From Lachnospiraceae bacterium (GTDB lineage Bacteria; Bacillota; Clostridia; Lachnospirales; Lachnospiraceae), in assembly GCA_029063085.1 (NCBI GenBank), contig JAIDOW010000098.1, positions 1-57,425 on the forward strand: 57,425 nucleotides of DNA, written 5' to 3'. Below the pieces are notes generated by a model. It had not been told where the DNA came from and searched no databases. It was given only the letters and a program-made list of their open reading frames with translations. Each line of letters begins with the position of its first letter. The first letter of the stretch is position 1. Position numbers and translations under genes: made by a program. Positions 1 to 57,425 of the stretch are shown here, piece after piece.

Positions 1-1
1 A

Positions 2-112
2 ATTGATACAATTTATATTAATGAAAATAATGAAATTACGATTCAATTCAAATTTTCTGACCAGCACAAAAGGGTTTTAGAATTTATAACAAATAATAAA
101 ACTATTTCTTAA
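2..112 (+). pseudogene. 3' end of a putative serine recombinase (cut by window edge)
   Basis: An open frame enters from the left edge and stops with TAA at 110-112. Its 36 residues end in alternating hydrophobic and charged residues (INENNEITIQFKF, then SDQHKRVLEF). This resembles the extreme C-terminus of large serine recombinases found at the end of clostridial integrative elements, where the recombinase is the last gene before the attachment site. The position fits: a beheaded host gene starts about 35 bases downstream. Only the tail is visible, so the family call is an inference. It is listed as partial because of the window edge, not because a defect is seen. Confidence 0.4.
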
Positions 113-146
113 ACATTCTATTTTTTGTCTTATTATCTATGTCTCT

Positions 147-860
147 AATGGTGCCGGAAAATCCACCACGATCCGAAGCCTTCTTGGACTAATTAAGTTT
201 CAGAAGGGAAGTGCGTCTATTTTGGGAATGGATGTGAAGACACAGTCAAAAGAGATTTTAAGAGAAATCGGTTATATGCCATCGGAGGCGATGTTTTATC
301 CTTCCATGAAAGTGAGGGATGTTATCCGGTTTGCCGCCGATATGAGGAAAACAGATTGCAGCGAGGAGGCGGAAATGCTGTGTGAACGTCTTATGATTGA
401 CCAGAGTAAGAAGATAGAAGAACTTTCTTTGGGTAATCGGAAAAAGGTAAGCATTGTCTGTGCAATGCAGCATAAACCGAGGCTTTTTATTTTTGATGAA
501 CCTACCAGCGGACTGGATCCTCTTATGCAGGCTGAATTTTTTAAGCTGGTTTTAGAATATAACAGGCAGGGAACGACCTGTTTTCTTTCCTCTCATGTAT
601 TATCGGAAGTCAAAAAGTACTGTCATCATGCGGCAATCATACGAGAAGGAGAATTAATTTGCACGGATACGGTAGAAAATCTGACTAGGACCAATGCAAA
701 ACGGATTCACATGATAAAGGATGGTGTGGAGGAAAACTTTGTTTACAAGGGAAACTTAAATGAACTGTTTTCTGGTTTTGCAGGACATGATATAGAGGAT
801 ATTGTAATAGAAGAGCCTGAACTGGATGAAATTTTTATCCATTATTACCAAACAGAGTAA
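147..860 (+). pseudogene. ABC transporter ATPase, 5' end missing
   Basis: The frame starts abruptly inside Walker A: codons 147-170 read NGAGKSTT with no 'GP' or upstream beta strands before them. The rest is intact: a Q-loop region, signature-like LSLGNRKK, Walker B LFIFDEP (about 488-510), D-loop SGLD and the switch histidine in LSSH. About 35-40 N-terminal residues are lost. The first in-frame ATG is at 222, after Walker A, so any product from it could not bind ATP normally. The ABC-2 permease downstream (979) is the natural partner. The bases before 147 belong to the recombinase-bearing element, so disruption by its insertion is the likely cause. Confidence 0.75.
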
Positions 861-901
861 AATTACTTTACAAGTAGCGAAAGCGTGTCTCGTGGCGGAT
901 T

Positions 902-921
902 GTTTATTGTGTACAATAAAC
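902..921. repeat. 9-bp perfect inverted repeat in the ABC intergenic gap
   Basis: GTTTATTGT and ACAATAAAC are separated by 2 bases, between the truncated ATPase and its permease. There is no T-run, so it is more likely a repeat remnant or mRNA processing hairpin than a terminator. Confidence 0.5.
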
Positions 922-978
922 GGCGGGAAAGACTGAGCTTCACGATTATTTATAAGTAGTGTAAATAAGGAGGATATT

Positions 979-1767
979 ATGGTATTATATATGCATGAAA
1001 TGAAAATGAATCTGAAAAGTCTTATCATATGGACTTTGTGTGTAGGAGGTTTATGCTTTGGCTGTATTTTATTGTACACGAGCCTTGAGGATTCCATACA
1101 GGAAATTGCAGATGTGTATTCCAACATGGGTTCCATGTCAGTTGCACTGGGAATGGACAAAATGAGCATGGCAACTCTGACAGGTTTTTATGCAACGGAG
1201 ATTGCGATGATGCACGGATTAGGGGGTGCCATGTTTGCTGCTGTTCTTGGAATAGGGATGCTATCCAAGGAGGAGGCAGGTCATACTACGGAATTTCTAA
1301 ATGTTCTGCCAGTGGGAAGAAGCAGGATTTTCAGACAGAAATATATAGCAGTGGTCAGTAATATTTTTATTTTTAATCTTTTTTGTTTCCTTCTGTATAT
1401 ATTGGGTTTTCTCTTGATGAAAGAGGAAATCAGTGGAAAAGAGATGGTATTATACCATTTTGCACAGATTATGATGCAGGTAGAGATTGCAATGGTTTGT
1501 TTTATGATTTCTGCTTTTACAAAAAAGAATCTGATGGGAGCAGGACTTGGGATTGTCATTTTGATGTTTGCAGCGGATATGATGTGCCGCATTATATCGG
1601 CAATTGAGGATATTAAATATATTACACCATTTTACTACTCCAATGCAGCAGATATTTTTACAGAGGGAAGTATAGACAAGGTAATGCTTGGAATTGGCAT
1701 GGGAATTATCTTTATTACATTTGTGATGGCGGGAATCCGATATGGGAAGAAGGATTTTGCTGTGTAA
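979..1767 (+). CDS. ABC-2 type transporter permease
   Basis: The 262-residue membrane protein has about six hydrophobic segments: an N-terminal one at about residues 16-35, a pair around 80-135, and three in the C-terminal half ending before a short basic tail (RYGKKDFAV). This is the layout of ABC-2 permeases paired with a separate ATPase. AAGGAGG at 967-973 sets the ATG at 979. It sits 118 bases after the ATPase gene that has lost its Walker A, so the transporter is probably non-functional unless another ATPase serves it. The substrate cannot be inferred. Confidence 0.8.
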   Translation: MVLYMHEMKMNLKSLIIWTLCVGGLCFGCILLYTSLEDSIQEIADVYSNMGSMSVALGMDKMSMATLTGFYATEIAMMHGLGGAMFAAVLGIGMLSKEEAGHTTEFLNVLPVGRSRIFRQKYIAVVSNIFIFNLFCFLLYILGFLLMKEEISGKEMVLYHFAQIMMQVEIAMVCFMISAFTKKNLMGAGLGIVILMFAADMMCRIISAIEDIKYITPFYYSNAADIFTEGSIDKVMLGIGMGIIFITFVMAGIRYGKKDFAV

Positions 1768-1785
1768 GGGGCGAAGGAAACACTA

Positions 1786-1822
1786 TGCCCACTAAGCTCA
1801 GCGCCACTTTGCTAAGTGGGCA
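1786..1822. repeat. Hairpin repeat before the DAG kinase-like gene
   Basis: TGCCCACTAAGC pairs with GCTAAGTGGGCA apart from one central mismatch. A weaker GCACT/AGTGC pair follows at about 1835-1868. Both lie between the permease stop and the AGGAGG of the next gene, with no T-run. Confidence 0.55.
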
Positions 1823-1883
1823 AGTATATTTTCGCACTAAATTCGCGCATAGCTGCTTATTAAGTGCTCAATATAGGAGGAAT

Positions 1884-2903
1884 ATGAAACAAAAACGGTA
1901 TCATTTTATTATCAATCCGGCAGCATCTTCCGGAAAAGGAATGCATATCTGGAATCAGGTGGAACGTATTTTACAAAAGGAACAGATTTTATACGAGGCC
2001 CATATTCTGCAAAATGCGGCAGAGGCGGAATCACTTGTGCGGAATTTGACAGGAAGATCAAATGCATGTAGTGAAATATCAGGTTTACATAATATTGACG
2101 AGGTGGCTGCTGCGGAGGAAATTCAGGAATGCCATATAGTAGTTCTTGGCGGGGATGGCACATTAAATGCGGTTTTGAATGGAATTGAATCCTTTGAATA
2201 CACAATTCTTTCCTGTATCCGTACTGGTTCTGGCAATGATTTTGCAGGGAATATGGGAATTAGTACGGATACAGTTCAGGCATTGCATGGAATATTACGT
2301 CACAAGGAAGAAGTACTTTTAGATTATGGTGTGATTACCTATCAGTCAGAAAATGCTGCCTCCCAAAGTGGTGAGGCCTTGCAAAGCAGAAGATTTATCA
2401 TTAGCAGCGGCATAGGATATGATGCTGATATCTGTGAGGAGGTAAGCAGGAGCAGACTGAAAGAGTATCTGAATAAGATTCATTTCGGAAAATTGGTTTA
2501 TGTGGCTATCGGTATCAAGCAGATTTTTACAAGAAAGAGTAAAGAGGCAGTAATCTGTATGGATGACGGAGAACAGATTTCTGTATCTGGTTTGTTTTTT
2601 GTTGTTTCGATGATACATGAAAAAGAGGGTGGTGGTGTTCCATTTTGTCCTGATGCAGATGCAGCAGATGGGCAACTGGATATCTGTCTGGTAAAAAATA
2701 TGCCCAAATGGAAGCTGCTGTTAGCAGTAATCCTGGTATATGCCAAAAAGCATATTCTTTTTCGGAATATCACATTACAAAGATGCAAAAAAATTACAAT
2801 CAGGACAGAGGTGCCGCAGTGGTTTCATATGGATGGGGAGACACCCTGCCAGATAAAAGAAGCCAGGATGGAATGCAGATCAGGTTTTAGGTTTCTTATG
2901 TGA
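1884..2903 (+). CDS. YegS/DagK-family lipid kinase
   Basis: The protein (339 residues) belongs to the diacylglycerol/sphingosine kinase catalytic family, which phosphorylates lipid alcohols with ATP at the membrane. Visible motifs are an N-terminal 'INPAASSGKG' (residues 10-19), the nucleotide loop GGDGT (89-93) and GSGNDF (115-120). The C-terminal half carries a PFCPDADAADGQLD segment, comparable to the second domain of YegS/DgkB. The frame stays open upstream to 1785 through a hairpin repeat, but AGGAGG at 1875-1880 points to ATG 1884. The stop at 2901-2903 directly abuts the next frame, suggesting an operon. The exact lipid substrate is unknown. Confidence 0.85.
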   Translation: MKQKRYHFIINPAASSGKGMHIWNQVERILQKEQILYEAHILQNAAEAESLVRNLTGRSNACSEISGLHNIDEVAAAEEIQECHIVVLGGDGTLNAVLNGIESFEYTILSCIRTGSGNDFAGNMGISTDTVQALHGILRHKEEVLLDYGVITYQSENAASQSGEALQSRRFIISSGIGYDADICEEVSRSRLKEYLNKIHFGKLVYVAIGIKQIFTRKSKEAVICMDDGEQISVSGLFFVVSMIHEKEGGGVPFCPDADAADGQLDICLVKNMPKWKLLLAVILVYAKKHILFRNITLQRCKKITIRTEVPQWFHMDGETPCQIKEARMECRSGFRFLM

Positions 2904-2984
2904 ATGATAGAAAATTCTATAATTATAGAAATAAAAAATCTAATTATTGGCTATACTGACAGATACAAGAAGGCAGGTGTAGCA

Positions 2985-4199
2985 ATGTATCGGATTGAAG
3001 AGGAAAAAAAGAAAGAAAAATATATACTGTTGATACCAGCAATGCTGGATGCACATTTTCCTTTGCTAAAGTATGCTTTTTATTCAAAAAAATACCGTCC
3101 TGTTATAATGGAAGAGACAGAAGGAATTACAGGTCTGGGTTTAAAGTATGCACATAATGATTTGTGCTATCCGGGAATCCTGATTGTAGGGCAGATATTA
3201 AAAACCTTACAGAGTGGAAAATACGATGTAAACCGGACGGTTATATTAGAGCCACAGGCAGGAGACGCCTGCAGGGGCTCAAATTATATTCCGATGATTC
3301 GGAAAGCGTTAGATGACGCAGGCTTTGAAATGGTGCCGGTGATTTCATTGAATGTTACAGGTCTGGAACGAAAAAATAGTCTTCCTGTTACACCGGATTT
3401 GTTAATCCGTGCATCAGCAGCGGCTTATTACGGTGATCTGTTAATGATTTTATCCAATCAGGTGGAGCCTTATGAAGAGAATGCAGGGGATACAAAGAAG
3501 GTTTCGGATAAATGGATTGGGATATTGTCAAAAGAGCTAAAGAGCGGAAAACAGCTTTCTGTGAGGAAAGTCAGGAAACATTTTGATGAGATCGTACAGG
3601 ATTTTAAAAAGATTCCCAAAACGGATAAACAAATATTAAAGATCGGTGTTGTAGGAGAACTTTACATTAAATACTGCCATTTGGGAAACTGGAATCTGGA
3701 GAAGTATTTAAAAGGGCAGGATTGTGAATACTATATCAATGGTATTACATGGTATGCTCTGTATTATATGGATACTCATCTGCTATCGGAAGGCAGGGAT
3801 TATAAAACAGGAGCGGTTATTGGAATATATAAAAAGGTTTTCCGGTATTTTTTGAATCTGCAAAGGGAGATGGTAGGTGCAATCAAAAAGCAGGGGTTCT
3901 ATTGTATGGATGCCTATGATATCTTTAAAGAAAGGGCTGCCGGTTATGTGACCTATCAGTGTTCTGTCGGGGATGGATGGCTGATTGGAGCAGAATTTGC
4001 CAATCATGCTTTAAATGGTTATAACCGGATTATCTGCGGTCAGCCCTTTGGATGTCTGCCAAGCCATGTTTGTGGAAGAGGTTTATATCCGGCTATCCGC
4101 AGAAAGCTTCCGGACACGCAATATATCAGTGTGGATTATGATGCCAGCGGAACGGATGCACTGGTGAAGAGCAGAATCAGAATGCTATTATCTTTTTGA
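2985..4199 (+). CDS. Stand-alone COG3581-type (2-hydroxyacyl-CoA dehydratase activase-related) protein
   Basis: The protein has about 404 residues. It opens with LLIPAMLDAHFPLLKYAF, has an EPQAGDACRGSNYIPMIRKA block and ends with CGQPFGCLPSHVCGRGL followed by a YDASGTDALVKSRI segment. These blocks are typical of the C-terminal half of large clostridial activase-related proteins, whose cysteines may hold an Fe-S cluster. Here the half exists alone: no BcrA/HgdC-type ATPase domain is fused or adjacent. The start is uncertain. ATG 2904 abuts the previous stop, while ATG 2985 has AGGTG 5 bases upstream and begins where homology seems to begin. It shares an operon with the lipid kinase and YwaF-like genes. 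Its function is unknown. Confidence 0.75.
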   Translation: MYRIEEEKKKEKYILLIPAMLDAHFPLLKYAFYSKKYRPVIMEETEGITGLGLKYAHNDLCYPGILIVGQILKTLQSGKYDVNRTVILEPQAGDACRGSNYIPMIRKALDDAGFEMVPVISLNVTGLERKNSLPVTPDLLIRASAAAYYGDLLMILSNQVEPYEENAGDTKKVSDKWIGILSKELKSGKQLSVRKVRKHFDEIVQDFKKIPKTDKQILKIGVVGELYIKYCHLGNWNLEKYLKGQDCEYYINGITWYALYYMDTHLLSEGRDYKTGAVIGIYKKVFRYFLNLQREMVGAIKKQGFYCMDAYDIFKERAAGYVTYQCSVGDGWLIGAEFANHALNGYNRIICGQPFGCLPSHVCGRGLYPAIRRKLPDTQYISVDYDASGTDALVKSRIRMLLSF

Positions 4200-4237
4200 A
4201 TAAGAGCAGATTCATATTAAAACGTTTGGTACAGAAT

Positions 4238-4993
4238 ATGAAAGATTTTTTTATGTTTGAAACAGAATTTCCGATTGGCAGCGGGTTTACGCTGTTTGGT
4301 CCATGTCATTTGATATGGCTTTTTTGTATTGCTGTTTTTACAGGGATATCTGCACACATGTATAAGGAGCAGGGAAAAGAAAGAAGGAGGAAGCTCAATC
4401 ATGTAATGGGGATTGTTTTTCCTGCGATTGCTATTTACCGGGATGTAGTCCTTATGCTTACTGGACATTTTGACAGAGGTTTTTTGCCGTTTCATTTGTG
4501 CAGCATGGCACTCTGGATTGCGGCTCTTTATGCTTGGACCGAACAGCGTTTTTTGGGTGTTATTTATATTCTGCTTTGTGTTCCGGGAGCGGTTGGAGCT
4601 TTGCTTTTTCCCAACTGGGATGCCTATCCGCTTTTTAACTATATGCATATTCATGGATTTATTTCCCATGGGCTGATTGTTGCTTTTGGAATCTGGCTGA
4701 TTGCAGCAGGCAGGGTGATACCAGGCTGGAGAGATTTCTGGATACCGATGATATTCGGCATAGTGGGTTTTTTTGTTATCCATTGGATAAATGGAATACT
4801 GGGGACAAATTTCTGGTTTTTGGATAGTCCGTCTCATGGTTCTCCAACAGTATGGATTTTTGAGATTACCGGAGATCGCTGGTATATGGCAGGATATTTT
4901 CTGTTTTGCATGGTGGTTGTGGCAGTCTGGCAGCTGATGCTTGGTTTTACACACAAACTGCTGACACAAAGAAAGAACCTTCAGGGTAAATAA
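4238..4993 (+). CDS. YwaF/TIGR02206-family integral membrane protein
   Basis: The protein has about 251 residues and seven predicted membrane segments. Family landmarks are FTLFGPCHLIWLF near the start, FDRGFLPFHLCSM in the centre, FNYMHIHGFISHGL, and a final FLFCMVVVAVWQLML segment. These match the YwaF (TMEM164-like) group, whose function in bacteria is not established. The histidine- and aromatic-rich loops are conserved in the family. The frame can start at TTG 4196, overlapping the previous stop, but ATG 4238 begins just before the conserved region; neither has a strong ribosome site. It is the last gene of the operon, with a terminator directly behind. Confidence 0.75.
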   Translation: MKDFFMFETEFPIGSGFTLFGPCHLIWLFCIAVFTGISAHMYKEQGKERRRKLNHVMGIVFPAIAIYRDVVLMLTGHFDRGFLPFHLCSMALWIAALYAWTEQRFLGVIYILLCVPGAVGALLFPNWDAYPLFNYMHIHGFISHGLIVAFGIWLIAAGRVIPGWRDFWIPMIFGIVGFFVIHWINGILGTNFWFLDSPSHGSPTVWIFEITGDRWYMAGYFLFCMVVVAVWQLMLGFTHKLLTQRKNLQGK

Positions 4994-5003
4994 GCTGACG
5001 AGG

Positions 5004-5037
5004 AAGAGTTCGCAGAGCGGGCTCTTTCTTGTTGTTT
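5004..5037 (+). terminator. Rho-independent terminator after the ywaF-like gene
   Basis: AAGAGTTCGC and GCGGGCTCTT form a 10-bp stem with two G-U pairs and a 3-base loop, followed by the T-rich TTCTTGTTGTTT. It lies 10 bases after the stop. Confidence 0.7.
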
Positions 5038-5061
5038 GTGTAGGGAAAATATAGAGAATTG

Positions 5062-5070
5062 TGATATAAT
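5062..5070 (+). promoter_or_regulatory. Extended -10 promoter for the first two-component operon
   Basis: TGATATAAT is an extended -10 (TGN-TATAAT). No good -35 is present at 17 bases. Transcription from here would pass through the hairpins at 5091-5245 before the response regulator. Confidence 0.45.
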
Positions 5071-5090
5071 ATGCACATAAGCGCGAACGC

Positions 5091-5144
5091 AGACTTCTAA
5101 GGAATGCACTGTCGGCTTGCAGACAGGTGCATTCTTAGAAGTCT
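5091..5144. repeat. Long hairpin repeat upstream of the response regulator
   Basis: The outer arms AGACTTCTAAG/CTTAGAAGTCT continue into GAATGCAC-TGTC/GACA-GGTGCATTC with a one-base bulge, giving about 23 paired bases around a GGCTTGCA loop. The inner hairpin is repeated at 5219-5244. Confidence 0.7.
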
Positions 5145-5218
5145 ATGTGAGTGTAACGAACACTGAGGAACCGAAGGTTTCGAAGTGAGCCTTATGGAAA
5201 AAAATATATGACAAAGAA

Positions 5219-5244
5219 GCACTGTCGGCTTGCAGACAGGTGCA
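5219..5244. repeat. Second copy of the 26-bp inner hairpin
   Basis: The 26 bases from GCACTGTCGG to AGACAGGTGCA repeat 5106-5131 exactly, 113 bases downstream. The exact identity suggests a recent duplication or a mobile palindromic unit. It lies in the leader of the response regulator gene. Confidence 0.75.
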
Positions 5245-5292
5245 CATTATAATAAACATTACTGTAAATTTGTTATGAATCAGGAGGTATAT

Positions 5293-6027
5293 ATGAGTAC
5301 ATCAGTTTTAATTGTAGATGATGAGACGGAAATCCGTGAAATGTTAAAACAGATTTTTATCTTGGAGGGGTATCTGGCATATACGGCAAAGGACGGACAG
5401 GAGGCACTGGATAAGGTATCAGCATTGATGGGAAAGAAGGAAAACGGTTTTTTAGAGGATTCGCTGGATTTAAAGAAAGATGCGGGACCGGACATCATTT
5501 TATTAGACATCAATATGCCGGAACTTGACGGATATGAAGTGTGTAAACGGATTCGTGAATATGTGAACTGTCCTATTTTGTTTCTGACTGCGAGAGTGGA
5601 TGAGGAGGATAAGGTAAAAGGCTTTCGTGTGGGAGGTGACGATTATATAGAAAAGCCTTTTAGCATGATAGAACTGAAGGAGCGGGTTGCTGCCCATTTG
5701 AGGAGACAGAAAAGAATAAACGAATCAGAACGGGTAGGTTTTAGAGGTGTATTTACGATTTCCTATTCCGGTAAGCAGGTGCTTTTTGGGAAAGAAGTGA
5801 TTCATCTGACGAAAACAGAATATGAAATTGTGGAACTGTTAAGCCAGCATAAGAATCAGGTATTTACCAAGGAAATGATATATGAACGACTCTGGGGTTT
5901 TGACAAAGATGGAGAGAGCAGCATTATTACAGAGCATATCAGGAGAATCCGGCAGAAGCTTAAGAAATATTCGGATGAAGTAATGGTAGAAACGGTCTGG
6001 GGAGTGGGGTATAGATGGATTGGGTAG
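5293..6027 (+). CDS. OmpR-family response regulator
   Basis: The 244-residue DNA-binding response regulator has a receiver domain at residues 1-135 and a winged-helix output domain at about 150-244. The acidic pair is D9/D10, the phospho-acceptor D72 sits in LLDINMPELDG, and K121 is in EKPF. D72 lies about 20 residues later than usual because a charged insertion (about 44-65, around KKENGFLEDSLDLKK) separates strand 2 from strand 3. The output domain ends with the classic WGVGYRW. AGGAGG at 5282-5287 selects ATG 5293, although the frame is open from 5230. The gene overlaps its sensor kinase by 13 bases, so the two are translationally coupled. Confidence 0.9.
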   Translation: MSTSVLIVDDETEIREMLKQIFILEGYLAYTAKDGQEALDKVSALMGKKENGFLEDSLDLKKDAGPDIILLDINMPELDGYEVCKRIREYVNCPILFLTARVDEEDKVKGFRVGGDDYIEKPFSMIELKERVAAHLRRQKRINESERVGFRGVFTISYSGKQVLFGKEVIHLTKTEYEIVELLSQHKNQVFTKEMIYERLWGFDKDGESSIITEHIRRIRQKLKKYSDEVMVETVWGVGYRWIG

Positions 6028-7289
6028 AAGAACTGCTTGTAAAATGGAAGGGGAAAATAAGAAATTTTTCGCTTCAAAAGGCGATGATGGCATATATGGT
6101 AATTGCAATATTTTTGGTAGTGGTGGCGTGTGGCATTACATGGGAGATATGTGATAACTGGAAGAACACCATTAAAATAGTAAATGAAGTAGCATATAAT
6201 TACAGGTATGTGGGTGAAGGGGCTTTTGTATTATTTTTTGAAGATCAAAGAAGTATCAGCGTCTCGGATCTTTCCAATACAATTTATCTTAAGAAGAGTG
6301 ACGAGATATTATGGAATGTTTTAAATGGCATTACTGTATTGTGTATACCGGTCTATTCAGCAGCAGCTATTTTTCTGGTATCTGTATTGTATTATAAAAA
6401 TAAACTGCGGGAGCCGATATCACTGTTAAGGGTAGAAATGGAGTCTATTAAACGAAACGATTTAAGCTATTCCTGTTTTTATGACAGTAATGATGAGATG
6501 GGAGATATCTGTAAAACCATGGATACGATGCGTAAAGCGGTTGTAGATAATCAGAAGAATATGTGGGAACTGTTGGAAGAACAAAGAAGAATCAATGCAG
6601 CATTTGCCCATGATTTAAGGACACCATTGACTGTAATTTCCGGTTATGTGGATATGCTGACGGAATACTATCCCAAAGGGCAGATTAGTGAAGAAAAAAT
6701 AATGGAGATTCTCTCTGCTATCCGGGGGCAGACTGTGAGATTGAAAACATTTTCTGAAACCATGAAGAAGATAGACAGTTTTGAGGTATTAGAGGTCAGA
6801 AAAAAAACGGTCTGTGGCTGTGATTTGGAGAAGGATATCAAAAATCTGGCAGCGGGGCTGGAAGGCGGGAGTTCTCTTACTATTTCTGTTACGATGCAGT
6901 TTAAGGAAAAAGAGATTTGCTGTGATGAGAATATAATACTGGAAGTATTGGGAAATCTGTTATCCAATGCCCTGCGTTATGGAGAGAAAAAAATAGAAAT
7001 ATTGACTGAACAGCAGGAGGACAGGCTTTTTTTGTATGTGAAGGATGATGGCAGAGGGATGACAAAGGAGGAGCTTTATAAGGCAGACAGTCCTTATTAT
7101 TCGGATAAGACGAAGAACTATGGGAGTCAGTGGAATGGAGAGAAAACAGAAATCGAACAACAGCATATCCATTTCGGGCTGGGGCTTACCATCTGTAAAA
7201 TTCTTTGTAAAAAGCATGGCGGGGATTTAAGTTTTTCTAACAGTGTGGATGGTGGTGCTATTGTCTGTGCAGAGTTTTTTGTGGGGTGA
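6015..7289 (+). CDS. Sensor histidine kinase (HisKA type)
   Basis: The 424-residue membrane kinase is the partner of the preceding regulator. TM1 is about residues 24-45, a short extracytoplasmic domain spans 46-103, TM2 is about 104-127, then a HAMP-like linker and the dimerization helix with H199 in FAHDLRTPLT. The ATPase domain shows N-box NLLSNALRYG, G1 DDGRGM and G2 HFGLGL. The sensor domain is only about 58 residues, typical of kinases that sense at the membrane or through partner transporters, as in peptide-antibiotic responses; that role is inferred from the ABC module that follows. It starts inside the 3' end of the regulator gene. Confidence 0.9.
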   Translation: MDWVEELLVKWKGKIRNFSLQKAMMAYMVIAIFLVVVACGITWEICDNWKNTIKIVNEVAYNYRYVGEGAFVLFFEDQRSISVSDLSNTIYLKKSDEILWNVLNGITVLCIPVYSAAAIFLVSVLYYKNKLREPISLLRVEMESIKRNDLSYSCFYDSNDEMGDICKTMDTMRKAVVDNQKNMWELLEEQRRINAAFAHDLRTPLTVISGYVDMLTEYYPKGQISEEKIMEILSAIRGQTVRLKTFSETMKKIDSFEVLEVRKKTVCGCDLEKDIKNLAAGLEGGSSLTISVTMQFKEKEICCDENIILEVLGNLLSNALRYGEKKIEILTEQQEDRLFLYVKDDGRGMTKEELYKADSPYYSDKTKNYGSQWNGEKTEIEQQHIHFGLGLTICKILCKKHGGDLSFSNSVDGGAIVCAEFFVG

Positions 7290-7365
7290 AAGATAAATAT
7301 GGTTGACTTTATGGGTTGAGATTTCTATAATGCAGGAAAAGGAAATAATGGATAAGGAGTATACT

Positions 7366-8028
7366 ATGTTAAAAAACCGGGTACTGATCGTGGAAGATGA
7401 AGTTTCCATTGCTAAAATGATTAATATGAATCTTAAGGTAGCAAATTATGATACGGTTATGTTCCATGACGGAGGTAAAGCAGCAAAAGCACTGGAAGAA
7501 GAACATGATTATGATATCGCACTCTTGGACATCATGCTTCCGGGTATGGATGGCTTTGCACTTTTGGAAGTAGTGAAATCTTACGGGATACCGGTTATCT
7601 TTTTGACGGCAAAGGATGATATCGGTTCCAAAGTACAGGGGCTTCGGGATGGAGCGGAGGATTATATTGTAAAACCGTTTGAAATGTTAGAACTTATGGT
7701 GCGCATGGAAAAAGTACTGGAAAGATCTCAAAAACTAAGTAATGTCATTAAGGTACTGGATTTAGAGATTAATTTTTCGGAGCATACTGTGAGAAAAAAC
7801 GGCGAGGAGATTTCCTTAAAGCCGATGGAGTTTGAACTGTTAGGTGTTCTTGCAAAAAATAAAAATATAGCGATTTCAAGAGAAGATCTTTTACGCATGG
7901 TGTGGGGGTTGGATTATGTAGGGGAGACAAGGACTGTAGATGTGCATATTGGACAGCTGCGTAAAAAGTTATCATTAAATGATAATATTAAGACAATCTC
8001 CAAAATGGGCTATAGGCTGGAGGATTAA
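7366..8028 (+). CDS. Second OmpR-family response regulator
   Basis: The 220-residue regulator has acidic residues E10/D11, phospho-acceptor D55 (LLDIMLPG) and K103 (VKPF). A winged-helix domain with MVWGLDYVGETRTVDVHI and MGYRLED follows. The start is ATG 7366, with AAGGAG at 7354-7359. ATGs further upstream have poor spacing. Unlike the first regulator, the receiver has no insertion. It follows the first kinase by 76 bases, and the kinase at 8033 starts 4 bases after its stop. Confidence 0.9.
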   Translation: MLKNRVLIVEDEVSIAKMINMNLKVANYDTVMFHDGGKAAKALEEEHDYDIALLDIMLPGMDGFALLEVVKSYGIPVIFLTAKDDIGSKVQGLRDGAEDYIVKPFEMLELMVRMEKVLERSQKLSNVIKVLDLEINFSEHTVRKNGEEISLKPMEFELLGVLAKNKNIAISREDLLRMVWGLDYVGETRTVDVHIGQLRKKLSLNDNIKTISKMGYRLED

Positions 8029-8032
8029 TGCT

Positions 8033-9427
8033 ATGCGGTTAAAGTCAAAAATCATTCTGATCTGTAGCCTTGTTGTTATGTCTGTATCTGTTATTTGCAG
8101 CATGGCAGCTTTTTACACGATGCGTACAGGATATCTGGATACGGCAAAGGGTCAGAGTTTTCAAATGGCCGTAGACTGCTTTTCAGATATCGAGAACAGA
8201 ATAGTAAAATTACATTTGGACAGAGAAAGAATTGATAGCAATGTGATGGAGTACATCATAAAGGATACAGTAACAAAAGTGAGAGGAGGACTGTTAATCT
8301 GTTTTTATATAAATGATGCTGAAGAAAAGACAGATATTTATAATAATACGACATTTGAAAGCCGTGATTTGGAGCAGGCAGATTATCAGAATGTATCAGA
8401 TAATCTGGAACAGGCTGAGTTTAAATGGGGAAAACAGTATTTTGCAGTGTACCGGAATCATAATTATTCAGAATATCAGATTTATATACTGGAAGATATC
8501 ACTTATGTGCAGGAGCGGATTAATCTGATTGGCCTGGGTCTGGTAGTGCTTACCTTTTTTATTACCATGTTGGCATATGTGGTGTTATCGGTTATGATGA
8601 ATAAAGTGCTTTCGCCCTTGCAGGAACTGAATGTTTCTGCAAAGCAGATAGCATGTGGTAATTATAATCAGAGAATTATGGTAAAGCAAAGAGATGAAAT
8701 CGGGGAATTAAGTGATAATTTTAACCAGATGGCTGAGGCGGTAGAAATTCGTACTCACAGCCTGGAGGAATCAGAGAAAAGAAAAACACTTTTTATGGGT
8801 AATCTGACCCATGAGTTAAAGACACCGCTGACAGCGATTTCCGGTTATGCCAAGACACTGCTTACCGTAAAACTGCCGGATGAAGATAAAGAAGAGGCAC
8901 TTTCTTTTATCTATGAAGAGAGCTGCCGTCTGGAACGCCTTTCAAAGAAGATGATGAATCTTTTGCTGTTAGAGGAAGAGGAAGAGATTGTGCGAACCCG
9001 GATATCAGCAAAGGAATTATTTTCTAATGTGCAGGCAGTATGCAGTGGAAAGCTGACAGAAGCTCATATAGAGCTTGCATATCATGAGAACGGAGAGACT
9101 TTTCTGGTGGACAGAGATCTTTTTGTGGAGGTATTGGTAAATCTCATTGATAATGCAATAAAGGCGAGTGAGCCGGGAAACAAGGTTTTGCTGACAGCCA
9201 GCGAACATTCTATAACAGTTCAGGATTTTGGAAAGGGAATTCCAGAGGAAGAGCAGGAAAAAATTCTGGAACCGTTTTATATGATTGATAAATCCAGGAG
9301 CCGGAAAAGCGGCGGTGCGGGACTGGGACTTGCAATCACTGCAATGATTTTAAAGAAACATGATTGCCAGCTTGAGATAGAAAGTACAGTGGGAAAGGGA
9401 ACACAGATCATTTTACAATTTGTTTAA
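8033..9427 (+). CDS. Second sensor histidine kinase with HAMP domain
   Basis: This 464-residue kinase has TM1 (7-29), a roughly 130-residue extracytoplasmic sensor domain, TM2 (164-188), HAMP (190-245), the phospho-acceptor H260 in LTHELKTPLTAISGY, and an ATPase domain with NLIDNAIKAS, DFGKGI and GGAGLGL. The much larger sensor domain shows it answers a different signal from the first kinase. GGAGG at 8019-8023, inside the end of the regulator gene, selects ATG 8033, so the pair is coupled. A terminator-like hairpin lies 20 bases after the stop. Confidence 0.9.
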   Translation: MRLKSKIILICSLVVMSVSVICSMAAFYTMRTGYLDTAKGQSFQMAVDCFSDIENRIVKLHLDRERIDSNVMEYIIKDTVTKVRGGLLICFYINDAEEKTDIYNNTTFESRDLEQADYQNVSDNLEQAEFKWGKQYFAVYRNHNYSEYQIYILEDITYVQERINLIGLGLVVLTFFITMLAYVVLSVMMNKVLSPLQELNVSAKQIACGNYNQRIMVKQRDEIGELSDNFNQMAEAVEIRTHSLEESEKRKTLFMGNLTHELKTPLTAISGYAKTLLTVKLPDEDKEEALSFIYEESCRLERLSKKMMNLLLLEEEEEIVRTRISAKELFSNVQAVCSGKLTEAHIELAYHENGETFLVDRDLFVEVLVNLIDNAIKASEPGNKVLLTASEHSITVQDFGKGIPEEEQEKILEPFYMIDKSRSRKSGGAGLGLAITAMILKKHDCQLEIESTVGKGTQIILQFV

Positions 9428-9447
9428 ATTATGATGAATACTTGATG

Positions 9448-9490
9448 AAAGCGTTTATGCTAAGATAATATCAGCGTGAACGCTTTTTAT
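9448..9490 (+). terminator. Probable terminator after the second kinase
   Basis: AAAGCGTT (9448-9455) pairs with AACGCTTT (9479-9486), followed by TTTA. The loop is 23 bases, with limited extra pairing. Confidence 0.55.
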
Positions 9491-9513
9491 TGTATGAAAA
9501 AAGATAGTGTCAA

Positions 9514-9694
9514 GTAGATTATGAAAATCTACGAGACGGGAATTGCCGCATTAAGAATCACTTATTCGAGGTATCACGTGCATGATAATCACTTCGTGAT
9601 AGCACGTGAGCAGGTAATCAATTGCATTGCAATTGGTTACAAAAAGTGATGGCGGGCAAGTAGGCAGTCAATTTTGCTTTGCAAAATTGGTTAC
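9514..9694. repeat. Cluster of four hairpins before the lipoprotein gene
   Basis: Four inverted repeats lie in a row: GTAGATT/AATCTAC (9514-9532), TCACGTGC/GCACGTGA (9574-9609), CAATTGCA/TTGCAATTG (9614-9640) and CAATTTTGC/GCAAAATTG (9667-9694). The last two share an outer frame GT..TCAATT...AATTGGTTAC, so they look like related copies. None is followed by a T-run. The stretch 9491-9716 holds no gene. Confidence 0.65.
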
Positions 9695-9716
9695 AAATCA
9701 TGAGGAGATGATGAAA

Positions 9717-11258
9717 ATGAGAAAAAAGAGCATTGTATTTTTGTTAGCAGGAACCATGGTGTTATCTTTGGCGGGGTGTGCCAGTAGTCCGGAAAATCCG
9801 GTCGTGAAGGGAAAAAATCTGGATAAGATGCTGGAACAGGCAGAAAATACCAAAGAAGGAGCAGCATCTTATAATGATGTGCTAAAAGAAGTAGAAGGAA
9901 ATTATGACACCTATCAGACACAGATTCAGGATGATTCCTTAAGGGTAAAAGTGAATGTGGACGCCAGGGTGCAGGTACCTGAGGTGGAGAAGCTATCTGT
10001 ATACCGTGTCAGCCAGAAAAAAATCAGCCAGGAATTTCTGGATAGTGTAAGAAATGCATTGACGGCCGATGTTCCCTATTATGAGGGAAGGATGCAAAGT
10101 GCAAGGACAAAATCGTTGATTGCAAAAGAGATACAGGAATACAAAGATATGATTGACGATCTTGAGACAGGGAAAAATGGTTTGGACGAAGAAGGTGTGC
10201 AGCAGTACAAGTCGGAATATGAGCAAACTCTTCAGGAACTGGAAGCAGAATATGAAAACGCACCGGATGATGTGAAGTTAACGGATTATCCCTCTGACAA
10301 CAAGATTTATGGTATCCAGGAATTATGCGGAAAGTATCCGGAAGATGAGTTTTATAAATGGGAGTACAGCTTACATCCGGACGCTGAAGTCTATTATGGA
10401 GTGAGTGATGCAAAAGATGGCATTTACCATGCATTGTTTGTACAAAACAGCAGTGATTATGGAAACTGTCTGCGTTATATGAATAGTAAAAATGGCTATG
10501 GCAGGATATATTCTGCATTTGTGGAAGATGATATGGAATTTGCAGTATTAAAAAAGGAAGGGGAAACACCGGATTTTACAGAGGCAGGTGTTGATCTGGG
10601 AAAAACGCCGGAATTGGCTGACAATGAACCGCTTACTTTATCGGAAGAAGCGGCCAGAGGGCAGGCGGATGAATTGCTGCAAAAGTTAAATCTTACGGAT
10701 TATAAGTGTTGTGAGAGCGGAATATATTCGCAGTTGATCGGTGAGGAATATGATAAGTACCGGGATATTTACAAATTTTTGTATATGAGGAATATGGATG
10801 GTATTTTTGTTGATAATTCAGCAGGAATTAAATTAACGGATGGATGGCAGGGAAATGATTATGTTAAAAAGGCATGGGGAAATGAAGCAGTTGTTGTTGC
10901 AGTCAATGACAACGGTATTGTAGATTTTCGCTATCTTACTCCTCTTTCGGTAGATGAAACCGTGGTGGAAAAAACCAGTATAAAATCTTTTCAGGACATA
11001 AAAGATACCTTTGAACAGATGGTGGTAATTGAGAATGCAGTGGAAGGGGAAGAAGGAAATGTGTCAATTGAAGTAACGGATGTCAAGCTGGTTTATACCA
11101 GGATAAGCGAAGAAGATAGTTTTGATACAGGGCTGGTTGTTCCTGTCTGGGACTTTGAAGGAAGGATTATTAATGAATTTGGATATGAAGAAACCGGTAA
11201 TATATTGTCAATTAATGCGATTGACGGGACAGTAATTAACAGAAGACTGGGATATTAG
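9717..11258 (+). CDS. Large lipoprotein of the export module
   Basis: The protein (513 residues) begins with a basic, hydrophobic signal and a lipobox LAGC (Cys21), so it should be lipid-anchored outside the membrane. The mature part is acidic and hydrophilic with no recognised catalytic motif. A helical stretch (about 120-195, rich in E, Q, K) precedes a beta-rich C-terminal half. It resembles uncharacterised clostridial lipoproteins next to ABC transporters; I cannot name the family with certainty. The start follows GAGGAG at 9702-9707; ATGs at 9708 and 9711 are too close to it. The next gene starts 3 bases after its stop. A substrate-binding or sensing role for the ABC system is plausible but unproven. 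Confidence 0.7.
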   Translation: MRKKSIVFLLAGTMVLSLAGCASSPENPVVKGKNLDKMLEQAENTKEGAASYNDVLKEVEGNYDTYQTQIQDDSLRVKVNVDARVQVPEVEKLSVYRVSQKKISQEFLDSVRNALTADVPYYEGRMQSARTKSLIAKEIQEYKDMIDDLETGKNGLDEEGVQQYKSEYEQTLQELEAEYENAPDDVKLTDYPSDNKIYGIQELCGKYPEDEFYKWEYSLHPDAEVYYGVSDAKDGIYHALFVQNSSDYGNCLRYMNSKNGYGRIYSAFVEDDMEFAVLKKEGETPDFTEAGVDLGKTPELADNEPLTLSEEAARGQADELLQKLNLTDYKCCESGIYSQLIGEEYDKYRDIYKFLYMRNMDGIFVDNSAGIKLTDGWQGNDYVKKAWGNEAVVVAVNDNGIVDFRYLTPLSVDETVVEKTSIKSFQDIKDTFEQMVVIENAVEGEEGNVSIEVTDVKLVYTRISEEDSFDTGLVVPVWDFEGRIINEFGYEETGNILSINAIDGTVINRRLGY

Positions 11259-11260
11259 AG

Positions 11261-11887
11261 ATGAATAGTTTTGAAACGGATTTGAAACGGGCATTTGGCA
11301 GTTTGAATTTTTGGGCAGGGCTGTTGTTGGAGTGTGTGGTCTTATTCAGGTCCGGACCTGATTCGGATTTGTTCCGAATCAGTGTCCCGGTATTGGCAGC
11401 AGTGCCTTATTCTACAGCATGGATCAATGAGTATCAAAGCGGTTACCTAAAAGAATATCTGCCCCGGTGTGGAAGAAATGCCTACATATTAGGAAAATTT
11501 TTTTCCTGCGGGCTCAGTGGAGGGGCATTGCCGGGAATAGCATGCCTTTTTTATCTGTACAGCAAAACGCAGGAGGAAATTTCTATAGATGTATTTCTGG
11601 TGTTTCTTTCGGGAATGCTCTGGGCAGTCGTAGCTGCCACATTAGCGGCAGCATCTAACAGCAGATATGTGGCCTATGGCGGTTCTTTTGTATTATTTCA
11701 TGCACTGGTTATCCTGTACGAGAGGTATTTCGTTTCGTTGTACTGTCTGTATCCGGTGGAATGGTTTGCGCCGGTTCATACATGGGTGTTTGGAAATATA
11801 GGAATTGTCCTTATGTGTGGAGGTATGATTCTGATTGCCGGCATTTTTTATTATGAGATTCTCAGGAGGTGCATAGAGCGTGTATAA
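11261..11887 (+). CDS. Small ABC-type membrane component (permease 1)
   Basis: The 208-residue protein has about five or six hydrophobic segments (roughly 15-30, 41-55, 80-105, 112-132, 140-160, 175-200). It has no enzymatic motif. The start ATG is 3 bases after the lipoprotein stop without a clear ribosome site, which suggests coupled translation. Its 3' end overlaps the next gene by 8 bases. Position and topology make it one half of the membrane channel that works with the ATPase at 12807. Residues 1-12 (NSFETDLKRAFGS) are amphipathic, as in ABC-2 permeases that start on the membrane surface. Confidence 0.65.
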   Translation: MNSFETDLKRAFGSLNFWAGLLLECVVLFRSGPDSDLFRISVPVLAAVPYSTAWINEYQSGYLKEYLPRCGRNAYILGKFFSCGLSGGALPGIACLFYLYSKTQEEISIDVFLVFLSGMLWAVVAATLAAASNSRYVAYGGSFVLFHALVILYERYFVSLYCLYPVEWFAPVHTWVFGNIGIVLMCGGMILIAGIFYYEILRRCIERV

Positions 11888-12776
11888 GATAAAACAGATT
11901 GTATATACAGCGCTTTCAAATTTCAGAAGATGGCATAAAAATCCACAGATGATTATGTGTTTTTTGCTGGCATTTATATTTTGCTTTCTGTTATCGGATA
12001 AAGTCATGCAGTTCGCCAAGGCGCATGATACGTATTTACAAGGAATGGAAACTTTTATATGGACATTTGGGGATTCCCAGTCAGTACTGATCATATCCCT
12101 GTTGTTGCTGCTGCTCTTTGCGGATATGCCTAATCTTGCCTGTGAAGTACCATATTTTATGGTACGGACAGACAGAAAAGTATGGATGCTTGGTCAGATT
12201 ATGTATTTAATTATGGCAACTTTTGTTTTTATGCTTTTTATTTTTTGTGCAACAATTGTTTTGTCGGCACAGAGGGCATTTCCGGCAAATATGTGGAGTG
12301 ATACGGCAGCAGTGATGGGTTATTCCAGCATTGGGGAGCAGATTGCAGTTCCGGCATTTGTCAAGGTATTAGAGCTTACATTTCCATATCAATGTACCCT
12401 GCATATTTTTTTGCTGATGACCGGATATGCTGTCAGTATGGCAAGTATCATTTTATTTCTGAATCTTTGTAAGACCAATGGAGGTATGATTGGCGGTGTA
12501 GTTTTTACCGGATTCGGAATGATCCTTAATCCGGATATCGTGGCGGAATGGTTTGGAATTTCTTTTGAGCGGATGAGATATGCAAATATACTATTTGGCT
12601 GGCTGTCCCCCTTGAATCATGCAACTTATTATATGCATAACTTTGGTTATGATAATCTGCCAGGGCTTGAAAGCTCTTACTTATTTTTTACACTGGTCAG
12701 TATTTTATTTTTTGCATTGTCCCTTATTAAAATAAAAGATTATTCCTTCCAATTTACGGGAACGCAGATGAGATAG
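11880..12776 (+). CDS. ABC-type membrane component (permease 2)
   Basis: This 298-residue polytopic protein starts at GTG 11880 behind a strong AGGAGGTG site inside the previous gene. It has six likely membrane helices, including VMCFLLAFIF-like TM1 near 23-40 and clusters at 65-80, 100-130, 165-195, 205-225 and 265-285. The overlap with permease 1 and the ATPase 30 bases downstream suggest the two permeases form one transporter. Weak similarity to ABC-2 lantibiotic-immunity permeases (multi-TM, no large loops) is an inference from topology only. Confidence 0.65.
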   Translation: MYKIKQIVYTALSNFRRWHKNPQMIMCFLLAFIFCFLLSDKVMQFAKAHDTYLQGMETFIWTFGDSQSVLIISLLLLLLFADMPNLACEVPYFMVRTDRKVWMLGQIMYLIMATFVFMLFIFCATIVLSAQRAFPANMWSDTAAVMGYSSIGEQIAVPAFVKVLELTFPYQCTLHIFLLMTGYAVSMASIILFLNLCKTNGGMIGGVVFTGFGMILNPDIVAEWFGISFERMRYANILFGWLSPLNHATYYMHNFGYDNLPGLESSYLFFTLVSILFFALSLIKIKDYSFQFTGTQMR

Positions 12777-12806
12777 AAGGAGGAACATGAAAGAAGGAGT
12801 CAGAGA

Positions 12807-13472
12807 ATGGACGAACATCATGGAATTGAGGTTAAAAACGTATATAAATCTTTTGGTAAAGAACAGGTGTTAAAGAATATCAGTTTATCCATTCCACCGG
12901 GCAGTATTTATGGTGTGGTAGGCAATAACGGAAGTGGGAAAACGGTACTGATGAAATGCATCTGTGGATTTATGAAATGTGATAGGGGAAGTATTTTGGT
13001 GAATGGGAAGCAGATAGGAAAAGAAATTGACTTTCCTGACCACTTAGGCGTCATTATTGAAACACCGGGTTTTATTCCTAACCTAAACGGTTATAAGAAT
13101 TTGAAAATCCTTGCTTCCTTAAAGGGAAGAATCGGTAGAAAAGAGATTAGGGAAACCCTGCGGAAGGTAGGGCTTGATCCTGATATGAAAAAGCCTGTTA
13201 TAAAATATTCCCTTGGAATGCGCCAAAGGCTGGGGATTGCCCAGGCTATTATGGAGAACCCGAAGGTGCTGGTTTTGGATGAACCCTTTAACGGTCTTGA
13301 CCGGCACGGTGTAGTGGAAATGCGGATGCTGTTAAAGGAATTAAAAGCAGAAGGAAAAGCCATTCTGCTTGCCAGTCATAACGCACAGGATATAGAAGAA
13401 CTTTGTGACCATGTACAGGATTTAATGCTGGCAGCACCGAATGATTTTGATGGGAATTTAGTAAAGGAATGA
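12807..13472 (+). CDS. ABC transporter ATP-binding protein
   Basis: A complete 221-residue ATPase domain: Walker A GNNGSGKT (39-46), signature YSLGMRQRLG, Walker B VLVLDEP, D-loop NGLD and switch histidine in LLASHNAQD. It ends soon after the switch region and lacks the C-terminal extension seen in the ATPase at 25206. The signature 'SLGMRQRLGIAQA' is typical of ATPases in bacitracin and lantibiotic-type ABC-2 exporters. AAGGAG at 12794-12799 sets the start. It is the motor for the two permeases just upstream and, with the regulators before them, fits a signal-induced export or self-protection system. Confidence 0.88.
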   Translation: MDEHHGIEVKNVYKSFGKEQVLKNISLSIPPGSIYGVVGNNGSGKTVLMKCICGFMKCDRGSILVNGKQIGKEIDFPDHLGVIIETPGFIPNLNGYKNLKILASLKGRIGRKEIRETLRKVGLDPDMKKPVIKYSLGMRQRLGIAQAIMENPKVLVLDEPFNGLDRHGVVEMRMLLKELKAEGKAILLASHNAQDIEELCDHVQDLMLAAPNDFDGNLVKE

Positions 13473-13475
13473 AAA

Positions 13476-15026
13476 ATGATGAAATGGAAGAATTTTAGGA
13501 GAGTTGTTTTTTGGGCAGTTTTAATAGCATTAGGATTCCATCTGACTTGTAACAGAGTATTTGCAGAAGAATGGAAACAGCAGGGGAGCAGCTCTGGGAA
13601 TGGGATAGCAGATGACGGAATTGATGCACCCCGAACAGATGTCAGAGTGCTGGGGGAAGAGGGCACAGGAAAAGATGGAGAAGGTGAAACAGATTTCGGC
13701 AGTATGACGGTTTTTAATATTGATAACAGGAATCTGTATACAGGTATGGATAAAACATATTCAAAGGGATATGTTCCAAAGGTTAAAAAGGGAAAAGCAG
13801 TGATTGTCCTTCCTTTACTGGCAAATGCCAGGTTAAAGGGAGACAGGATAAAATCGACAGTGAATCTGGGGGAAGGAGAAAACATTCCCTTTGTGCAGAA
13901 AAACTATGAAAAAGATATCAGTTTAAAAAAGCATAAAATCGGAAATAAGGGAAAGGAGAAAGAATGCTATCTGATATCCTATACTTTAGATTTGAAAAAG
14001 AAACGTTATAACGGGGGATATCCGGTAATCATTACTGTATCGGCACAAGATGAGCAGGGAAATGAAATCCGTCAGGATTTTACGGTTTATGTAACGATTA
14101 CTGATGGAAGTGACATGGATACCGCAGAAGAGACCCAAACGGACGAAACGGAAAATCCCCAGTTTGCACCGAAGGTGATAGTAGATTCTTATACATTATC
14201 AAAAGATGCAATTCAGTCAGGGGATTCTTTTACGGTAAAGATTACCTTAAAAAATACCAGTAAAACAGATACTGTGAAAAATATGCTGGTAACGGCTGTC
14301 CCGGCTGAACAGATAGAAATGATAAGTAAGTCAGACAGTGTTTATGTGGAAGAGCTTCAAACGCAGAAAACCTGTGAAGTTATTTATGAAATGGGTATTC
14401 ATTCAGCTGCATTACAGGGACAGTACAGTGTACCCATTACACTGGATTATGCAGACAGTAAAGGAAATTCCTATACGGGACAGGGATCAGTTAAGATAAT
14501 GGTGGAGCTTCCGGTAAAGATTGAAATAGACCCTGTTGCAGTTCCGAAAGAAATACAGATGGGGGAAACAGTAGAATTACAAACACAGGTGATGAATCTG
14601 GGAAGAGGAAAGATTTACAATGTAAGGGCAGTGGTGGAGGCTGACGGTTTAAGGACGAAGCAGACTGCATTTATTGGAGATATTGAAGCAGGAAGTGCTT
14701 TATCCGGAAGTATGGAAGTTACCGCCGAGGGGATTTCCGGGGATTCACTATATGGAAAGACGCAGGGAACCGTTACCTTTTATTATGAAGATGAAGCCGG
14801 AAAGGAAATGAGTGAGGAGAAGATTTTTGAAACCACAATTATGTCACCGCTTAATGAAAGAAAAGAAGAAGAGGAACCGGATGATCCCGGGCAGTGGTGG
14901 GTGGTTATGGCAGTAATTGTAGTGATTCTGTTTGGAATGATAGGCATGTTGGCTGCAAGATTCTTGCATGTCCGGTCTCTGGAACAGAAGGATATGGAAG
15001 AGATAGAAAAATATGAAAATTCGTGA
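13476..15026 (+). CDS. Secreted, membrane-anchored beta-sandwich (CARDB-like) protein
   Basis: The protein has 516 residues. An N-terminal signal (basic KNFRR, hydrophobic core, then FAEEW) is followed by a Ser/Gly/Asp-rich linker and two or three immunoglobulin-like beta domains (about 75-210, 225-340, 345-455). The second, with 'SFTVKITLKNTSKTDTV', looks like a CARDB/adhesion module. A single C-terminal helix (about 475-500) and a charged tail anchor it in the membrane. It starts 3 bases after the ATPase stop and overlaps the next gene by 14 bases, so it is part of the export operon. Such proteins often serve as extracellular scaffolds for ABC systems, but no function is established here. 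Confidence 0.65.
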   Translation: MMKWKNFRRVVFWAVLIALGFHLTCNRVFAEEWKQQGSSSGNGIADDGIDAPRTDVRVLGEEGTGKDGEGETDFGSMTVFNIDNRNLYTGMDKTYSKGYVPKVKKGKAVIVLPLLANARLKGDRIKSTVNLGEGENIPFVQKNYEKDISLKKHKIGNKGKEKECYLISYTLDLKKKRYNGGYPVIITVSAQDEQGNEIRQDFTVYVTITDGSDMDTAEETQTDETENPQFAPKVIVDSYTLSKDAIQSGDSFTVKITLKNTSKTDTVKNMLVTAVPAEQIEMISKSDSVYVEELQTQKTCEVIYEMGIHSAALQGQYSVPITLDYADSKGNSYTGQGSVKIMVELPVKIEIDPVAVPKEIQMGETVELQTQVMNLGRGKIYNVRAVVEADGLRTKQTAFIGDIEAGSALSGSMEVTAEGISGDSLYGKTQGTVTFYYEDEAGKEMSEEKIFETTIMSPLNERKEEEEPDDPGQWWVVMAVIVVILFGMIGMLAARFLHVRSLEQKDMEEIEKYENS

Positions 15027-15846
15027 ATTTTTAAGATTGAGAAAACAAAATGATACAGTGAAGCTGATGTGTTTTTTTGTACTGGCAGGGGCAGGATTTT
15101 TTGTCAATGTACTTTATCATGCAGGAAAACTCTGCCATAGTGTACAGTCTCCGGTGGAATATCAGCTGGTACGGGGAAGTACGGTTACGAATGAACAGAT
15201 CAGAGAATTGGCACAGTCAGATGGTGTTGCAGCAGTGAGCCGGAGTCTGGATATTCCGGTAACGGTAAAATATCAGGGTCAGGAGACAATGATGACTTGT
15301 ACGATGCTGTCTAAGGCTTATATAGAAAAGGTTTATGGCATTATGGTATCAGGCAGTGAAAAGAGGTATTATATGAATCAGGCGGCATTTAGAGAAATTC
15401 AGACAGGTTTTATGGAAAATAATGTGTCTTTGGAAAAAGGAGACGTTACGGAGTTTGGGGAAGAATACAAAATCCAGTATCAGGAGGAAGGGGAGAAGGA
15501 AGAAAATATGCTGCAAAAGGCATTTCACTCGGCAAGAATTCTTGTAATAAAGGAAAAAACAGAGAAGGAAACGGTATTGATCTGTACGGAGGAAGACGGT
15601 ACAAGGCTTAGTAAGGCAGATTCCGTGAGAGTGCTGTTTTCCAAGCATGATTTGGATGGTATGAGGCAGGAAAACCTTACAAAAATGGGATATGAAATTC
15701 AAAATGAGCAAATGCTCCACGAGGAAGAATACGAGATGAAAATAAGACTGTTTCATATCCGGTATGGAATTCTTATATGTGCAGTCTGCCTTGTGACACT
15801 GCATTACATGAAAAAAAGTGTGACGGAATATAGACATTATGATTAA
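15013..15846 (+). CDS. Bitopic membrane protein with a MacB-like extracytoplasmic domain
   Basis: The 277-residue protein has one helix near the N-terminus (about 17-38) and one near the C-terminus (about 250-268), with a domain of roughly 210 residues between them outside the membrane. The domain contains LVRGSTVTNEQIRELAQSD and a SVRVLF strand, recalling the periplasmic core of MacB/FtsX-type permeases, but the three-helix FtsX bundle is missing. It is therefore unlikely to form a channel by itself. Overlap with the preceding anchored beta-protein suggests the two act together. It ends the export operon; a strong terminator follows. Confidence 0.6.
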   Translation: MKIREFLRLRKQNDTVKLMCFFVLAGAGFFVNVLYHAGKLCHSVQSPVEYQLVRGSTVTNEQIRELAQSDGVAAVSRSLDIPVTVKYQGQETMMTCTMLSKAYIEKVYGIMVSGSEKRYYMNQAAFREIQTGFMENNVSLEKGDVTEFGEEYKIQYQEEGEKEENMLQKAFHSARILVIKEKTEKETVLICTEEDGTRLSKADSVRVLFSKHDLDGMRQENLTKMGYEIQNEQMLHEEEYEMKIRLFHIRYGILICAVCLVTLHYMKKSVTEYRHYD

Positions 15847-15874
15847 TGAAAAAGTTATCCGTATATTATGCCGG

Positions 15875-15921
15875 AAACTGCTGCTTTAGCGATTTGAAAT
15901 CACAGGGCAGCAGTTTTTTAT
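15875..15921 (+). terminator. Terminator closing the export operon
   Basis: AAACTGCTGC (15875-15884) pairs perfectly with GCAGCAGTTT (15907-15916), followed by TTTTATAT. Classic rho-independent layout. Confidence 0.88.
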
Positions 15922-16107
15922 ATTAGATTATCGTGTTATCTTTGAGAAGAAGTAAGTCAGTTACATATATTGACAGCTTGGGAAAAGGCTATTGTATTTT
16001 CTAAACATATTTCCTATACTTTAAGTGTACAGCAAAAGGTGGAAAATCCGAAAGCTTGTATTTTTTCAAACGTTTGAAAGTAGTCAGCATGCCAGTTTCC
16101 TGTCTTG

Positions 16108-16138
16108 TTGACAATTGGCAAAACACTGGTGTTATTCT
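16108..16138 (+). promoter_or_regulatory. Probable promoter of the LytTR operon
   Basis: TTGACA at 16108-16113 with TATTCT at 16133-16138 (19-base spacing) or the weaker GTTATT at 17 bases. The stretch 15922-16166 holds no gene. Another TTGACA at 15970-15975 lies upstream, so the start of transcription is not settled. A LytTR direct-repeat operator was looked for but not clearly found. Confidence 0.4.
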
Positions 16139-16166
16139 AAGCTGACCGGATTGGAAAGGAGATATT

Positions 16167-16604
16167 TTGAAGATTGAAATAATGGAAGAAATATCCTGTG
16201 AGGAAACACAGATCAAGATAGTATGCAGCCATATGGACAGCAGTATCTTAAAAATATTGGCAATGCTCCAGGCATTTGACCGGAAGATTACTGGTATAAA
16301 AGGCGGCGAAACTTATTTGCTGGAAGCACGTGAAATTCTTTATATTGATACGGCAGATAAAAAGACATTTTTTTATACAAAGGATGAAGTATATGAGACG
16401 CCATTCCGTTTGTATGAATTAGAGGAACGGTTAGAAGCGGCCGAGTTTATCCGTATATCAAAATCAGCGCTGGTAAATTTTGCGAAAGTCAGGTCATTGC
16501 GGCCGGATATGGGTGGGAGGATGCGTCTTACTATGGAAAATGGAGAGATTGTGATTGCATCAAGACAGTATGTGCCGGTAATTAAGGGAAAGCTTGGGAT
16601 TTAA
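16167..16604 (+). CDS. LytTR-domain transcriptional regulator
   Basis: The protein (145 residues) has no receiver domain. An N-terminal part (1-45) is followed by a LytTR DNA-binding domain with YLLEAREILYIDTADKKTFF, the helix FIRISKSALVNFAKV and VIASRQYVP. Such short LytTR proteins usually regulate themselves and a membrane protein encoded next door, here the DUF3021 gene 33 bases downstream. It starts at TTG 16167, with GGAAAGGAG 5 bases before it. ATG 16182 would drop five residues and has no ribosome site. Confidence 0.88.
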   Translation: MKIEIMEEISCEETQIKIVCSHMDSSILKILAMLQAFDRKITGIKGGETYLLEAREILYIDTADKKTFFYTKDEVYETPFRLYELEERLEAAEFIRISKSALVNFAKVRSLRPDMGGRMRLTMENGEIVIASRQYVPVIKGKLGI

Positions 16605-16637
16605 GATATTCCCAAATTAAGAAAGGAGTGAATAACA

Positions 16638-17096
16638 ATGACGGATGGTAATAAAGTAATAAATTATATCAAATATGTACTTTTGTATGCGGCAGCTGAA
16701 TTTGCAATGTGCATGGTAGTATGTGTGATTGTGTGGAAGGCAATAGGGTGGACGGAAATAAAGATGAATACGATTTTTTCATTAATGGTAGTTTTTCTTT
16801 TTATGAGTTTTATGCAGAGCATTGCATTTACGGAAATATGGATTAAAAAACTGCATTATGGACTGAGGATGATGATTTTTGCATTTCCATCTCTTGCATT
16901 TATGAGTCTGGCTGCTTGGAAATTCAGATGGTTTCCCATAGAAGAAATTGGGAGATGGGTCGTATTTATCGGAATATTCTGTATATGTTTTGTTATCTCA
17001 GCTATTATCTATGAGATTTATTTCCGAATGACAGGGAAAAAATACGATGGTCTGCTGGGGGAATACCATAAAAGGCGTGAAGCAGAAGGGAAATAG
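16638..17096 (+). CDS. DUF3021-family membrane protein
   Basis: The 152-residue protein has four hydrophobic segments (about 12-35, 44-66, 75-95, 106-128) and a charged C-terminal tail. Length, topology and direct coupling to a LytTR gene match the DUF3021 family, thought to modulate or sense for the LytTR partner, although the mechanism is not known. The ribosome site is AAAGGAG, 10 bases before ATG. This is the last chromosomal gene before the integrative element. Confidence 0.8.
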   Translation: MTDGNKVINYIKYVLLYAAAEFAMCMVVCVIVWKAIGWTEIKMNTIFSLMVVFLFMSFMQSIAFTEIWIKKLHYGLRMMIFAFPSLAFMSLAAWKFRWFPIEEIGRWVVFIGIFCICFVISAIIYEIYFRMTGKKYDGLLGEYHKRREAEGK

Positions 17097-17311
17097 ATGG
17101 TTCTGTTTGTGCATTTAATTTTGCCATGGCATTGTTCATGAAGTTTTTTGTTTTGTTGATTTGAACTGTACTACCTGACTATAAAGAAAGAATTATTGTG
17201 TATATGGAGTTAGCCATATTTCATTATCTTTTGATATCGTTCAGATAGTGCAGTTTTTTATTGTTTATAGTGAAACGCTAAATAAATTTTTCTATCTTTA
17301 TATAAGTTTCC

Positions 17312-17356
17312 GCAAGTCCTACAAATCCTTATTTTATGCGGTTTGTAGGACTTTGC
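17312..17356. terminator. Hairpin, possible bidirectional terminator near the element's left end
   Basis: GCAAGTCCTACAAA pairs with TTTGTAGGACTTTGC through a 12-bp perfect core plus a bulged end. There is a T-poor tail on both strands, so it may instead be an attachment-site structure. Confidence 0.5.
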
Positions 17357-17411
17357 TTTATGGAAAGTTTTATGTATCTCCTTATATCTGGCACATAAAG
17401 CCACTGACGGA

Positions 17412-17432
17412 AGTTGTAAAAAAAGTTGTAAA
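17412..17432. repeat. Left integrase arm-type repeats
   Basis: AGTTGTAAA occurs twice, 12 bases apart, directly beyond the integrase stop. The same pair occurs near the opposite end of the element. Confidence 0.6.
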
Positions 17433-17440
17433 TCTTGTTT

Positions 17441-18634
17441 TTATCCTCTCCATGTCGTTATTGCCGATTTAGCCGATTCCGATGAACCATGTGCATAATA
17501 TCCTAACGTAGTGACAATACTTTCATGCCCCATAATCTTTTGCAAATCGGCAGGTGACAACTCTTTATTCTTTGCCATGTTCGTACAAAATGTATGCCTT
17601 AAAATATGTGGGGATATTTTCGGCAACTGTTCTTCATTGTGCTTGTTGTACTTCTTTATCATAGCTGAAAATTCTGTTGCATATGCCACACCATACATAG
17701 GCAAGCCTTTTTTATTTAAGAATATAAAATCGGAATGTCCGTTTATTTTTACAGGCTGTGCATTTTCCCTGTTCTGCATTTCGTCCTTTATGGCTTTTAA
17801 TGCAAAATCCGTCATAGGGATTTCCCTCACTCCTGCTTTCGTTTTCGGTGGCTCTATACGGTATGTGCCATTCTCAAATATTAGCTGATGGCTGACATGG
17901 ATATATCCGTTTTCAAAATCAATATCTTTTACCTCCAGACCGCAAAGCTCCGATATACGCAATCCTGTATTCAATAAGAGCATAACCACATTGTAAAGTT
18001 TTCGGTAGGTTTTATCTGTCTGCGAAAATGACAACAGCTTATCTGCCTGCTCATTTGTCAATGCTATCTTTGATTCTGTGTCGTTTTCAATCACATCTTC
18101 CAGATTCCAGTTAAAAGGGTTTTTCCGTATGAAGTCATCTTGCATTGCGGTATAAAAGATGGCTTTCAAAAACCGTTTGTGGTTATAAATAGTCTGATAG
18201 GCATACCCTTTTTCTTTCATCCGTATTGCCCATGCCTTAGCGTCACTAGGCTTTACGTTCTTAATCTTCATCTTCCCTATTTTATCAGACTGTAAAATAT
18301 TCAGCAACTGCACCCTGCCCTTTTTTGTGGATTCTCTTACATTGGGATTTAATTCTGTATGCTTTTGGAATAACCTAGATACGGTCATTTCTGCACCAGT
18401 AGAATTTATACCATCCATAAGGTCACGCTGAATCTCCTTTTCTATTTCACGCAGGGGTTTGACTTTCCTTTTGCCTTTTGGGATTTTATCTGCCTTTGTC
18501 AACCGCCATGAGGATTCATATTTCGGCTTTCCGTCTGCCCCTATGTATTTATAAACATACGAGCCATCTTCCCTCTGTGTTTCTCCCTTATATAACTCTC
18601 TGCCTTTGCTGTCTTCTCTTAATTTCTTGCTCAT
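17441..18634 (-). CDS. int: Tyrosine recombinase (Tn916-type integrase)
   Basis: The 397-residue integrase catalyses insertion and excision of the element. It has an N-terminal arm-binding domain with DGSYVYKYIGADGKPKYES (the Tn916 Int fold), a SAM-like core-binding domain (about 85-185) and a catalytic domain. Visible active-site residues are Arg in TGLRISEL, HxxR in HILRHTF, His in GHES and the nucleophile Tyr in LGYYAHG. All look intact. It is preceded on the minus strand by AAAAGGAG. It reads outward toward the left end of the element with xis behind it, the usual arrangement in Tn916-like elements. Confidence 0.95.
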   Translation of the reverse strand: MSKKLREDSKGRELYKGETQREDGSYVYKYIGADGKPKYESSWRLTKADKIPKGKRKVKPLREIEKEIQRDLMDGINSTGAEMTVSRLFQKHTELNPNVRESTKKGRVQLLNILQSDKIGKMKIKNVKPSDAKAWAIRMKEKGYAYQTIYNHKRFLKAIFYTAMQDDFIRKNPFNWNLEDVIENDTESKIALTNEQADKLLSFSQTDKTYRKLYNVVMLLLNTGLRISELCGLEVKDIDFENGYIHVSHQLIFENGTYRIEPPKTKAGVREIPMTDFALKAIKDEMQNRENAQPVKINGHSDFIFLNKKGLPMYGVAYATEFSAMIKKYNKHNEEQLPKISPHILRHTFCTNMAKNKELSPADLQKIMGHESIVTTLGYYAHGSSESAKSAITTWRG

Positions 18635-18708
18635 AATGATTTCTCCTTTTCAGAATAAGGTAGAGCCTTGCCATAAACCATTGCCATATGGCAAGGCTCT
18701 TTAGACGC

Positions 18709-18924
18709 TTATATTTCGTCCTGCTCTGTCAAATACTCCTCAAAAAGCACCCGTTTTATTAACTTGCGATTTCCGTTCTTCAAAATGCATTCGGAAAATT
18801 CCTTACGCTCCGCTATCTCACGCAATTTGTTCTCGCCTATGCCGGAATATTTTGCGGCTTGCTGAAAAGTTAATAAGACCTTATCCTGAATCGGTACTTC
18901 ATCTGATATGTTGTTCTGTAGCAT
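18709..18924 (-). CDS. xis: Excisionase (Xis, winged-helix)
   Basis: The 71-residue protein contains LLTFQQAAKYSGIGENKLRE, a MerR/Xis-like helix-turn-helix, then a basic NGNRKLIKR wing. This matches Tn916-type excisionases in size and sequence pattern. It should bend DNA at the element ends and steer the integrase toward excision. The frame opens at 18984, but GGATGTGAG just upstream of ATG 18924 marks the true start. It lies 74 bases before the integrase gene on the same strand and is likely co-transcribed. Confidence 0.85.
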   Translation of the reverse strand: MLQNNISDEVPIQDKVLLTFQQAAKYSGIGENKLREIAERKEFSECILKNGNRKLIKRVLFEEYLTEQDEI

Positions 18925-19469
18925 GTTCTCACATCCTTTTTTGTTGGAATTAACCAAACAAAAAAAACGATGTCCCAAACGCAAATCCTAATGAAAAATT
19001 AGAATCTGTGTTTGTTACACCGGCATATTATCTGTGATGATACAGAATCTATGTTACCAAACCATCCTTTTTGGTAAAGGGGTTTCCCCCCACGTAGGTA
19101 TCTCCTTTTTAGATACCACCTATGAAATCTTTACGAAATCATCTCCCACACCCATCTGCGTCAGCACCAAATCCGGATGTTGGATATGGTATGGCTGCCT
19201 ACAAACTTTCTGTGTGGGGAAACGGTTACAAACGTTTTTCTTATTTAGTTGTCATTTCAAATATCGGATTTCCCCCAAAAATTTATAATAGTCATAATTC
19301 ACAAAAATAACTTCATGTTTTTGTGCATATATGCCAAAGCAGGAAGATATATCCAACCCATGTAAAGATATATCAAGAAATGCCAACCATGCCGCAGTTT
19401 GATAAAATCGGCTTTCTGTGGTATAAAAAATAGCAGGGCAGAAGACGCTTTCTTTAAAACCGAAAAAAG
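18925..19469. other. Gene-free control region between xis and the replication origin
   Basis: No credible gene. Two hairpins are visible: TTACCAAA/TTTGGTAA near 19054-19078 and GGTATCT/AGATACC at about 19096-19116. The region probably holds divergent promoters for xis/int and rep, but no promoter with good spacing could be chosen. Confidence 0.45.
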
Positions 19470-19750
19470 TGTGTCCCGGTGTCCCATTCCGTTTTAAATG
19501 CAATGCTGGCATGGGTATTAGGGCAGGACACACTTTCCCATCTGTGTCCCATCCTGAATATCCCCATTGTGACAGCCTGCTTTTAAATGCAATACTGGCA
19601 TAGGATTTCGGATCAACATTCGGGACACATATGTGGGGGACACACATTTCTGTATGGTGTCCCATGGCGGCAGAAACACGCACACGCGCGCGCCGTTGCT
19701 ACGGCAAAGAGGCGCGCGCTGATGTGTCCCAATGTGTCCCAATGTCCCAA
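19470..19750. promoter_or_regulatory. GTGTCCC iteron cluster, putative replication origin
   Basis: GTGTCCC or its complement GGGACAC recurs about eight times in 280 bases, on both strands, ending in three tandem copies (GTGTCCCAAT steps) just before rep. In addition, a 28-base imperfect direct repeat (TTTTAAATGCAAT.CTGGCAT) lies at 19492-19519 and 19581-19608. Iterons next to a rep gene usually bind Rep. Confidence 0.65.
19686..19719. promoter_or_regulatory. GC-only hairpin, candidate Rep nick site (dso)
   Basis: GCGCGCGCC (19686-19694) pairs with GGCGCGCGC (19711-19719); the loop can form an inner GCCG/CGGC stem. It is a striking GC island in AT-rich DNA, inside the iteron cluster and 60 bases before rep. 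Rolling-circle Reps nick in the loop of such cruciforms. Confidence 0.55.
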
Positions 19751-19780
19751 AAAAATAAAAAATATGAAAGGAAAAAAACT

Positions 19781-21445
19781 ATGAATCAAAAAAAGAATGA
19801 CGCATTAGCTCCGACAAGCCAAAATGCGCCAAACAACACTACCTCTACAAATTTAACACAGAACCCCCCGAAAAGTCAATCCCCGGATGGCGGCAGGAAA
19901 AAACGCAAGCCTGACGGATGGCTCAATAACCGTAAACCGCTTGTGCTGGGTTCCAAAATTGCCACGCTTGCATTAAAATTATATGTCGAGCAGTTAAAAT
20001 ACGGTTGGGATTATACTTGCAAGCAGATTCAAGCCACAAGCCCGAAAGATTTTCAGGTGGTCGCCATCTGCCATAACCGGGATACATATGCAGACGAGGG
20101 GCATTTCTGGAAACCAGCCATTGAAAAAGAACATTACCATATCATTTTAAGATGTACGGACAGGAAAAAACGGATTCGTGTCCAGAAAGTGCTTAATGAC
20201 CTCGGAATTGAATACAGACCAAATCTGGATGATGAATTATGGGCGAACCACGGTGTTGAAACGGTCGGGAATTTTGCCGGATATTGCACATACCTGACCC
20301 ATGAAACGGAAACAGCAGTCAATGAGGGGAAAGAACTTTATTCAATGGATGAACTTGTCAGCAATTTAACCGTTGATGAAATCCAGAAGATTAGGGATGG
20401 CTATATCAGGGTTGCGGAAAGCAATAAAAAACTTTCCGCTGACGATTGGACTTCGATTGACGAAACCGCTTATAAACTTGGCCATGAACTGAAAAATTTT
20501 TCAGAATGGTATGGCTCACAGCCTTTTAACGTGCGCAGTAATACCAAAATTAAAACAATCCGTGAAAGCTATGAGAGGGGCGTGGATGACCGGATTAGTG
20601 AGGGCGCAGAAATGCTCCGCCTGTGCGTTTTCATTCATGGGGAACCCAACAGCGGAAAAACTTATGCGTCCGAAAAGGCATTGTCCGGCAAACGGTATCT
20701 CACAGTCAAAGGCGGCGGAACCGGGAAATTTGACAACCTCCGGGTAGACCATCAGGCGATTATTATTGATGATGATATTTGCCCCAACCTGTTAAACATG
20801 ACGGATAACTATATCTGCCGGGCATATAAAAGGCAGAACAACAACCCGGCATGGACAGGGCGGTATTTCATTGTCACAAGCAATTATACGTTTGACGAAT
20901 GGATTAAAATGTGCAAACTTGGGGAAAAGCATTTTGAAGCGGCACATTCCCGGTTTTACCTGTGTGAAATCAGGCAGAAAGAGGATGGCACAAACTACCT
21001 TGCATTGAGAAGTCCGTCAACCAGGGGTTCATTTGAACAGCAGGAACAAAGGGCGGAAATGTTTAGGGATTTTCAGGAGAAGTTCAACCAAACAATGGCC
21101 TGCTACCATCCAACGTCCAACACATTTGACTACAGCAGTATGATTGATGATTCATTTACAGCCATGGAAGAAGTGGAAGAAGAAACCGAAAGCATGGCAG
21201 GATATGCCGGGTTCGGGAATGTGGCAATGAGCGAAAAACTCCCCTGCGGAAATCCATATAATCCATACCTCAATATGAATATCCTTTCCGGCGAAACAGT
21301 AGAGGGAATGACAGCGGCTTGCAAATATTTCGGCGCATGTGGGGAATGCACTTTCCATTCTGACGAAAAAGAATGCCCCTACAAAATGGGGAATGTCAAT
21401 CTGGCTGTCAAAGAATACACCCCGGAAACTGTGAGGGATTATTAA
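19781..21445 (+). CDS. rep: Replication initiator: HUH nickase + superfamily 3 helicase (CRESS-like Rep)
   Basis: The 554-residue protein has two domains. The N-terminal nickase (about 55-180) has the metal-binding HYH (118-120) followed by hydrophobic IILR, and candidate nucleophile tyrosines Y168 and Y171 in GYCTYLTHE. The C-terminal helicase has Walker A GEPNSGKT (287-294), Walker B IIIDDD (327-332) and motif C FIVTSN (363-368) in the spacing of superfamily 3. This is the architecture of Reps from CRESS-DNA viruses and related bacterial plasmids. The C-terminus carries a Cys-rich patch (CKYFGACGECTFHS..CPY) that could bind zinc. The first 50 residues are low-complexity. AAAGGA sets ATG 19781. 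It likely lets the excised circle replicate by rolling circle. Confidence 0.85.
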   Translation: MNQKKNDALAPTSQNAPNNTTSTNLTQNPPKSQSPDGGRKKRKPDGWLNNRKPLVLGSKIATLALKLYVEQLKYGWDYTCKQIQATSPKDFQVVAICHNRDTYADEGHFWKPAIEKEHYHIILRCTDRKKRIRVQKVLNDLGIEYRPNLDDELWANHGVETVGNFAGYCTYLTHETETAVNEGKELYSMDELVSNLTVDEIQKIRDGYIRVAESNKKLSADDWTSIDETAYKLGHELKNFSEWYGSQPFNVRSNTKIKTIRESYERGVDDRISEGAEMLRLCVFIHGEPNSGKTYASEKALSGKRYLTVKGGGTGKFDNLRVDHQAIIIDDDICPNLLNMTDNYICRAYKRQNNNPAWTGRYFIVTSNYTFDEWIKMCKLGEKHFEAAHSRFYLCEIRQKEDGTNYLALRSPSTRGSFEQQEQRAEMFRDFQEKFNQTMACYHPTSNTFDYSSMIDDSFTAMEEVEEETESMAGYAGFGNVAMSEKLPCGNPYNPYLNMNILSGETVEGMTAACKYFGACGECTFHSDEKECPYKMGNVNLAVKEYTPETVRDY

Positions 21446-21589
21446 ACAGGAATCCGGCAAAAGAATTTTATCAGGAACAGACCGGACAGAAATAGATCCC
21501 AACATTTTGTTAAGTCCTATTTTTATTTTATCGTAACAGGGATATGGGGGCAGTATTCCAGTCCCCCTATATGCTCACATAAAAATATT

Positions 21590-21622
21590 AAAGGATAACC
21601 CTTTGTAAGATGGTTATCCTTT
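21590..21622. terminator. Bidirectional terminator between rep and the Ig-like gene
   Basis: AAAGGATAACC (21590-21600) pairs perfectly with GGTTATCCTTT (21612-21622). It is flanked by T-rich tails on both strands and lies between two convergent genes. Confidence 0.8.
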
Positions 21623-21628
21623 ATTTGC

Positions 21629-22267
21629 TTATTTACGAACACCGCATTTCTCGCAGTATTCGTATGTTTTTGTAACAGTCTTAGTGACGTCAACGTCAGA
21701 GAAGCTACCGTGACCGTGTTCATGGTTGAGACCAGCTGCAATTCGGTGTTCGTGCCAGTCTTCGCTGTTTTCAAATATTTCACCACAAGCACACTGACAA
21801 CCTATCACTGTCACTTCTTCGTCAACAGATTTTGTTACCCATTTATGCTGACAAGTCGTGTTACTGTTATCAGTATTACTGTTATTTTCATCAGTATTAC
21901 GATTCGGCTTATTGCTGGTATTCTTGCGAGTATCTTTCACAGTAACTTTGCATTTCAAAGTTCTGTTCCCAACTTTCGCTTTTACAACAGCACTACCCTT
22001 TTTCTTTGCAGTAACTTTGCCTTTCGCAGATACTGTGACTACTTTCTTATTAGAAGAAGTCCATTTCACTTTCTTCCCAGCAGTGTTCTTCACTTTTAAC
22101 TGGACAGTCGGCTTTGTCTTTTTCTTTGTGATAGTCAAAGTCACTTTGGACTTGTTCAACTTCGGTGCTTTCTTCGTAGCCGCCTCGGCAGTCACAGGCA
22201 TAGCCAGTGTAAGCATGATTGCAAATACAGTGATAACTGTGATTGATTTTCTGATGATGTTCTTCAT
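21629..22267 (-). CDS. Secreted Ig-like (BIG2) protein with Cys/His-rich tail
   Basis: The 212-residue cargo protein has a signal peptide (MKNIIRKS, a hydrophobic core, cleavage after VTAEA). It is followed by a lysine-rich bacterial Ig-like domain (about 30-115) with the family pattern VKWTSSNKKVVTVSAKGKVT. An Asn/Thr linker leads to a C-terminal domain (about 140-212) with paired CxC/CxxC and many His (CQHKW, CQCACGEIF, HEHGHG, CEKCG), which may bind a metal. The start ATG 22267 follows GAAAGGGG; the longer frame to 22336 lacks a signal at its start. It sits between rep and mob and is not a usual mobility gene. Confidence 0.75.
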   Translation of the reverse strand: MKNIIRKSITVITVFAIMLTLAMPVTAEAATKKAPKLNKSKVTLTITKKKTKPTVQLKVKNTAGKKVKWTSSNKKVVTVSAKGKVTAKKKGSAVVKAKVGNRTLKCKVTVKDTRKNTSNKPNRNTDENNSNTDNSNTTCQHKWVTKSVDEEVTVIGCQCACGEIFENSEDWHEHRIAAGLNHEHGHGSFSDVDVTKTVTKTYEYCEKCGVRK

Positions 22268-22772
22268 AATGAATCCCCTTTCTTTGGTATATGCTAAATA
22301 TTCATTTTTGTGAAAAAATTCGTCATTTTTCGACATATATTAGCTTGATTAAAAATTATACTCTCTTTTATCAGTTTTGTCCATTTCAAAATCAGTTCCT
22401 TTCTATTTTTACTTTTGCACCCGCTCCCTTAATTATAGCCTAACGCAATAGATACAGAATAAGTGAAAAGAGATACAGAACCGGGGCAATAATTCCCCAC
22501 CGCAGAGGTGGGGAAAAGCAAGGGTCAAGGGAGTGCAACTCCTTGCAAAATTATCTAAATACACTTGTGAATTTAGATGTATTTTGCTACAGCGAACGGA
22601 ACGAGATACTTTTTCGGGAAAGAAATAACCTACCGCCATAGACAGCACAACTTGGCAAAAGCCAGAAAATAACCGGACAAATAAATACAGAAAAAATCAA
22701 AAAAAATACTTGACAAGGCATTGTATTCTGAAAATTCTGATGTATCATTAAGGTATAATAAGAAGAAATGAG
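22268..22772. promoter_or_regulatory. Gene-free region with hairpins: candidate oriT / single-strand origin
   Basis: Three stem-loops stand in a row: TTCCCCACC/GGTGGGGAA (22493-22515), CAAGGGAGT/ACTCCTTG with a bulge (about 22526-22544) and ATCTAAAT/ATTTAGAT (22553-22578). MobV-type relaxases usually nick just upstream of their own gene, so the transfer origin is expected here. TATAAT at 22754-22759 may be the -10 of mob; a TTGACA at 22710-22715 is too far away to pair with it. No nick sequence is recognised. Confidence 0.5.
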
Positions 22773-24110
22773 GTGGTTAAAATTGGTTATTTATCATTTG
22801 ACGCCAGTGTAAAAATCCATTATTCCGGCAAATACACAAGCACAAAAACAAATAAATCTGGAAATATGGGGATTGCCGGATATATCCGGCATATTGACAG
22901 AGCTACAGATAAAATGAATGGATGTGAGGTACAGCATAGCAACCCTGATATAAATTCTGACCTCACATTAGAAAACGAATCCTATTATAAAGATTCTAAC
23001 GGGGAATGGCAGAGAACAAGCCACTCTAAAGATATGGTAAATGCAATTAACAGACGTATTGAATACGCAAAAGAGCATGGGGCAAGGATTTCCACAAAAG
23101 GAAAAAATGATGCAGTGATTGTCCGTCCGCTTGTCCTGCAAATGGATAATGATTCAATTACAGGACATGAAAATACATGGATGTGGGATTTAATTGGGAT
23201 TCTTGAAGAACAGTTCGGAAAAGAAAATATCACTGGTTTTTCAACACATAAAGACGAAACAAATCCTCAAAATCCGCATATTCATGTTTGCTTTGTCCCT
23301 TGCCACGAAAAGGACAAAGACGGTGAAGTGAAATGTTCTATTTCACAAACTAAGTTCTTCAAAAACCCGAAACAATTAGCCGGGTTACATAATAAATTCC
23401 GTAAAGCCTTACTGGATAAAGGCTACGACATTGAATTAGAAAACAAGCCGATTGAGGAACAGCTTGCCGGGTATTATGATAAAAACGGTGAGTGGCACCA
23501 ACAAGGCTTAACCCCAGACCAACTCAAAGAGTTGACTGATAGAGAATTAAATTTAAGAATGGAGATGGTTAAAATGAAATATAAACAATCCGAACTGGAT
23601 ATGCTTGAAAAAGCACTTTCCGATATGATGAAATCGACAAAAGCTAAACAGGAAGAAATGGAAAAAGAGCATGAGAAAGAGCTTGAAACTCTTCATTTAC
23701 AGCAGACTGCCCTTGATAATGAAAAGGTACGCTCACAGGCGGCTGTTCTGCTTAGGGAAATGAACGCAAAGAAAAGAGAAATGGAAACGGAAGAAATGTT
23801 TGAAAATATCTGTGCAACCGCTGAAATCTGCTTCCGTATTTTAAAAGAAAAGAATGAACTGAACCCGGACTTCTTGGAGTATTTAGGAAAAGAGGGGGAA
23901 AAAAGAGGAAAGCCTTTCCGCAGGTTTGTGGAAATCTGGCATAAGAATTTTCTGGATGAATACAGCGAAAAAATTTCAGAAGATGATTCAGACCTGCAAA
24001 TGGAACTGAAACATTGTGTGAATAAATTGTTGAAACAGAAAAATGAGGAAACACGCAGTTTTCCAGATACCAGCGATATTAAACGCACAGGCTGTGAATT
24101 TTTATTTTAG
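22773..24110 (+). CDS. MobV-like relaxase (Mob/Pre family)
   Basis: The protein (445 residues) should nick the element at oriT and pilot the strand to a recipient through a helper's conjugation pore. The N-terminal relaxase domain has motif I around HSNPDIN (55-61) and the metal-binding motif H159-K-D161-E162 ... P168-H169-I-H171. The spacing DE-(6)-HxH is about three residues longer than the common HxDExxPHxH. From about 250 on, the protein is a long charged coiled coil (EMEKEHEKELETLHLQQ region), typical for MobV C-termini. The start is GTG 22773, overlapping a GAGGTGG ribosome site, so an ATT start a few codons later cannot be excluded. Confidence 0.85.
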   Translation: MVKIGYLSFDASVKIHYSGKYTSTKTNKSGNMGIAGYIRHIDRATDKMNGCEVQHSNPDINSDLTLENESYYKDSNGEWQRTSHSKDMVNAINRRIEYAKEHGARISTKGKNDAVIVRPLVLQMDNDSITGHENTWMWDLIGILEEQFGKENITGFSTHKDETNPQNPHIHVCFVPCHEKDKDGEVKCSISQTKFFKNPKQLAGLHNKFRKALLDKGYDIELENKPIEEQLAGYYDKNGEWHQQGLTPDQLKELTDRELNLRMEMVKMKYKQSELDMLEKALSDMMKSTKAKQEEMEKEHEKELETLHLQQTALDNEKVRSQAAVLLREMNAKKREMETEEMFENICATAEICFRILKEKNELNPDFLEYLGKEGEKRGKPFRRFVEIWHKNFLDEYSEKISEDDSDLQMELKHCVNKLLKQKNEETRSFPDTSDIKRTGCEFLF

Positions 24111-24158
24111 GATAACAGCCTATAATGCAGGACTTTTCTTTCACATATCGTTAAGAGC

Positions 24159-24197
24159 AAACATGACCCACGATACGGAGTATCGTGGATCATGTTT
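24159..24197. terminator. Terminator after mob
   Basis: AACATGACCCACGATAC pairs with GTATCGTGGATCATGTT (one mismatch) around a GGA loop. A TTGTTT tail follows on the plus strand. It lies between convergent genes. Confidence 0.75.
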
Positions 24198-24219
24198 GTT
24201 TATGGAAGGCTCTTTCCCC

Positions 24220-24411
24220 TCAAAATACATACTTCATAACGTCTTGGATAATAGCACCGTAACTGTCGCCCTCAATATTGACTTTCCTTGTTCCATTGCC
24301 TTTAAAGGTAATCAATGCGTGGTTATCATCCATAAGGGATAGACCGATAATGTCAAGGTTTGCAGATACAAGCGTTAATTCAAAAACCTTTATAAATTCT
24401 GTTTTGCTCAT
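24220..24411 (-). CDS. Small conserved hypothetical protein of mobile elements
   Basis: The 63-residue protein (MSKTEFIKVFELTLVSAN... ending in MKYVF) has alternating strands and helices and no known motif. Its short size and place between mob and the DnaJ-like gene suggest an accessory of the element. ATG 24411 is chosen; the earlier ATG at 24423 directly touches the AAAGG ribosome site. It lies 18 bases after the stop of the DnaJ-like gene on the same strand, so the two probably form an operon. No function can be assigned. Confidence 0.6.
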   Translation of the reverse strand: MSKTEFIKVFELTLVSANLDIIGLSLMDDNHALITFKGNGTRKVNIEGDSYGAIIQDVMKYVF

Positions 24412-24429
24412 AGTCCCCCACATCCTTTC

Positions 24430-24906
24430 TTAGCCGATTGCGTACTGTTTTGATTTGCTGCTGACTTTCTTAGAACCGTACTTCTGCCGGATTTCCTCAA
24501 GAGATGACTCGCCTTTGCGATAGCGGTAATCCCCATAGTGAAAACACCAACACTTCTTCTTAGGGGCAAACCGACAACCGACAGATTTCAATAACTCTCT
24601 GTACTCATATCCTCCATGTACCCATATCCACGAACCAATAATTTCTATATCTGCATTGATGTGGATAATCTTGTTTAAAACCTCTTTAAATGCGTCATTT
24701 TCGGCTTTGTAATCGTACTTGGGGTTTTCCTCACCTGATTGCTTTTCATGGCTTAAAACCTCAAATAAACGGTCATATTCAGCGTTAATCTCTTGTGTGA
24801 TTTCCACGCTACCACCCTCATTATCTGGATGATATTTCTTTAATAATTCTCTGTACCGTTGGCGCAATTCCTCAATGCTTTTTACATCCTCAAAATATTT
24901 ATTCAT
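24430..24906 (-). CDS. DnaJ-domain protein of the element
   Basis: The 158-residue protein has an N-terminal J-domain whose hallmark HPD is in YRELLKKYHPDNEGG (about residues 18-32). A second domain follows with IIGSWIWVHGGYEYRELLKSVGCRF and a KKKCWCFHYGDYRYR segment, seen in DnaJ-like proteins of clostridial mobile elements. J-proteins recruit Hsp70; here it may help remodel Rep or Mob complexes, which is inference. The start ATG 24906 follows AAAAGGAG; the longer frame begins at 24951. There are no zinc-finger or C-terminal chaperone domains, so it is not the housekeeping DnaJ. Confidence 0.75.
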   Translation of the reverse strand: MNKYFEDVKSIEELRQRYRELLKKYHPDNEGGSVEITQEINAEYDRLFEVLSHEKQSGEENPKYDYKAENDAFKEVLNKIIHINADIEIIGSWIWVHGGYEYRELLKSVGCRFAPKKKCWCFHYGDYRYRKGESSLEEIRQKYGSKKVSSKSKQYAIG

Positions 24907-24972
24907 CTGCCTGTACTCCTTTTTTAAAAAGCACCCGACTATTGATTTCATAACTTGGAAAAGGGTATAAAA

Positions 24973-25008
24973 AATGGACTACCCGATTTAAAATCGGATA
25001 ATCCATTT
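24973..25008 (-). terminator. Hairpin at the element's right end (minus-strand terminator)
   Basis: ATGGACTACCCGATTT pairs with AAATCGGATAATCCAT (two mismatches). On the minus strand it is followed by TTTTTTATA, so it would stop transcription entering the element from the right. It may insulate the DnaJ-like operon. Confidence 0.6.
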
Positions 25009-25020
25009 GGTAAATGCAGA

Positions 25021-25040
25021 AGTTGTAAAATAGTTGAAAA
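25021..25040. repeat. Right integrase arm-type repeats
   Basis: AGTTGTAAA (25021-25029) and the variant AGTTGAAAA (25032-25040) mirror the pair at 17412-17432. A further inverted repeat GTAAAATAG/CTATTTTAC spans 25026-25076. The element's right boundary should lie between 25041 and about 25130. Confidence 0.55.
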
Positions 25041-25129
25041 ATTGCCCTTTAAATGCCCGTGAGTGCCTATTTTACAGTATTTTTCAAGAAATCTTTAGCA
25101 TTTATATTTAAAATATAGAGAATTCCATA

Positions 25130-25177
25130 GTATCTTTTAGATACAGACTTGATATTATGTATTTTATCAAGTATTAA
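25130..25177 (+). promoter_or_regulatory. Promoter and operator of the ABC operon at 25206
   Basis: TTGATA (25149-25154) and TATTAA (25172-25177) are 17 bases apart. An inverted repeat ACTTGATA/TATCAAGT covers the spacer, and a second one, GTATCT/AGATAC (25130-25144), sits just upstream, with another GTATCT at about 25180. The overlap suggests control by a dimeric repressor not encoded nearby. Confidence 0.55.
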
Positions 25178-25205
25178 AAGTATCTGAAGTTTGAAAGGAG
25201 AAAAA

Positions 25206-26102
25206 ATGGGAACAGAGATATGGTTAGAAGATGTAAATAAGTTTTATGGTTCCAAGCAGGCATTAAAAGATATTGATTTGACAATACCGCAGGGGATGTT
25301 CGGACTGCTGGGAAGAAACGGTGCGGGAAAGACGACGCTGATGAAGGTACTTGCAACTCTGCTGCCTGCAAGCAGCGGAGAGATTGATGTCTGCGGGGTA
25401 CCTATCGGGAATGCGGGTAAGATCAGGGAAATGACGGGATATCTTCCGCAGGACTTTTCCATGTATGGCAATATGGGTGTCTATGAGGCAATGGATTATC
25501 TGGGGGTATTGTCCGGTCTGTCAAAAGAAGTGAGGAAAAAACGGATTCCGGAACTGCTTGAAAGGGTAAATTTACAAAATAATTATCGCACAAAAGTAAA
25601 AGCAATGTCCGGTGGTATGAGGAGAAGACTGGGAATTGCACAGGCGATTTTACATGACCCGAAGGTGTTGATCGTGGATGAACCAACCGCAGGCTTAGAC
25701 CCGGAGGAAAGGGTAAGATTCCGTAATCTGCTTTGTGAGATGGCAGAGGAGAGGATTGTTATACTCTCGACCCATATTGTGGGTGATATTGAAGCAACCT
25801 GTGAAAACATCGCCATTATGGATGCGGGGGAGATTATTTATAAGGGAACCGTATCAGAGCTGCTTTCCATAGCAGACGGCAATGTTTATACTGCGGATAT
25901 TTCACGTATGGAATTGGAAAAGGTAAAGCAGGAGTATTTAGTGACCGGGATGTTAACCCAGGGAAACCATGTAACGGTGCGTTTCCTTTTGAGAAATCCG
26001 GTTCAGAATCTGTTTGAAGGAGCTAAGGAATGTGAGGTAAATGTAGAGGATGCTTATATGTATCTGATGTACAGGGAAAGAGGTGATGCATCATGTTTTT
26101 AA
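25206..26102 (+). CDS. ABC transporter ATP-binding protein
   Basis: The 298-residue ATPase has Walker A GRNGAGKTT (36-44), signature MSGGMRRRLG, Walker B VLIVDEP, D-loop AGLD and switch histidine in LSTHIVGD. A C-terminal extension of about 80 residues after the catalytic domain is typical of DrrA/CcmA-like exporters. AAAGGAG at 25194-25200 selects ATG 25206; an in-frame TTG at 25191 lies in front of the ribosome site. It is the first gene of a three-gene operon, and its 3' end overlaps the permease gene by 10 bases. The substrate is unknown. Confidence 0.88.
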   Translation: MGTEIWLEDVNKFYGSKQALKDIDLTIPQGMFGLLGRNGAGKTTLMKVLATLLPASSGEIDVCGVPIGNAGKIREMTGYLPQDFSMYGNMGVYEAMDYLGVLSGLSKEVRKKRIPELLERVNLQNNYRTKVKAMSGGMRRRLGIAQAILHDPKVLIVDEPTAGLDPEERVRFRNLLCEMAEERIVILSTHIVGDIEATCENIAIMDAGEIIYKGTVSELLSIADGNVYTADISRMELEKVKQEYLVTGMLTQGNHVTVRFLLRNPVQNLFEGAKECEVNVEDAYMYLMYRERGDASCF

Positions 26103-27367
26103 CACTGTTAAAAAAGGAATGTGTTCAGTACTTAAAGAGCATTACCTATTATATTTTTTTGATCGCACTGGTTTTGTATTTTATTTCTCAGATGGGAACT
26201 TTTGATGCGAAGAAAAAACCAGAACCGGGAGGGGATGATTATGGCATGACCCGGTCGGCAGATAAGGATTTGATTATGAAGGATGCATTGAATGGGCTGC
26301 TCAGTGAATATGACAGAGGAGAATATATTACGTATCCGATTGGTTTTTATAAACGAGTTACATTAAATGATGAAGAACAGGAGCAGGTAAAAGATATACT
26401 GCTTTCTATTACTGGTCTGACAGAGCAGGAGCTTAAGGATGCTTATGAGCAATGTGAAAAAGAAGCAGAACAGGTCAGAGAAAAGGCGGCTTCCGAGAAC
26501 AGACCTATTATGGAGTCAGAGTTTGCTCCCATGGACGTAGCGATAAAGGAAGGTCTGACATGGGAAGAATTTTCAGGGAAAATGCAGACGCTGGATGATT
26601 TGTTAGGTGGTGGAAGCGATTATAGTAAAAGTAATCTGGAATATACGAAAGTACCAATGACTTATGAACAGGCATTGGATGCATATGAGAGTCTTTTGAA
26701 AGACGATAAGGTAACCAATGCCTATGCCAGACTGTTTTGTGATTACATGGGAATCGTATTGGCTATCCTGCCGATCTTTCTGGCAGTGACCAGAGCGTTA
26801 AAAGACCGGAAAGCACAGGCGGAACAGGTTCTTTTTATGAGCAGGGCAGGTTCGGCAAAGATCATACTGAGCCGTTATCTGGCAGCCGTTATAGTAACCG
26901 TGGTTCCGGTTATTCTGTGCAGCTGTTCTACCCTGATGCAGTCTGTATATTATGCAAGGAGTATGCATGCTGAATACGATCCGTTGGCCTTTATAAAGCA
27001 TATTGGCTTTTGGCTGCTGCCAGTGATTTTGGTCAGTCTTTCCGTGGGATTTTTCCTGACCGAGCTGACTGACAGTGCGATTGCGATTCTGGTACAGGCG
27101 GTATGGTGGTTTTTCAGTATCTTTGTAAATGGAATGAATCTGGTAGGTAGTGTCGAATGGAATCTGGTTCCCAGGTTTAATACGGTAGGCTCATTTGAAA
27201 TATATCGGCATATGGAGGAACAGTTGATGAAAAATCGTTTATTATATACGGGAATTGCACTAGTGCTGATTTTGTTTACTGTCATTGTTTATAACAAAAA
27301 ACGGAAAGGGGAGTTTGTAAGTGTTGGAACGGTATTACGAAATCGTAAAAATAAACTGGAAGCATAA
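26093..27367 (+). CDS. ABC-2 permease with large extracytoplasmic loop
   Basis: This 424-residue protein has TM1 at about 16-35, a long hydrophilic loop to about 215 (rich in E, D, K; QEQVKDILLSITGLTEQEL region), then five or six helices up to about 395. This is the topology of ABC-2 permeases of the NatB/YhgE-like kind, where the loop lies outside the cell. It overlaps the ATPase gene by 10 bases and the next gene by 47 bases, so the three products are almost surely made together. Confidence 0.8.
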   Translation: MFLTLLKKECVQYLKSITYYIFLIALVLYFISQMGTFDAKKKPEPGGDDYGMTRSADKDLIMKDALNGLLSEYDRGEYITYPIGFYKRVTLNDEEQEQVKDILLSITGLTEQELKDAYEQCEKEAEQVREKAASENRPIMESEFAPMDVAIKEGLTWEEFSGKMQTLDDLLGGGSDYSKSNLEYTKVPMTYEQALDAYESLLKDDKVTNAYARLFCDYMGIVLAILPIFLAVTRALKDRKAQAEQVLFMSRAGSAKIILSRYLAAVIVTVVPVILCSCSTLMQSVYYARSMHAEYDPLAFIKHIGFWLLPVILVSLSVGFFLTELTDSAIAILVQAVWWFFSIFVNGMNLVGSVEWNLVPRFNTVGSFEIYRHMEEQLMKNRLLYTGIALVLILFTVIVYNKKRKGEFVSVGTVLRNRKNKLEA

Positions 27368-27950
27368 CTTGTTTTCTCACTTTGTGATTGCTCTGCTTCT
27401 TTGTGTGGCGGCTCCGTTTCTTATGGGCGTCAACAATTTAGAAGAGCCACAGGTGGCGAAAATTATTGAATTTTATCTAAGCTTTTTGGGAGTCATCCTT
27501 TTGATACCTTTATTTATTCCTGATACTAATAAGGATATCAGGGATTTGATTGCCTCGAAAAAGACACCGATTACCAGTGTCAGGATTTGCCGGATTTTGG
27601 AAGCAGTCATATGTCTTAGTGTGATTCTTCTGCTATTTTTGTATTTTCTGAAAATGGGAGATTGTGAATTCCGCTATGGAACCTGTTTTTTTGTGGCTAT
27701 GGCAAACTGTGTGTTTATGGGCGGAATCGGACTTTTGATTTACAGCATGATTGACAATATTGCACTTGCCTATATGATTCCGATTTTATATTTTATCGTG
27801 TCCATGGGAAGCGGAAAAAAGTATTTAGGAAAGTTTTGGCTTTTGGGCTTTAGTTCGGGAAACAGCATAGGAGATAAAAGTTATCTTCTGGCAGCGGGAG
27901 TAGTCATGATTACGGCAGCACTTTTGATTCGAAAGGTGAGAAGGAGATAG
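27321..27950 (+). CDS. Second membrane subunit of the ABC transporter
   Basis: The 209-residue protein has six hydrophobic segments (about 15-33, 45-62, 86-105, 115-140, 148-165, 185-203) and no soluble domain. GTG 27321 follows AAGGGGAG and lies within the end of the large permease gene, a 47-base overlap that favours coupled translation. It probably completes the channel formed with the 26093 product. No sequence motif reveals the substrate. Confidence 0.72.
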   Translation: MLERYYEIVKINWKHNLFSHFVIALLLCVAAPFLMGVNNLEEPQVAKIIEFYLSFLGVILLIPLFIPDTNKDIRDLIASKKTPITSVRICRILEAVICLSVILLLFLYFLKMGDCEFRYGTCFFVAMANCVFMGGIGLLIYSMIDNIALAYMIPILYFIVSMGSGKKYLGKFWLLGFSSGNSIGDKSYLLAAGVVMITAALLIRKVRRR

Positions 27951-27993
27951 TAAAAATAATCTGATGTTCGTTTTCAAAAGCCATATGTTGTGG

Positions 27994-27999
27994 TATGAT
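27994..27999 (+). promoter_or_regulatory. Possible -10 element for the ttcA-like gene
   Basis: TATGAT is preceded by TG at the extended -10 position; the -35 is poor. Because it ends only 5 bases before an in-frame GTG (28005), translation from that GTG is unlikely, which supports ATG 28077. Confidence 0.35.
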
Positions 28000-28076
28000 G
28001 GTCAGTGTTCCGGTCAGCAGGCAATTGGCTTATCGGTATATACAGCGATAAAAGAATAACGGAGACAGGTCATCAT

Positions 28077-29015
28077 ATGATAGAAGGAATTATACAACAG
28101 GAAAGCAACAGGAATCAGGAACTTTGTCTGGATTTAGAAGCAGACGAAAGAAGAGTAGCAGAAACAATAAGGTCAAAACAGATGCCGCGGCATGTGGAGA
28201 TTGAGAGAAGTATTATCAAACGATACCGCAAGTCTATCTGGAAGCCCTTTGTAAAGGCATTAAATGAATATGAGCTGATAAAAGAGGGTGACCGGATTGC
28301 GGTATGCATATCAGGCGGCAAGGATTCCATGCTGCTGGCTAAATGCATGCAGGAAATAAAGAAGCATGGGAAAATGAATTTTGATTTACAGTTTATTGTA
28401 ATGGATCCTGGATATAATAAGCAGAATCGTGAACGGATAGAAGAGAATGCAGCAGTATTAAATATTCCCATCCACACATTTGAAACCAGGATTTTTTCCG
28501 CAGTAGAAGATATTACGGATTCCCCCTGCTATCTCTGTGCGAGAATGAGAAGGGGGTATCTTTACAAAGAAGCACAGCGGCTTGGCTGTAATAAGATTGC
28601 ATTGGGACATCATTTTGATGATGTGATTGAGACCATATTAATGGGAATGTTATACGGAGCCCAGATGCAGACTATGATGCCCAAGCTTCACAGTACGAAT
28701 CATCCGGGTATGGAATTAATCCGCCCGCTTTATCTGGTAAAAGAGGATGCGATTATCAAGTGGGCACAGTTTAATGAATTGGAATTTATCCAATGTGCCT
28801 GTCGTTTTACAGAGATGTATACGGATACAAAAAATGCCAACGGAGAATCTAAGAGAGAGGAAATGAAGGAATTGATTGCACATTTCAGGGAGATATCTGA
28901 TCATATCGAAGGGAATATCTTTAAAAGTGTGGAGAATGTAAACTTAAATACCCTGATCAGTTATAAAAAGGATGGCATTACGCATCACTTTTTAGATGAT
29001 TATGATGACAGGTGA
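28077..29015 (+). CDS. ttcA: TtcA-like tRNA 2-thiocytidine synthetase family protein
   Basis: The 312-residue protein of the adenine nucleotide alpha-hydrolase family activates a tRNA base with ATP for sulfur insertion. It has the PP-loop SGGKDS (79-84), then CYLCARMRRG and a later CACRF, which fits the three-cysteine Fe-S ligand pattern of TtcA (CxxC plus a distal Cys). LGHHFDDVIETILMGMLYG is the conserved histidine/aspartate block. The N-terminal 70 residues are longer than in E. coli TtcA. The start was chosen below a likely promoter. It may thiolate position 32 of tRNAs or belong to a related clostridial branch. Confidence 0.8.
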   Translation: MIEGIIQQESNRNQELCLDLEADERRVAETIRSKQMPRHVEIERSIIKRYRKSIWKPFVKALNEYELIKEGDRIAVCISGGKDSMLLAKCMQEIKKHGKMNFDLQFIVMDPGYNKQNRERIEENAAVLNIPIHTFETRIFSAVEDITDSPCYLCARMRRGYLYKEAQRLGCNKIALGHHFDDVIETILMGMLYGAQMQTMMPKLHSTNHPGMELIRPLYLVKEDAIIKWAQFNELEFIQCACRFTEMYTDTKNANGESKREEMKELIAHFREISDHIEGNIFKSVENVNLNTLISYKKDGITHHFLDDYDDR

Positions 29016-29142
29016 AACAGATAGGGGCTGCTGGTTGCAATTCAGCCTTTGATTACCGGACGCCTGTAGTTTTAACAAAATGTTTCCAAACCGGGGGCGT
29101 TTGCACTTACTGAATATGAAGGAAATAATCTGAATGAAAATC

Positions 29143-29171
29143 TTGCAAGGGAGACCAAGGTGTGCTATGCT
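29143..29171 (+). promoter_or_regulatory. Promoter of apt
   Basis: TTGCAA (29143-29148) and TATGCT (29166-29171) with exactly 17 bases between, and TG one base before the -10. It gives a leader of about 95 bases. Confidence 0.6.
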
Positions 29172-29185
29172 TAAAATGTTGTGGG

Positions 29186-29219
29186 ATTATCCGGCAGGAA
29201 TGACTGCCAACCGGGTAAT
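29186..29219 (+). promoter_or_regulatory. Structured 5' leader of apt
   Basis: ATTATCCGG (29186-29194) can pair with CCGGGTAAT (29211-29219; one G-U). Between them GGCAG/CTGCC forms a competing inner stem that uses the same two G residues. The two alternatives cannot form fully together. No riboswitch class was recognised. Confidence 0.4.
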
Positions 29220-29272
29220 GTCGGCTAAAGAAGGACAAATATTACAATATGATAAGCTTAGGAGGGTTCATT

Positions 29273-29806
29273 ATGCAGGACAGATATGAAATTGACCAGT
29301 ATGTAAGAAGTATTCCGGATTTTCCGGAGCCAGGGATTATTTTCAGGGATATTACTTCTATTATCCAAAGCCCCGATGGACTTAAAAAATCAGTTGATGG
29401 GATACTGGAAAGTCTCAAAGATGTAGAATTTGATGTTGTTGTAGGACCGGAATCCAGAGGGTTTATTTTTGGTATGCCTGTAGCGTATATGTTAGGGAAA
29501 GGCTTTGTGCCGGTTCGTAAAAAAGGTAAACTCCCATGTGAAACCATAGAAAGAGAATATGCATTAGAGTATGGTACTGCCATTGTTGAGATGCATAAAG
29601 ATGCGATCAAGCCGGGAGATAAAGTCGTTATCGTGGATGATTTAGTGGCGACAGGTGGCACAATAGAAGCAATTATCCAGATGATAGAAAGTCTTGGCGG
29701 TGAAGTTGTGAAGGTTCAGTTTGTAATGGAGCTTGCAGGTCTTAATGGCAGAGAGAAGTTAAAGAATTATGATGTGGATTCTTTGATTATTTATGATGGA
29801 AAATAG
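29273..29806 (+). CDS. apt: Adenine phosphoribosyltransferase
   Basis: The 177-residue enzyme makes AMP from adenine and PRPP (purine salvage). Family landmarks are FPEPGIIFRDIT near the start, GPESRGFIFG, VRKKGKLPCET and the PRPP loop VVIVDDLVATGGT. Length is normal. The start ATG 29273 has TTAGGAGG just upstream; an earlier ATG at 29249 lies before this site. The gene appears to be transcribed alone, with its own promoter and structured leader upstream and a strong terminator downstream. Confidence 0.95.
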   Translation: MQDRYEIDQYVRSIPDFPEPGIIFRDITSIIQSPDGLKKSVDGILESLKDVEFDVVVGPESRGFIFGMPVAYMLGKGFVPVRKKGKLPCETIEREYALEYGTAIVEMHKDAIKPGDKVVIVDDLVATGGTIEAIIQMIESLGGEVVKVQFVMELAGLNGREKLKNYDVDSLIIYDGK

Positions 29807-29833
29807 AAAAATCGGAAGAAGATTATCTTAATA

Positions 29834-29861
29834 GGCTGCCGGATGTGGCAGCCTGTTTTAT
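29834..29861 (+). terminator. Terminator of apt
   Basis: GGCTGCC (29834-29840) pairs with GGCAGCC (29847-29853), followed by TGTTTTAT. Confidence 0.85.
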
Positions 29862-29988
29862 CTTTTAGGAAACTGCTTTACATTTTATGATTGATACAAA
29901 AAATACAGAGCTGCAATAGTATTTTTTGAAGAATTTGTAGACGAGTTTATGGAAAAATACAAAAAATTGGAATAATCCTTAAATACAG

Positions 29989-30017
29989 TTGTGAAATTTG
30001 TTAAAATGGAGTAAAAT
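29989..30017 (+). promoter_or_regulatory. Promoter of the nfeD-SPFH operon
   Basis: TTGTGA (29989-29994) and TAAAAT (30012-30017), 17 bases apart. Transcription should begin close to 30024, just before the hairpin at 30031. Confidence 0.55.
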
Positions 30018-30030
30018 AATGCATTGAGGA

Positions 30031-30058
30031 CAATTGCTTCTGTATGCAGAAGCAATTG
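30031..30058 (+). other. Perfect 5'-terminal stem-loop of the nfeD mRNA
   Basis: CAATTGCTTCTG and CAGAAGCAATTG form a perfect 12-bp stem with a TATG loop. With the promoter at 29989-30017 it would sit about 7 bases from the mRNA 5' end, a place where hairpins protect mRNA from decay. There is no T-run, so it is not a terminator. Confidence 0.6.
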
Positions 30059-30082
30059 GAATGTGAGAAGGGAGGCAGCTTT

Positions 30083-30544
30083 ATGAATGAAATATTGTGC
30101 TGGCTGTTACTGGCGGCAATTTTTATTATTGTGGAGATCATCACATTAGGGCTTACCACAATCTGGTTTGCCGGAGGAGCTTTTATCGCAGCACTTGCTG
30201 GTCTTTGCGGTGCTAATCTGGCGGTACAGGTTATTTTGTTTGTAGTAGTATCTGTAGTGTTACTGGCATTGACAAGACCGATTGCAGTAAAGTATCTGGA
30301 TTCCAAGACGGAAAAAACCAATGCAGAAGCATTAGTTGGTCAAAGTGCATATGTATTGCAGATGATTGATAATGTAAAGGAATCAGGTCAGGCGAAGGTG
30401 AATGGTATGGAATGGACAGCAAGAGCAAAAGAAGATTCTATGATCATTCAGGAAGGGACAGTTGTTAAAATTGTTGCAATTCAAGGTGTGAAGTTAATTG
30501 TTGAGAAGACTGGGGAAGAGGAGCAGGTTCCGTTAGCAGAGTAA
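30083..30544 (+). CDS. NfeD-family membrane protein
   Basis: The 153-residue protein has three hydrophobic helices (about 5-24, 27-45, 50-70) and then a soluble C-terminal OB-fold domain (about 88-145) containing LVGQSAYVLQMIDN and the WTARAKED strand. This is the short NfeD form that partners with SPFH/stomatin proteins in membrane microdomains. GGGAGG 9 bases upstream sets ATG 30083. The SPFH gene follows after 35 bases, the usual pairing. Confidence 0.88.
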   Translation: MNEILCWLLLAAIFIIVEIITLGLTTIWFAGGAFIAALAGLCGANLAVQVILFVVVSVVLLALTRPIAVKYLDSKTEKTNAEALVGQSAYVLQMIDNVKESGQAKVNGMEWTARAKEDSMIIQEGTVVKIVAIQGVKLIVEKTGEEEQVPLAE

Positions 30545-30579
30545 TTTATGTTAAAATATGATTAAAAAAGGAGAAAGTT

Positions 30580-31506
30580 ATGGAAGGTTTAGGTTTTTTA
30601 CTATTTTTATTATTTATCTTAGTGATAGTCGTTATAAGCAGTATTCGTATTGTTCCTCAGGCACATGCTTATGTTATTGAGCGTTTAGGAACCTATACAG
30701 GAACATGGTCTGTCGGCTTACATTTTAAAATGCCTGTTGTTGACAAGGTTGCAAAGAGAGTGACATTAAAGGAGCAGGTTGTTGATTTTGCACCACAGCC
30801 GGTTATTACGAAGGATAATGTAACAATGCGGATCGATACGGTAGTCTTTTTCCAGATTACTGATCCCAAGCTTTTTTGTTATGGTGTAGAAAATCCGATC
30901 ATGGCAATTGAGAATCTGACAGCAACCACGCTTCGTAATATCATTGGTGATCTGGAACTGGACCAGACGCTGACATCAAGAGAGACCATTAATACAAAGA
31001 TGAGAGCCACTTTGGATGAGGCTACGGATCCATGGGGAATCAAAGTGAATCGTGTGGAACTGAAAAATATTATTCCTCCGGCAGCGATTCAGGATGCCAT
31101 GGAAAAACAGATGAAGGCAGAGCGTGAAAGACGTGAACAGATTCTGATTGCGGAAGGTGAGAAGAAATCTGCAATCCTCCGTGCAGAAGGACAGAAGGAA
31201 TCGGTTATTTTGGAAGCAGAAGCGGAAAAACAGTCTGCAATCCTTCGTGCAGAAGCTAAGAAAGAAGCAACCATTCGTGAAGCAGAAGGTCAGGCAGAAG
31301 CAATTCTTGCAATACAGAAGGCTAATGCAGATGGTATCCGTTTACTGAATGATTCTGCACCATCTGGTGAAGTTATTCAGTTAAAGAGTCTGGAGGCATT
31401 TAGCAAGGCGGCAGATGGTAAGGCTACAAAGATTATTATTCCATCAGAGATTCAGGGACTGGCAGGTCTTGCAAAGTCGGTTGTAGAGGTTGCAAAAGAA
31501 CAATAA
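30580..31506 (+). CDS. SPFH (stomatin/QmcA-like) protein
   Basis: The 308-residue protein has a single N-terminal membrane anchor (about 3-24), then the SPFH/Band-7 domain starting VPQAHAYVIERLG and including VTMRIDTVVFFQITDP. A long Glu/Ala/Lys coiled coil follows (about 185-260) with a repeating AEGEKKSAILRAEGQK-type unit. It oligomerises at the membrane and may recruit or protect proteases and other complexes. AAAAGGAG precedes ATG. It forms an operon with the NfeD gene. A strong terminator lies 20 bases downstream. Confidence 0.9.
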   Translation: MEGLGFLLFLLFILVIVVISSIRIVPQAHAYVIERLGTYTGTWSVGLHFKMPVVDKVAKRVTLKEQVVDFAPQPVITKDNVTMRIDTVVFFQITDPKLFCYGVENPIMAIENLTATTLRNIIGDLELDQTLTSRETINTKMRATLDEATDPWGIKVNRVELKNIIPPAAIQDAMEKQMKAERERREQILIAEGEKKSAILRAEGQKESVILEAEAEKQSAILRAEAKKEATIREAEGQAEAILAIQKANADGIRLLNDSAPSGEVIQLKSLEAFSKAADGKATKIIIPSEIQGLAGLAKSVVEVAKEQ

Positions 31507-31525
31507 TTCCTTACTAAATAATTGT

Positions 31526-31586
31526 GAACCGGTTATATTCAGAGATAACGTGAGATTATTCTTCTGTATGTAACCGGTTCATTTTT
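31526..31586 (+). terminator. Terminator of the nfeD-SPFH operon
   Basis: GAACCGGTTA (31526-31535) pairs perfectly with TAACCGGTTC (31571-31580), followed by ATTTTTC. The 35-base loop has some internal pairing. Confidence 0.75.
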
Positions 31587-31599
31587 CTTAATATTTTAG

Positions 31600-31628
31600 T
31601 AGACGAAAGAAAAGGAATCAACTATAAT
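31600..31628 (+). promoter_or_regulatory. Promoter of the AI-2E transporter gene
   Basis: TAGACG (31600-31605) and a perfect TATAAT (31623-31628) with 17 bases between. It lies immediately after the terminator. Confidence 0.55.
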
Positions 31629-31668
31629 ATCTGTTGTATGAAATAGTAAAGCTTAGGAGGAATACAGT

Positions 31669-32991
31669 TTGAAACGGAAATTAGAGAAAAAATATATACG
31701 GATTGGGTTGATGGCATTAGCAGTTATTATATTGGCAATTGCATTTAATCATCTTCTGGAAAATGAAACCAGATTTAGTGAATTGAAATCCGTGATAAAC
31801 GGAACATTAGCACCTATCATTGTAGGAAGTGTTTTGGCATATCTGTTGAATCCTGTGTTAAAGTTTTTTGAGCATTATATTTTTACACCATTGGCTAAAG
31901 TTTTGTTTCGAGGAGAAGAGAAAAAGGAGTTACAGGGAAAATTTTCAAGGGGATTTGGCATTTTATGCACACTCATTTTATTTTTTGTAGTAGTTATTGG
32001 GGGACTGTATCTGGTAATTCCGCAGGTCTACCTCTCCTTAAGTAAAATTGTCACAGATGCCCCAGAATATTATAACAGTGTAAATTCATGGATTGCATCT
32101 TTAGATGCAGATAAGTCTGAAATCAGCAGATATCTTTTAATGGGACTTGATAAGATATATTCCCAGTCGATTACTTATCTGAATAAAGATATTCTTCCAA
32201 ATATGGACAAGATTGTAGCAGGAATCACATCGGGAATTGTAGGTGGTTTAAAGATGCTTTTGAATATGGTACTTGCAATTATTATTTCCATCTATGTAAT
32301 GACTGAAAAAGAGATATTGATTTCTGTGGGAAAAAAGCTTACATTTAGTATATTCAGCCGTAAAAATGCAAATAGTGTGTTAGCAGGAGTGCGTTATGCA
32401 GATCAGGTCTTTGGTGGTTTTATCAATGGAAAAATTATAGATTCTTTTATTATCGGTGCAATCTGTTATATTTTTTTGCAGATTGTAAGTTTTGATTATG
32501 CCGTATTGATTAGTATAATTGTAGGAGTTACTAATATTATTCCTTATTTTGGTCCCTTTATCGGTGCAATTCCCAGTGTATTGATTTTGTTGATGTCAGA
32601 TTTTAAACAGGGGTTAATCTTTGCCATTTTTGTTGTGGTTTTGCAGCAGGTGGATGGAAACATTATCGGACCAGTTATTTTAGGAGATCGATTAAAAATA
32701 TCCAGTATGTGGATTTTGTTTGCGATTTTAATCGGAGGCGGTTTCTTTGGAGTGCCGGGGATGATCTTAGGGGCACCCTGTTTTGCCTGTTTGTATGCAT
32801 TGATTGGAACAATATGCAAGGACAGGCTGGAAAAAAAGAAGCTTCCGCTTCAGACAGCAGAGTATTATACGATTGAACAGGCACTTTTGAATGAAGACGG
32901 TGTGATAAGAAAAGAAACCGTAGAAGAAAAGCAGACAAAAGTCAGTGATAAAAGAAAAGATGTGGAATCAGAGGACAATATAGAAGAGTAA
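31669..32991 (+). CDS. AI-2E family transporter (PerM/YtvI-like)
   Basis: The 440-residue membrane protein has about eight helices: one near residues 14-30, a pair at 45-60 and 95-125, and a C-terminal set from 240 to 375. The family core GGFINGKIIDSFIIGAICY and NIIPYFGPFIGAIPS is clear, and PVILGDRLKISSMWIL is another family block. The last 60 residues are charged and probably cytoplasmic. The family includes AI-2 exporters and ion/H+ antiporters, so the substrate cannot be fixed. Start TTG 31669 with AGGAGG about 10 bases upstream. Confidence 0.88.
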   Translation: MKRKLEKKYIRIGLMALAVIILAIAFNHLLENETRFSELKSVINGTLAPIIVGSVLAYLLNPVLKFFEHYIFTPLAKVLFRGEEKKELQGKFSRGFGILCTLILFFVVVIGGLYLVIPQVYLSLSKIVTDAPEYYNSVNSWIASLDADKSEISRYLLMGLDKIYSQSITYLNKDILPNMDKIVAGITSGIVGGLKMLLNMVLAIIISIYVMTEKEILISVGKKLTFSIFSRKNANSVLAGVRYADQVFGGFINGKIIDSFIIGAICYIFLQIVSFDYAVLISIIVGVTNIIPYFGPFIGAIPSVLILLMSDFKQGLIFAIFVVVLQQVDGNIIGPVILGDRLKISSMWILFAILIGGGFFGVPGMILGAPCFACLYALIGTICKDRLEKKKLPLQTAEYYTIEQALLNEDGVIRKETVEEKQTKVSDKRKDVESEDNIEE

Positions 32992-33005
32992 TAGGATGTG
33001 AAAAT

Positions 33006-33881
33006 ATGATTCAGGACGAGTTAAAGAAAAAGAAAGCAGGGCTGGTATTGGAAGGAGGAGCTTCAAGAGGTGTTTTTACCGCAGGAGCACTGGATTATCT
33101 GTTGGAACAGGATTTTCTGTTTCCATATGTGATTGGTGTATCTGCCGGAGCGTGTAATGCCCTAAGCTATGTATCCAGACAAAAAGGCAGAAGCTTTGAC
33201 TGCATGGCACCGGAGAAAAAGGAGGATTCCTATAAGAATTCTATAAGAAAAGCAATCAGACAGCGAAGTATTTATGATATGGATAAGCTGTTTGAAACCT
33301 TTCCAAACGAAACGTTTCCATATGATTTTGAAACTTATATTAATCAGGGTATGGAATGTGAAATGGTGGTAACCAATGCATACACAGGAAAGGCAGAATA
33401 TATGACGGAAAAGGAAAGTCCTTCGAGGCTATGCAATATCTGCCGGGCATCAGCCAGTCTGCCAGTGGCTGCTCCTATGGTTACGATAGACGGAGTTCCA
33501 TATATGGATGGTGGAGTAGCGGACTCTATCCCGTTAAAACATGCATTAAAGACAGGGCATAAAAAGAATGTTCTGATCCTTACCAGACCGTATGGATATC
33601 GTAAAAAATTTCCAAATGAAAAAGCAAGAATGCATATAGCTTTTTATAAGGACTATCCCAATCTTGTAAAAAGTATATATTATAGACCGTTTTATTATAA
33701 TAAAAGAATGGAAGCTATAGAACGGCTGGAGAGGGAAGGGAAAATATTTGTAATGCGGCCATCCTTAAAATGTCCGGACCGTACGGAAGTCAATCGTGAA
33801 AAATTACAGGCATTTTATAACCATGGATACTACACTATGGCTACGGAATTTGACAAAATGAAGAATTTTCTGGGCGTGTAA
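33006..33881 (+). CDS. Patatin-like phospholipase (YjjU/RssA-like)
   Basis: The 291-residue lipid acyl hydrolase has the oxyanion-hole GGASRGVF (residues 17-24), nucleophile serine in GVSAGA (GxSxG, about 43-48) and catalytic aspartate in MDGGVADSIPL (about 170). This is the complete Ser-Asp dyad of bacterial patatins. The C-terminal third (IYYRPFYYNKRMEAIERLEREGK region) matches the YjjU-type subgroup. It starts 14 bases after the stop of the AI-2E transporter and probably shares its transcript. A convergent small gene begins 3 bases beyond its stop. Confidence 0.9.
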   Translation: MIQDELKKKKAGLVLEGGASRGVFTAGALDYLLEQDFLFPYVIGVSAGACNALSYVSRQKGRSFDCMAPEKKEDSYKNSIRKAIRQRSIYDMDKLFETFPNETFPYDFETYINQGMECEMVVTNAYTGKAEYMTEKESPSRLCNICRASASLPVAAPMVTIDGVPYMDGGVADSIPLKHALKTGHKKNVLILTRPYGYRKKFPNEKARMHIAFYKDYPNLVKSIYYRPFYYNKRMEAIERLEREGKIFVMRPSLKCPDRTEVNREKLQAFYNHGYYTMATEFDKMKNFLGV

Positions 33882-33884
33882 TAA

Positions 33885-34064
33885 TTATACAAAGCGATTG
33901 AGCTCTTCATTGTATGCATAGTCAATAGAGGATAATTTTTTAGTGAGTTCAGACTGCTGTAGCTCCAGATCATCGCAGAGCTCATTCAGATTTTTATATT
34001 CATCCCGTAATTTTGTATTGATATAACTTAAGAGCATCATTGGATCATTTGGTATAGTTGCCAT
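33885..34064 (-). CDS. DUF4250-family small protein
   Basis: The 59-residue protein begins MATIPNDPMMLLSYINTKLR and contains NLNELCDDLELQQ and SIDYAYNEELNRFV, the characteristic pattern of DUF4250. The family is widespread in clostridia and its function is unknown. It looks helical and acidic. ATG 34064 has AAAAGGAG at the right distance; the ATG at 34073 touches that site. It converges on the patatin gene and has its own TTGACA promoter upstream. Confidence 0.85.
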   Translation of the reverse strand: MATIPNDPMMLLSYINTKLRDEYKNLNELCDDLELQQSELTKKLSSIDYAYNEELNRFV

Positions 34065-34099
34065 ACTGGTCATCTCCTTTTAAGTTAGTGTATACTTTT

Positions 34100-34128
34100 A
34101 TTTAATATAATATGGGATAAAATGTCAA
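34100..34128 (-). promoter_or_regulatory. Promoter of the DUF4250 gene
   Basis: On the minus strand, a perfect TTGACA (34123-34128) and TTAAAT (34100-34105) are 17 bases apart. Confidence 0.6.
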
Positions 34129-34189
34129 GAAAAATACAGTGATGTTAAATCATTTGTGAAAAAGAACGAAAATGCGGAAGGGACAGGGT

Positions 34190-35806
34190 ATGCGCAAACA
34201 TAAAAAGAATCGGATAGATGAGACAGAAAAAAACATTCACATCAAAGAAAAAATAGATCAGGATATAAAACAATACGAAATACATAAAGAACAATTTAAT
34301 GAAAAGACAGAAACGGTTAAAAAGCAGATAGAGGAAAAGACCATTAAGAATGTAAGAAGGAATACATACAGCTTTAAGCGGCTTTTACATGCAGCGTTCA
34401 ATCTAAGTGCAGATCAGGCAGAGTATGACGAGATTGATGACAGAATTGAATCCGGAGTTGTGCTTCGGGGAACCAATATGTGTATTCTGATTCTTGCTAT
34501 TTTTATTGCATCTGTGGGACTGAACATGAATTCTACCGCAGTTATCATTGGTGCAATGCTGGTTTCACCTTTAATGGGTCCGATTATGGGAATTGGTTTT
34601 TCCATTGCCATTTATGATACAAATTTATTGAAGCGTTCTGCAACGATTCTGTTATTTGAAGTAATGGTCGCACTTGCAACGTCTACGGTTTATTTTTCAT
34701 TGACACCGATTACAACAGCCAGTGCGGAACTGCTTGCGAGAACCAGCCCCAATGCATGGGATGTGATCATAGCAGTATGCGGCGGGCTTGCCGGTATGAT
34801 TGGTACAACGAGAAAAGAAAAGTCCAACATTCTGCCCGGAGTGGCAATTGCGACGGCTTTAATGCCGCCCCTTTGTACGGCAGGATATGGGCTTGCCATG
34901 GGCAATCTCCGGTATTTTGCCGGAGCCATGTATTTGTTTTGCATAAACGGAGTATTTATAGCCATTTCTACGATGCTGATTACTGTGTTTTTGCGTCTGC
35001 CTTCTAAGAATACAGCAAATGAAGAAACAAAAAAACAGATTACCAAAAGAGTAATATTGGTGGCTGTGGTAGCAATCGTGCCATCGGTGTTTCTAGGTGC
35101 GGATATCGTAAGGGATTCGGTTTTTGAAAATAATGTGAATAGTTTTGTGGAGAAGGAATTTCAGTTTGACAATACTCAGGTAGTAAAATATAACGTGGAT
35201 AATGAGAAAAAGGAGTTAAAGGTTGCGGTGATCGGAACAACACTAAGTCAGGATACGATAGCAAACCTTAATAAAAGTATGAAGGATTACCACATAGAAA
35301 GTCTGGCATTGAGGATTCAGCAGACAGAGGTAAAGGCGGGAATCACAACGGATGAGCTGGAGGCTTATGTAAAAAATGAAACCAGCCAGCTTTCGGCAGA
35401 AAATGAAGCGGATTATCAGGAAATTCAAAGTCAGCTGATTGCGGCACGTTCGGAATTATCAGCCTATAAGGAAAAAGAGGTGGATGTTTTGTCATTGCAG
35501 GAAGAATTGATCGTGTTGTATTCCGCTATAACAAAGATACAGATAGGATATCTGAATGGTGAAGATATGGAGCAGCTGACCGTTATCCTGCAAGTGGCAA
35601 ATGAGTTGACGGATGAGGAAATAAAAAGGATTGGAAGCTGGATGGAAAAACGTCTGGAAACAGAAAATATTGTGGTGTATCAGAGTTTGGAAGGTGTTCT
35701 TTATCCAATGGGAAGCAGGGTGAAAGGGGATGAAAATACAGAAGATGAAGAGAATGACAGAGAAAAGACGGAACAGTCAGAGGATATAAAGGAAGAAACA
35801 GAATAA
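34190..35806 (+). CDS. DUF389/TIGR00341-family membrane protein
   Basis: The 538-residue protein has a charged N-terminal coiled coil (1-75), a membrane domain of about six helices (roughly 95-310) and a soluble C-terminal part (about 310-538). The DUF389 core is clear: SVGLNMNSTAVIIGAMLVSP, GPIMGIGFSIAIYD, GVAIATALMPPLCTAGYGLA. The C-terminal region contains long Glu/Lys helices (about 385-430) and ends in a very acidic tail. The family function is unknown; some members respond to osmotic or cell-wall stress. AAGGGA sets ATG 34190 rather than ATG 34172. Followed by argJ after 66 bases. Confidence 0.85.
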   Translation: MRKHKKNRIDETEKNIHIKEKIDQDIKQYEIHKEQFNEKTETVKKQIEEKTIKNVRRNTYSFKRLLHAAFNLSADQAEYDEIDDRIESGVVLRGTNMCILILAIFIASVGLNMNSTAVIIGAMLVSPLMGPIMGIGFSIAIYDTNLLKRSATILLFEVMVALATSTVYFSLTPITTASAELLARTSPNAWDVIIAVCGGLAGMIGTTRKEKSNILPGVAIATALMPPLCTAGYGLAMGNLRYFAGAMYLFCINGVFIAISTMLITVFLRLPSKNTANEETKKQITKRVILVAVVAIVPSVFLGADIVRDSVFENNVNSFVEKEFQFDNTQVVKYNVDNEKKELKVAVIGTTLSQDTIANLNKSMKDYHIESLALRIQQTEVKAGITTDELEAYVKNETSQLSAENEADYQEIQSQLIAARSELSAYKEKEVDVLSLQEELIVLYSAITKIQIGYLNGEDMEQLTVILQVANELTDEEIKRIGSWMEKRLETENIVVYQSLEGVLYPMGSRVKGDENTEDEENDREKTEQSEDIKEETE

Positions 35807-35872
35807 TGCAGTTTTTTAATGATATTAACTTTAAAAGGCTGTTTATAATGGATATGAGTGAAGGAGGATAAT

Positions 35873-37120
35873 ATGATGGAAATGCAACAGTTTGAAGGAT
35901 ATACATATGTAGAGGGTGGTGTTTGTGCAGCAAAGGGATTTCAGGCAAATGGGTTACATTGCGGGCTTGTTGAAAATAAAGATAAGAATGATCTGGCCTT
36001 AGTGGTCAGCGACAGTATCTGTAATACCGCAGCAGTATATACTACGAATAAAGTAAAGGGTGCACCGATTATCGTGACCCAAAAGCATCTTGCATCAACA
36101 AAGGGAAAGGCACGGGCAGTGATCGTCAATTCCAAGAATGCCAATACCTGTAATGCAGACGGAGAACAAAAAGCACAGAGAATGACAGAACTTGCAGCAA
36201 GGGAATTAGGAATCTCTGCCGATTTGATACTTGTGGCATCTACTGGAGTGATTGGAGTAGTTCTGCCGATTGAACCGATTGAAAATCACATAAAAGAACT
36301 GGCAGATGGGCTTTCTTATGATGGAAATGCCAAAGCAGTCAATGCAATTATGACAACGGATACCGTACCAAAGGAAGTGGCAGTAAAATTCATGATTGGC
36401 GGGACAACCTGTACTTTAGGGGGAATGGCAAAGGGAAGCGGCATGATTCATCCTAATATGGCAACGACCCTTAATTTTGTGACGACCGATGCCAATATTT
36501 CTACTTCTCTGGTACAAAAAGCACTCTCGGAGGTCACAAAGATTACTTATAACTGTTTAAGCATTGACGGAGACACCTCTACCAATGATATGGTCTGTGT
36601 GATGGCAAATGGTATGGCGGGAAATGCCGGGATTACGGAGGAAGATACCGATTATGAGGTGTTTAAACAGGCGCTTTATATCGTTATGATGAATATGACC
36701 AGAATGCTTGCAAAAGATGGGGAAGGTGCAACAAAACTGATTGAATGTACCGTTTCAGAGGCAGGAAATCTGGAGACTGCCATTACCGTAGCAAAGAGTG
36801 TAATTCATTCCTCGTTGTTTAAGTGTGCAGTTTTTGGGGAAGATGCTAACTGGGGTAGAATTTTATGTGCAATGGGATATGCTGAGGCTGATTTTGATAT
36901 CGATAAAGTAAATGTAGATCTGGCATCTTCAAAAGGGGTGCTTCCAGTATGCAGAAATGGTGCAGGTGTTGCATTTTCGGAAGAATTTGCAAAGGAGGTT
37001 CTTGCAGAAGATGAAATATTTGTAAATATATCCCTTCAGGCGGGAGATGCGGAGGCTAAAGCATGGGGATGTGATCTGACTTATGATTATGTGAAAATTA
37101 ATGGGGATTATCGTTCTTAA
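35873..37120 (+). CDS. argJ: Ornithine acetyltransferase / N-acetylglutamate synthase
   Basis: The 415-residue ArgJ transfers acetyl from N-acetylornithine to glutamate (the cyclic arginine pathway). It is made as a precursor that cleaves itself between A197 and T198 in NMATTLNFVTTDA; Thr198 becomes the nucleophile. Other landmarks are VNSKNANTCNA, ASTGVIG and FKCAVFGEDANWGRIL. Length is normal. AGGAGG at 35862-35867 allows ATG 35873 or 35876. No other arginine gene is present in this window, so argJ is separated from the rest of its pathway. Confidence 0.95.
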   Translation: MMEMQQFEGYTYVEGGVCAAKGFQANGLHCGLVENKDKNDLALVVSDSICNTAAVYTTNKVKGAPIIVTQKHLASTKGKARAVIVNSKNANTCNADGEQKAQRMTELAARELGISADLILVASTGVIGVVLPIEPIENHIKELADGLSYDGNAKAVNAIMTTDTVPKEVAVKFMIGGTTCTLGGMAKGSGMIHPNMATTLNFVTTDANISTSLVQKALSEVTKITYNCLSIDGDTSTNDMVCVMANGMAGNAGITEEDTDYEVFKQALYIVMMNMTRMLAKDGEGATKLIECTVSEAGNLETAITVAKSVIHSSLFKCAVFGEDANWGRILCAMGYAEADFDIDKVNVDLASSKGVLPVCRNGAGVAFSEEFAKEVLAEDEIFVNISLQAGDAEAKAWGCDLTYDYVKINGDYRS

Positions 37121-37312
37121 TGCGTTGACATTAATTTCTCTGATAGCACTATTTCCTAAACCTCAGCGTAGCTACCGTTATGCCTGTGTTTGTGAAGTGG
37201 TACTTACAGAAAAATTTTTTACGCAAAAGAACCTGTTATTTAGTGAAGGATGTACTAGTGTAACGATTTTGTATAAAAAAGAAATTTATTAGCAGACTAA
37301 AAATAAGATATT

Positions 37313-37320
37313 GTTATAAT
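37313..37320 (+). promoter_or_regulatory. Extended -10 before pepD
   Basis: TG-T-TATAAT with no clear -35. Transcription from it would leave a leader of about 16 bases containing AGGAGG. The rest of the 222-base gap after argJ shows no gene or terminator. Confidence 0.4.
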
Positions 37321-37342
37321 AAAAAGAAACAGGAGGCTGTTT

Positions 37343-38839
37343 ATGGGAGTGTTATCTGATCTGGAACCGACAAGAGTATTTTATTATTTTGAAGAGATTT
37401 GTAAAATTCCCCATGGTTCTTATCACGAGCGTGCAATCAGTGATTATCTGACAGATTTTGCAAAGGAACATGGCTTTCAGGTATACCAGGATCATTTATA
37501 TAATGTGGTTATGCTTGTTCCGGCAAGTGACGGTTATGAACAGGAGGAACCGGTTATTTTGCAGGGACATATGGATATGGTCTGTGAAAAAAGTGCAGAT
37601 GCATCCATTGATATGGAAAAAGAAGGACTTACACTTATGGTGGAGGGAGATTATGTATCGGCAAAGGATACTACATTGGGAGGAGATGATGGAATAGCCC
37701 TTGCTTATATGCTTGCAATTGCCGAGAGTAAGGATATTGCACATCCACCGCTTGAACTGGTGTTTACAGTGTCGGAAGAAGTGGGAATGGAAGGAGCCAG
37801 CGGTATTGATCTATCTATGTTAAAAGGTCACTGTATGCTGAATTTAGATTCTGAAGAGGAAGGAGTTTTTCTAAGCAGCTGTGCAGGTGGTCTGTCTACC
37901 TGTTCCAGACTGCCTGTTGAATGGGAGAAATCACCGGAGGTACTTTGGTACGAAATATCCGTATCGGGACTGCTGGGAGGGCATTCCGGCTGTGAGATAG
38001 ATAAGGGACGGGCGAATGCAAATAAGATATTGGGCAGAGTCCTTAATGAATTAAAGAGCAGGGTACATTTTTATCTGAGTGGCATGGACGGAGGAAAAAA
38101 GGAAAATGCGATTCCTTTGCGGGCATCAGCGGTCCTTGGCATGACGGAGGAAGAAGCAATAACAGCAAAAGAAACGGTTAGGGAATTAAATGAGGTGCTA
38201 AAAGCGGAATATGGCAGAACCGATGCGGGAATTACATTGGGCATAAAGTCTCTTCCTTTGGAAAAAGCAGGTGGACAGGGAAAGGAAGCAGTTCCACAGA
38301 AGGTATTGCAGCGAAGACAGGTACTTGACAGGGTAAGCCTTTCTAAAGTCATTACCCTTCTTATGACTTTGCCGGATGGTGTTCAGGGAATGAGTATGTC
38401 AGTCCCTGGTCTGGTAGAAACATCTTTAAATCTAGGTATTATGAGACTTACGGAAGAATGTCTGATCATGCAGCATGCTGTTCGGAGCAGTGTTACGACG
38501 AAGAAACATTACGTAGCTGCCCAGGTGGAGAGTCTGGTAAGTGAGCTTGGTGGTAAAGTGGAAAGGAAAGGTGAATATCCTGCGTGGGAGTACAGGGAAG
38601 AATCGGTGGTACGTCCTAAGATTATTTCGCTCTATGAAAAAATGTATGGAAAAGAACCAGTTGTTGAAGGGATTCATGCAGGCTTGGAATGTGGTCTGCT
38701 GGCAGGCAAGATAAAAGATTTAGATTGTATTGCCATGGGACCGGATATCCTGGATATTCACACCACAGCAGAGAGATTGAGTATTTCTTCTACGAAGCGG
38801 GTATATGAATTTTTGCTTGCATTTTTAAGACAAAAGTAG
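37343..38839 (+). CDS. pepD: Aminoacyl-histidine dipeptidase (M20 family)
   Basis: The 498-residue zinc peptidase cleaves Xaa-His and other dipeptides. Metal-binding and catalytic motifs are GHMDMVCEK (His and Asp), TTLGGDDGIALAYML (bridging Asp), FTVSEEVGMEGA (catalytic Glu pair), LNLDSEEEG and a late HAGLECGLL (final His). The lid domain (about 205-385) includes SGLLGGHSGCEI. The insertion after residue 310, QGKEAVPQKVLQRRQ, is lysine-rich and probably a loop. AGGAGG precedes ATG. It is a single gene, followed by ispF on the same strand. Confidence 0.93.
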   Translation: MGVLSDLEPTRVFYYFEEICKIPHGSYHERAISDYLTDFAKEHGFQVYQDHLYNVVMLVPASDGYEQEEPVILQGHMDMVCEKSADASIDMEKEGLTLMVEGDYVSAKDTTLGGDDGIALAYMLAIAESKDIAHPPLELVFTVSEEVGMEGASGIDLSMLKGHCMLNLDSEEEGVFLSSCAGGLSTCSRLPVEWEKSPEVLWYEISVSGLLGGHSGCEIDKGRANANKILGRVLNELKSRVHFYLSGMDGGKKENAIPLRASAVLGMTEEEAITAKETVRELNEVLKAEYGRTDAGITLGIKSLPLEKAGGQGKEAVPQKVLQRRQVLDRVSLSKVITLLMTLPDGVQGMSMSVPGLVETSLNLGIMRLTEECLIMQHAVRSSVTTKKHYVAAQVESLVSELGGKVERKGEYPAWEYREESVVRPKIISLYEKMYGKEPVVEGIHAGLECGLLAGKIKDLDCIAMGPDILDIHTTAERLSISSTKRVYEFLLAFLRQK

Positions 38840-38906
38840 GACGGCTGTACAGTGTATGAGACGACCGGTATCTGTTGCCGGATTATGAAGAAGAGGAGAA
38901 TAGAAG

Positions 38907-39458
38907 ATGCGGGTAGGAATGGGATATGATGTGCACAAATTGACAGAGGGAAGAAGGCTGATACTGGGAGGAGTCAATATACCGTATGAAAAGGGACTGT
39001 TGGGACATTCGGATGCGGATGTTTTAACACATGCCGTTATGGATGCCCTTCTTGGTGCAGCTGCATTAGGAGATATCGGGCGACATTTTCCTGATACGGA
39101 TGAGGCGTATAAAGGAGCCAACAGTATTGAACTGCTTCGTCATGTGAAGAAGCTGTTGGATGAGAAGCAATATATCATAGGAAATATTGATGCTACCATA
39201 ATCGCACAGCGGCCGAAGCTGGCGGCATTTATTCCTGATATGGTGACCACCATAGCAGAAGCTTTGGGTTTGCAGGAAAACCAGGTGAATATTAAGGCAA
39301 CGACAGAAGAAGGATTAGGATTTACCGGATCCGGAGAGGGAATCAGTTCTCAGGCAGTTTGTCTATTAGAAACTGTAGCAAATTATAATTATGATGACAG
39401 GATGGGAGAAACCGTAAAAAACTGTGGGGGATGCAGCGGATGTCGGATGATGTCCTAG
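38907..39458 (+). CDS. ispF: 2-C-methyl-D-erythritol 2,4-cyclodiphosphate synthase with Cys tail
   Basis: The 183-residue enzyme forms MEcPP in the MEP isoprenoid pathway. It has [11 protein letters not shown] (Asp8 and His10 zinc ligands), [20 protein letters not shown] (further His), [10 protein letters not shown] and [17 protein letters not shown], all intact. IspF normally ends around residue 155-160. Here about 25 residues follow and end in [12 protein letters not shown], with three cysteines spaced CxxCxxC. This could be a metal- or Fe-S-binding tail. It follows pepD by 67 bases; GAGGAG precedes ATG. Confidence 0.93.
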
Positions 39459-39529
39459 GGCAGTTGGATTTTCGTTGTCTGGGATATGTCCGATAGATAA
39501 TAGATGGAAAGATGTTAAAGGAGTGTCAA

Positions 39530-40687
39530 TTGGAACAGGTGGATAATCAGAATCGTATTGATAAAATCTGTACAGATGATGACAGGAAGCGGGAGGAATT
39601 ATTTTTAAGGGAATTGTGGAGAGAATGTTTCAATGATCCCAAAACCTATGAAGATTTCTATTTTACAAGAGTATATGGAAAGAATACCGTCTATACAATA
39701 AAAGGCAGGGGGATGGTTCATTTGAACCCATATGTCTGCAAGATATGTGGCAGGGAAAAAAAGCTGCACTACATTGTGGGGGTAGGAACGCATTTTTCCC
39801 AGAGAAGAAAGGGGATTATGCGGCAGCTGTTAAGACGGGCATTTATAGATATGTATGCAAACCAGGAACCTTTTACATATTTAATGCCGGCTGATGTAAG
39901 ATATTATGAGCCTTTTGGTTTTTTCAGTATCAGTGAAAGAACGGAGATGATGCTGGCAAGGGATAAAAAGCAGCCCGATCGGATAGCGTCCGGTGAGGAA
40001 GATACCGGGAAACAGGATATCCTTTATATGGACTATATGAGAATGCAAAGCATCTTAAATCCGAAGGAGCAGAAACAGCTATATAATAAGATTGATTATT
40101 TACTGGAAACAAAGTACCATGTTTTTGCAAAGCATGATGCACTTTATTTTGAACTGCTTGCAGAGGAAAAGGCATGTCAGAACGGAGATGTTGTATTTTG
40201 TTTTGAAAGGGATTTTGATATAGATAATTTGTTGGGATTTTTCGCATATAGTATGGAAGAGGCGAAAGCTTATGTGGAACAGAATGTGTTTGATAACAAT
40301 ATTTTTTCAGAGCAGGTATATGCAGCTATAAGAGGCTATATCCAGACGGCAGACAGAATCCAGGTAATAGAGAGATTTCCGTTTATGGTAAGGATTATCG
40401 ATGTATTGGAATGTATTAAGCTGTATTCGGAAAGTTTTTATTCCTATGCGGTGGAGAAAAAAAAGATTCTGATTTCAGATGACGAGATTTTTGAAAATAA
40501 TGGGATATATTCGTTTTTTCTAAAGGAAAATCAGGTTTTTGTACAAAAACGGTCAGCTTTGAATCAGGATAAGACAGCAGACGGGGTTTGTATGGAGTGG
40601 GATATGCGAATGACGATAGCAGAACTGACAGACATACTTTTTGGTGATTTAGAAAAAGACAGGGTATTTTTTGCGGAAATTGTTTAA
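39530..40687 (+). CDS. Eis-like GNAT acetyltransferase
   Basis: The protein has about 385 residues. The N-terminal GNAT domain (to about 160) has the acetyl-CoA loop VGVGTHFSQRRKGIMRQLLRRA and a PADVRYYEPFGFF strand, the pattern of the Eis/Acetyltransf_9 group. The C-terminal part (about 280-385) resembles the SCP2-like domain of that group. The acceptor is unknown; Eis homologues acetylate many amines. The start is uncertain: AAAGGAG at 39517-39523 best fits TTG 39530, while ATG 39512 lies ahead of that site. Its 3' end precedes the promoter of cysS. Confidence 0.78.
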   Translation: MEQVDNQNRIDKICTDDDRKREELFLRELWRECFNDPKTYEDFYFTRVYGKNTVYTIKGRGMVHLNPYVCKICGREKKLHYIVGVGTHFSQRRKGIMRQLLRRAFIDMYANQEPFTYLMPADVRYYEPFGFFSISERTEMMLARDKKQPDRIASGEEDTGKQDILYMDYMRMQSILNPKEQKQLYNKIDYLLETKYHVFAKHDALYFELLAEEKACQNGDVVFCFERDFDIDNLLGFFAYSMEEAKAYVEQNVFDNNIFSEQVYAAIRGYIQTADRIQVIERFPFMVRIIDVLECIKLYSESFYSYAVEKKKILISDDEIFENNGIYSFFLKENQVFVQKRSALNQDKTADGVCMEWDMRMTIAELTDILFGDLEKDRVFFAEIV

Positions 40688-40718
40688 GGAAAGGTGCAGG
40701 AGAAAGAATGAATTTTCA

Positions 40719-40747
40719 TTGACAAACAGTATCGTTAAAAATATACT
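40719..40747 (+). promoter_or_regulatory. Promoter of the cysS operon
   Basis: A perfect TTGACA (40719-40724) and TATACT (40742-40747) with 17 bases between. It leaves a leader of about 70 bases. The leader is too short for a T-box, and no T-box motif is seen. Confidence 0.75.
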
Positions 40748-40820
40748 AATATGTGTCCAAAAAGAAAATGGAGTTTCTTCTTTGACGGGAAAAAGGAAGA
40801 ACCGGGAAGGAATAAAAAAT

Positions 40821-42227
40821 ATGAAGATTTATAATACAATGACAAGAAAAAAAGAGGATTTTGTCCCAATCCGTGAGAATAAAGTGGGGATTTATGTGTG
40901 CGGTCCCACGGTATATGATTATATTCATATGGGAAATGCCAGACCGATGATAGTGTTTGATACGCTTAGAAGATATTTGATGTATAAGGGATATGATGTG
41001 AATTATGTATCCAATTTTACTGATGTGGATGATAAGATTATCAAACGTGCAATGGAGGAGGGGATACCCTCCGTGGAGATTTCCGAGCGTTATATTGAAG
41101 AAGTGAAGAAGGATATGAAGGCTTTGAATGTAATGGAGGCGACGACGCATCCCAAGGCAACGGAAGAGATTCCAGATATGATTGATATGATAAAAGTACT
41201 GATAGAAAAAGGGCATGCCTATGAAGTGAACGGTACTGTGTACTTTCGTACGAGAAGCTTTCCAGGTTATGGGAAGCTTTCTAAGAAAAATATTGATGAT
41301 TTGGAGGCGGGACACAGAGATATCAAGGTGGCCGGAGAGGAAGAAAAGGAAGATTTTCTGGATTTTGTACTCTGGAAACCGAAGAAGGAGGGAGAGCCGT
41401 CATGGGAATCTCCCTGGGGAGAGGGCAGACCAGGCTGGCATTTGGAGTGTTCTGTTATGTCAAAGAAGTATATCGGAGATATTATTGATATTCATGCGGG
41501 CGGTGAGGATTTGATATTTCCTCATCATGAAAATGAGATCGCCCAAAGCGAGGCAGCAAATGATGTAGAATTTGCGAGATATTGGATGCACAACGGATTT
41601 TTGAAGATTGATGGAGAAAAGATGTCAAAATCTCTGGGCAACTTTTTTACAATACGTGATATCGGGAAAAAATATCCGTTACAGGTTATTCGCTTTTTTA
41701 TATTGAGTGCCCATTACAGAAGTCCTCTTAATTTTGCAGATACTTTAGTGGAGTCTTCAAAATCTTCGCTGGAACGGATTTTAAATGCCATGTCAAAGTT
41801 AAAGGACGCTATGGACTATGCGGAAGAAAAAGAGGTATCTGCCAAGGAGAAAGAACTGCTCGCAAAGATTGAAGAGTATGTGACAAAATATGAGGCGGCA
41901 ATGGAAGATGATCTAAACACTGCGGATGCGATTTCTGTTATCTTTGAGATGGTAAAGTTTGCTAACAGTAGTATTTCTTCTTCCAATGCGAAAATAGTGG
42001 TAGAAAAAATGTACGCCGTTATCGGAAAGCTTTGTGATATTCTTGGTATTATCACGGAGACGGAGACCGAGATATTGGACAGTGATATTGAAGCATTGAT
42101 TGAAGAAAGACAGGCAGCCCGAAAGGCAAAGAATTTTGTCAGGGCAGATGAAATTCGTGATATACTTGCTGGTCAAGGCATTATATTGGAGGATACCAGA
42201 GAGGGTGTAAAGTGGAAGAGAGCTTAG
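40821..42227 (+). CDS. cysS: Cysteinyl-tRNA synthetase
   Basis: The 468-residue class I synthetase charges tRNA-Cys. The signature is GIYVCGPTVYDYIHMGNARP (zinc Cys and HIGH-equivalent HMGN), then GWHLECSVM and GGEDLIFPHHENE (further zinc ligands), and the KMSKSLGN loop. The anticodon-binding C-terminus ends with EDTREGVKWKR, typical for the family. The frame is open up to 40671 through the promoter, but GGAAGGA sets ATG 40821. The last 16 bases overlap mrnC, as in the conserved Firmicute cysS-mrnC-rlmB order. Confidence 0.96.
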   Translation: MKIYNTMTRKKEDFVPIRENKVGIYVCGPTVYDYIHMGNARPMIVFDTLRRYLMYKGYDVNYVSNFTDVDDKIIKRAMEEGIPSVEISERYIEEVKKDMKALNVMEATTHPKATEEIPDMIDMIKVLIEKGHAYEVNGTVYFRTRSFPGYGKLSKKNIDDLEAGHRDIKVAGEEEKEDFLDFVLWKPKKEGEPSWESPWGEGRPGWHLECSVMSKKYIGDIIDIHAGGEDLIFPHHENEIAQSEAANDVEFARYWMHNGFLKIDGEKMSKSLGNFFTIRDIGKKYPLQVIRFFILSAHYRSPLNFADTLVESSKSSLERILNAMSKLKDAMDYAEEKEVSAKEKELLAKIEEYVTKYEAAMEDDLNTADAISVIFEMVKFANSSISSSNAKIVVEKMYAVIGKLCDILGIITETETEILDSDIEALIEERQAARKAKNFVRADEIRDILAGQGIILEDTREGVKWKRA

Positions 42228-42640
42228 ATTATTTTCAGTATTTCAAAGAGAATTTCCGGGTGGAACACAGAAATCCGGAGACTTATTCTCCGCTGGCACT
42301 TGCTTATATCGGAGACAGCGTTTTTGATATCATGGTGAGGACTATCGAGGTAAGTAAGGTGAATAAGCAGGTAAATAAATATCATAAAGATGTAAGCAAG
42401 ATTGTGTGTGCGACGGCTCAGGCAAAAATGATACTGGCTATTTATGAAAAATTGACAGAAGAAGAGCGTGCGGTATATAAGCGGGGAAGGAATGCGAATT
42501 CTTATACCAAGGCAAAGAACGCTTCCAGAACGGATTACCGGAATGCTACCGGATTTGAAGCATTATTAGGATATCTATACATGAAAGAGGATTTTGAAAG
42601 GCTTACAGACGTTGTGAAAATGGCTTTGGAGAGCTTATAA
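42212..42640 (+). CDS. mrnC: Mini-ribonuclease III (23S rRNA maturation)
   Basis: The 142-residue RNase III-like enzyme lacks a double-stranded RNA-binding domain and trims 23S rRNA precursor ends. The catalytic block is LALAYIGDSVFDIMVR (acidic residues) with the second acid in GFEALLGYLYM. RGRNANSYTKAKNA is the family signature. GTG 42212 lies inside the end of cysS, so translation is coupled. Length and gene order match Bacillus and clostridial mrnC. Confidence 0.93.
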   Translation: MEESLDYFQYFKENFRVEHRNPETYSPLALAYIGDSVFDIMVRTIEVSKVNKQVNKYHKDVSKIVCATAQAKMILAIYEKLTEEERAVYKRGRNANSYTKAKNASRTDYRNATGFEALLGYLYMKEDFERLTDVVKMALESL

Positions 42641-42661
42641 ACGGAAAGGAAAAAGAAAAAT

Positions 42662-43408
42662 ATGCGATATGAGGAATATACGATAGAGGGAAGAAATGCA
42701 GTAACAGAAGCATTCCGTTCAGGAAAAACGATAGATAAATTATACGTATTGGATGGGTGCCATGATGGGGCTGTCAATACGATTAAGTCTCTGGCACGAA
42801 AGCAGGATACAATTGTAAATTATGTAACGAAAGAACGTCTTGACCAGATGTCATCCACTGGTAAGCATCAGGGTGTCATTGCAAAAGCTGCGGCTTATGA
42901 GTATGCAGAGGTAGAGGATATTTTACGTATTGCAAAGGATAAGGAGGAAGCACCTTTTCTCTTTTTATTGGATGAGATTGAAGATCCGCATAATCTGGGA
43001 GCCATTATTCGGACTGCCAATCTTTGTGGTGCACACGGAGTCATCATTCCGAAACGCCGGGCTGTAGGGCTTACTGCCACAGTAGTCAAAGCTTCGGCAG
43101 GAGCCATAAATTATACACCGGTGGCAAAGGTGACCAATCTTGCGAAAACGATTGACGATTTAAAAGAAAAGGGAATTTGGTTTGTTTGTGCGGATATGGA
43201 TGGAGAGGTAATGTACCAGCAGAATCTTACAGGTCCGATTGGAATGGTGATCGGAAATGAAGGAAGCGGAGTCAGCCGTCTGGTAAAGGAGAAATGCGAC
43301 TATACGGCGTCTATTCCGATGAAGGGAGATATAGATTCCCTGAATGCATCTGTAGCAGCAGGGGTGCTGGCATATGAGATTGTCAGACAGCGGTTGAGCG
43401 GAAAATAG
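42662..43408 (+). CDS. rlmB: 23S rRNA 2'-O-methyltransferase RlmB (TrmH/SPOUT family)
   Basis: The 248-residue enzyme probably methylates a guanosine 2'-OH of 23S rRNA. The substrate-binding L30e-like domain (1-80) has YTIEGRNAVTEAF. The SPOUT knot has DPHNLGAIIRTAN (motif 1), MVIGNEGSGVS (motif 2) and IPMKGDIDSLNASVA (motif 3). All three motifs are intact. It starts 21 bases after mrnC and is the last gene of the operon; no strong terminator is evident behind it. Confidence 0.93.
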   Translation: MRYEEYTIEGRNAVTEAFRSGKTIDKLYVLDGCHDGAVNTIKSLARKQDTIVNYVTKERLDQMSSTGKHQGVIAKAAAYEYAEVEDILRIAKDKEEAPFLFLLDEIEDPHNLGAIIRTANLCGAHGVIIPKRRAVGLTATVVKASAGAINYTPVAKVTNLAKTIDDLKEKGIWFVCADMDGEVMYQQNLTGPIGMVIGNEGSGVSRLVKEKCDYTASIPMKGDIDSLNASVAAGVLAYEIVRQRLSGK

Positions 43409-43552
43409 ATCATATGCTCAGAAAGCTTTTTAGAGAATCAGTTCTGATTTGCCGTCGTTCGCGTATTATAGCAATTGACTTTATCTATTTCGTATATAAC
43501 CACTTATTCGTTATAGCATTATAATTGATATTTCTTTTGGATATTAGAGATA

Positions 43553-43864
43553 TCACATGGTTTCCTCTAACCATTTTCGGTTTTCTGTACTTGTTCCCCA
43601 AGCATCAAGGGCGAGTTGATAAGTGTCTGCTACTTTATCATCTAATCGTTTGATATCTTTCCGCAACTCTCTTTGTTTTTCGATAATTCTATTTTGTCCT
43701 GCTTTTAATGCTGATGTATCGGCTTCAAGTTTTTCAAGCCTTGAATCCACACTATCAAGCCTTGAATCCATATTATCAAGTCTTGTATTGATTGGTGTCA
43801 ATTTTTCGTCAAATTTTTTATCCAACATGTTAGACATTGCTTGTAACAATTCATTGTCTGTCAT
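43553..43864 (-). CDS. Small coiled-coil protein of unknown function
   Basis: The protein (103 residues) is built of heptads: residues 20-75 show repeated MDSRLD/VDSRLEKLE units with hydrophobic a/d positions. A short conserved tail has WGTSTENRKWLEETM. It has no signal peptide or membrane segment. Similar short proteins occur in clostridia, often near mobile or phage-like genes, and might bind DNA or act as scaffolds. AAGGGGTG sits 5 bases before ATG on the minus strand. A 14-bp perfect palindrome lies 45 bases upstream. Confidence 0.7.
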   Translation of the reverse strand: MTDNELLQAMSNMLDKKFDEKLTPINTRLDNMDSRLDSVDSRLEKLEADTSALKAGQNRIIEKQRELRKDIKRLDDKVADTYQLALDAWGTSTENRKWLEETM

Positions 43865-44207
43865 ATTATCACCCCTTATATCATTGGATTTATTAATTAT
43901 TGAAATTGTATCACAATTGTGATGTAAAGTCTAATAATTGTACATTGCATATTAATTGAAATTAGTATGTGAGTTAATTGCCTGTTTTCGAAATTTGAAA
44001 CTTTTATTGCCGAGGTCACGGGTGTTTTTAATATATTTTTCAGTCCAAAGTGTAAAACTCTTGATAAATTAATATATTTTTCAACTTATTTTTGTTATTG
44101 GTTATGGGTTAAAGTATGAGTTATAAGTGCCAATAGATGGTAGAGAAGTACAATAAAATAGAAAAAGCTAAAACCTACTGCAAATAAAGAGTTTTAGCCT
44201 GATAAAA
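43865..44207. other. Gene-free stretch upstream of the coiled-coil gene
   Basis: It holds the palindrome ATCACAATTGTGAT (43910-43923), a likely operator, and a 15-base direct repeat TTAATATATTTTTCA at 44028-44042 and 44069-44083. No gene is seen. The tRNA terminator occupies the right end. Confidence 0.5.
44161..44198 (-). terminator. Terminator of the tRNA-Thr transcript
   Basis: On the minus strand GCTAAAAC pairs with GTTTTAGC around a 16-base loop, followed by TTTTTCTATTTTA. It starts 10 bases after the tRNA 3' end. Confidence 0.85.
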
Positions 44208-44280
44208 AGCTAGCGACGGGAATCGAACCCGTGACCTCCTCACTACCAATGAGGTGCGCTACCGACTGTGCCACGCCAGC
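44208..44280 (-). tRNA. tRNA-Thr (GGT anticodon)
   Basis: The full cloverleaf reads on the minus strand: acceptor GCTGGCG/CGCTAGC (one G-U pair), D-arm with AGTCGGTAGCGC, anticodon stem CCTCA/TGAGG with loop TTGGTAG (anticodon GGT), and T-loop GGTTCGATTCC. The 3' CCA is not encoded. It is transcribed alone with its own terminator. Confidence 0.95.
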
Positions 44281-44387
44281 TTGTCTTTGCGACTTGTCTA
44301 TAATATCAAAAAAAGATATTCTTGTAAAGAGTTTTTTCGAAAATATTATTCCAATAAAATTCAGAAATGTTGTGATATAAAGTTTGG

Positions 44388-44990
44388 TCAGGGGTGAATG
44401 TATAATTTTTTCACCTTTTCCCGGATGCGCTGTACTGCATTATCAACCGATTTGACAGGTTTGTTCAAAAAAGAGGCAATATCAGAGTAGGACAGACCAT
44501 CCAGATATAATGGTAGAACTTCTTTTTCCATTTTACTGAGATTTTTTTCTAACAGGCTTTCAATATGTGAGGTGTTTTCCCTATCCAATACGATATGTTC
44601 CGGATTAGAATCATTTCCAGCCTCTAGGTTGTTGATAAGTTCTGACTCGTCTTCATTGCTGCGGCTGTAAAAGGAAATATAGGAATTAAGAGGAGAGTGT
44701 TTTTTTCGGTTGGAAGCTTTTATCGCACTGTATATTTGACGGTCAATACAAAGTTTTGCAAAAGTGTAAAAGGATGCAGTATTGCTTTCCTCATAATTTT
44801 GTATGGCTTTGAAAAGACCTATCATTCCCTCCTGTGATAAGTCTTCTGTGTCCGCACCTATTAAGTACAGGGTACGGATAGATTTTTTTACTAAAGGAGA
44901 GTATTTCTTTAATAAGTATTCTGTTGCCTCCTGATTACCATTATGGATGAATGCAATCAGTTTTTCATCGGTGTATTGTTCGAAATTCAT
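44388..44990 (-). CDS. SigH-like RNA polymerase sigma factor
   Basis: The 200-residue sigma-70 family factor has region 2 with GADTEDLSQEGMIGLFKAIQ and SFYTFAKLCIDRQIYSAIKA (-10 recognition and melting). Region 4 has LDGLSYSDIASFLNKPVKSVDNAVQRIREK (-35 recognition helix-turn-helix). Length and motifs resemble SigH/Spo0H, which lies downstream of cysS-mrnC-rlmB in Bacillus; here it is close to the same cluster but on the opposite strand. The spacer between regions 2 and 4 (about 100-150) is acidic. The gene is 42 bases after a membrane protein gene on the same strand. Confidence 0.85.
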   Translation of the reverse strand: MNFEQYTDEKLIAFIHNGNQEATEYLLKKYSPLVKKSIRTLYLIGADTEDLSQEGMIGLFKAIQNYEESNTASFYTFAKLCIDRQIYSAIKASNRKKHSPLNSYISFYSRSNEDESELINNLEAGNDSNPEHIVLDRENTSHIESLLEKNLSKMEKEVLPLYLDGLSYSDIASFLNKPVKSVDNAVQRIREKVKKLYIHP

Positions 44991-45032
44991 ACATAGTACT
45001 CCATTTTTATAACTGACCGAAGACAGGGAGGG

Positions 45033-45671
45033 TTATTCTTCCGGGGCAGCAGGAATGCTGGTGTCATCCGGTTCAGAGGTAGTTGCTTCTGTAGCAGGTT
45101 CTGTAGTGGCCTGGGTAGTTGCTTCCGTGGTCGTAGCCTGAGTTGTCAATTCCGTAGTTTTAGGGGTTTCTGTAGTAGCTTTTGTTGTTTTGGAATCATC
45201 ATTTACTTTGTTTGTAATCTCACCTATTTTATTTTCAAAGTCCTGTTTTTGGTCATCTCCGTGCTGGGTTGTTTTTCCTGAGTCGGCTTCTGTATCACCA
45301 TCTTTATGAGTTTTGTCATTTTCTTCTGTAGTAAGTTTGACCGTCCGCTGTTTGGATTTGGAACTACCACTGGCGCTATTGACAATGAAAGTAATAAGTC
45401 CAAGGAAAAGGCATGCGATGACAATAACTATCAGAATCATTAAAATGGTTTTTAACATATCACGGTTTGGCTTGTTTTGAAGGGATTGAGAATGTTCTTT
45501 TTGCTGTTCCCGTGCCTGTTCTGCTCTGGATTTGGCAGCTGCTGCCTTTTTCTCTTCTTTTAACTGAAGCTTTTTTTCCTCTTTCTCAAATTCCTCATCA
45601 TATTCATTTAAATCAAAATCGACAATGTCGAATTCCTCTGTATTGTTCGGTAAATTTGTATTCTTATTCAT
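45033..45671 (-). CDS. Bitopic membrane protein with acidic head and Thr-rich tail
   Basis: The 212-residue protein has a cytoplasmic part that is first acidic (DFDLNEYDEEFEKEEKK) and then a Lys/Ala/Glu/Gln coiled coil (about 30-65). One helix (about 73-96) is followed by an extracytoplasmic part that ends in a Thr-rich repeat of TTEATTQATTEP type. The topology (no signal peptide, N-in) and composition resemble membrane proteins with a disordered cell-wall-spanning tail. No family is recognised. It is immediately upstream of the sigma factor gene on the same strand, so it could be a sensor or anchor for it. No ribosome site is evident at the chosen ATG. Confidence 0.7.
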   Translation of the reverse strand: MNKNTNLPNNTEEFDIVDFDLNEYDEEFEKEEKKLQLKEEKKAAAAKSRAEQAREQQKEHSQSLQNKPNRDMLKTILMILIVIVIACLFLGLITFIVNSASGSSKSKQRTVKLTTEENDKTHKDGDTEADSGKTTQHGDDQKQDFENKIGEITNKVNDDSKTTKATTETPKTTELTTQATTTEATTQATTEPATEATTSEPDDTSIPAAPEE

Positions 45672-45822
45672 TCTGAACGTATTGAACTATATAAAAATAG
45701 TTATTTCCTTTCTTTATATTTTTCAAATCTTATCCATCATACAACAAAATAGGAGAATAATCAAATTTTGTGAGAAAACATCATAAAAAATTCAAACAAT
45801 TCAGAAAAATAGCCCTTTAATT

Positions 45823-45849
45823 GACGGAAGGGGGTAAATGTGATAAAGT
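45823..45849 (+). promoter_or_regulatory. Possible promoter of glnS
   Basis: TTGACG (45823-45828) and TAAAGT (45844-45849), with TG at the extended -10 position. The spacing of about 15 bases is short. The 250-base gap upstream of glnS otherwise shows no gene and no T-box. Confidence 0.35.
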
Positions 45850-45921
45850 AGTACTAATTGTGGAATGTTGGTGAAAATATTTTACACGGATTGAAATGAC
45901 GCAATAAAGGAGTTAGCAGGA

Positions 45922-47580
45922 ATGGAAAGCGAAGTAGTTTCTAAAAATTTTATTGAACAGATAATCGAGAAAGATTTAGAAGAGGGTAAATATAATAAAA
46001 TTGTGACAAGATTTCCGCCGGAACCCAATGGGTATCTGCATATTGGACATGCAAAGTCCATTATTTTGAATTCCGGTCTGGCAAAGGAATATAATGGAAC
46101 TTTTAACTTAAGATTTGACGATACCAATCCAATAAAGGAAAAATCTGAGTATGTACAATCTATTTTAGAAGATGTAAAATGGTTAGGGGCAGATTTTGGA
46201 GATAAAGTGTATTATGCGTCCGATTATTTTGATGCAATGTATGAAGGTGCCGTTAAACTGATTAAAAAGGGAAAGGCTTTTGTATGTGATCTGACGGCAG
46301 ATGAGATCAGAGATTACAGGGGAACCTTAAAGGAGCCGGGAAAAGAGAGTCCATATAGGAACCGGAGCATAGAAGAAAATCTGGATTTGTTTGAGAGAAT
46401 GAAAAATGGGGAGTTTCCGGATGGAACGAAAGTCCTTCGAGCAAAGATAGATATGGCATCTCCTAATATTAATATGAGGGATCCGGTTATTTACCGTATT
46501 GCAAGAATGCCACATCATAATACCGGAGATAAGTGGTGTATTTATCCCATGTATGATTTTGCACATCCAATTGAGGATGCAGTGGAGGGGGTTACCCATT
46601 CCATTTGTACTTTGGAATTTGAGGATCACAGACCGTTATATGACTGGGTGGTTAGAGAGCTGGAGTTTGAATATCCTCCAAAACAGATTGAATTTGCGAA
46701 GCTATATCTGCAAAATGTGATAACCGGTAAACGTTACATTAAAAAACTGGTAGAAGACGGCGTAGTAGACGGTTGGGATGATCCAAGGCTGGTATCTATT
46801 AGTGCACTTCGCCGAAAAGGAGTAACTCCGGAGGCAATCCGTATGTTTATGGAACTTTCCGGTGTATCAAAGGCAAACTCTACTTCTGATATGGCAATGC
46901 TGGAATATTGTATTAGAGAAGACCTTAAGATGAAAGCAAAGCGTATGATGGCAGTGATTGATCCGATTAAGCTTGTGATCGATAACTATCCAGAAGGTGA
47001 ATCAGAATTGTTAGAGATAGAGAATAATCAGGAAAATGAAGAATTAGGAACCCGGATGGTATCTTTTAGCAGGGAACTTTATATTGAAAGAGAAGATTTT
47101 ATGGAGGTTCCACCCAAAAAATATTTCAGGCTTTTTCCGGGAAATGAAGTACGCCTTAAGAATGCTTATTTTGTTACATGTACGGATTTTGTAAAAGATG
47201 AAGAGGGTAATGTTATAGAAGTTCATTGTACGTATGATCCGGCGACAAAATCAGGTTCAGGGTTTGAGGGAAGAAAAGTAAAGGGAACCATTCACTGGGT
47301 GGATGCCGCAACAGCGGTGAATGCAACTGTAAGGCTGTATGAGAATCTGATTGAGGAAGGGGAAGAGGTATTAAAGGAAGACTATTCCAATCTGAATCCT
47401 AATTCATTAGTTGAGATGAAAAATTGTAAATTGGAGGCAGCGTTCGCAGATATTAGTTCAGGGGAACGTTTCCAGTTTTTAAGACATGGTTATTTTTATT
47501 CAGATTCAAAAGCATCTACAGAGGGACATATGGTATTTAACCGTATTGTATCTTTGAAAAGTTCATATCGTCCAAAATAG
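45922..47580 (+). CDS. glnS: Glutaminyl-tRNA synthetase
   Basis: The 552-residue class I synthetase has the HIGH block [17 protein letters not shown] and [11 protein letters not shown]. The GlnRS-specific [20 protein letters not shown] and [22 protein letters not shown] are typical. The KMSKS-equivalent loop is degenerate: [13 protein letters not shown] occupies the place of the usual MSKRKL. This variant appears common in clostridial GlnRS, but it is worth noting. The C-terminal two-barrel anticodon domain is present ([24 protein letters not shown]). AAAGGAG precedes ATG. Confidence 0.95.
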
Positions 47581-47594
47581 GAGGTTCAGTTTTA

Positions 47595-48458
47595 ATGGGA
47601 TTATTTTCAGGATTAGAAAGTCTGGGGTTTAAAACTTCAAATATGGAGTTGTATCCCAAAGAAGAGAGTCGTGTAAAATCAGGGGCTGCTTCAGAAAGCC
47701 CAAAAGGAAAAACAGAAGTGTTATTAAAAGAAGAGGATTGTTTATTTCCTAAAACACATGTCTGTCCGGTTTGTGATAAAAAATTTAAGACATTGTCTGT
47801 CAGAGCAGGAAAGCTTAGAAGTATTGGACAGGATGAGGATTTGCGACCACTATACAGGGAAATGGATCCTTTAAAATATGATGCTATTGTGTGCCCAAAT
47901 TGCGGATATGCGGCAGTATCCAGATATTTTGATATCATGATGCCGGTGCAAAAAAAGAAGATTCGTGAGGAGATACAGAAGAATTTTGGTGGTATGGAAG
48001 TAAGTACGGATGTATTTAGTTATGATGAAGCGATCTTACGTTACAAAATGGTTTTGATGAATGATGTGGTGGGAGCCGTTAAGAGCAGCCGGAAGGCGTA
48101 TACTTGTTTAAAGCTTGCGTGGATCATACGAGGTAAACTGGAAAAAGAAGGTCCCAAGTTAGAGCCTTCTGAGTGTGATAAATTACATGATGATGAGATG
48201 GAGTGTATCCAGAATGCTTACGAAGGATATGTAATGGCATTTTCAAATGAGAATTTTCCAATGAGTGGAATGGATGAACTTACGGTTACATATCTGACAG
48301 CAGAACTGGCGTTTAAACTGGAAAAATACAGGGAATCTTTGCAGCTGGTCTATAAAATTATAGGAAATAATGCTGCGTCATCACGAATGAAAGAAAAGTC
48401 TTTAGATTTAAAGGAAAGGATTCGTTCACAGGTTAAGGAAGAAAAAATAGAGAGTTAG
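47595..48458 (+). CDS. DUF2225-type zinc-ribbon protein
   Basis: The 287-residue protein has two CxxC pairs, CPVCDKKF (about residue 56) and CPNCGYA (about 99), which would make a zinc ribbon, followed by a helical TPR-like region (about 130-285). This matches the DUF2225 pattern. The N-terminal 45 residues are low-complexity. Function is unknown. AGGAGG 9 bases before ATG. It follows glnS by 14 bases and the next gene is close, so the three may form an operon. Confidence 0.8.
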   Translation: MGLFSGLESLGFKTSNMELYPKEESRVKSGAASESPKGKTEVLLKEEDCLFPKTHVCPVCDKKFKTLSVRAGKLRSIGQDEDLRPLYREMDPLKYDAIVCPNCGYAAVSRYFDIMMPVQKKKIREEIQKNFGGMEVSTDVFSYDEAILRYKMVLMNDVVGAVKSSRKAYTCLKLAWIIRGKLEKEGPKLEPSECDKLHDDEMECIQNAYEGYVMAFSNENFPMSGMDELTVTYLTAELAFKLEKYRESLQLVYKIIGNNAASSRMKEKSLDLKERIRSQVKEEKIES

Positions 48459-48469
48459 GAGTGTTAACG

Positions 48470-49084
48470 TTGTCTATAGAATCACAGAAAGATCAAAGAT
48501 ATATATATGTTTTACTAAGCAGGACACATACAATGCCAGCAAGGCTGATAAGATTATTTACAGGGGAACCCTATTCTCATACGTCAATTGCACTGGATAT
48601 TGAATTAAAATCTTTATATAGTTTTGCCAGAAAACATATTCATAATCCATTTGACTGTGGATTTATTAATGAGGACATTGAAACCGGAATTTTTGGAATG
48701 GATAAGAATGTTTATTGCAGTGTGTATGAAATTCCGGTAACGGAAGAACAGTATCAGATTATCCAGGAAGAGATAGATACCTTTATCAAAAACAGGGAAA
48801 TATACAAATATAATTATACCGGTCTGGTGAGGGTTATGTTTGGTAGAAATGTAGTAGACGGAAAACATTTCTTTTGTTCGCAGTTTGTTTCCCATATCAT
48901 ATACAAAAGCGGCATTCGTCTGTTTTCTAAGGCAAATGGGTTGGTTCGACCATATGATTTTCATATCCGTTTAAAGGATAAAAGGATTTATAAAGGCAAA
49001 CTATCAGAATACAGGCAATTTTTAAGAAGACAACAGATTGATAATAAGGATTATTTAAGTGAAGAATATGCAAGGGCGATTTAG
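48470..49084 (+). CDS. NlpC/P60-like (permuted papain fold) protein
   Basis: The protein (204 residues) has the permuted-papain order: His in PYSHTSIALD near the start and the candidate catalytic Cys in KHFFCSQFVSHII, like YiiX/LRAT-type hydrolases. It has no signal peptide, so it acts in the cytoplasm or on lipid substrates. TAGGAG at 48456-48461 favours TTG 48470; GTG 48461 is part of that site. It follows the DUF2225-type gene by 11 bases. The substrate is not known. Confidence 0.72.
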   Translation: MSIESQKDQRYIYVLLSRTHTMPARLIRLFTGEPYSHTSIALDIELKSLYSFARKHIHNPFDCGFINEDIETGIFGMDKNVYCSVYEIPVTEEQYQIIQEEIDTFIKNREIYKYNYTGLVRVMFGRNVVDGKHFFCSQFVSHIIYKSGIRLFSKANGLVRPYDFHIRLKDKRIYKGKLSEYRQFLRRQQIDNKDYLSEEYARAI

Positions 49085-49146
49085 AAGATACTGTCAGCAC
49101 ACCAGTGATATGGAAAAGTCCCTTTGTAACTGTAAACAGTATGAAA

Positions 49147-49180
49147 AGCAGCCAAGCCCTTGTGATGGGTTTGGCTGTTT
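49147..49180. terminator. Bidirectional terminator between convergent genes
   Basis: AGCCAAGCCC pairs with GGGTTTGGCT (one G-U pair) around TTGTGAT, followed by GTTTTGCTTTT on the plus strand. Confidence 0.8.
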
Positions 49181-49199
49181 TGCTTTTATGTCAGAATGC

Positions 49200-49931
49200 T
49201 TATTCTTTTGGGTCAGAGGTGATACTGCTATGGGTTTTCAATATCGTGCGTGGTAAGGCGTCTTTGGCATTTTTCCATGGTTCATTCTGATAACGGTAAT
49301 CAAATTTATTGATAAACCACTCGATATCTTCCTGCATACGTTCCATATTAGAAAAATAAACAGACTGAATATCAGTAAGAAATCGTGTAAGCTGCTCTTT
49401 TGCTAAAAAATCAGGAGCCCGGTCATAAAGCAGGGCGTAATGATATGTGCAAAATCCTTTTGATGCAGTTATCTTGGAAGAAAAAGTGCTGTCTTTTTTA
49501 TATAGATGGAAAATAGTATCAATATAGCGGTCAAAAGTATTCGTGACTCGGCTGCATATAAAGCAGCTGTTAGATAGTTTGTTAACATATTCCCCAAGGG
49601 CAGAGGAATCACTCTTTTTCTTTAGAAAAGATTTTCCGGGGGTTGGTACAGAGTCGCAAAGTTCTTTTAAATCTTTTGTAATTTTTGACATATGTGTGCT
49701 TAAAATCAGTGCAAGTCCTAAGCGGTTTTTCTGCTGGTACAAATCTTTGATATGTTTTTCACAAAATCCCATTTCATCTGTCATGGCTCGGTTATCATCT
49801 TCCATATAGCTTGGTCCGAGAGTATATTCAATTGCCGATTGTTCCAGATCCTGTTTCATCTTACACAGCGGACATTCACAGTCACTTTGGAAGGCATCTG
49901 TGACAGGTATCGTATATAATTGTTCTTTCAT
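49200..49931 (-). CDS. DUF6062-like cysteine-rich protein
   Basis: The 243-residue soluble protein has recurring CxxC and Cys-His elements: ECPLCKMK near the start, GFCEKHIKDLY, SCFICSRV and KGFCTYHYALLY. Two CxxC plus two CxxH blocks could build one or two zinc sites. The pattern matches the clostridial DUF6062 family, whose function is unknown. On the minus strand AAGGAGG precedes ATG. The convergent gene ends 115 bases away with a shared terminator between. Confidence 0.75.
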   Translation of the reverse strand: MKEQLYTIPVTDAFQSDCECPLCKMKQDLEQSAIEYTLGPSYMEDDNRAMTDEMGFCEKHIKDLYQQKNRLGLALILSTHMSKITKDLKELCDSVPTPGKSFLKKKSDSSALGEYVNKLSNSCFICSRVTNTFDRYIDTIFHLYKKDSTFSSKITASKGFCTYHYALLYDRAPDFLAKEQLTRFLTDIQSVYFSNMERMQEDIEWFINKFDYRYQNEPWKNAKDALPRTILKTHSSITSDPKE

Positions 49932-50071
49932 AATCGTCCTCCTTTGAAATTTTATTATAGTATGATTTTCCGGGTTTGTATACCGGATTTTGGAAAAGAA
50001 TAAAAGAGGACCATATCAGTGCCGTAACAGTGTCAACTGTCACAGACAGGAAAGAAGATGAAAAAGATTAA

Positions 50072-50105
50072 GTGACAAAACAGGTCCGGTTATTGTATAA
50101 TAACC
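50072..50105 (+). promoter_or_regulatory. Hydrogenase promoter overlapped by an inverted repeat
   Basis: GTGACA (50072-50077) and TATAAT (50096-50101) with 18 bases between. The inverted repeat GGTTATT-GTAT-AATAACC (50088-50105) covers the -10. The 7-4-7 layout is like that of redox repressor Rex sites, but the sequence is not the Rex consensus. Confidence 0.45.
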
Positions 50106-50181
50106 TTATGATGATACAGATAGGTGATTGCAATAGATTCTGATTTTATTACCTAAATAGTTTAGAAAAGGAGAGTAAAGC

Positions 50182-51687
50182 GTGCGAAATATAGTAACGA
50201 ACGTAAAACGGCTTAGAAAACAGGTATTTACTGAGATTGCAAATGTTGCATATGAATCTGAAAATATTATTGATGATATTGAAGCGATTCCTTATAGGAT
50301 TACGCCGGGGGATACGCCGCAGTATTGTGAGAGCATATACAGGGAGCGTGCCATTACCAGGGAACGGATTCGTCTTGCTATGGGAATGTCGTTGCGTCCG
50401 GAAGATAAACCGGTTCATCTGACCCAGGGGATTGAAGAAAGCAATATTGATGAAAAGTATTATGAGCCTCCGCTTATGCAGGTGATTCCTGCTGCCTGTA
50501 ATGCCTGTGAACACAATGTCTATGAGGTAAGCAACCAGTGTAAAGGCTGTGTGGCACACCCTTGTATGGAGGTTTGTCCGGTTGGTGCAATCCATATGGA
50601 AAATGGAAAATCCGTGATTGATAAAAATATGTGTATCAAATGCGGAAAATGTAAAAATAATTGTCCGTATGATGCTATTTCTCATAAAAGACGTCCGTGT
50701 GCAGATGCCTGTGGTGCCAATGCGATTGTCAGTGATGAATTAGGGCGTGCAAAGATTGATGAGAAGAAATGTGTTTCCTGTGGTATGTGTATGGTTAATT
50801 GTCCATTTGGAGCCATTGCGGATAAATCCCAGATATTCCAGCTGATTCGTGCACTTCGTTCCGGAAGGGATATTTATGCCGCTATTGCGCCTGCGTTTGT
50901 GGGGCAGTTTGGTGAATATGCGACTCCGGATAAAATTAAGGCTGCATTGCTGAAATTGGGATTTGCAGGAGTTTATGAAGTGGCAGTCGGTGCGGACATG
51001 GGAGCCATGACGGAGGCAGAACACTATGTAAAAGAAGTCGCAACAGGAGAAGTACCGTTTTTACTGACCTCCTGCTGTCCTTCATGGGCAATGCTTTCTA
51101 AAAAGCATTTTCCTGAGACGATTGATAAGATTTCCAATGCATTGACACCGATGGTAGCGACAGCAAGGTTAATTAAGAGTGAACATCCGGAAGCTTCAGT
51201 TGTATTTATCGGCCCCTGTGCAGCAAAAAAATTAGAGGCGATGCGGAGAACTATCCGAAGTGATGTGGATTTTGTTATTACTTTTGAAGAGTTAGATGCC
51301 ATGTTTATTGCTAGGGATATTGAATTTGATGATTTCAGGGTTGGTGTACCGGTTGAAGATGCCACCGGAGCAGGTCGTGGTTATGCGGTTGCAGGCGGTG
51401 TGGCAAAAGCGATAGAGGCATGTATTAATGAATATTATCCGGGAACAGAGGTAAATATCGAACATGCGGAAGGGCTTGATGAATGCCGGAAAATGCTGAT
51501 GCTTGCAAAAGCAGGTAAGAAAAACGGATGTCTGATTGAAGGCATGGCATGTCCCGGAGGCTGTGTTGCAGGAGCAGGAACCAATATACCGATTAATAAG
51601 GCTACAGTGGAGGTTCGCAATTTTGTAAATGCCACCCAAAAAGCAATTCCGGATCAGGATGTTGTTAAAGATTATCATCCGGAATAA
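50182..51687 (+). CDS. Monomeric [FeFe] hydrogenase, group B-like
   Basis: The 501-residue protein has ferredoxin-like clusters (CNACEHNVYEVSNQCKGC.., CIKCGKCKNNCPYDA, CVSCGMCMVNCPFGA) before the H-cluster domain. The three H-cluster motifs are TSCCPSW (about 293), IGPCAAKKLE (about 337) and EGMACPGGCVAGAG (about 453). The second motif has Gly-Pro-Cys instead of the Met-Pro-Cys of group A, as in group B enzymes. The cluster-ligating cysteines are all present. It probably couples ferredoxin to H2 formation or senses H2. GTG 50182 follows AGGAG. It needs HydEFG maturases, not seen in this window. Confidence 0.88.
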   Translation: MRNIVTNVKRLRKQVFTEIANVAYESENIIDDIEAIPYRITPGDTPQYCESIYRERAITRERIRLAMGMSLRPEDKPVHLTQGIEESNIDEKYYEPPLMQVIPAACNACEHNVYEVSNQCKGCVAHPCMEVCPVGAIHMENGKSVIDKNMCIKCGKCKNNCPYDAISHKRRPCADACGANAIVSDELGRAKIDEKKCVSCGMCMVNCPFGAIADKSQIFQLIRALRSGRDIYAAIAPAFVGQFGEYATPDKIKAALLKLGFAGVYEVAVGADMGAMTEAEHYVKEVATGEVPFLLTSCCPSWAMLSKKHFPETIDKISNALTPMVATARLIKSEHPEASVVFIGPCAAKKLEAMRRTIRSDVDFVITFEELDAMFIARDIEFDDFRVGVPVEDATGAGRGYAVAGGVAKAIEACINEYYPGTEVNIEHAEGLDECRKMLMLAKAGKKNGCLIEGMACPGGCVAGAGTNIPINKATVEVRNFVNATQKAIPDQDVVKDYHPE

Positions 51688-51720
51688 GGGATGCTTTGGA
51701 TTAGTGAAAGGGGAATCAAT

Positions 51721-51867
51721 TTGGAGTATTTAGCAGGAATATCAAATACCGGGGACGGTTCTAAGCCTTGGTTGATTGCAGTATGTATGATTGTATCTAT
51801 CGTGGTAGTGGCAGCACTCTTTATTATCGGGCAGAAGGGGAACGATGATGAAGATGTGGAGGAATAG
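51721..51867 (+). CDS. 48-residue single-pass membrane protein
   Basis: A TTG-started small gene with AAAGGGG 7 bases upstream. Residues 1-17 hold SNTGDGSKPW, a helix follows (about 18-37) and the tail is acidic (GNDDEDVEE). The NTGDxS before the helix recalls sortase sorting signals, but there is no LP and the tail is not basic, so surface anchoring is not claimed. It lies 33 bases after the hydrogenase and 8 before the AEC transporter on the same strand. Confidence 0.65.
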   Translation: MEYLAGISNTGDGSKPWLIAVCMIVSIVVVAALFIIGQKGNDDEDVEE

Positions 51868-51875
51868 AATTAAAA

Positions 51876-52823
51876 ATGAGTGATTTTATATACAGTCTTA
51901 ACGCTACCATGCCTATTTTTCTGGTGATGGTTCTTGGCTGGTGGCTGAAAAAAATCTGCTTTTTAACAGATGAATTTGTGTCGGTGGCGGACAAGCTGGT
52001 CTTTAAGGTAGCACTGCCGGTAATGGTTTTTAAAGATATAGCGGGGGCCAATTTATCCCAGGATTTTAATCTCAGATTTGTTTTGTTCTGTTTCTTTGGG
52101 ACGTGTATATTTTTCAGTGTAATCTGGCTGTTGGCAGAGATTTTTATAAAGGATAAAAGTATGATAGGAAGCTTTGTGCAAGGAAGCTTTCGGGGAAGTG
52201 CAGCAATTCTTGGAATCGCTTTTGCCCAGAATATTTATGGAAACAGTGGTCTGGTGCCGATGATGATTGTGGCATCCATTCCGTTATTTAATATTTTTTC
52301 CGTGATTGTGTTGATGCGCAGTGCCAATGCAGGAGAGGCGGATAAAGCAGTGGTGGTGAAAAAGACGTTAAAGGGGATTGTGACAAATCCCATTATTATC
52401 GGAATCTTTGCAGGAATTCCTTTTGCGTTGTTAAAGGTACAGTTTCCAGTTATTTTAGATAAGGGTATCCAGAGTGTGTCAGGCTTATCGACACCCCTTG
52501 CCCTGATTGCGATTGGAGCAGGGTTTGTGGCAGATGCAGCAATGGATAAATGGAAGCCTGTATTGGCGGCTTCTTTTATAAAACTGATCATGATTCCTGG
52601 GATTTTTCTCCCTATTGCAGCATGGATGGGCTTTAGAAATGAAGAAATGGTGGCGTTGTTGATCTTAACGGGGGCTCCCACTACGGTAAGTTCCTATATC
52701 ATGGCAAAAAATATGGGAAATGATGGTGCATTGGCATCAGGAATAGTGGTGATGACGACGCTGTTATCTGCTGTTACATTGACAACAATTATATTTATAT
52801 TGAAAAGTAGTGCTTTAATTTAG
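51876..52823 (+). CDS. AEC (auxin efflux carrier) family transporter
   Basis: The 315-residue polytopic protein has ten predicted helices in two halves of five. The family pattern includes NATMPIFLVMVLGWWLK, GSFRGSAAILGIAFAQ, TNPIIIGIFAGIPFAL and LTGAPTTVSSYIMAKNMG. Bacterial AEC proteins export organic acids or malate-like anions. Start ATG 51876 with GGAGG upstream. It probably shares a transcript with the small membrane protein and perhaps the hydrogenase. A very stable terminator follows. Confidence 0.9.
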   Translation: MSDFIYSLNATMPIFLVMVLGWWLKKICFLTDEFVSVADKLVFKVALPVMVFKDIAGANLSQDFNLRFVLFCFFGTCIFFSVIWLLAEIFIKDKSMIGSFVQGSFRGSAAILGIAFAQNIYGNSGLVPMMIVASIPLFNIFSVIVLMRSANAGEADKAVVVKKTLKGIVTNPIIIGIFAGIPFALLKVQFPVILDKGIQSVSGLSTPLALIAIGAGFVADAAMDKWKPVLAASFIKLIMIPGIFLPIAAWMGFRNEEMVALLILTGAPTTVSSYIMAKNMGNDGALASGIVVMTTLLSAVTLTTIIFILKSSALI

Positions 52824-52826
52824 ACG

Positions 52827-52875
52827 AAGTCAACAGGTATTTAGAAAATCTTCTAAATACCTGTTGACTTTTTGG
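52827..52875 (+). terminator. 20-bp perfect terminator after the AEC gene, carrying an operator-like core
   Basis: AAGTCAACAGGTATTTAGAA and its exact complement enclose the loop AATC, followed by TTTGGTTTT. The top of the stem, ATTTAGAA-AATC-TTCTAAAT, is nearly identical to the core of the palindrome at 52887-52920. Confidence 0.9.
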
Positions 52876-52920
52876 TTTTGTGTGGTAGAATCTATTTAGA
52901 AATATTTCTAAATAGATTCT
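52864..52920 (+). promoter_or_regulatory. sdpR promoter with perfect 34-bp palindromic operator
   Basis: TTGACT (52864-52869) and TAGAAT (52886-52891, TG one base before) are 16 bases apart. The -10 lies inside a perfect 34-bp palindrome (52887-52920) with centre ATTTAGAAATATTTCTAAAT. This fits autorepression by the ArsR/SdpR-type regulator encoded 38 bases downstream. Confidence 0.75.
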
Positions 52921-52957
52921 CGCGTTTTGTCAGGATAATTGACAAGGAGGTGACAGG

Positions 52958-53242
52958 TTGGCATTTGCGGATACTTTTAAAGCACTCTCTGATCCTATAC
53001 GCCGGGAAATTTTGCAGCTTCTTAAAGATGGCAGATTGTCAGCAGGGGAGATTGGCAGCCATTTTGATATGACAGGAGCTACGATTTCTTATCATTTAAA
53101 CATATTGAAAAAAGCAGATCTGATATGGGAAAAAAGAGAGAAGAACTTTATTTATTACGAGTTGAACACTTCTGTTTTAGAAGAGATTATGCTTTGGATT
53201 TCAGATTTAAAAGGAGAGAGTAAACATGATAAAGAAGAATAA
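52958..53242 (+). CDS. sdpR: ArsR/SdpR-family autorepressor
   Basis: The 94-residue winged-helix repressor has ALSDPIRREILQLLKDGRLSAGEI, the recognition helix GATISYHLNILKKAD and the wing EKREKNFIYYELN. No metal-binding cysteines are seen, which fits the SdpR branch rather than metal-sensing ArsR proteins. The TTG start follows AAGGAGGTGACAGG. It overlaps the SdpI gene by 17 bases. In the known system SdpI sequesters SdpR at the membrane when the toxin SdpC is present; no sdpC is seen here. Confidence 0.87.
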   Translation: MAFADTFKALSDPIRREILQLLKDGRLSAGEIGSHFDMTGATISYHLNILKKADLIWEKREKNFIYYELNTSVLEEIMLWISDLKGESKHDKEE

Positions 53243-53858
53243 AAAGATGATTATTGCTGCGAATATCGTTACATTGCTGCCGATTCTGGCAGGATTAATA
53301 CTATGGAACAGACTGCCTGACCGAATGGCAGTGCATTGGGATGCAGACGGAACTGCGAATGAATGGAGTTCAAAACCTGTTGCTGTGTTCGGTCTGCCTG
53401 TCTTTATACTTATTATAGAGTGGATCTGTATATGGGCAACTTTGGCAGATCCCAGAAAAAAGAATATCAGTGAGAAGATTTTTAGGGCTATGGTCTGGGG
53501 ATTATCCATTTTGTCACTTATTATGAACGGTTCCTGTTATATCATTGCAATGGGGGAAACGGTAAACATGAATATGCTGGTTTTTCTTTCTATAGGGATT
53601 TTCTTTACTATTATTGGAAATTATATGCCAAAGACAAAGCAAAGTTATACAATGGGAATCAGGCTTCCGTGGACGTTAGACAGTGAAGAAAACTGGAACC
53701 GTACGCATCGTCTGGCGGGATTTATCTGGAGCATTTGTGGTCTTTGCATGATTATAAATGCATTTATACAATGGAAATGGCTGAGCTTTACTATTATTGT
53801 CACAATGATTTTGGTGCCGTGTGTATATTCTTTTATTCTGTATAAAAAAGGAATCTGA
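53226..53858 (+). CDS. sdpI: SdpI-family membrane protein
   Basis: The 210-residue protein has six helices. The DUF1648/SdpI hallmark LPDRMAVHWDADGTANEWSS lies at about 29-48 and the SdpI C-terminal pattern MGIRLPWTLDSEENWNRTHR at about 141-160. SdpI gives immunity against the SdpC peptide and controls SdpR. ATG 53226 lies inside sdpR. The presence of sdpRI without sdpABC suggests defence against peptides of neighbours, as inference. It ends about 150 bases before icd. Confidence 0.87.
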   Translation: MIKKNKKMIIAANIVTLLPILAGLILWNRLPDRMAVHWDADGTANEWSSKPVAVFGLPVFILIIEWICIWATLADPRKKNISEKIFRAMVWGLSILSLIMNGSCYIIAMGETVNMNMLVFLSIGIFFTIIGNYMPKTKQSYTMGIRLPWTLDSEENWNRTHRLAGFIWSICGLCMIINAFIQWKWLSFTIIVTMILVPCVYSFILYKKGI

Positions 53859-54011
53859 TGTATAGAACTTGTAAAAACTTTATAATGTAAAGTTGCAAGA
53901 AATGCAAAATTCTGATAATGTATATAAGGAATATAATTTGGGCAGAGGTACAAAGAATATTTTGATTTTTGTGTAGTATGCTCTTTAGAAAGGTGTACAG
54001 GAGGATAGGCA

Positions 54012-55220
54012 ATGGATAAGATTAAGATGACAACACCATTGGTAGAAATGGACGGAGACGAGATGACAAGAATACTCTGGAAGATGATTAAGGACGAGCT
54101 TTTGCTTCCGTTTATTGATTTAAAAACAGAGTATTATGATTTGGGTCTGGAATACAGAAATGAGACTAATGATCAGGTAACATTTGATTCCGCAGAAGCA
54201 ACAAAGAAATATGGAGTAGCGGTGAAATGTGCTACAATTACTCCAAATGCTGCACGCATGACAGAGTATAATTTGAAGGAAATGTGGAAATCACCCAATG
54301 GAACGATTCGTGCAGCCTTAGATGGTACGGTATTCCGTGCACCGATTGTAGTAAAGGGAATTGAGCCTTGTGTAAAGAACTGGGTTAAGCCGATTACCCT
54401 TGCAAGACATGCCTATGGTGATGTCTATAAAAATACAGAAATCCGTGTTCCCGGCGCAGGAAAGGCAGAACTGGTATTTACAGGGGAAGACGGGACAGAG
54501 ATTCGTGAAACAATCCATGAGTTTAAGGGTCCTGGTGTACTTCAGGGGATGCATAATCTGGATGAGTCCATAGGAAGCTTTGCAAGGGCATGCTTCAATT
54601 ATGCACTGGACATCAAGCAGTCTGTGTGGTTTGCGACCAAAGATACAATTTCCAAAAAATACGACCATAGATTTAAAGATGTTTTTCAGGAAATCTATGA
54701 TGCAGAATATGATGAGAAATTTAAAGCCGCAGGGATTGAATATTTTTACACCCTGATCGATGATGCGGTTGCCCGTGTGATGAAGGCAGAAGGCGGATTT
54801 ATCTGGGCTTGTAAGAATTATGACGGAGATGTCATGTCCGATATGGTATCTTCTGCATTTGGTTCTCTTGCCATGATGACATCTGTATTAGTTTCTCCTT
54901 CCGGAGTATATGAATATGAAGCAGCACATGGTACGGTTCAGAGACATTATTACAAGCATTTAGAAGGAGAGGAGACTTCCACAAATTCCGTGGCCACCAT
55001 CTTTGCCTGGACAGGTGCTTTGAGAAAACGTGGTGAGCTTGATGATATTCCGGAGCTTATGACATTTGCAGATAAGCTGGAAGCAGCGACACTTGGTACA
55101 ATTGAGGCAGGGAAAATGACAAAGGATCTGGCTTTGATTACAACTATTGAAAATCCTACAGTATTAAATTCCGAGAACTTTATCAAAGAGATTCGTAAGA
55201 GTTTAGAGGAGAGCTTATAA
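54012..55220 (+). CDS. icd: NADP-type isocitrate dehydrogenase
   Basis: The 402-residue enzyme oxidises isocitrate to 2-oxoglutarate. It belongs to the eukaryote-like (type II) branch: [20 protein letters not shown] at the N-terminus, [40 protein letters not shown] and [19 protein letters not shown] with catalytic and metal residues intact. The His-Arg pair in TVQRHY fits NADP specificity. Length is normal. GGAGGA precedes ATG 54012. It is a single gene, convergent with the MATE gene. Confidence 0.95.
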
Positions 55221-55241
55221 AAGATTAACTGAATAAAATAT

Positions 55242-55300
55242 AAACGAAAGGAACCTTTTTGCACATCAGTATGAAAGGGTTCCTTTCGTTTGTATAAAAA
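55242..55300. terminator. Bidirectional terminator between icd and the MATE gene
   Basis: AAACGAAAGGAACC (55242-55255) pairs perfectly with GGTTCCTTTCGTTT (55278-55291). The plus-strand tail is GTATAAAAATTG; the minus-strand tail is T-rich. Confidence 0.8.
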
Positions 55301-55330
55301 TTGTATTATGGACGAAATATTTTATCTGGT

Positions 55331-56671
55331 TTATGATATGGGCACCATTTTTTTCTTTTTTGTTTTTAAATAAATGACACTCAAAAAGGCAGCACACATA
55401 ACCCATATAACTGGTTCTGTCAGGACAACACCTGTATATTTCATAACAGGAATGACAAAAACACAGGACAGTATTTTCACAACCAGTTCAATGCTGCTAG
55501 AAAGGATTGGGACAATCCGATATCCCATTGCCTGCATGGCATTGCGCAGTACAAACAAGATGCCAAGAGGGAAAAAGAATACAGTACAAACTTTCAGATT
55601 ATATGCGGCATTAAGGATGATATTTTCATTATCTGTACCAGTAAGCATTTTGATTAACATATTTCCGCATAGAAAAGCGATTACCACAGATATCACGGAC
55701 CATAAAAGCTCCAGCCATAATACCTGTTTTAGTGCCTTGCGGATTCTGTCAAACTGCTTTGCACCAAAATTTTGTCCGGTGAAAGTGGAACAGGCAACAG
55801 CAACTGCCTGTAAAGGCATCATTAAAAATTCGAAAAGCCGTCTGGACGCAGTATGTGCAGTGATGATATCTTTTCCCAGATGATTGATTCCTTTTTGCAG
55901 AATGATTGAGCCGATTGCCAGTACTGAGGACATTAGACCCATAGAAATACCTGTTGAAAGCATTTCTAACACTAATTTTTTTGGTAGATGCCAGTCTTTT
56001 TTTTCGGGCATATATATACGATATTTTTTTATGATATAAATAGCACAGAGAATAGCAGAGATTAATTGTGCGGCAACAGTTGCCAATGCAGCTCCGGCAA
56101 CGCCTAAATGTAATACTAAGATAAAGAGAATGTCCAATATAATATTGATTCCACAGGACGCGATTAGGAAATAAAGGGGAGTCCGGCTGTTTCCCACTGC
56201 CCGCATAAAGCCAGAGCACATATTGTAACTGATGGTTGCTGTCATTCCTGCCAGAATGATAAAGATATATTGATATGCCATATCAAATATTTCCTGCGGG
56301 GTATCCAGCCAGAGAAGAAGAATCCGCAAAAATGGCAGGACGATTACTGTTAAAAGAATAGTGGTCATAATATTTAATATTATTGTAGCAGCCACTGCTT
56401 TTTTCATCTTTGATAAATTTTTGGCACCAAAAATCTGAGCCATTACAATGCCGAAACCGTTATTCATACCGTTTGCAAAATAAATCAATACAGAATATAG
56501 TGCAGATGTTGCACCGATAGCAGCTATGGCATCATCACCAAGATTGTATCCTGCGATCATGGTATCTATAATGTTATATGCCTGCTGAAAGAGAGTTCCG
56601 ATTAACAGCGGAATGGCAAACTGTATGATTACTTTAATTGGTATTCCTGTTGTCATGTCATTTGTGTGCAT
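55331..56671 (-). CDS. MATE-family efflux transporter
   Basis: The 446-residue protein has twelve predicted helices in two six-helix halves. MATE features include the start PIKVIIQFAIPLLIGTLFQQ, then YNIIDTMIAG, FANGMNNGFGIVMAQ and, in the second half, STFTGQNFGAKQ. Such pumps export drugs or metabolites using Na+ or H+. It is of the DinF/NorM-like clostridial type and ends in a Lys-rich cytoplasmic tail. A promoter of good quality lies upstream at 56721-56749. Confidence 0.92.
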   Translation of the reverse strand: MHTNDMTTGIPIKVIIQFAIPLLIGTLFQQAYNIIDTMIAGYNLGDDAIAAIGATSALYSVLIYFANGMNNGFGIVMAQIFGAKNLSKMKKAVAATIILNIMTTILLTVIVLPFLRILLLWLDTPQEIFDMAYQYIFIILAGMTATISYNMCSGFMRAVGNSRTPLYFLIASCGINIILDILFILVLHLGVAGAALATVAAQLISAILCAIYIIKKYRIYMPEKKDWHLPKKLVLEMLSTGISMGLMSSVLAIGSIILQKGINHLGKDIITAHTASRRLFEFLMMPLQAVAVACSTFTGQNFGAKQFDRIRKALKQVLWLELLWSVISVVIAFLCGNMLIKMLTGTDNENIILNAAYNLKVCTVFFFPLGILFVLRNAMQAMGYRIVPILSSSIELVVKILSCVFVIPVMKYTGVVLTEPVIWVMCAAFLSVIYLKTKKKKMVPIS

Positions 56672-56720
56672 AATGGTAACCTCCCTGTATGCTTATTGGG
56701 GTATTTTTAGTCTGTTTATC

Positions 56721-56749
56721 ATTATAACTTTTGAATATTCTTTTGGCAA
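56721..56749 (-). promoter_or_regulatory. Promoter of the MATE gene
   Basis: On the minus strand TTGCCA (56744-56749) and a perfect TATAAT (56721-56726) are 17 bases apart, about 50 bases before the ATG at 56671. Confidence 0.72.
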
Positions 56750-56908
56750 TATGGAGAGCGGGGCTTTTGACATTATAATTGTCTTTGAGGACTTTTTTAT
56801 TTGGATGGAACACCTGTTTTAAATGGTAAAGAGTATTTTTTAGGATACAAGTATGATACAATATTGATGTATTTATATAAAAAATTCTTGTTTATCGTAC
56901 TAGAGGAC

Positions 56909-57122
56909 GCTTTCAACATGAGGGGTTGGTGGGGTTCGCTGTGGAGAAATACTTGCTGTTTCTCGTTCGTCCCCGCTTTCGCTCCTTCGCACACATAGCG
57001 GTACTAAACTCTTGGACGTCTGCGACATCCAATCGTTAAGTACCGATGGGTGCGAAAGTCCTACCGAGAAACAGCAAGTATTTCCCCACAGCTTAAACTT
57101 TTCAAAAGCTCATGTTGAAAGC
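56909..57122. repeat. Large imperfect palindrome 1 (about 213 bp)
   Basis: The outer arms GCTTTCAACATGAG (56909-56922) and CTCATGTTGAAAGC (57109-57122) are exact complements. Inner arms 56938-56965 and 57065-57092 (28 bases, one G-U) also pair; their ends read GAAACAGC. Further in, CGGTAC pairs with GTACCG. Short frames on both strands look like spacer, not genes. Confidence 0.75.
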
Positions 57123-57334
57123 TGTTTTCTGGTAGAATCAACACAAGAATTTATACGCCTCCGGCGGGGGCAGGGTATATTTGTTCTGGGCGGAAGGTAG
57201 TCTCTTATCCAATATTGTTTTTCTTACCGGATAGTAATAAAAGGTATTTGAAGTCCAATAACTAATCGGTCACATAATACCAGCCGTGCCGCCCGCAGGG
57301 CAGAAATTCTTGTTCATTCTACCAAGAAACAGCT
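57120..57334. repeat. Large imperfect palindrome 2 (about 215 bp)
   Basis: The 33-base left arm (57120-57152) pairs with the right arm at 57304-57334 with few mismatches. The middle is GC-rich (CCTCCGGCGGGGGCAGG and CCGCCCGCAGGGC segments) and could fold further. It begins where palindrome 1 ends, and both share CTACC[AG]AGAAACAGC. Only about 90 bases remain after it, with no gene seen. Confidence 0.7.
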
Positions 57335-57425
57335 TCCATGGCGACTTCATTGTACCAGCGACCAGCAGGAATCTATGGATATAGGGTTCTTAAGAAAGAC
57401 CTTGTGGAAACGTCGGTACTTAGAG

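Follow-up and report, generated by a model that had tools for sequence, protein, structure and literature searches.

Rolling-circle plasmids and small integrative elements offer the closest described counterparts of the locus reported here. Plasmid pMV158 is described as being nicked at TACTACG/AC in a hairpin loop, with tandem 11-bp repeats as binding site (PMC5030251, PMC9943647), and its MobM protein is the MOBV prototype. Protein comparison is the basis of the published step that leads from pMV158-type Reps through Reps with a helicase to CRESS viruses (PMC6668415). According to that paper (Kazlauskas 2019), 97.5% of the pCRESS Reps outside pCRESS7 and 9 occur in integrated elements; the terms integrase, recombinase and 'mobiliz' are absent from its main text. 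Among streptococcal integrative mobilizable elements (IMEs), Coluzzi 2017 (PMC5357655) counts 15 that encode a Rep_2+helicase protein and 10 that combine MobV with a MobT/Rep_trans protein. For the IMESag-rpsI/Class_10 type, circular forms were found by PCR and the relaxase is reported as functional (PMC5090054, PMC5357655). Integrated pCRESS plasmids, Rep_2-helicase IMEs and IMEs combining MobV with a rolling-circle Rep are already on record in these sources, and a preliminary description of the locus, in which such Reps were said to be reported for a few bacterial plasmids, put their number too low.

The window, i.e. the whole stretch of 57,425 nucleotides that was analysed (Lachnospiraceae bacterium, contig JAIDOW010000098.1), contains an element of about 7.8 kb (17264-25104) with ends known within a few bases. 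A Tn916-type tyrosine integrase (Int, 397 amino acids, 17441-18634, minus strand) scores above the cut-offs of PF02920 (1.5e-21) and PF00589 (2.6e-38), and a Tn916-type excisionase (Xis, 18709-18984, minus strand; PF09035 1.3e-16) adjoins it. The putative replication origin and the rep gene are followed by a cargo gene on the minus strand (21629-22336) for a Big_2 protein (PF02368 1.7e-8), signal-like at its start and rich in Cys and His at its end. Upstream of mob lies a candidate oriT hairpin (22545-22587, plus strand; DNA fold z -4.5, 0/200 shuffles as good), the stem of which is altered on both sides in the sister element described below, as read by eye from the alignment. The MobV-like relaxase (Mob, 445 amino acids, 22773-24110, plus strand) is above the cut-off for PF01076 (1.7e-11, 44.7 versus 25.5 bits) and below that for NCBIfam MobV (1.2e-17, 64.7 versus 100 bits). 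A second hairpin after mob (24158-24198; 19-nt arms, 95% complementary), also found in the sister element, is perhaps a terminator. Two minus-strand genes complete the element: a small ORF (24220-24423) without a family match in Pfam, PHROGs or NCBIfam, and a gene for a DnaJ-like accessory protein (24430-24951), which matches PF00226 below the cut-off (2.4e-5) and phrog_15863 (2e-39), a family of unknown function. The element thus has its own integrase and relaxase, and neither a mating-pair system nor any T4SS protein was found among the seven element proteins scanned, as is the case for IMEs; the genome encodes one VirD4-type coupling protein (G000:C60).

A sister element (L002) was found on a contig of Hominisplanchenecus murintestinalis. 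Its Rep is 81% identical and it is collinear with the window element over Int, Xis, origin, Rep, Big_2 protein, Mob and the DnaJ-like gene. Homology between the two ends at about 17264 and 25104, the flanks beyond are dissimilar, and L002 occupies an unrelated site. In a genome of the same genus (G736) chromosomal homology restarts on the right at about 25099, and the right-flank matches in two further genomes (G188, G737) start further in. A contiguous empty site of the window element was not found: the left flank matches contig G736:C88 and the right flank G736:C77, and since these are different contigs the element boundaries rest on L002. The earlier view was right in placing Rep within an integrative element that also encodes a Tn916-type integrase and a relaxase of MobV-like type. 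The insertion site lies, by eye, between a DUF3021-like gene and an ABC transporter gene. The element ends are near-inverted (AAACGCTAAA at 17273-17282, CTTTAGCATTT at 25093-25103). Tn916-type integrases leave unequal coupling sequences, and the lack of a long direct repeat at the ends is what would then be expected.

L002 (L002:5803-13770) splits a radC-like gene in two; the gene is whole in six copies in five other genomes, these five being the ones in which it was present among 150 genomes searched. Since L002 interrupts this gene, at another site than that of the window copy, the element moves. From its neighbours, read by eye, the radC-like gene probably belongs to an ICE, in which case L002 would be an IME inside a conjugative element. 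The title of the L002 contig states an assembly coverage of 442, the figure of a single contig that says nothing on copy number. Among the six genes compared with L002, the Big_2 protein is the least conserved (55% amino acid identity). The DnaJ-like protein, which may assist replication or mobilization, is 87% identical and has a dN/dS of 0.13, the values for Int and Mob being 0.17 and 0.21. In Rep, dN/dS is 0.08 for the core, 0.35 for the N-terminal extension and 0.34 for the C-terminal tail. Judged by these ratios, purifying selection acts on Rep, Mob and Int.

Sequence, profile and structure comparisons confirm Rep (P0001, 554 amino acids, 19781-21445, plus strand) as a two-domain rolling-circle initiator, composed of an HUH nuclease (ca. 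55-195), an SF3 ATPase (ca. 273-440) and a Cys4 tail (514-532). The reading frame is real, and H118, H120, Y168, Y171, Walker A (287-294), Walker B (327-332) and motif C (363-368) are where the preliminary description had placed them. The start at 19781 is preferred over an upstream ATG at 19631, because a purine-rich site precedes it, it aligns with the start in L002 and the putative origin lies between the two positions. Alignment with RepB assigned the nuclease domain to the pMV158 RepB (YLxH) type, which is the plasmid side of the CRESS assemblage, and placed the counterparts of the RepB active-site residues at H98, D101, H118, H120, Y171 and Y187. Of the two tyrosines singled out before, Y171 aligns with RepB Y99; it is therefore the predicted catalytic tyrosine and likely the nucleophile. 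Residues 171-174 (YLTH) form the YLxH of motif III, and this motif joined with the HUH-SF3 fusion marks the pCRESS YLxH supergroup (pCRESS4-8); eight of ten family Reps have YLxH in motif III, and YATH occurs in L014 and L035.

The ATPase belongs to superfamily 3, with a circovirus Rep as the top structural match and a resemblance to vientovirus Rep as well. The plan of CRESS-virus Reps that had been proposed for the whole protein is thus recognisable in the SF3 half, but the nuclease half is of the plasmid type. HMM searches had been suggested earlier as a check. A profile of the Rep family aligned with five plasmid Reps (hhalign 99.1%, E 7e-19) over 274 columns spanning both domains. Rep_2/Rep_OBD (PF01719) gave 23.0 bits against a gathering cut-off of 24.6 (24.1 for the L002 Rep), so Rep is related to this family with a score slightly under the cut-off. 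With E limits of 1 and 10, PF00910 (SF3, 'RNA_helicase') gave no match to the whole Rep or to the helicase part, and for this reason the SF3 assignment rests on structure and profile comparison; PHROGs and NCBIfam gave no match for Rep. A single-sequence search of the PDB returned one match (E 1.2), which was judged to be due to chance. In another family Rep (L036:8997-10163) the HUH and YLxH motifs are present, as is the GCTACGG hairpin discussed below, but no Walker A is recognisable; this Rep is perhaps a helicase-less derivative, or decayed.

The Cys-rich C-terminus, previously considered an unexplained domain, is present with the pattern C514-X5-C520-X2-C523-X8-C532, but it is fast-evolving and no common feature of the family: it occurs in two of the eleven loci (window and L002) and is missing from the other nine Reps read. 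It is likely a metal-binding add-on. A search of the bacterium's own genome for a shared domain of this kind gave Rep and three look-alikes (E 0.019-0.35), which were rejected; the best of these is an rRNA methyltransferase, identified by eye, with a C-X5-C-X2-C cluster. Pfam gave one weak match to the tail of L002 and none to that of the window Rep, and a literature search on a pCRESS zinc C-terminal tail returned 0 papers.

The putative double-strand origin, which the preliminary description does not mention, precedes rep. It comprises a hairpin (19686-19719, plus strand) with a 9-bp stem and the loop GTTGCTACGGCAAAGA, which includes GCTACGG (19698-19704), followed by three TGTCCC repeats (19725-19748, plus strand; at 19725, 19735 and 19743, spacing 10 and 8), the putative Rep binding site. 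Extra TGTCCC copies in both orientations are found in the upstream part (19470-19680). The hairpin has a DNA fold z of -2.9 (2/200 shuffles as good), and in its folded form, which has an inner stem of 4 bp, TACG stays unpaired; we infer that nicking takes place in the loop at GCTACG/GC.

A hairpin with a GCTACGG loop precedes the Rep core in ten of the eleven family loci (window, L002, L003, L004, L011, L012, L013, L014, L035 and L036), L012 sharing a contig with L005. The eleventh, L015, which shares a contig with L006, retains about the last third of Rep as a C-terminal fragment, has no GCTACGG and was excluded from the tree and the loop count. When every loop 7-mer of hairpins with arms of at least 7 bp in the 700 bp before the Rep core was counted without preselection, GCTACGG occurred in 10/10 loci, of which window and L002 are near copies, and the best of any 7-mer in 100 shuffled sets reached 2/10; GCTACGG itself was found once in 1000 shuffled regions. 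The loop extends as GCTACGGC in nine of the ten loci. In the ten sequences (186 kb, both strands, window included) each locus has such a hairpin in a single place, on the rep strand and ahead of the Rep core. As the hairpin arms differ among loci, it is the loop that is conserved. For the window, L002 and L014, the longest open frame includes the hairpin, but the better start comes after it. Searches at the class and phylum level (391 and 398 genomes) gave no new locus, and the loop is known from the same ten loci in which it was found.

The repeats 3' of the hairpin differ by element: TGTCCC in window and L002, GTGTCC in L003, GTGTAA in L011 and ACCGGC in L014. In these five loci, with four different sequences, three copies are spaced 10-11 and then 7-9 bp. 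Two copies are present in L004 (spacing 10), L012 (8), L013 (17) and L035 (8), and three in L036 (21 and 10). Such copy numbers are rare in shuffled sequences for L002, L003, L011 and L014 (at most 3/500), but not for the window (56 per 500), L004 (136), L012 (152), L013 (170), L035 (135) or L036 (41). The first copy falls within the 3' arm of the hairpin in L003, L004, L011 and L014. As far as the open-access literature searched shows, supplements excluded, this origin signature is undescribed. We propose tentatively, at somewhat short of even odds, that the family has kept a pMV158-type cleavage sequence (CTACG/xC) although its Rep has an SF3 helicase, that the origin has two parts, an invariant nick loop and element-specific repeats of fixed spacing matching each Rep, and that the family survives as an intermediate between pMV158-type plasmids and CRESS-ancestral Reps. 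If so, the intermediate would be recognisable by its origin as well as by its protein.

The Rep element is rare. In overlapping genome draws, each including the window's own genome, Rep was found in 5/397 genomes of the family (single-sequence search, E 1e-10) and, using profiles (E 1e-8), in 4/392 of the order, 2/391 of the class and 1/398 of the phylum. Among 72,556 plasmid records there was one with a relative, and among 50,697 phage records none. Three pattern-match-based scans of IMG/VR yielded no confirmed relative, two of them giving 40 pattern matches each. L036 was omitted from profile A3 and hence from the hhalign comparison with plasmid Reps, the class and phylum searches and one IMG/VR search. 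Eight of the eleven loci are from the same family as the window, read as Lachnospiraceae from the label of L002, the genome of which (G668) belongs to that family. In a tree, which had likewise been suggested, a branch of 3.9 changes per column separates a clade of ten Reps (100/100) from six references, namely five that we label pCPa-like and one p4M, with no labelled pCRESS4, 5, 6 or 8 Rep; several branches are long. An integrase is encoded less than 8 kb from Rep in eight of the eleven loci (window, L002, L003, L012, L013, L014, L015 and L036). The Pfam neighbour scan, which covered window, L002, L003, L011, L012, L013 and three neighbours in L014 (one of them an integrase), detected MobV near Rep in five loci (window, L002, L003, L012 and plasmid L011). 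A more distant family element, L013 (L013:8922-17248), carries a MobQ relaxase together with a VirD4-type coupling protein of its own. The small plasmid p4 of S. haemolyticus (L045) encodes a Rep_OBD+RNA_helicase Rep and an annotated plasmid recombination protein.

The best explanation, to which we assign a probability of about 0.85, is that the locus is an IME of this Lachnospiraceae bacterium and that, once excised, it exists as a rolling-circle plasmid. Int and Xis would excise the element as a circle. Rep would then bind the element's own repeats beside the hairpin at 19686-19719, which would extrude, and Y171, aided by a metal held by H98, D101, H118 and H120, would nick the loop at GCTACG/GC and stay on the 5' end, while the SF3 ring would unwind the leading strand from the 3' OH. 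The MobV relaxase would separately nick an oriT near 22545-22587, mobilization would use the transfer machine of another conjugative element, and the circle would re-integrate in donor and recipient.

It is rather unlikely that Rep itself is the transfer relaxase, with the double-strand origin doubling as oriT and MobV being secondary or serving plasmid recombination. Such a role has parallels: Coluzzi 2017 names Rel_PF01719-PF00910 as a putative relaxase superfamily (PMC5357655), Rep proteins of small plasmids are described to act as relaxases with ICEBs1 (PMC5714925), and p4M and p5GD01 carry near rep an FtsK/SpoIIIE-domain gene, of a kind read as coupling protein in the text of Coluzzi 2017. 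However, no TcpA/FtsK-type protein was found among the seven window proteins and a non-exhaustive set of ten neighbours, both window and L002 have retained a MobV together with a candidate oriT hairpin of its own, and the presence of MobV near Rep in five loci argues against Rep as the transfer relaxase; the MobQ and VirD4-type proteins of L013 mean that a canonical relaxase is present either way. That the element is single-copy in its genome would suit a decayed, immobile remnant in which the replication functions are no longer used, yet we find this improbable given that all listed element genes are open, that dN/dS is low in the Rep core, Int and Mob, that hairpin and repeats are complete and that the sister copy lies in another site. 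The likeness of the SF3 half to circovirus and vientovirus Reps counts for a provirus derived from a CRESS-like bacterial virus, a reading that we regard as hardly credible: no capsid family, as expected of a CRESS-DNA virus, was detected in the seven element proteins (Pfam, NCBIfam; six also PHROGs), the phage records and IMG/VR scans gave no confirmed relative, and Mob and the existence of a free plasmid relative favour a plasmid.

That free relative is pRGI00651 (HG796354, L011), which shares with the window a Rep of 46% identity, the same loop and a MOBV relaxase, but is a free circle of 3239 bp whose three annotated genes do not include an integrase, unlike the integrated window element. 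A free plasmid with related Rep, loop and MOBV indicates that this Rep type supports a free plasmid, and one Rep type is thus found on both a free MobV plasmid and MobV integrative elements. For one helicase-bearing bacterial group, the predicted nick sequence and catalytic residue, together with the exchangeable repeats, open the origin to tests with short oligonucleotides; the origin also provides a compact signature for finding such elements.

Compared with the systems described so far, the window element resembles pCRESS4-8 (PMC6668415) in its HUH-SF3 Rep, its YLxH motif III and the usual integration in a chromosome, and Rep length and long ends resemble pCRESS4 as described in PMC8780604; its clade is set apart from the tree references, among which labelled pCRESS4-8 rows are not included. 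With the streptococcal Class_4 IMEs (Rel_PF01719-PF00910, PMC5357655) it shares a tyrosine integrase and a Rep_2-helicase protein, but these are described as lacking MobV, Rep being taken as the relaxase, whereas the window element has MobV; the combination of Rep_2-helicase, MobV and tyrosine integrase is not among the classes in Table 2 of that paper. Similar to IMESag-rpsI and Class_10 (PMC5090054, PMC5357655), which are about 9.5 kb, it combines Int, a rolling-circle Rep and MobV, but their Rep is given as Rep_trans (PF02486) and that of the window is of the Rep_2-helicase type. The nuclease domain, active site, predicted hairpin-loop nick and repeat-type binding site are like those described for pMV158, the differences being that RepB is reported to have no helicase activity, whereas the window Rep has an SF3 domain, that the loop is GCTACGGC and that the element is integrative. 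In view of the published parallels, S. haemolyticus p4 included, the architecture is a variant rather than a new principle, and the putative origin is what this analysis adds and its most informative part.
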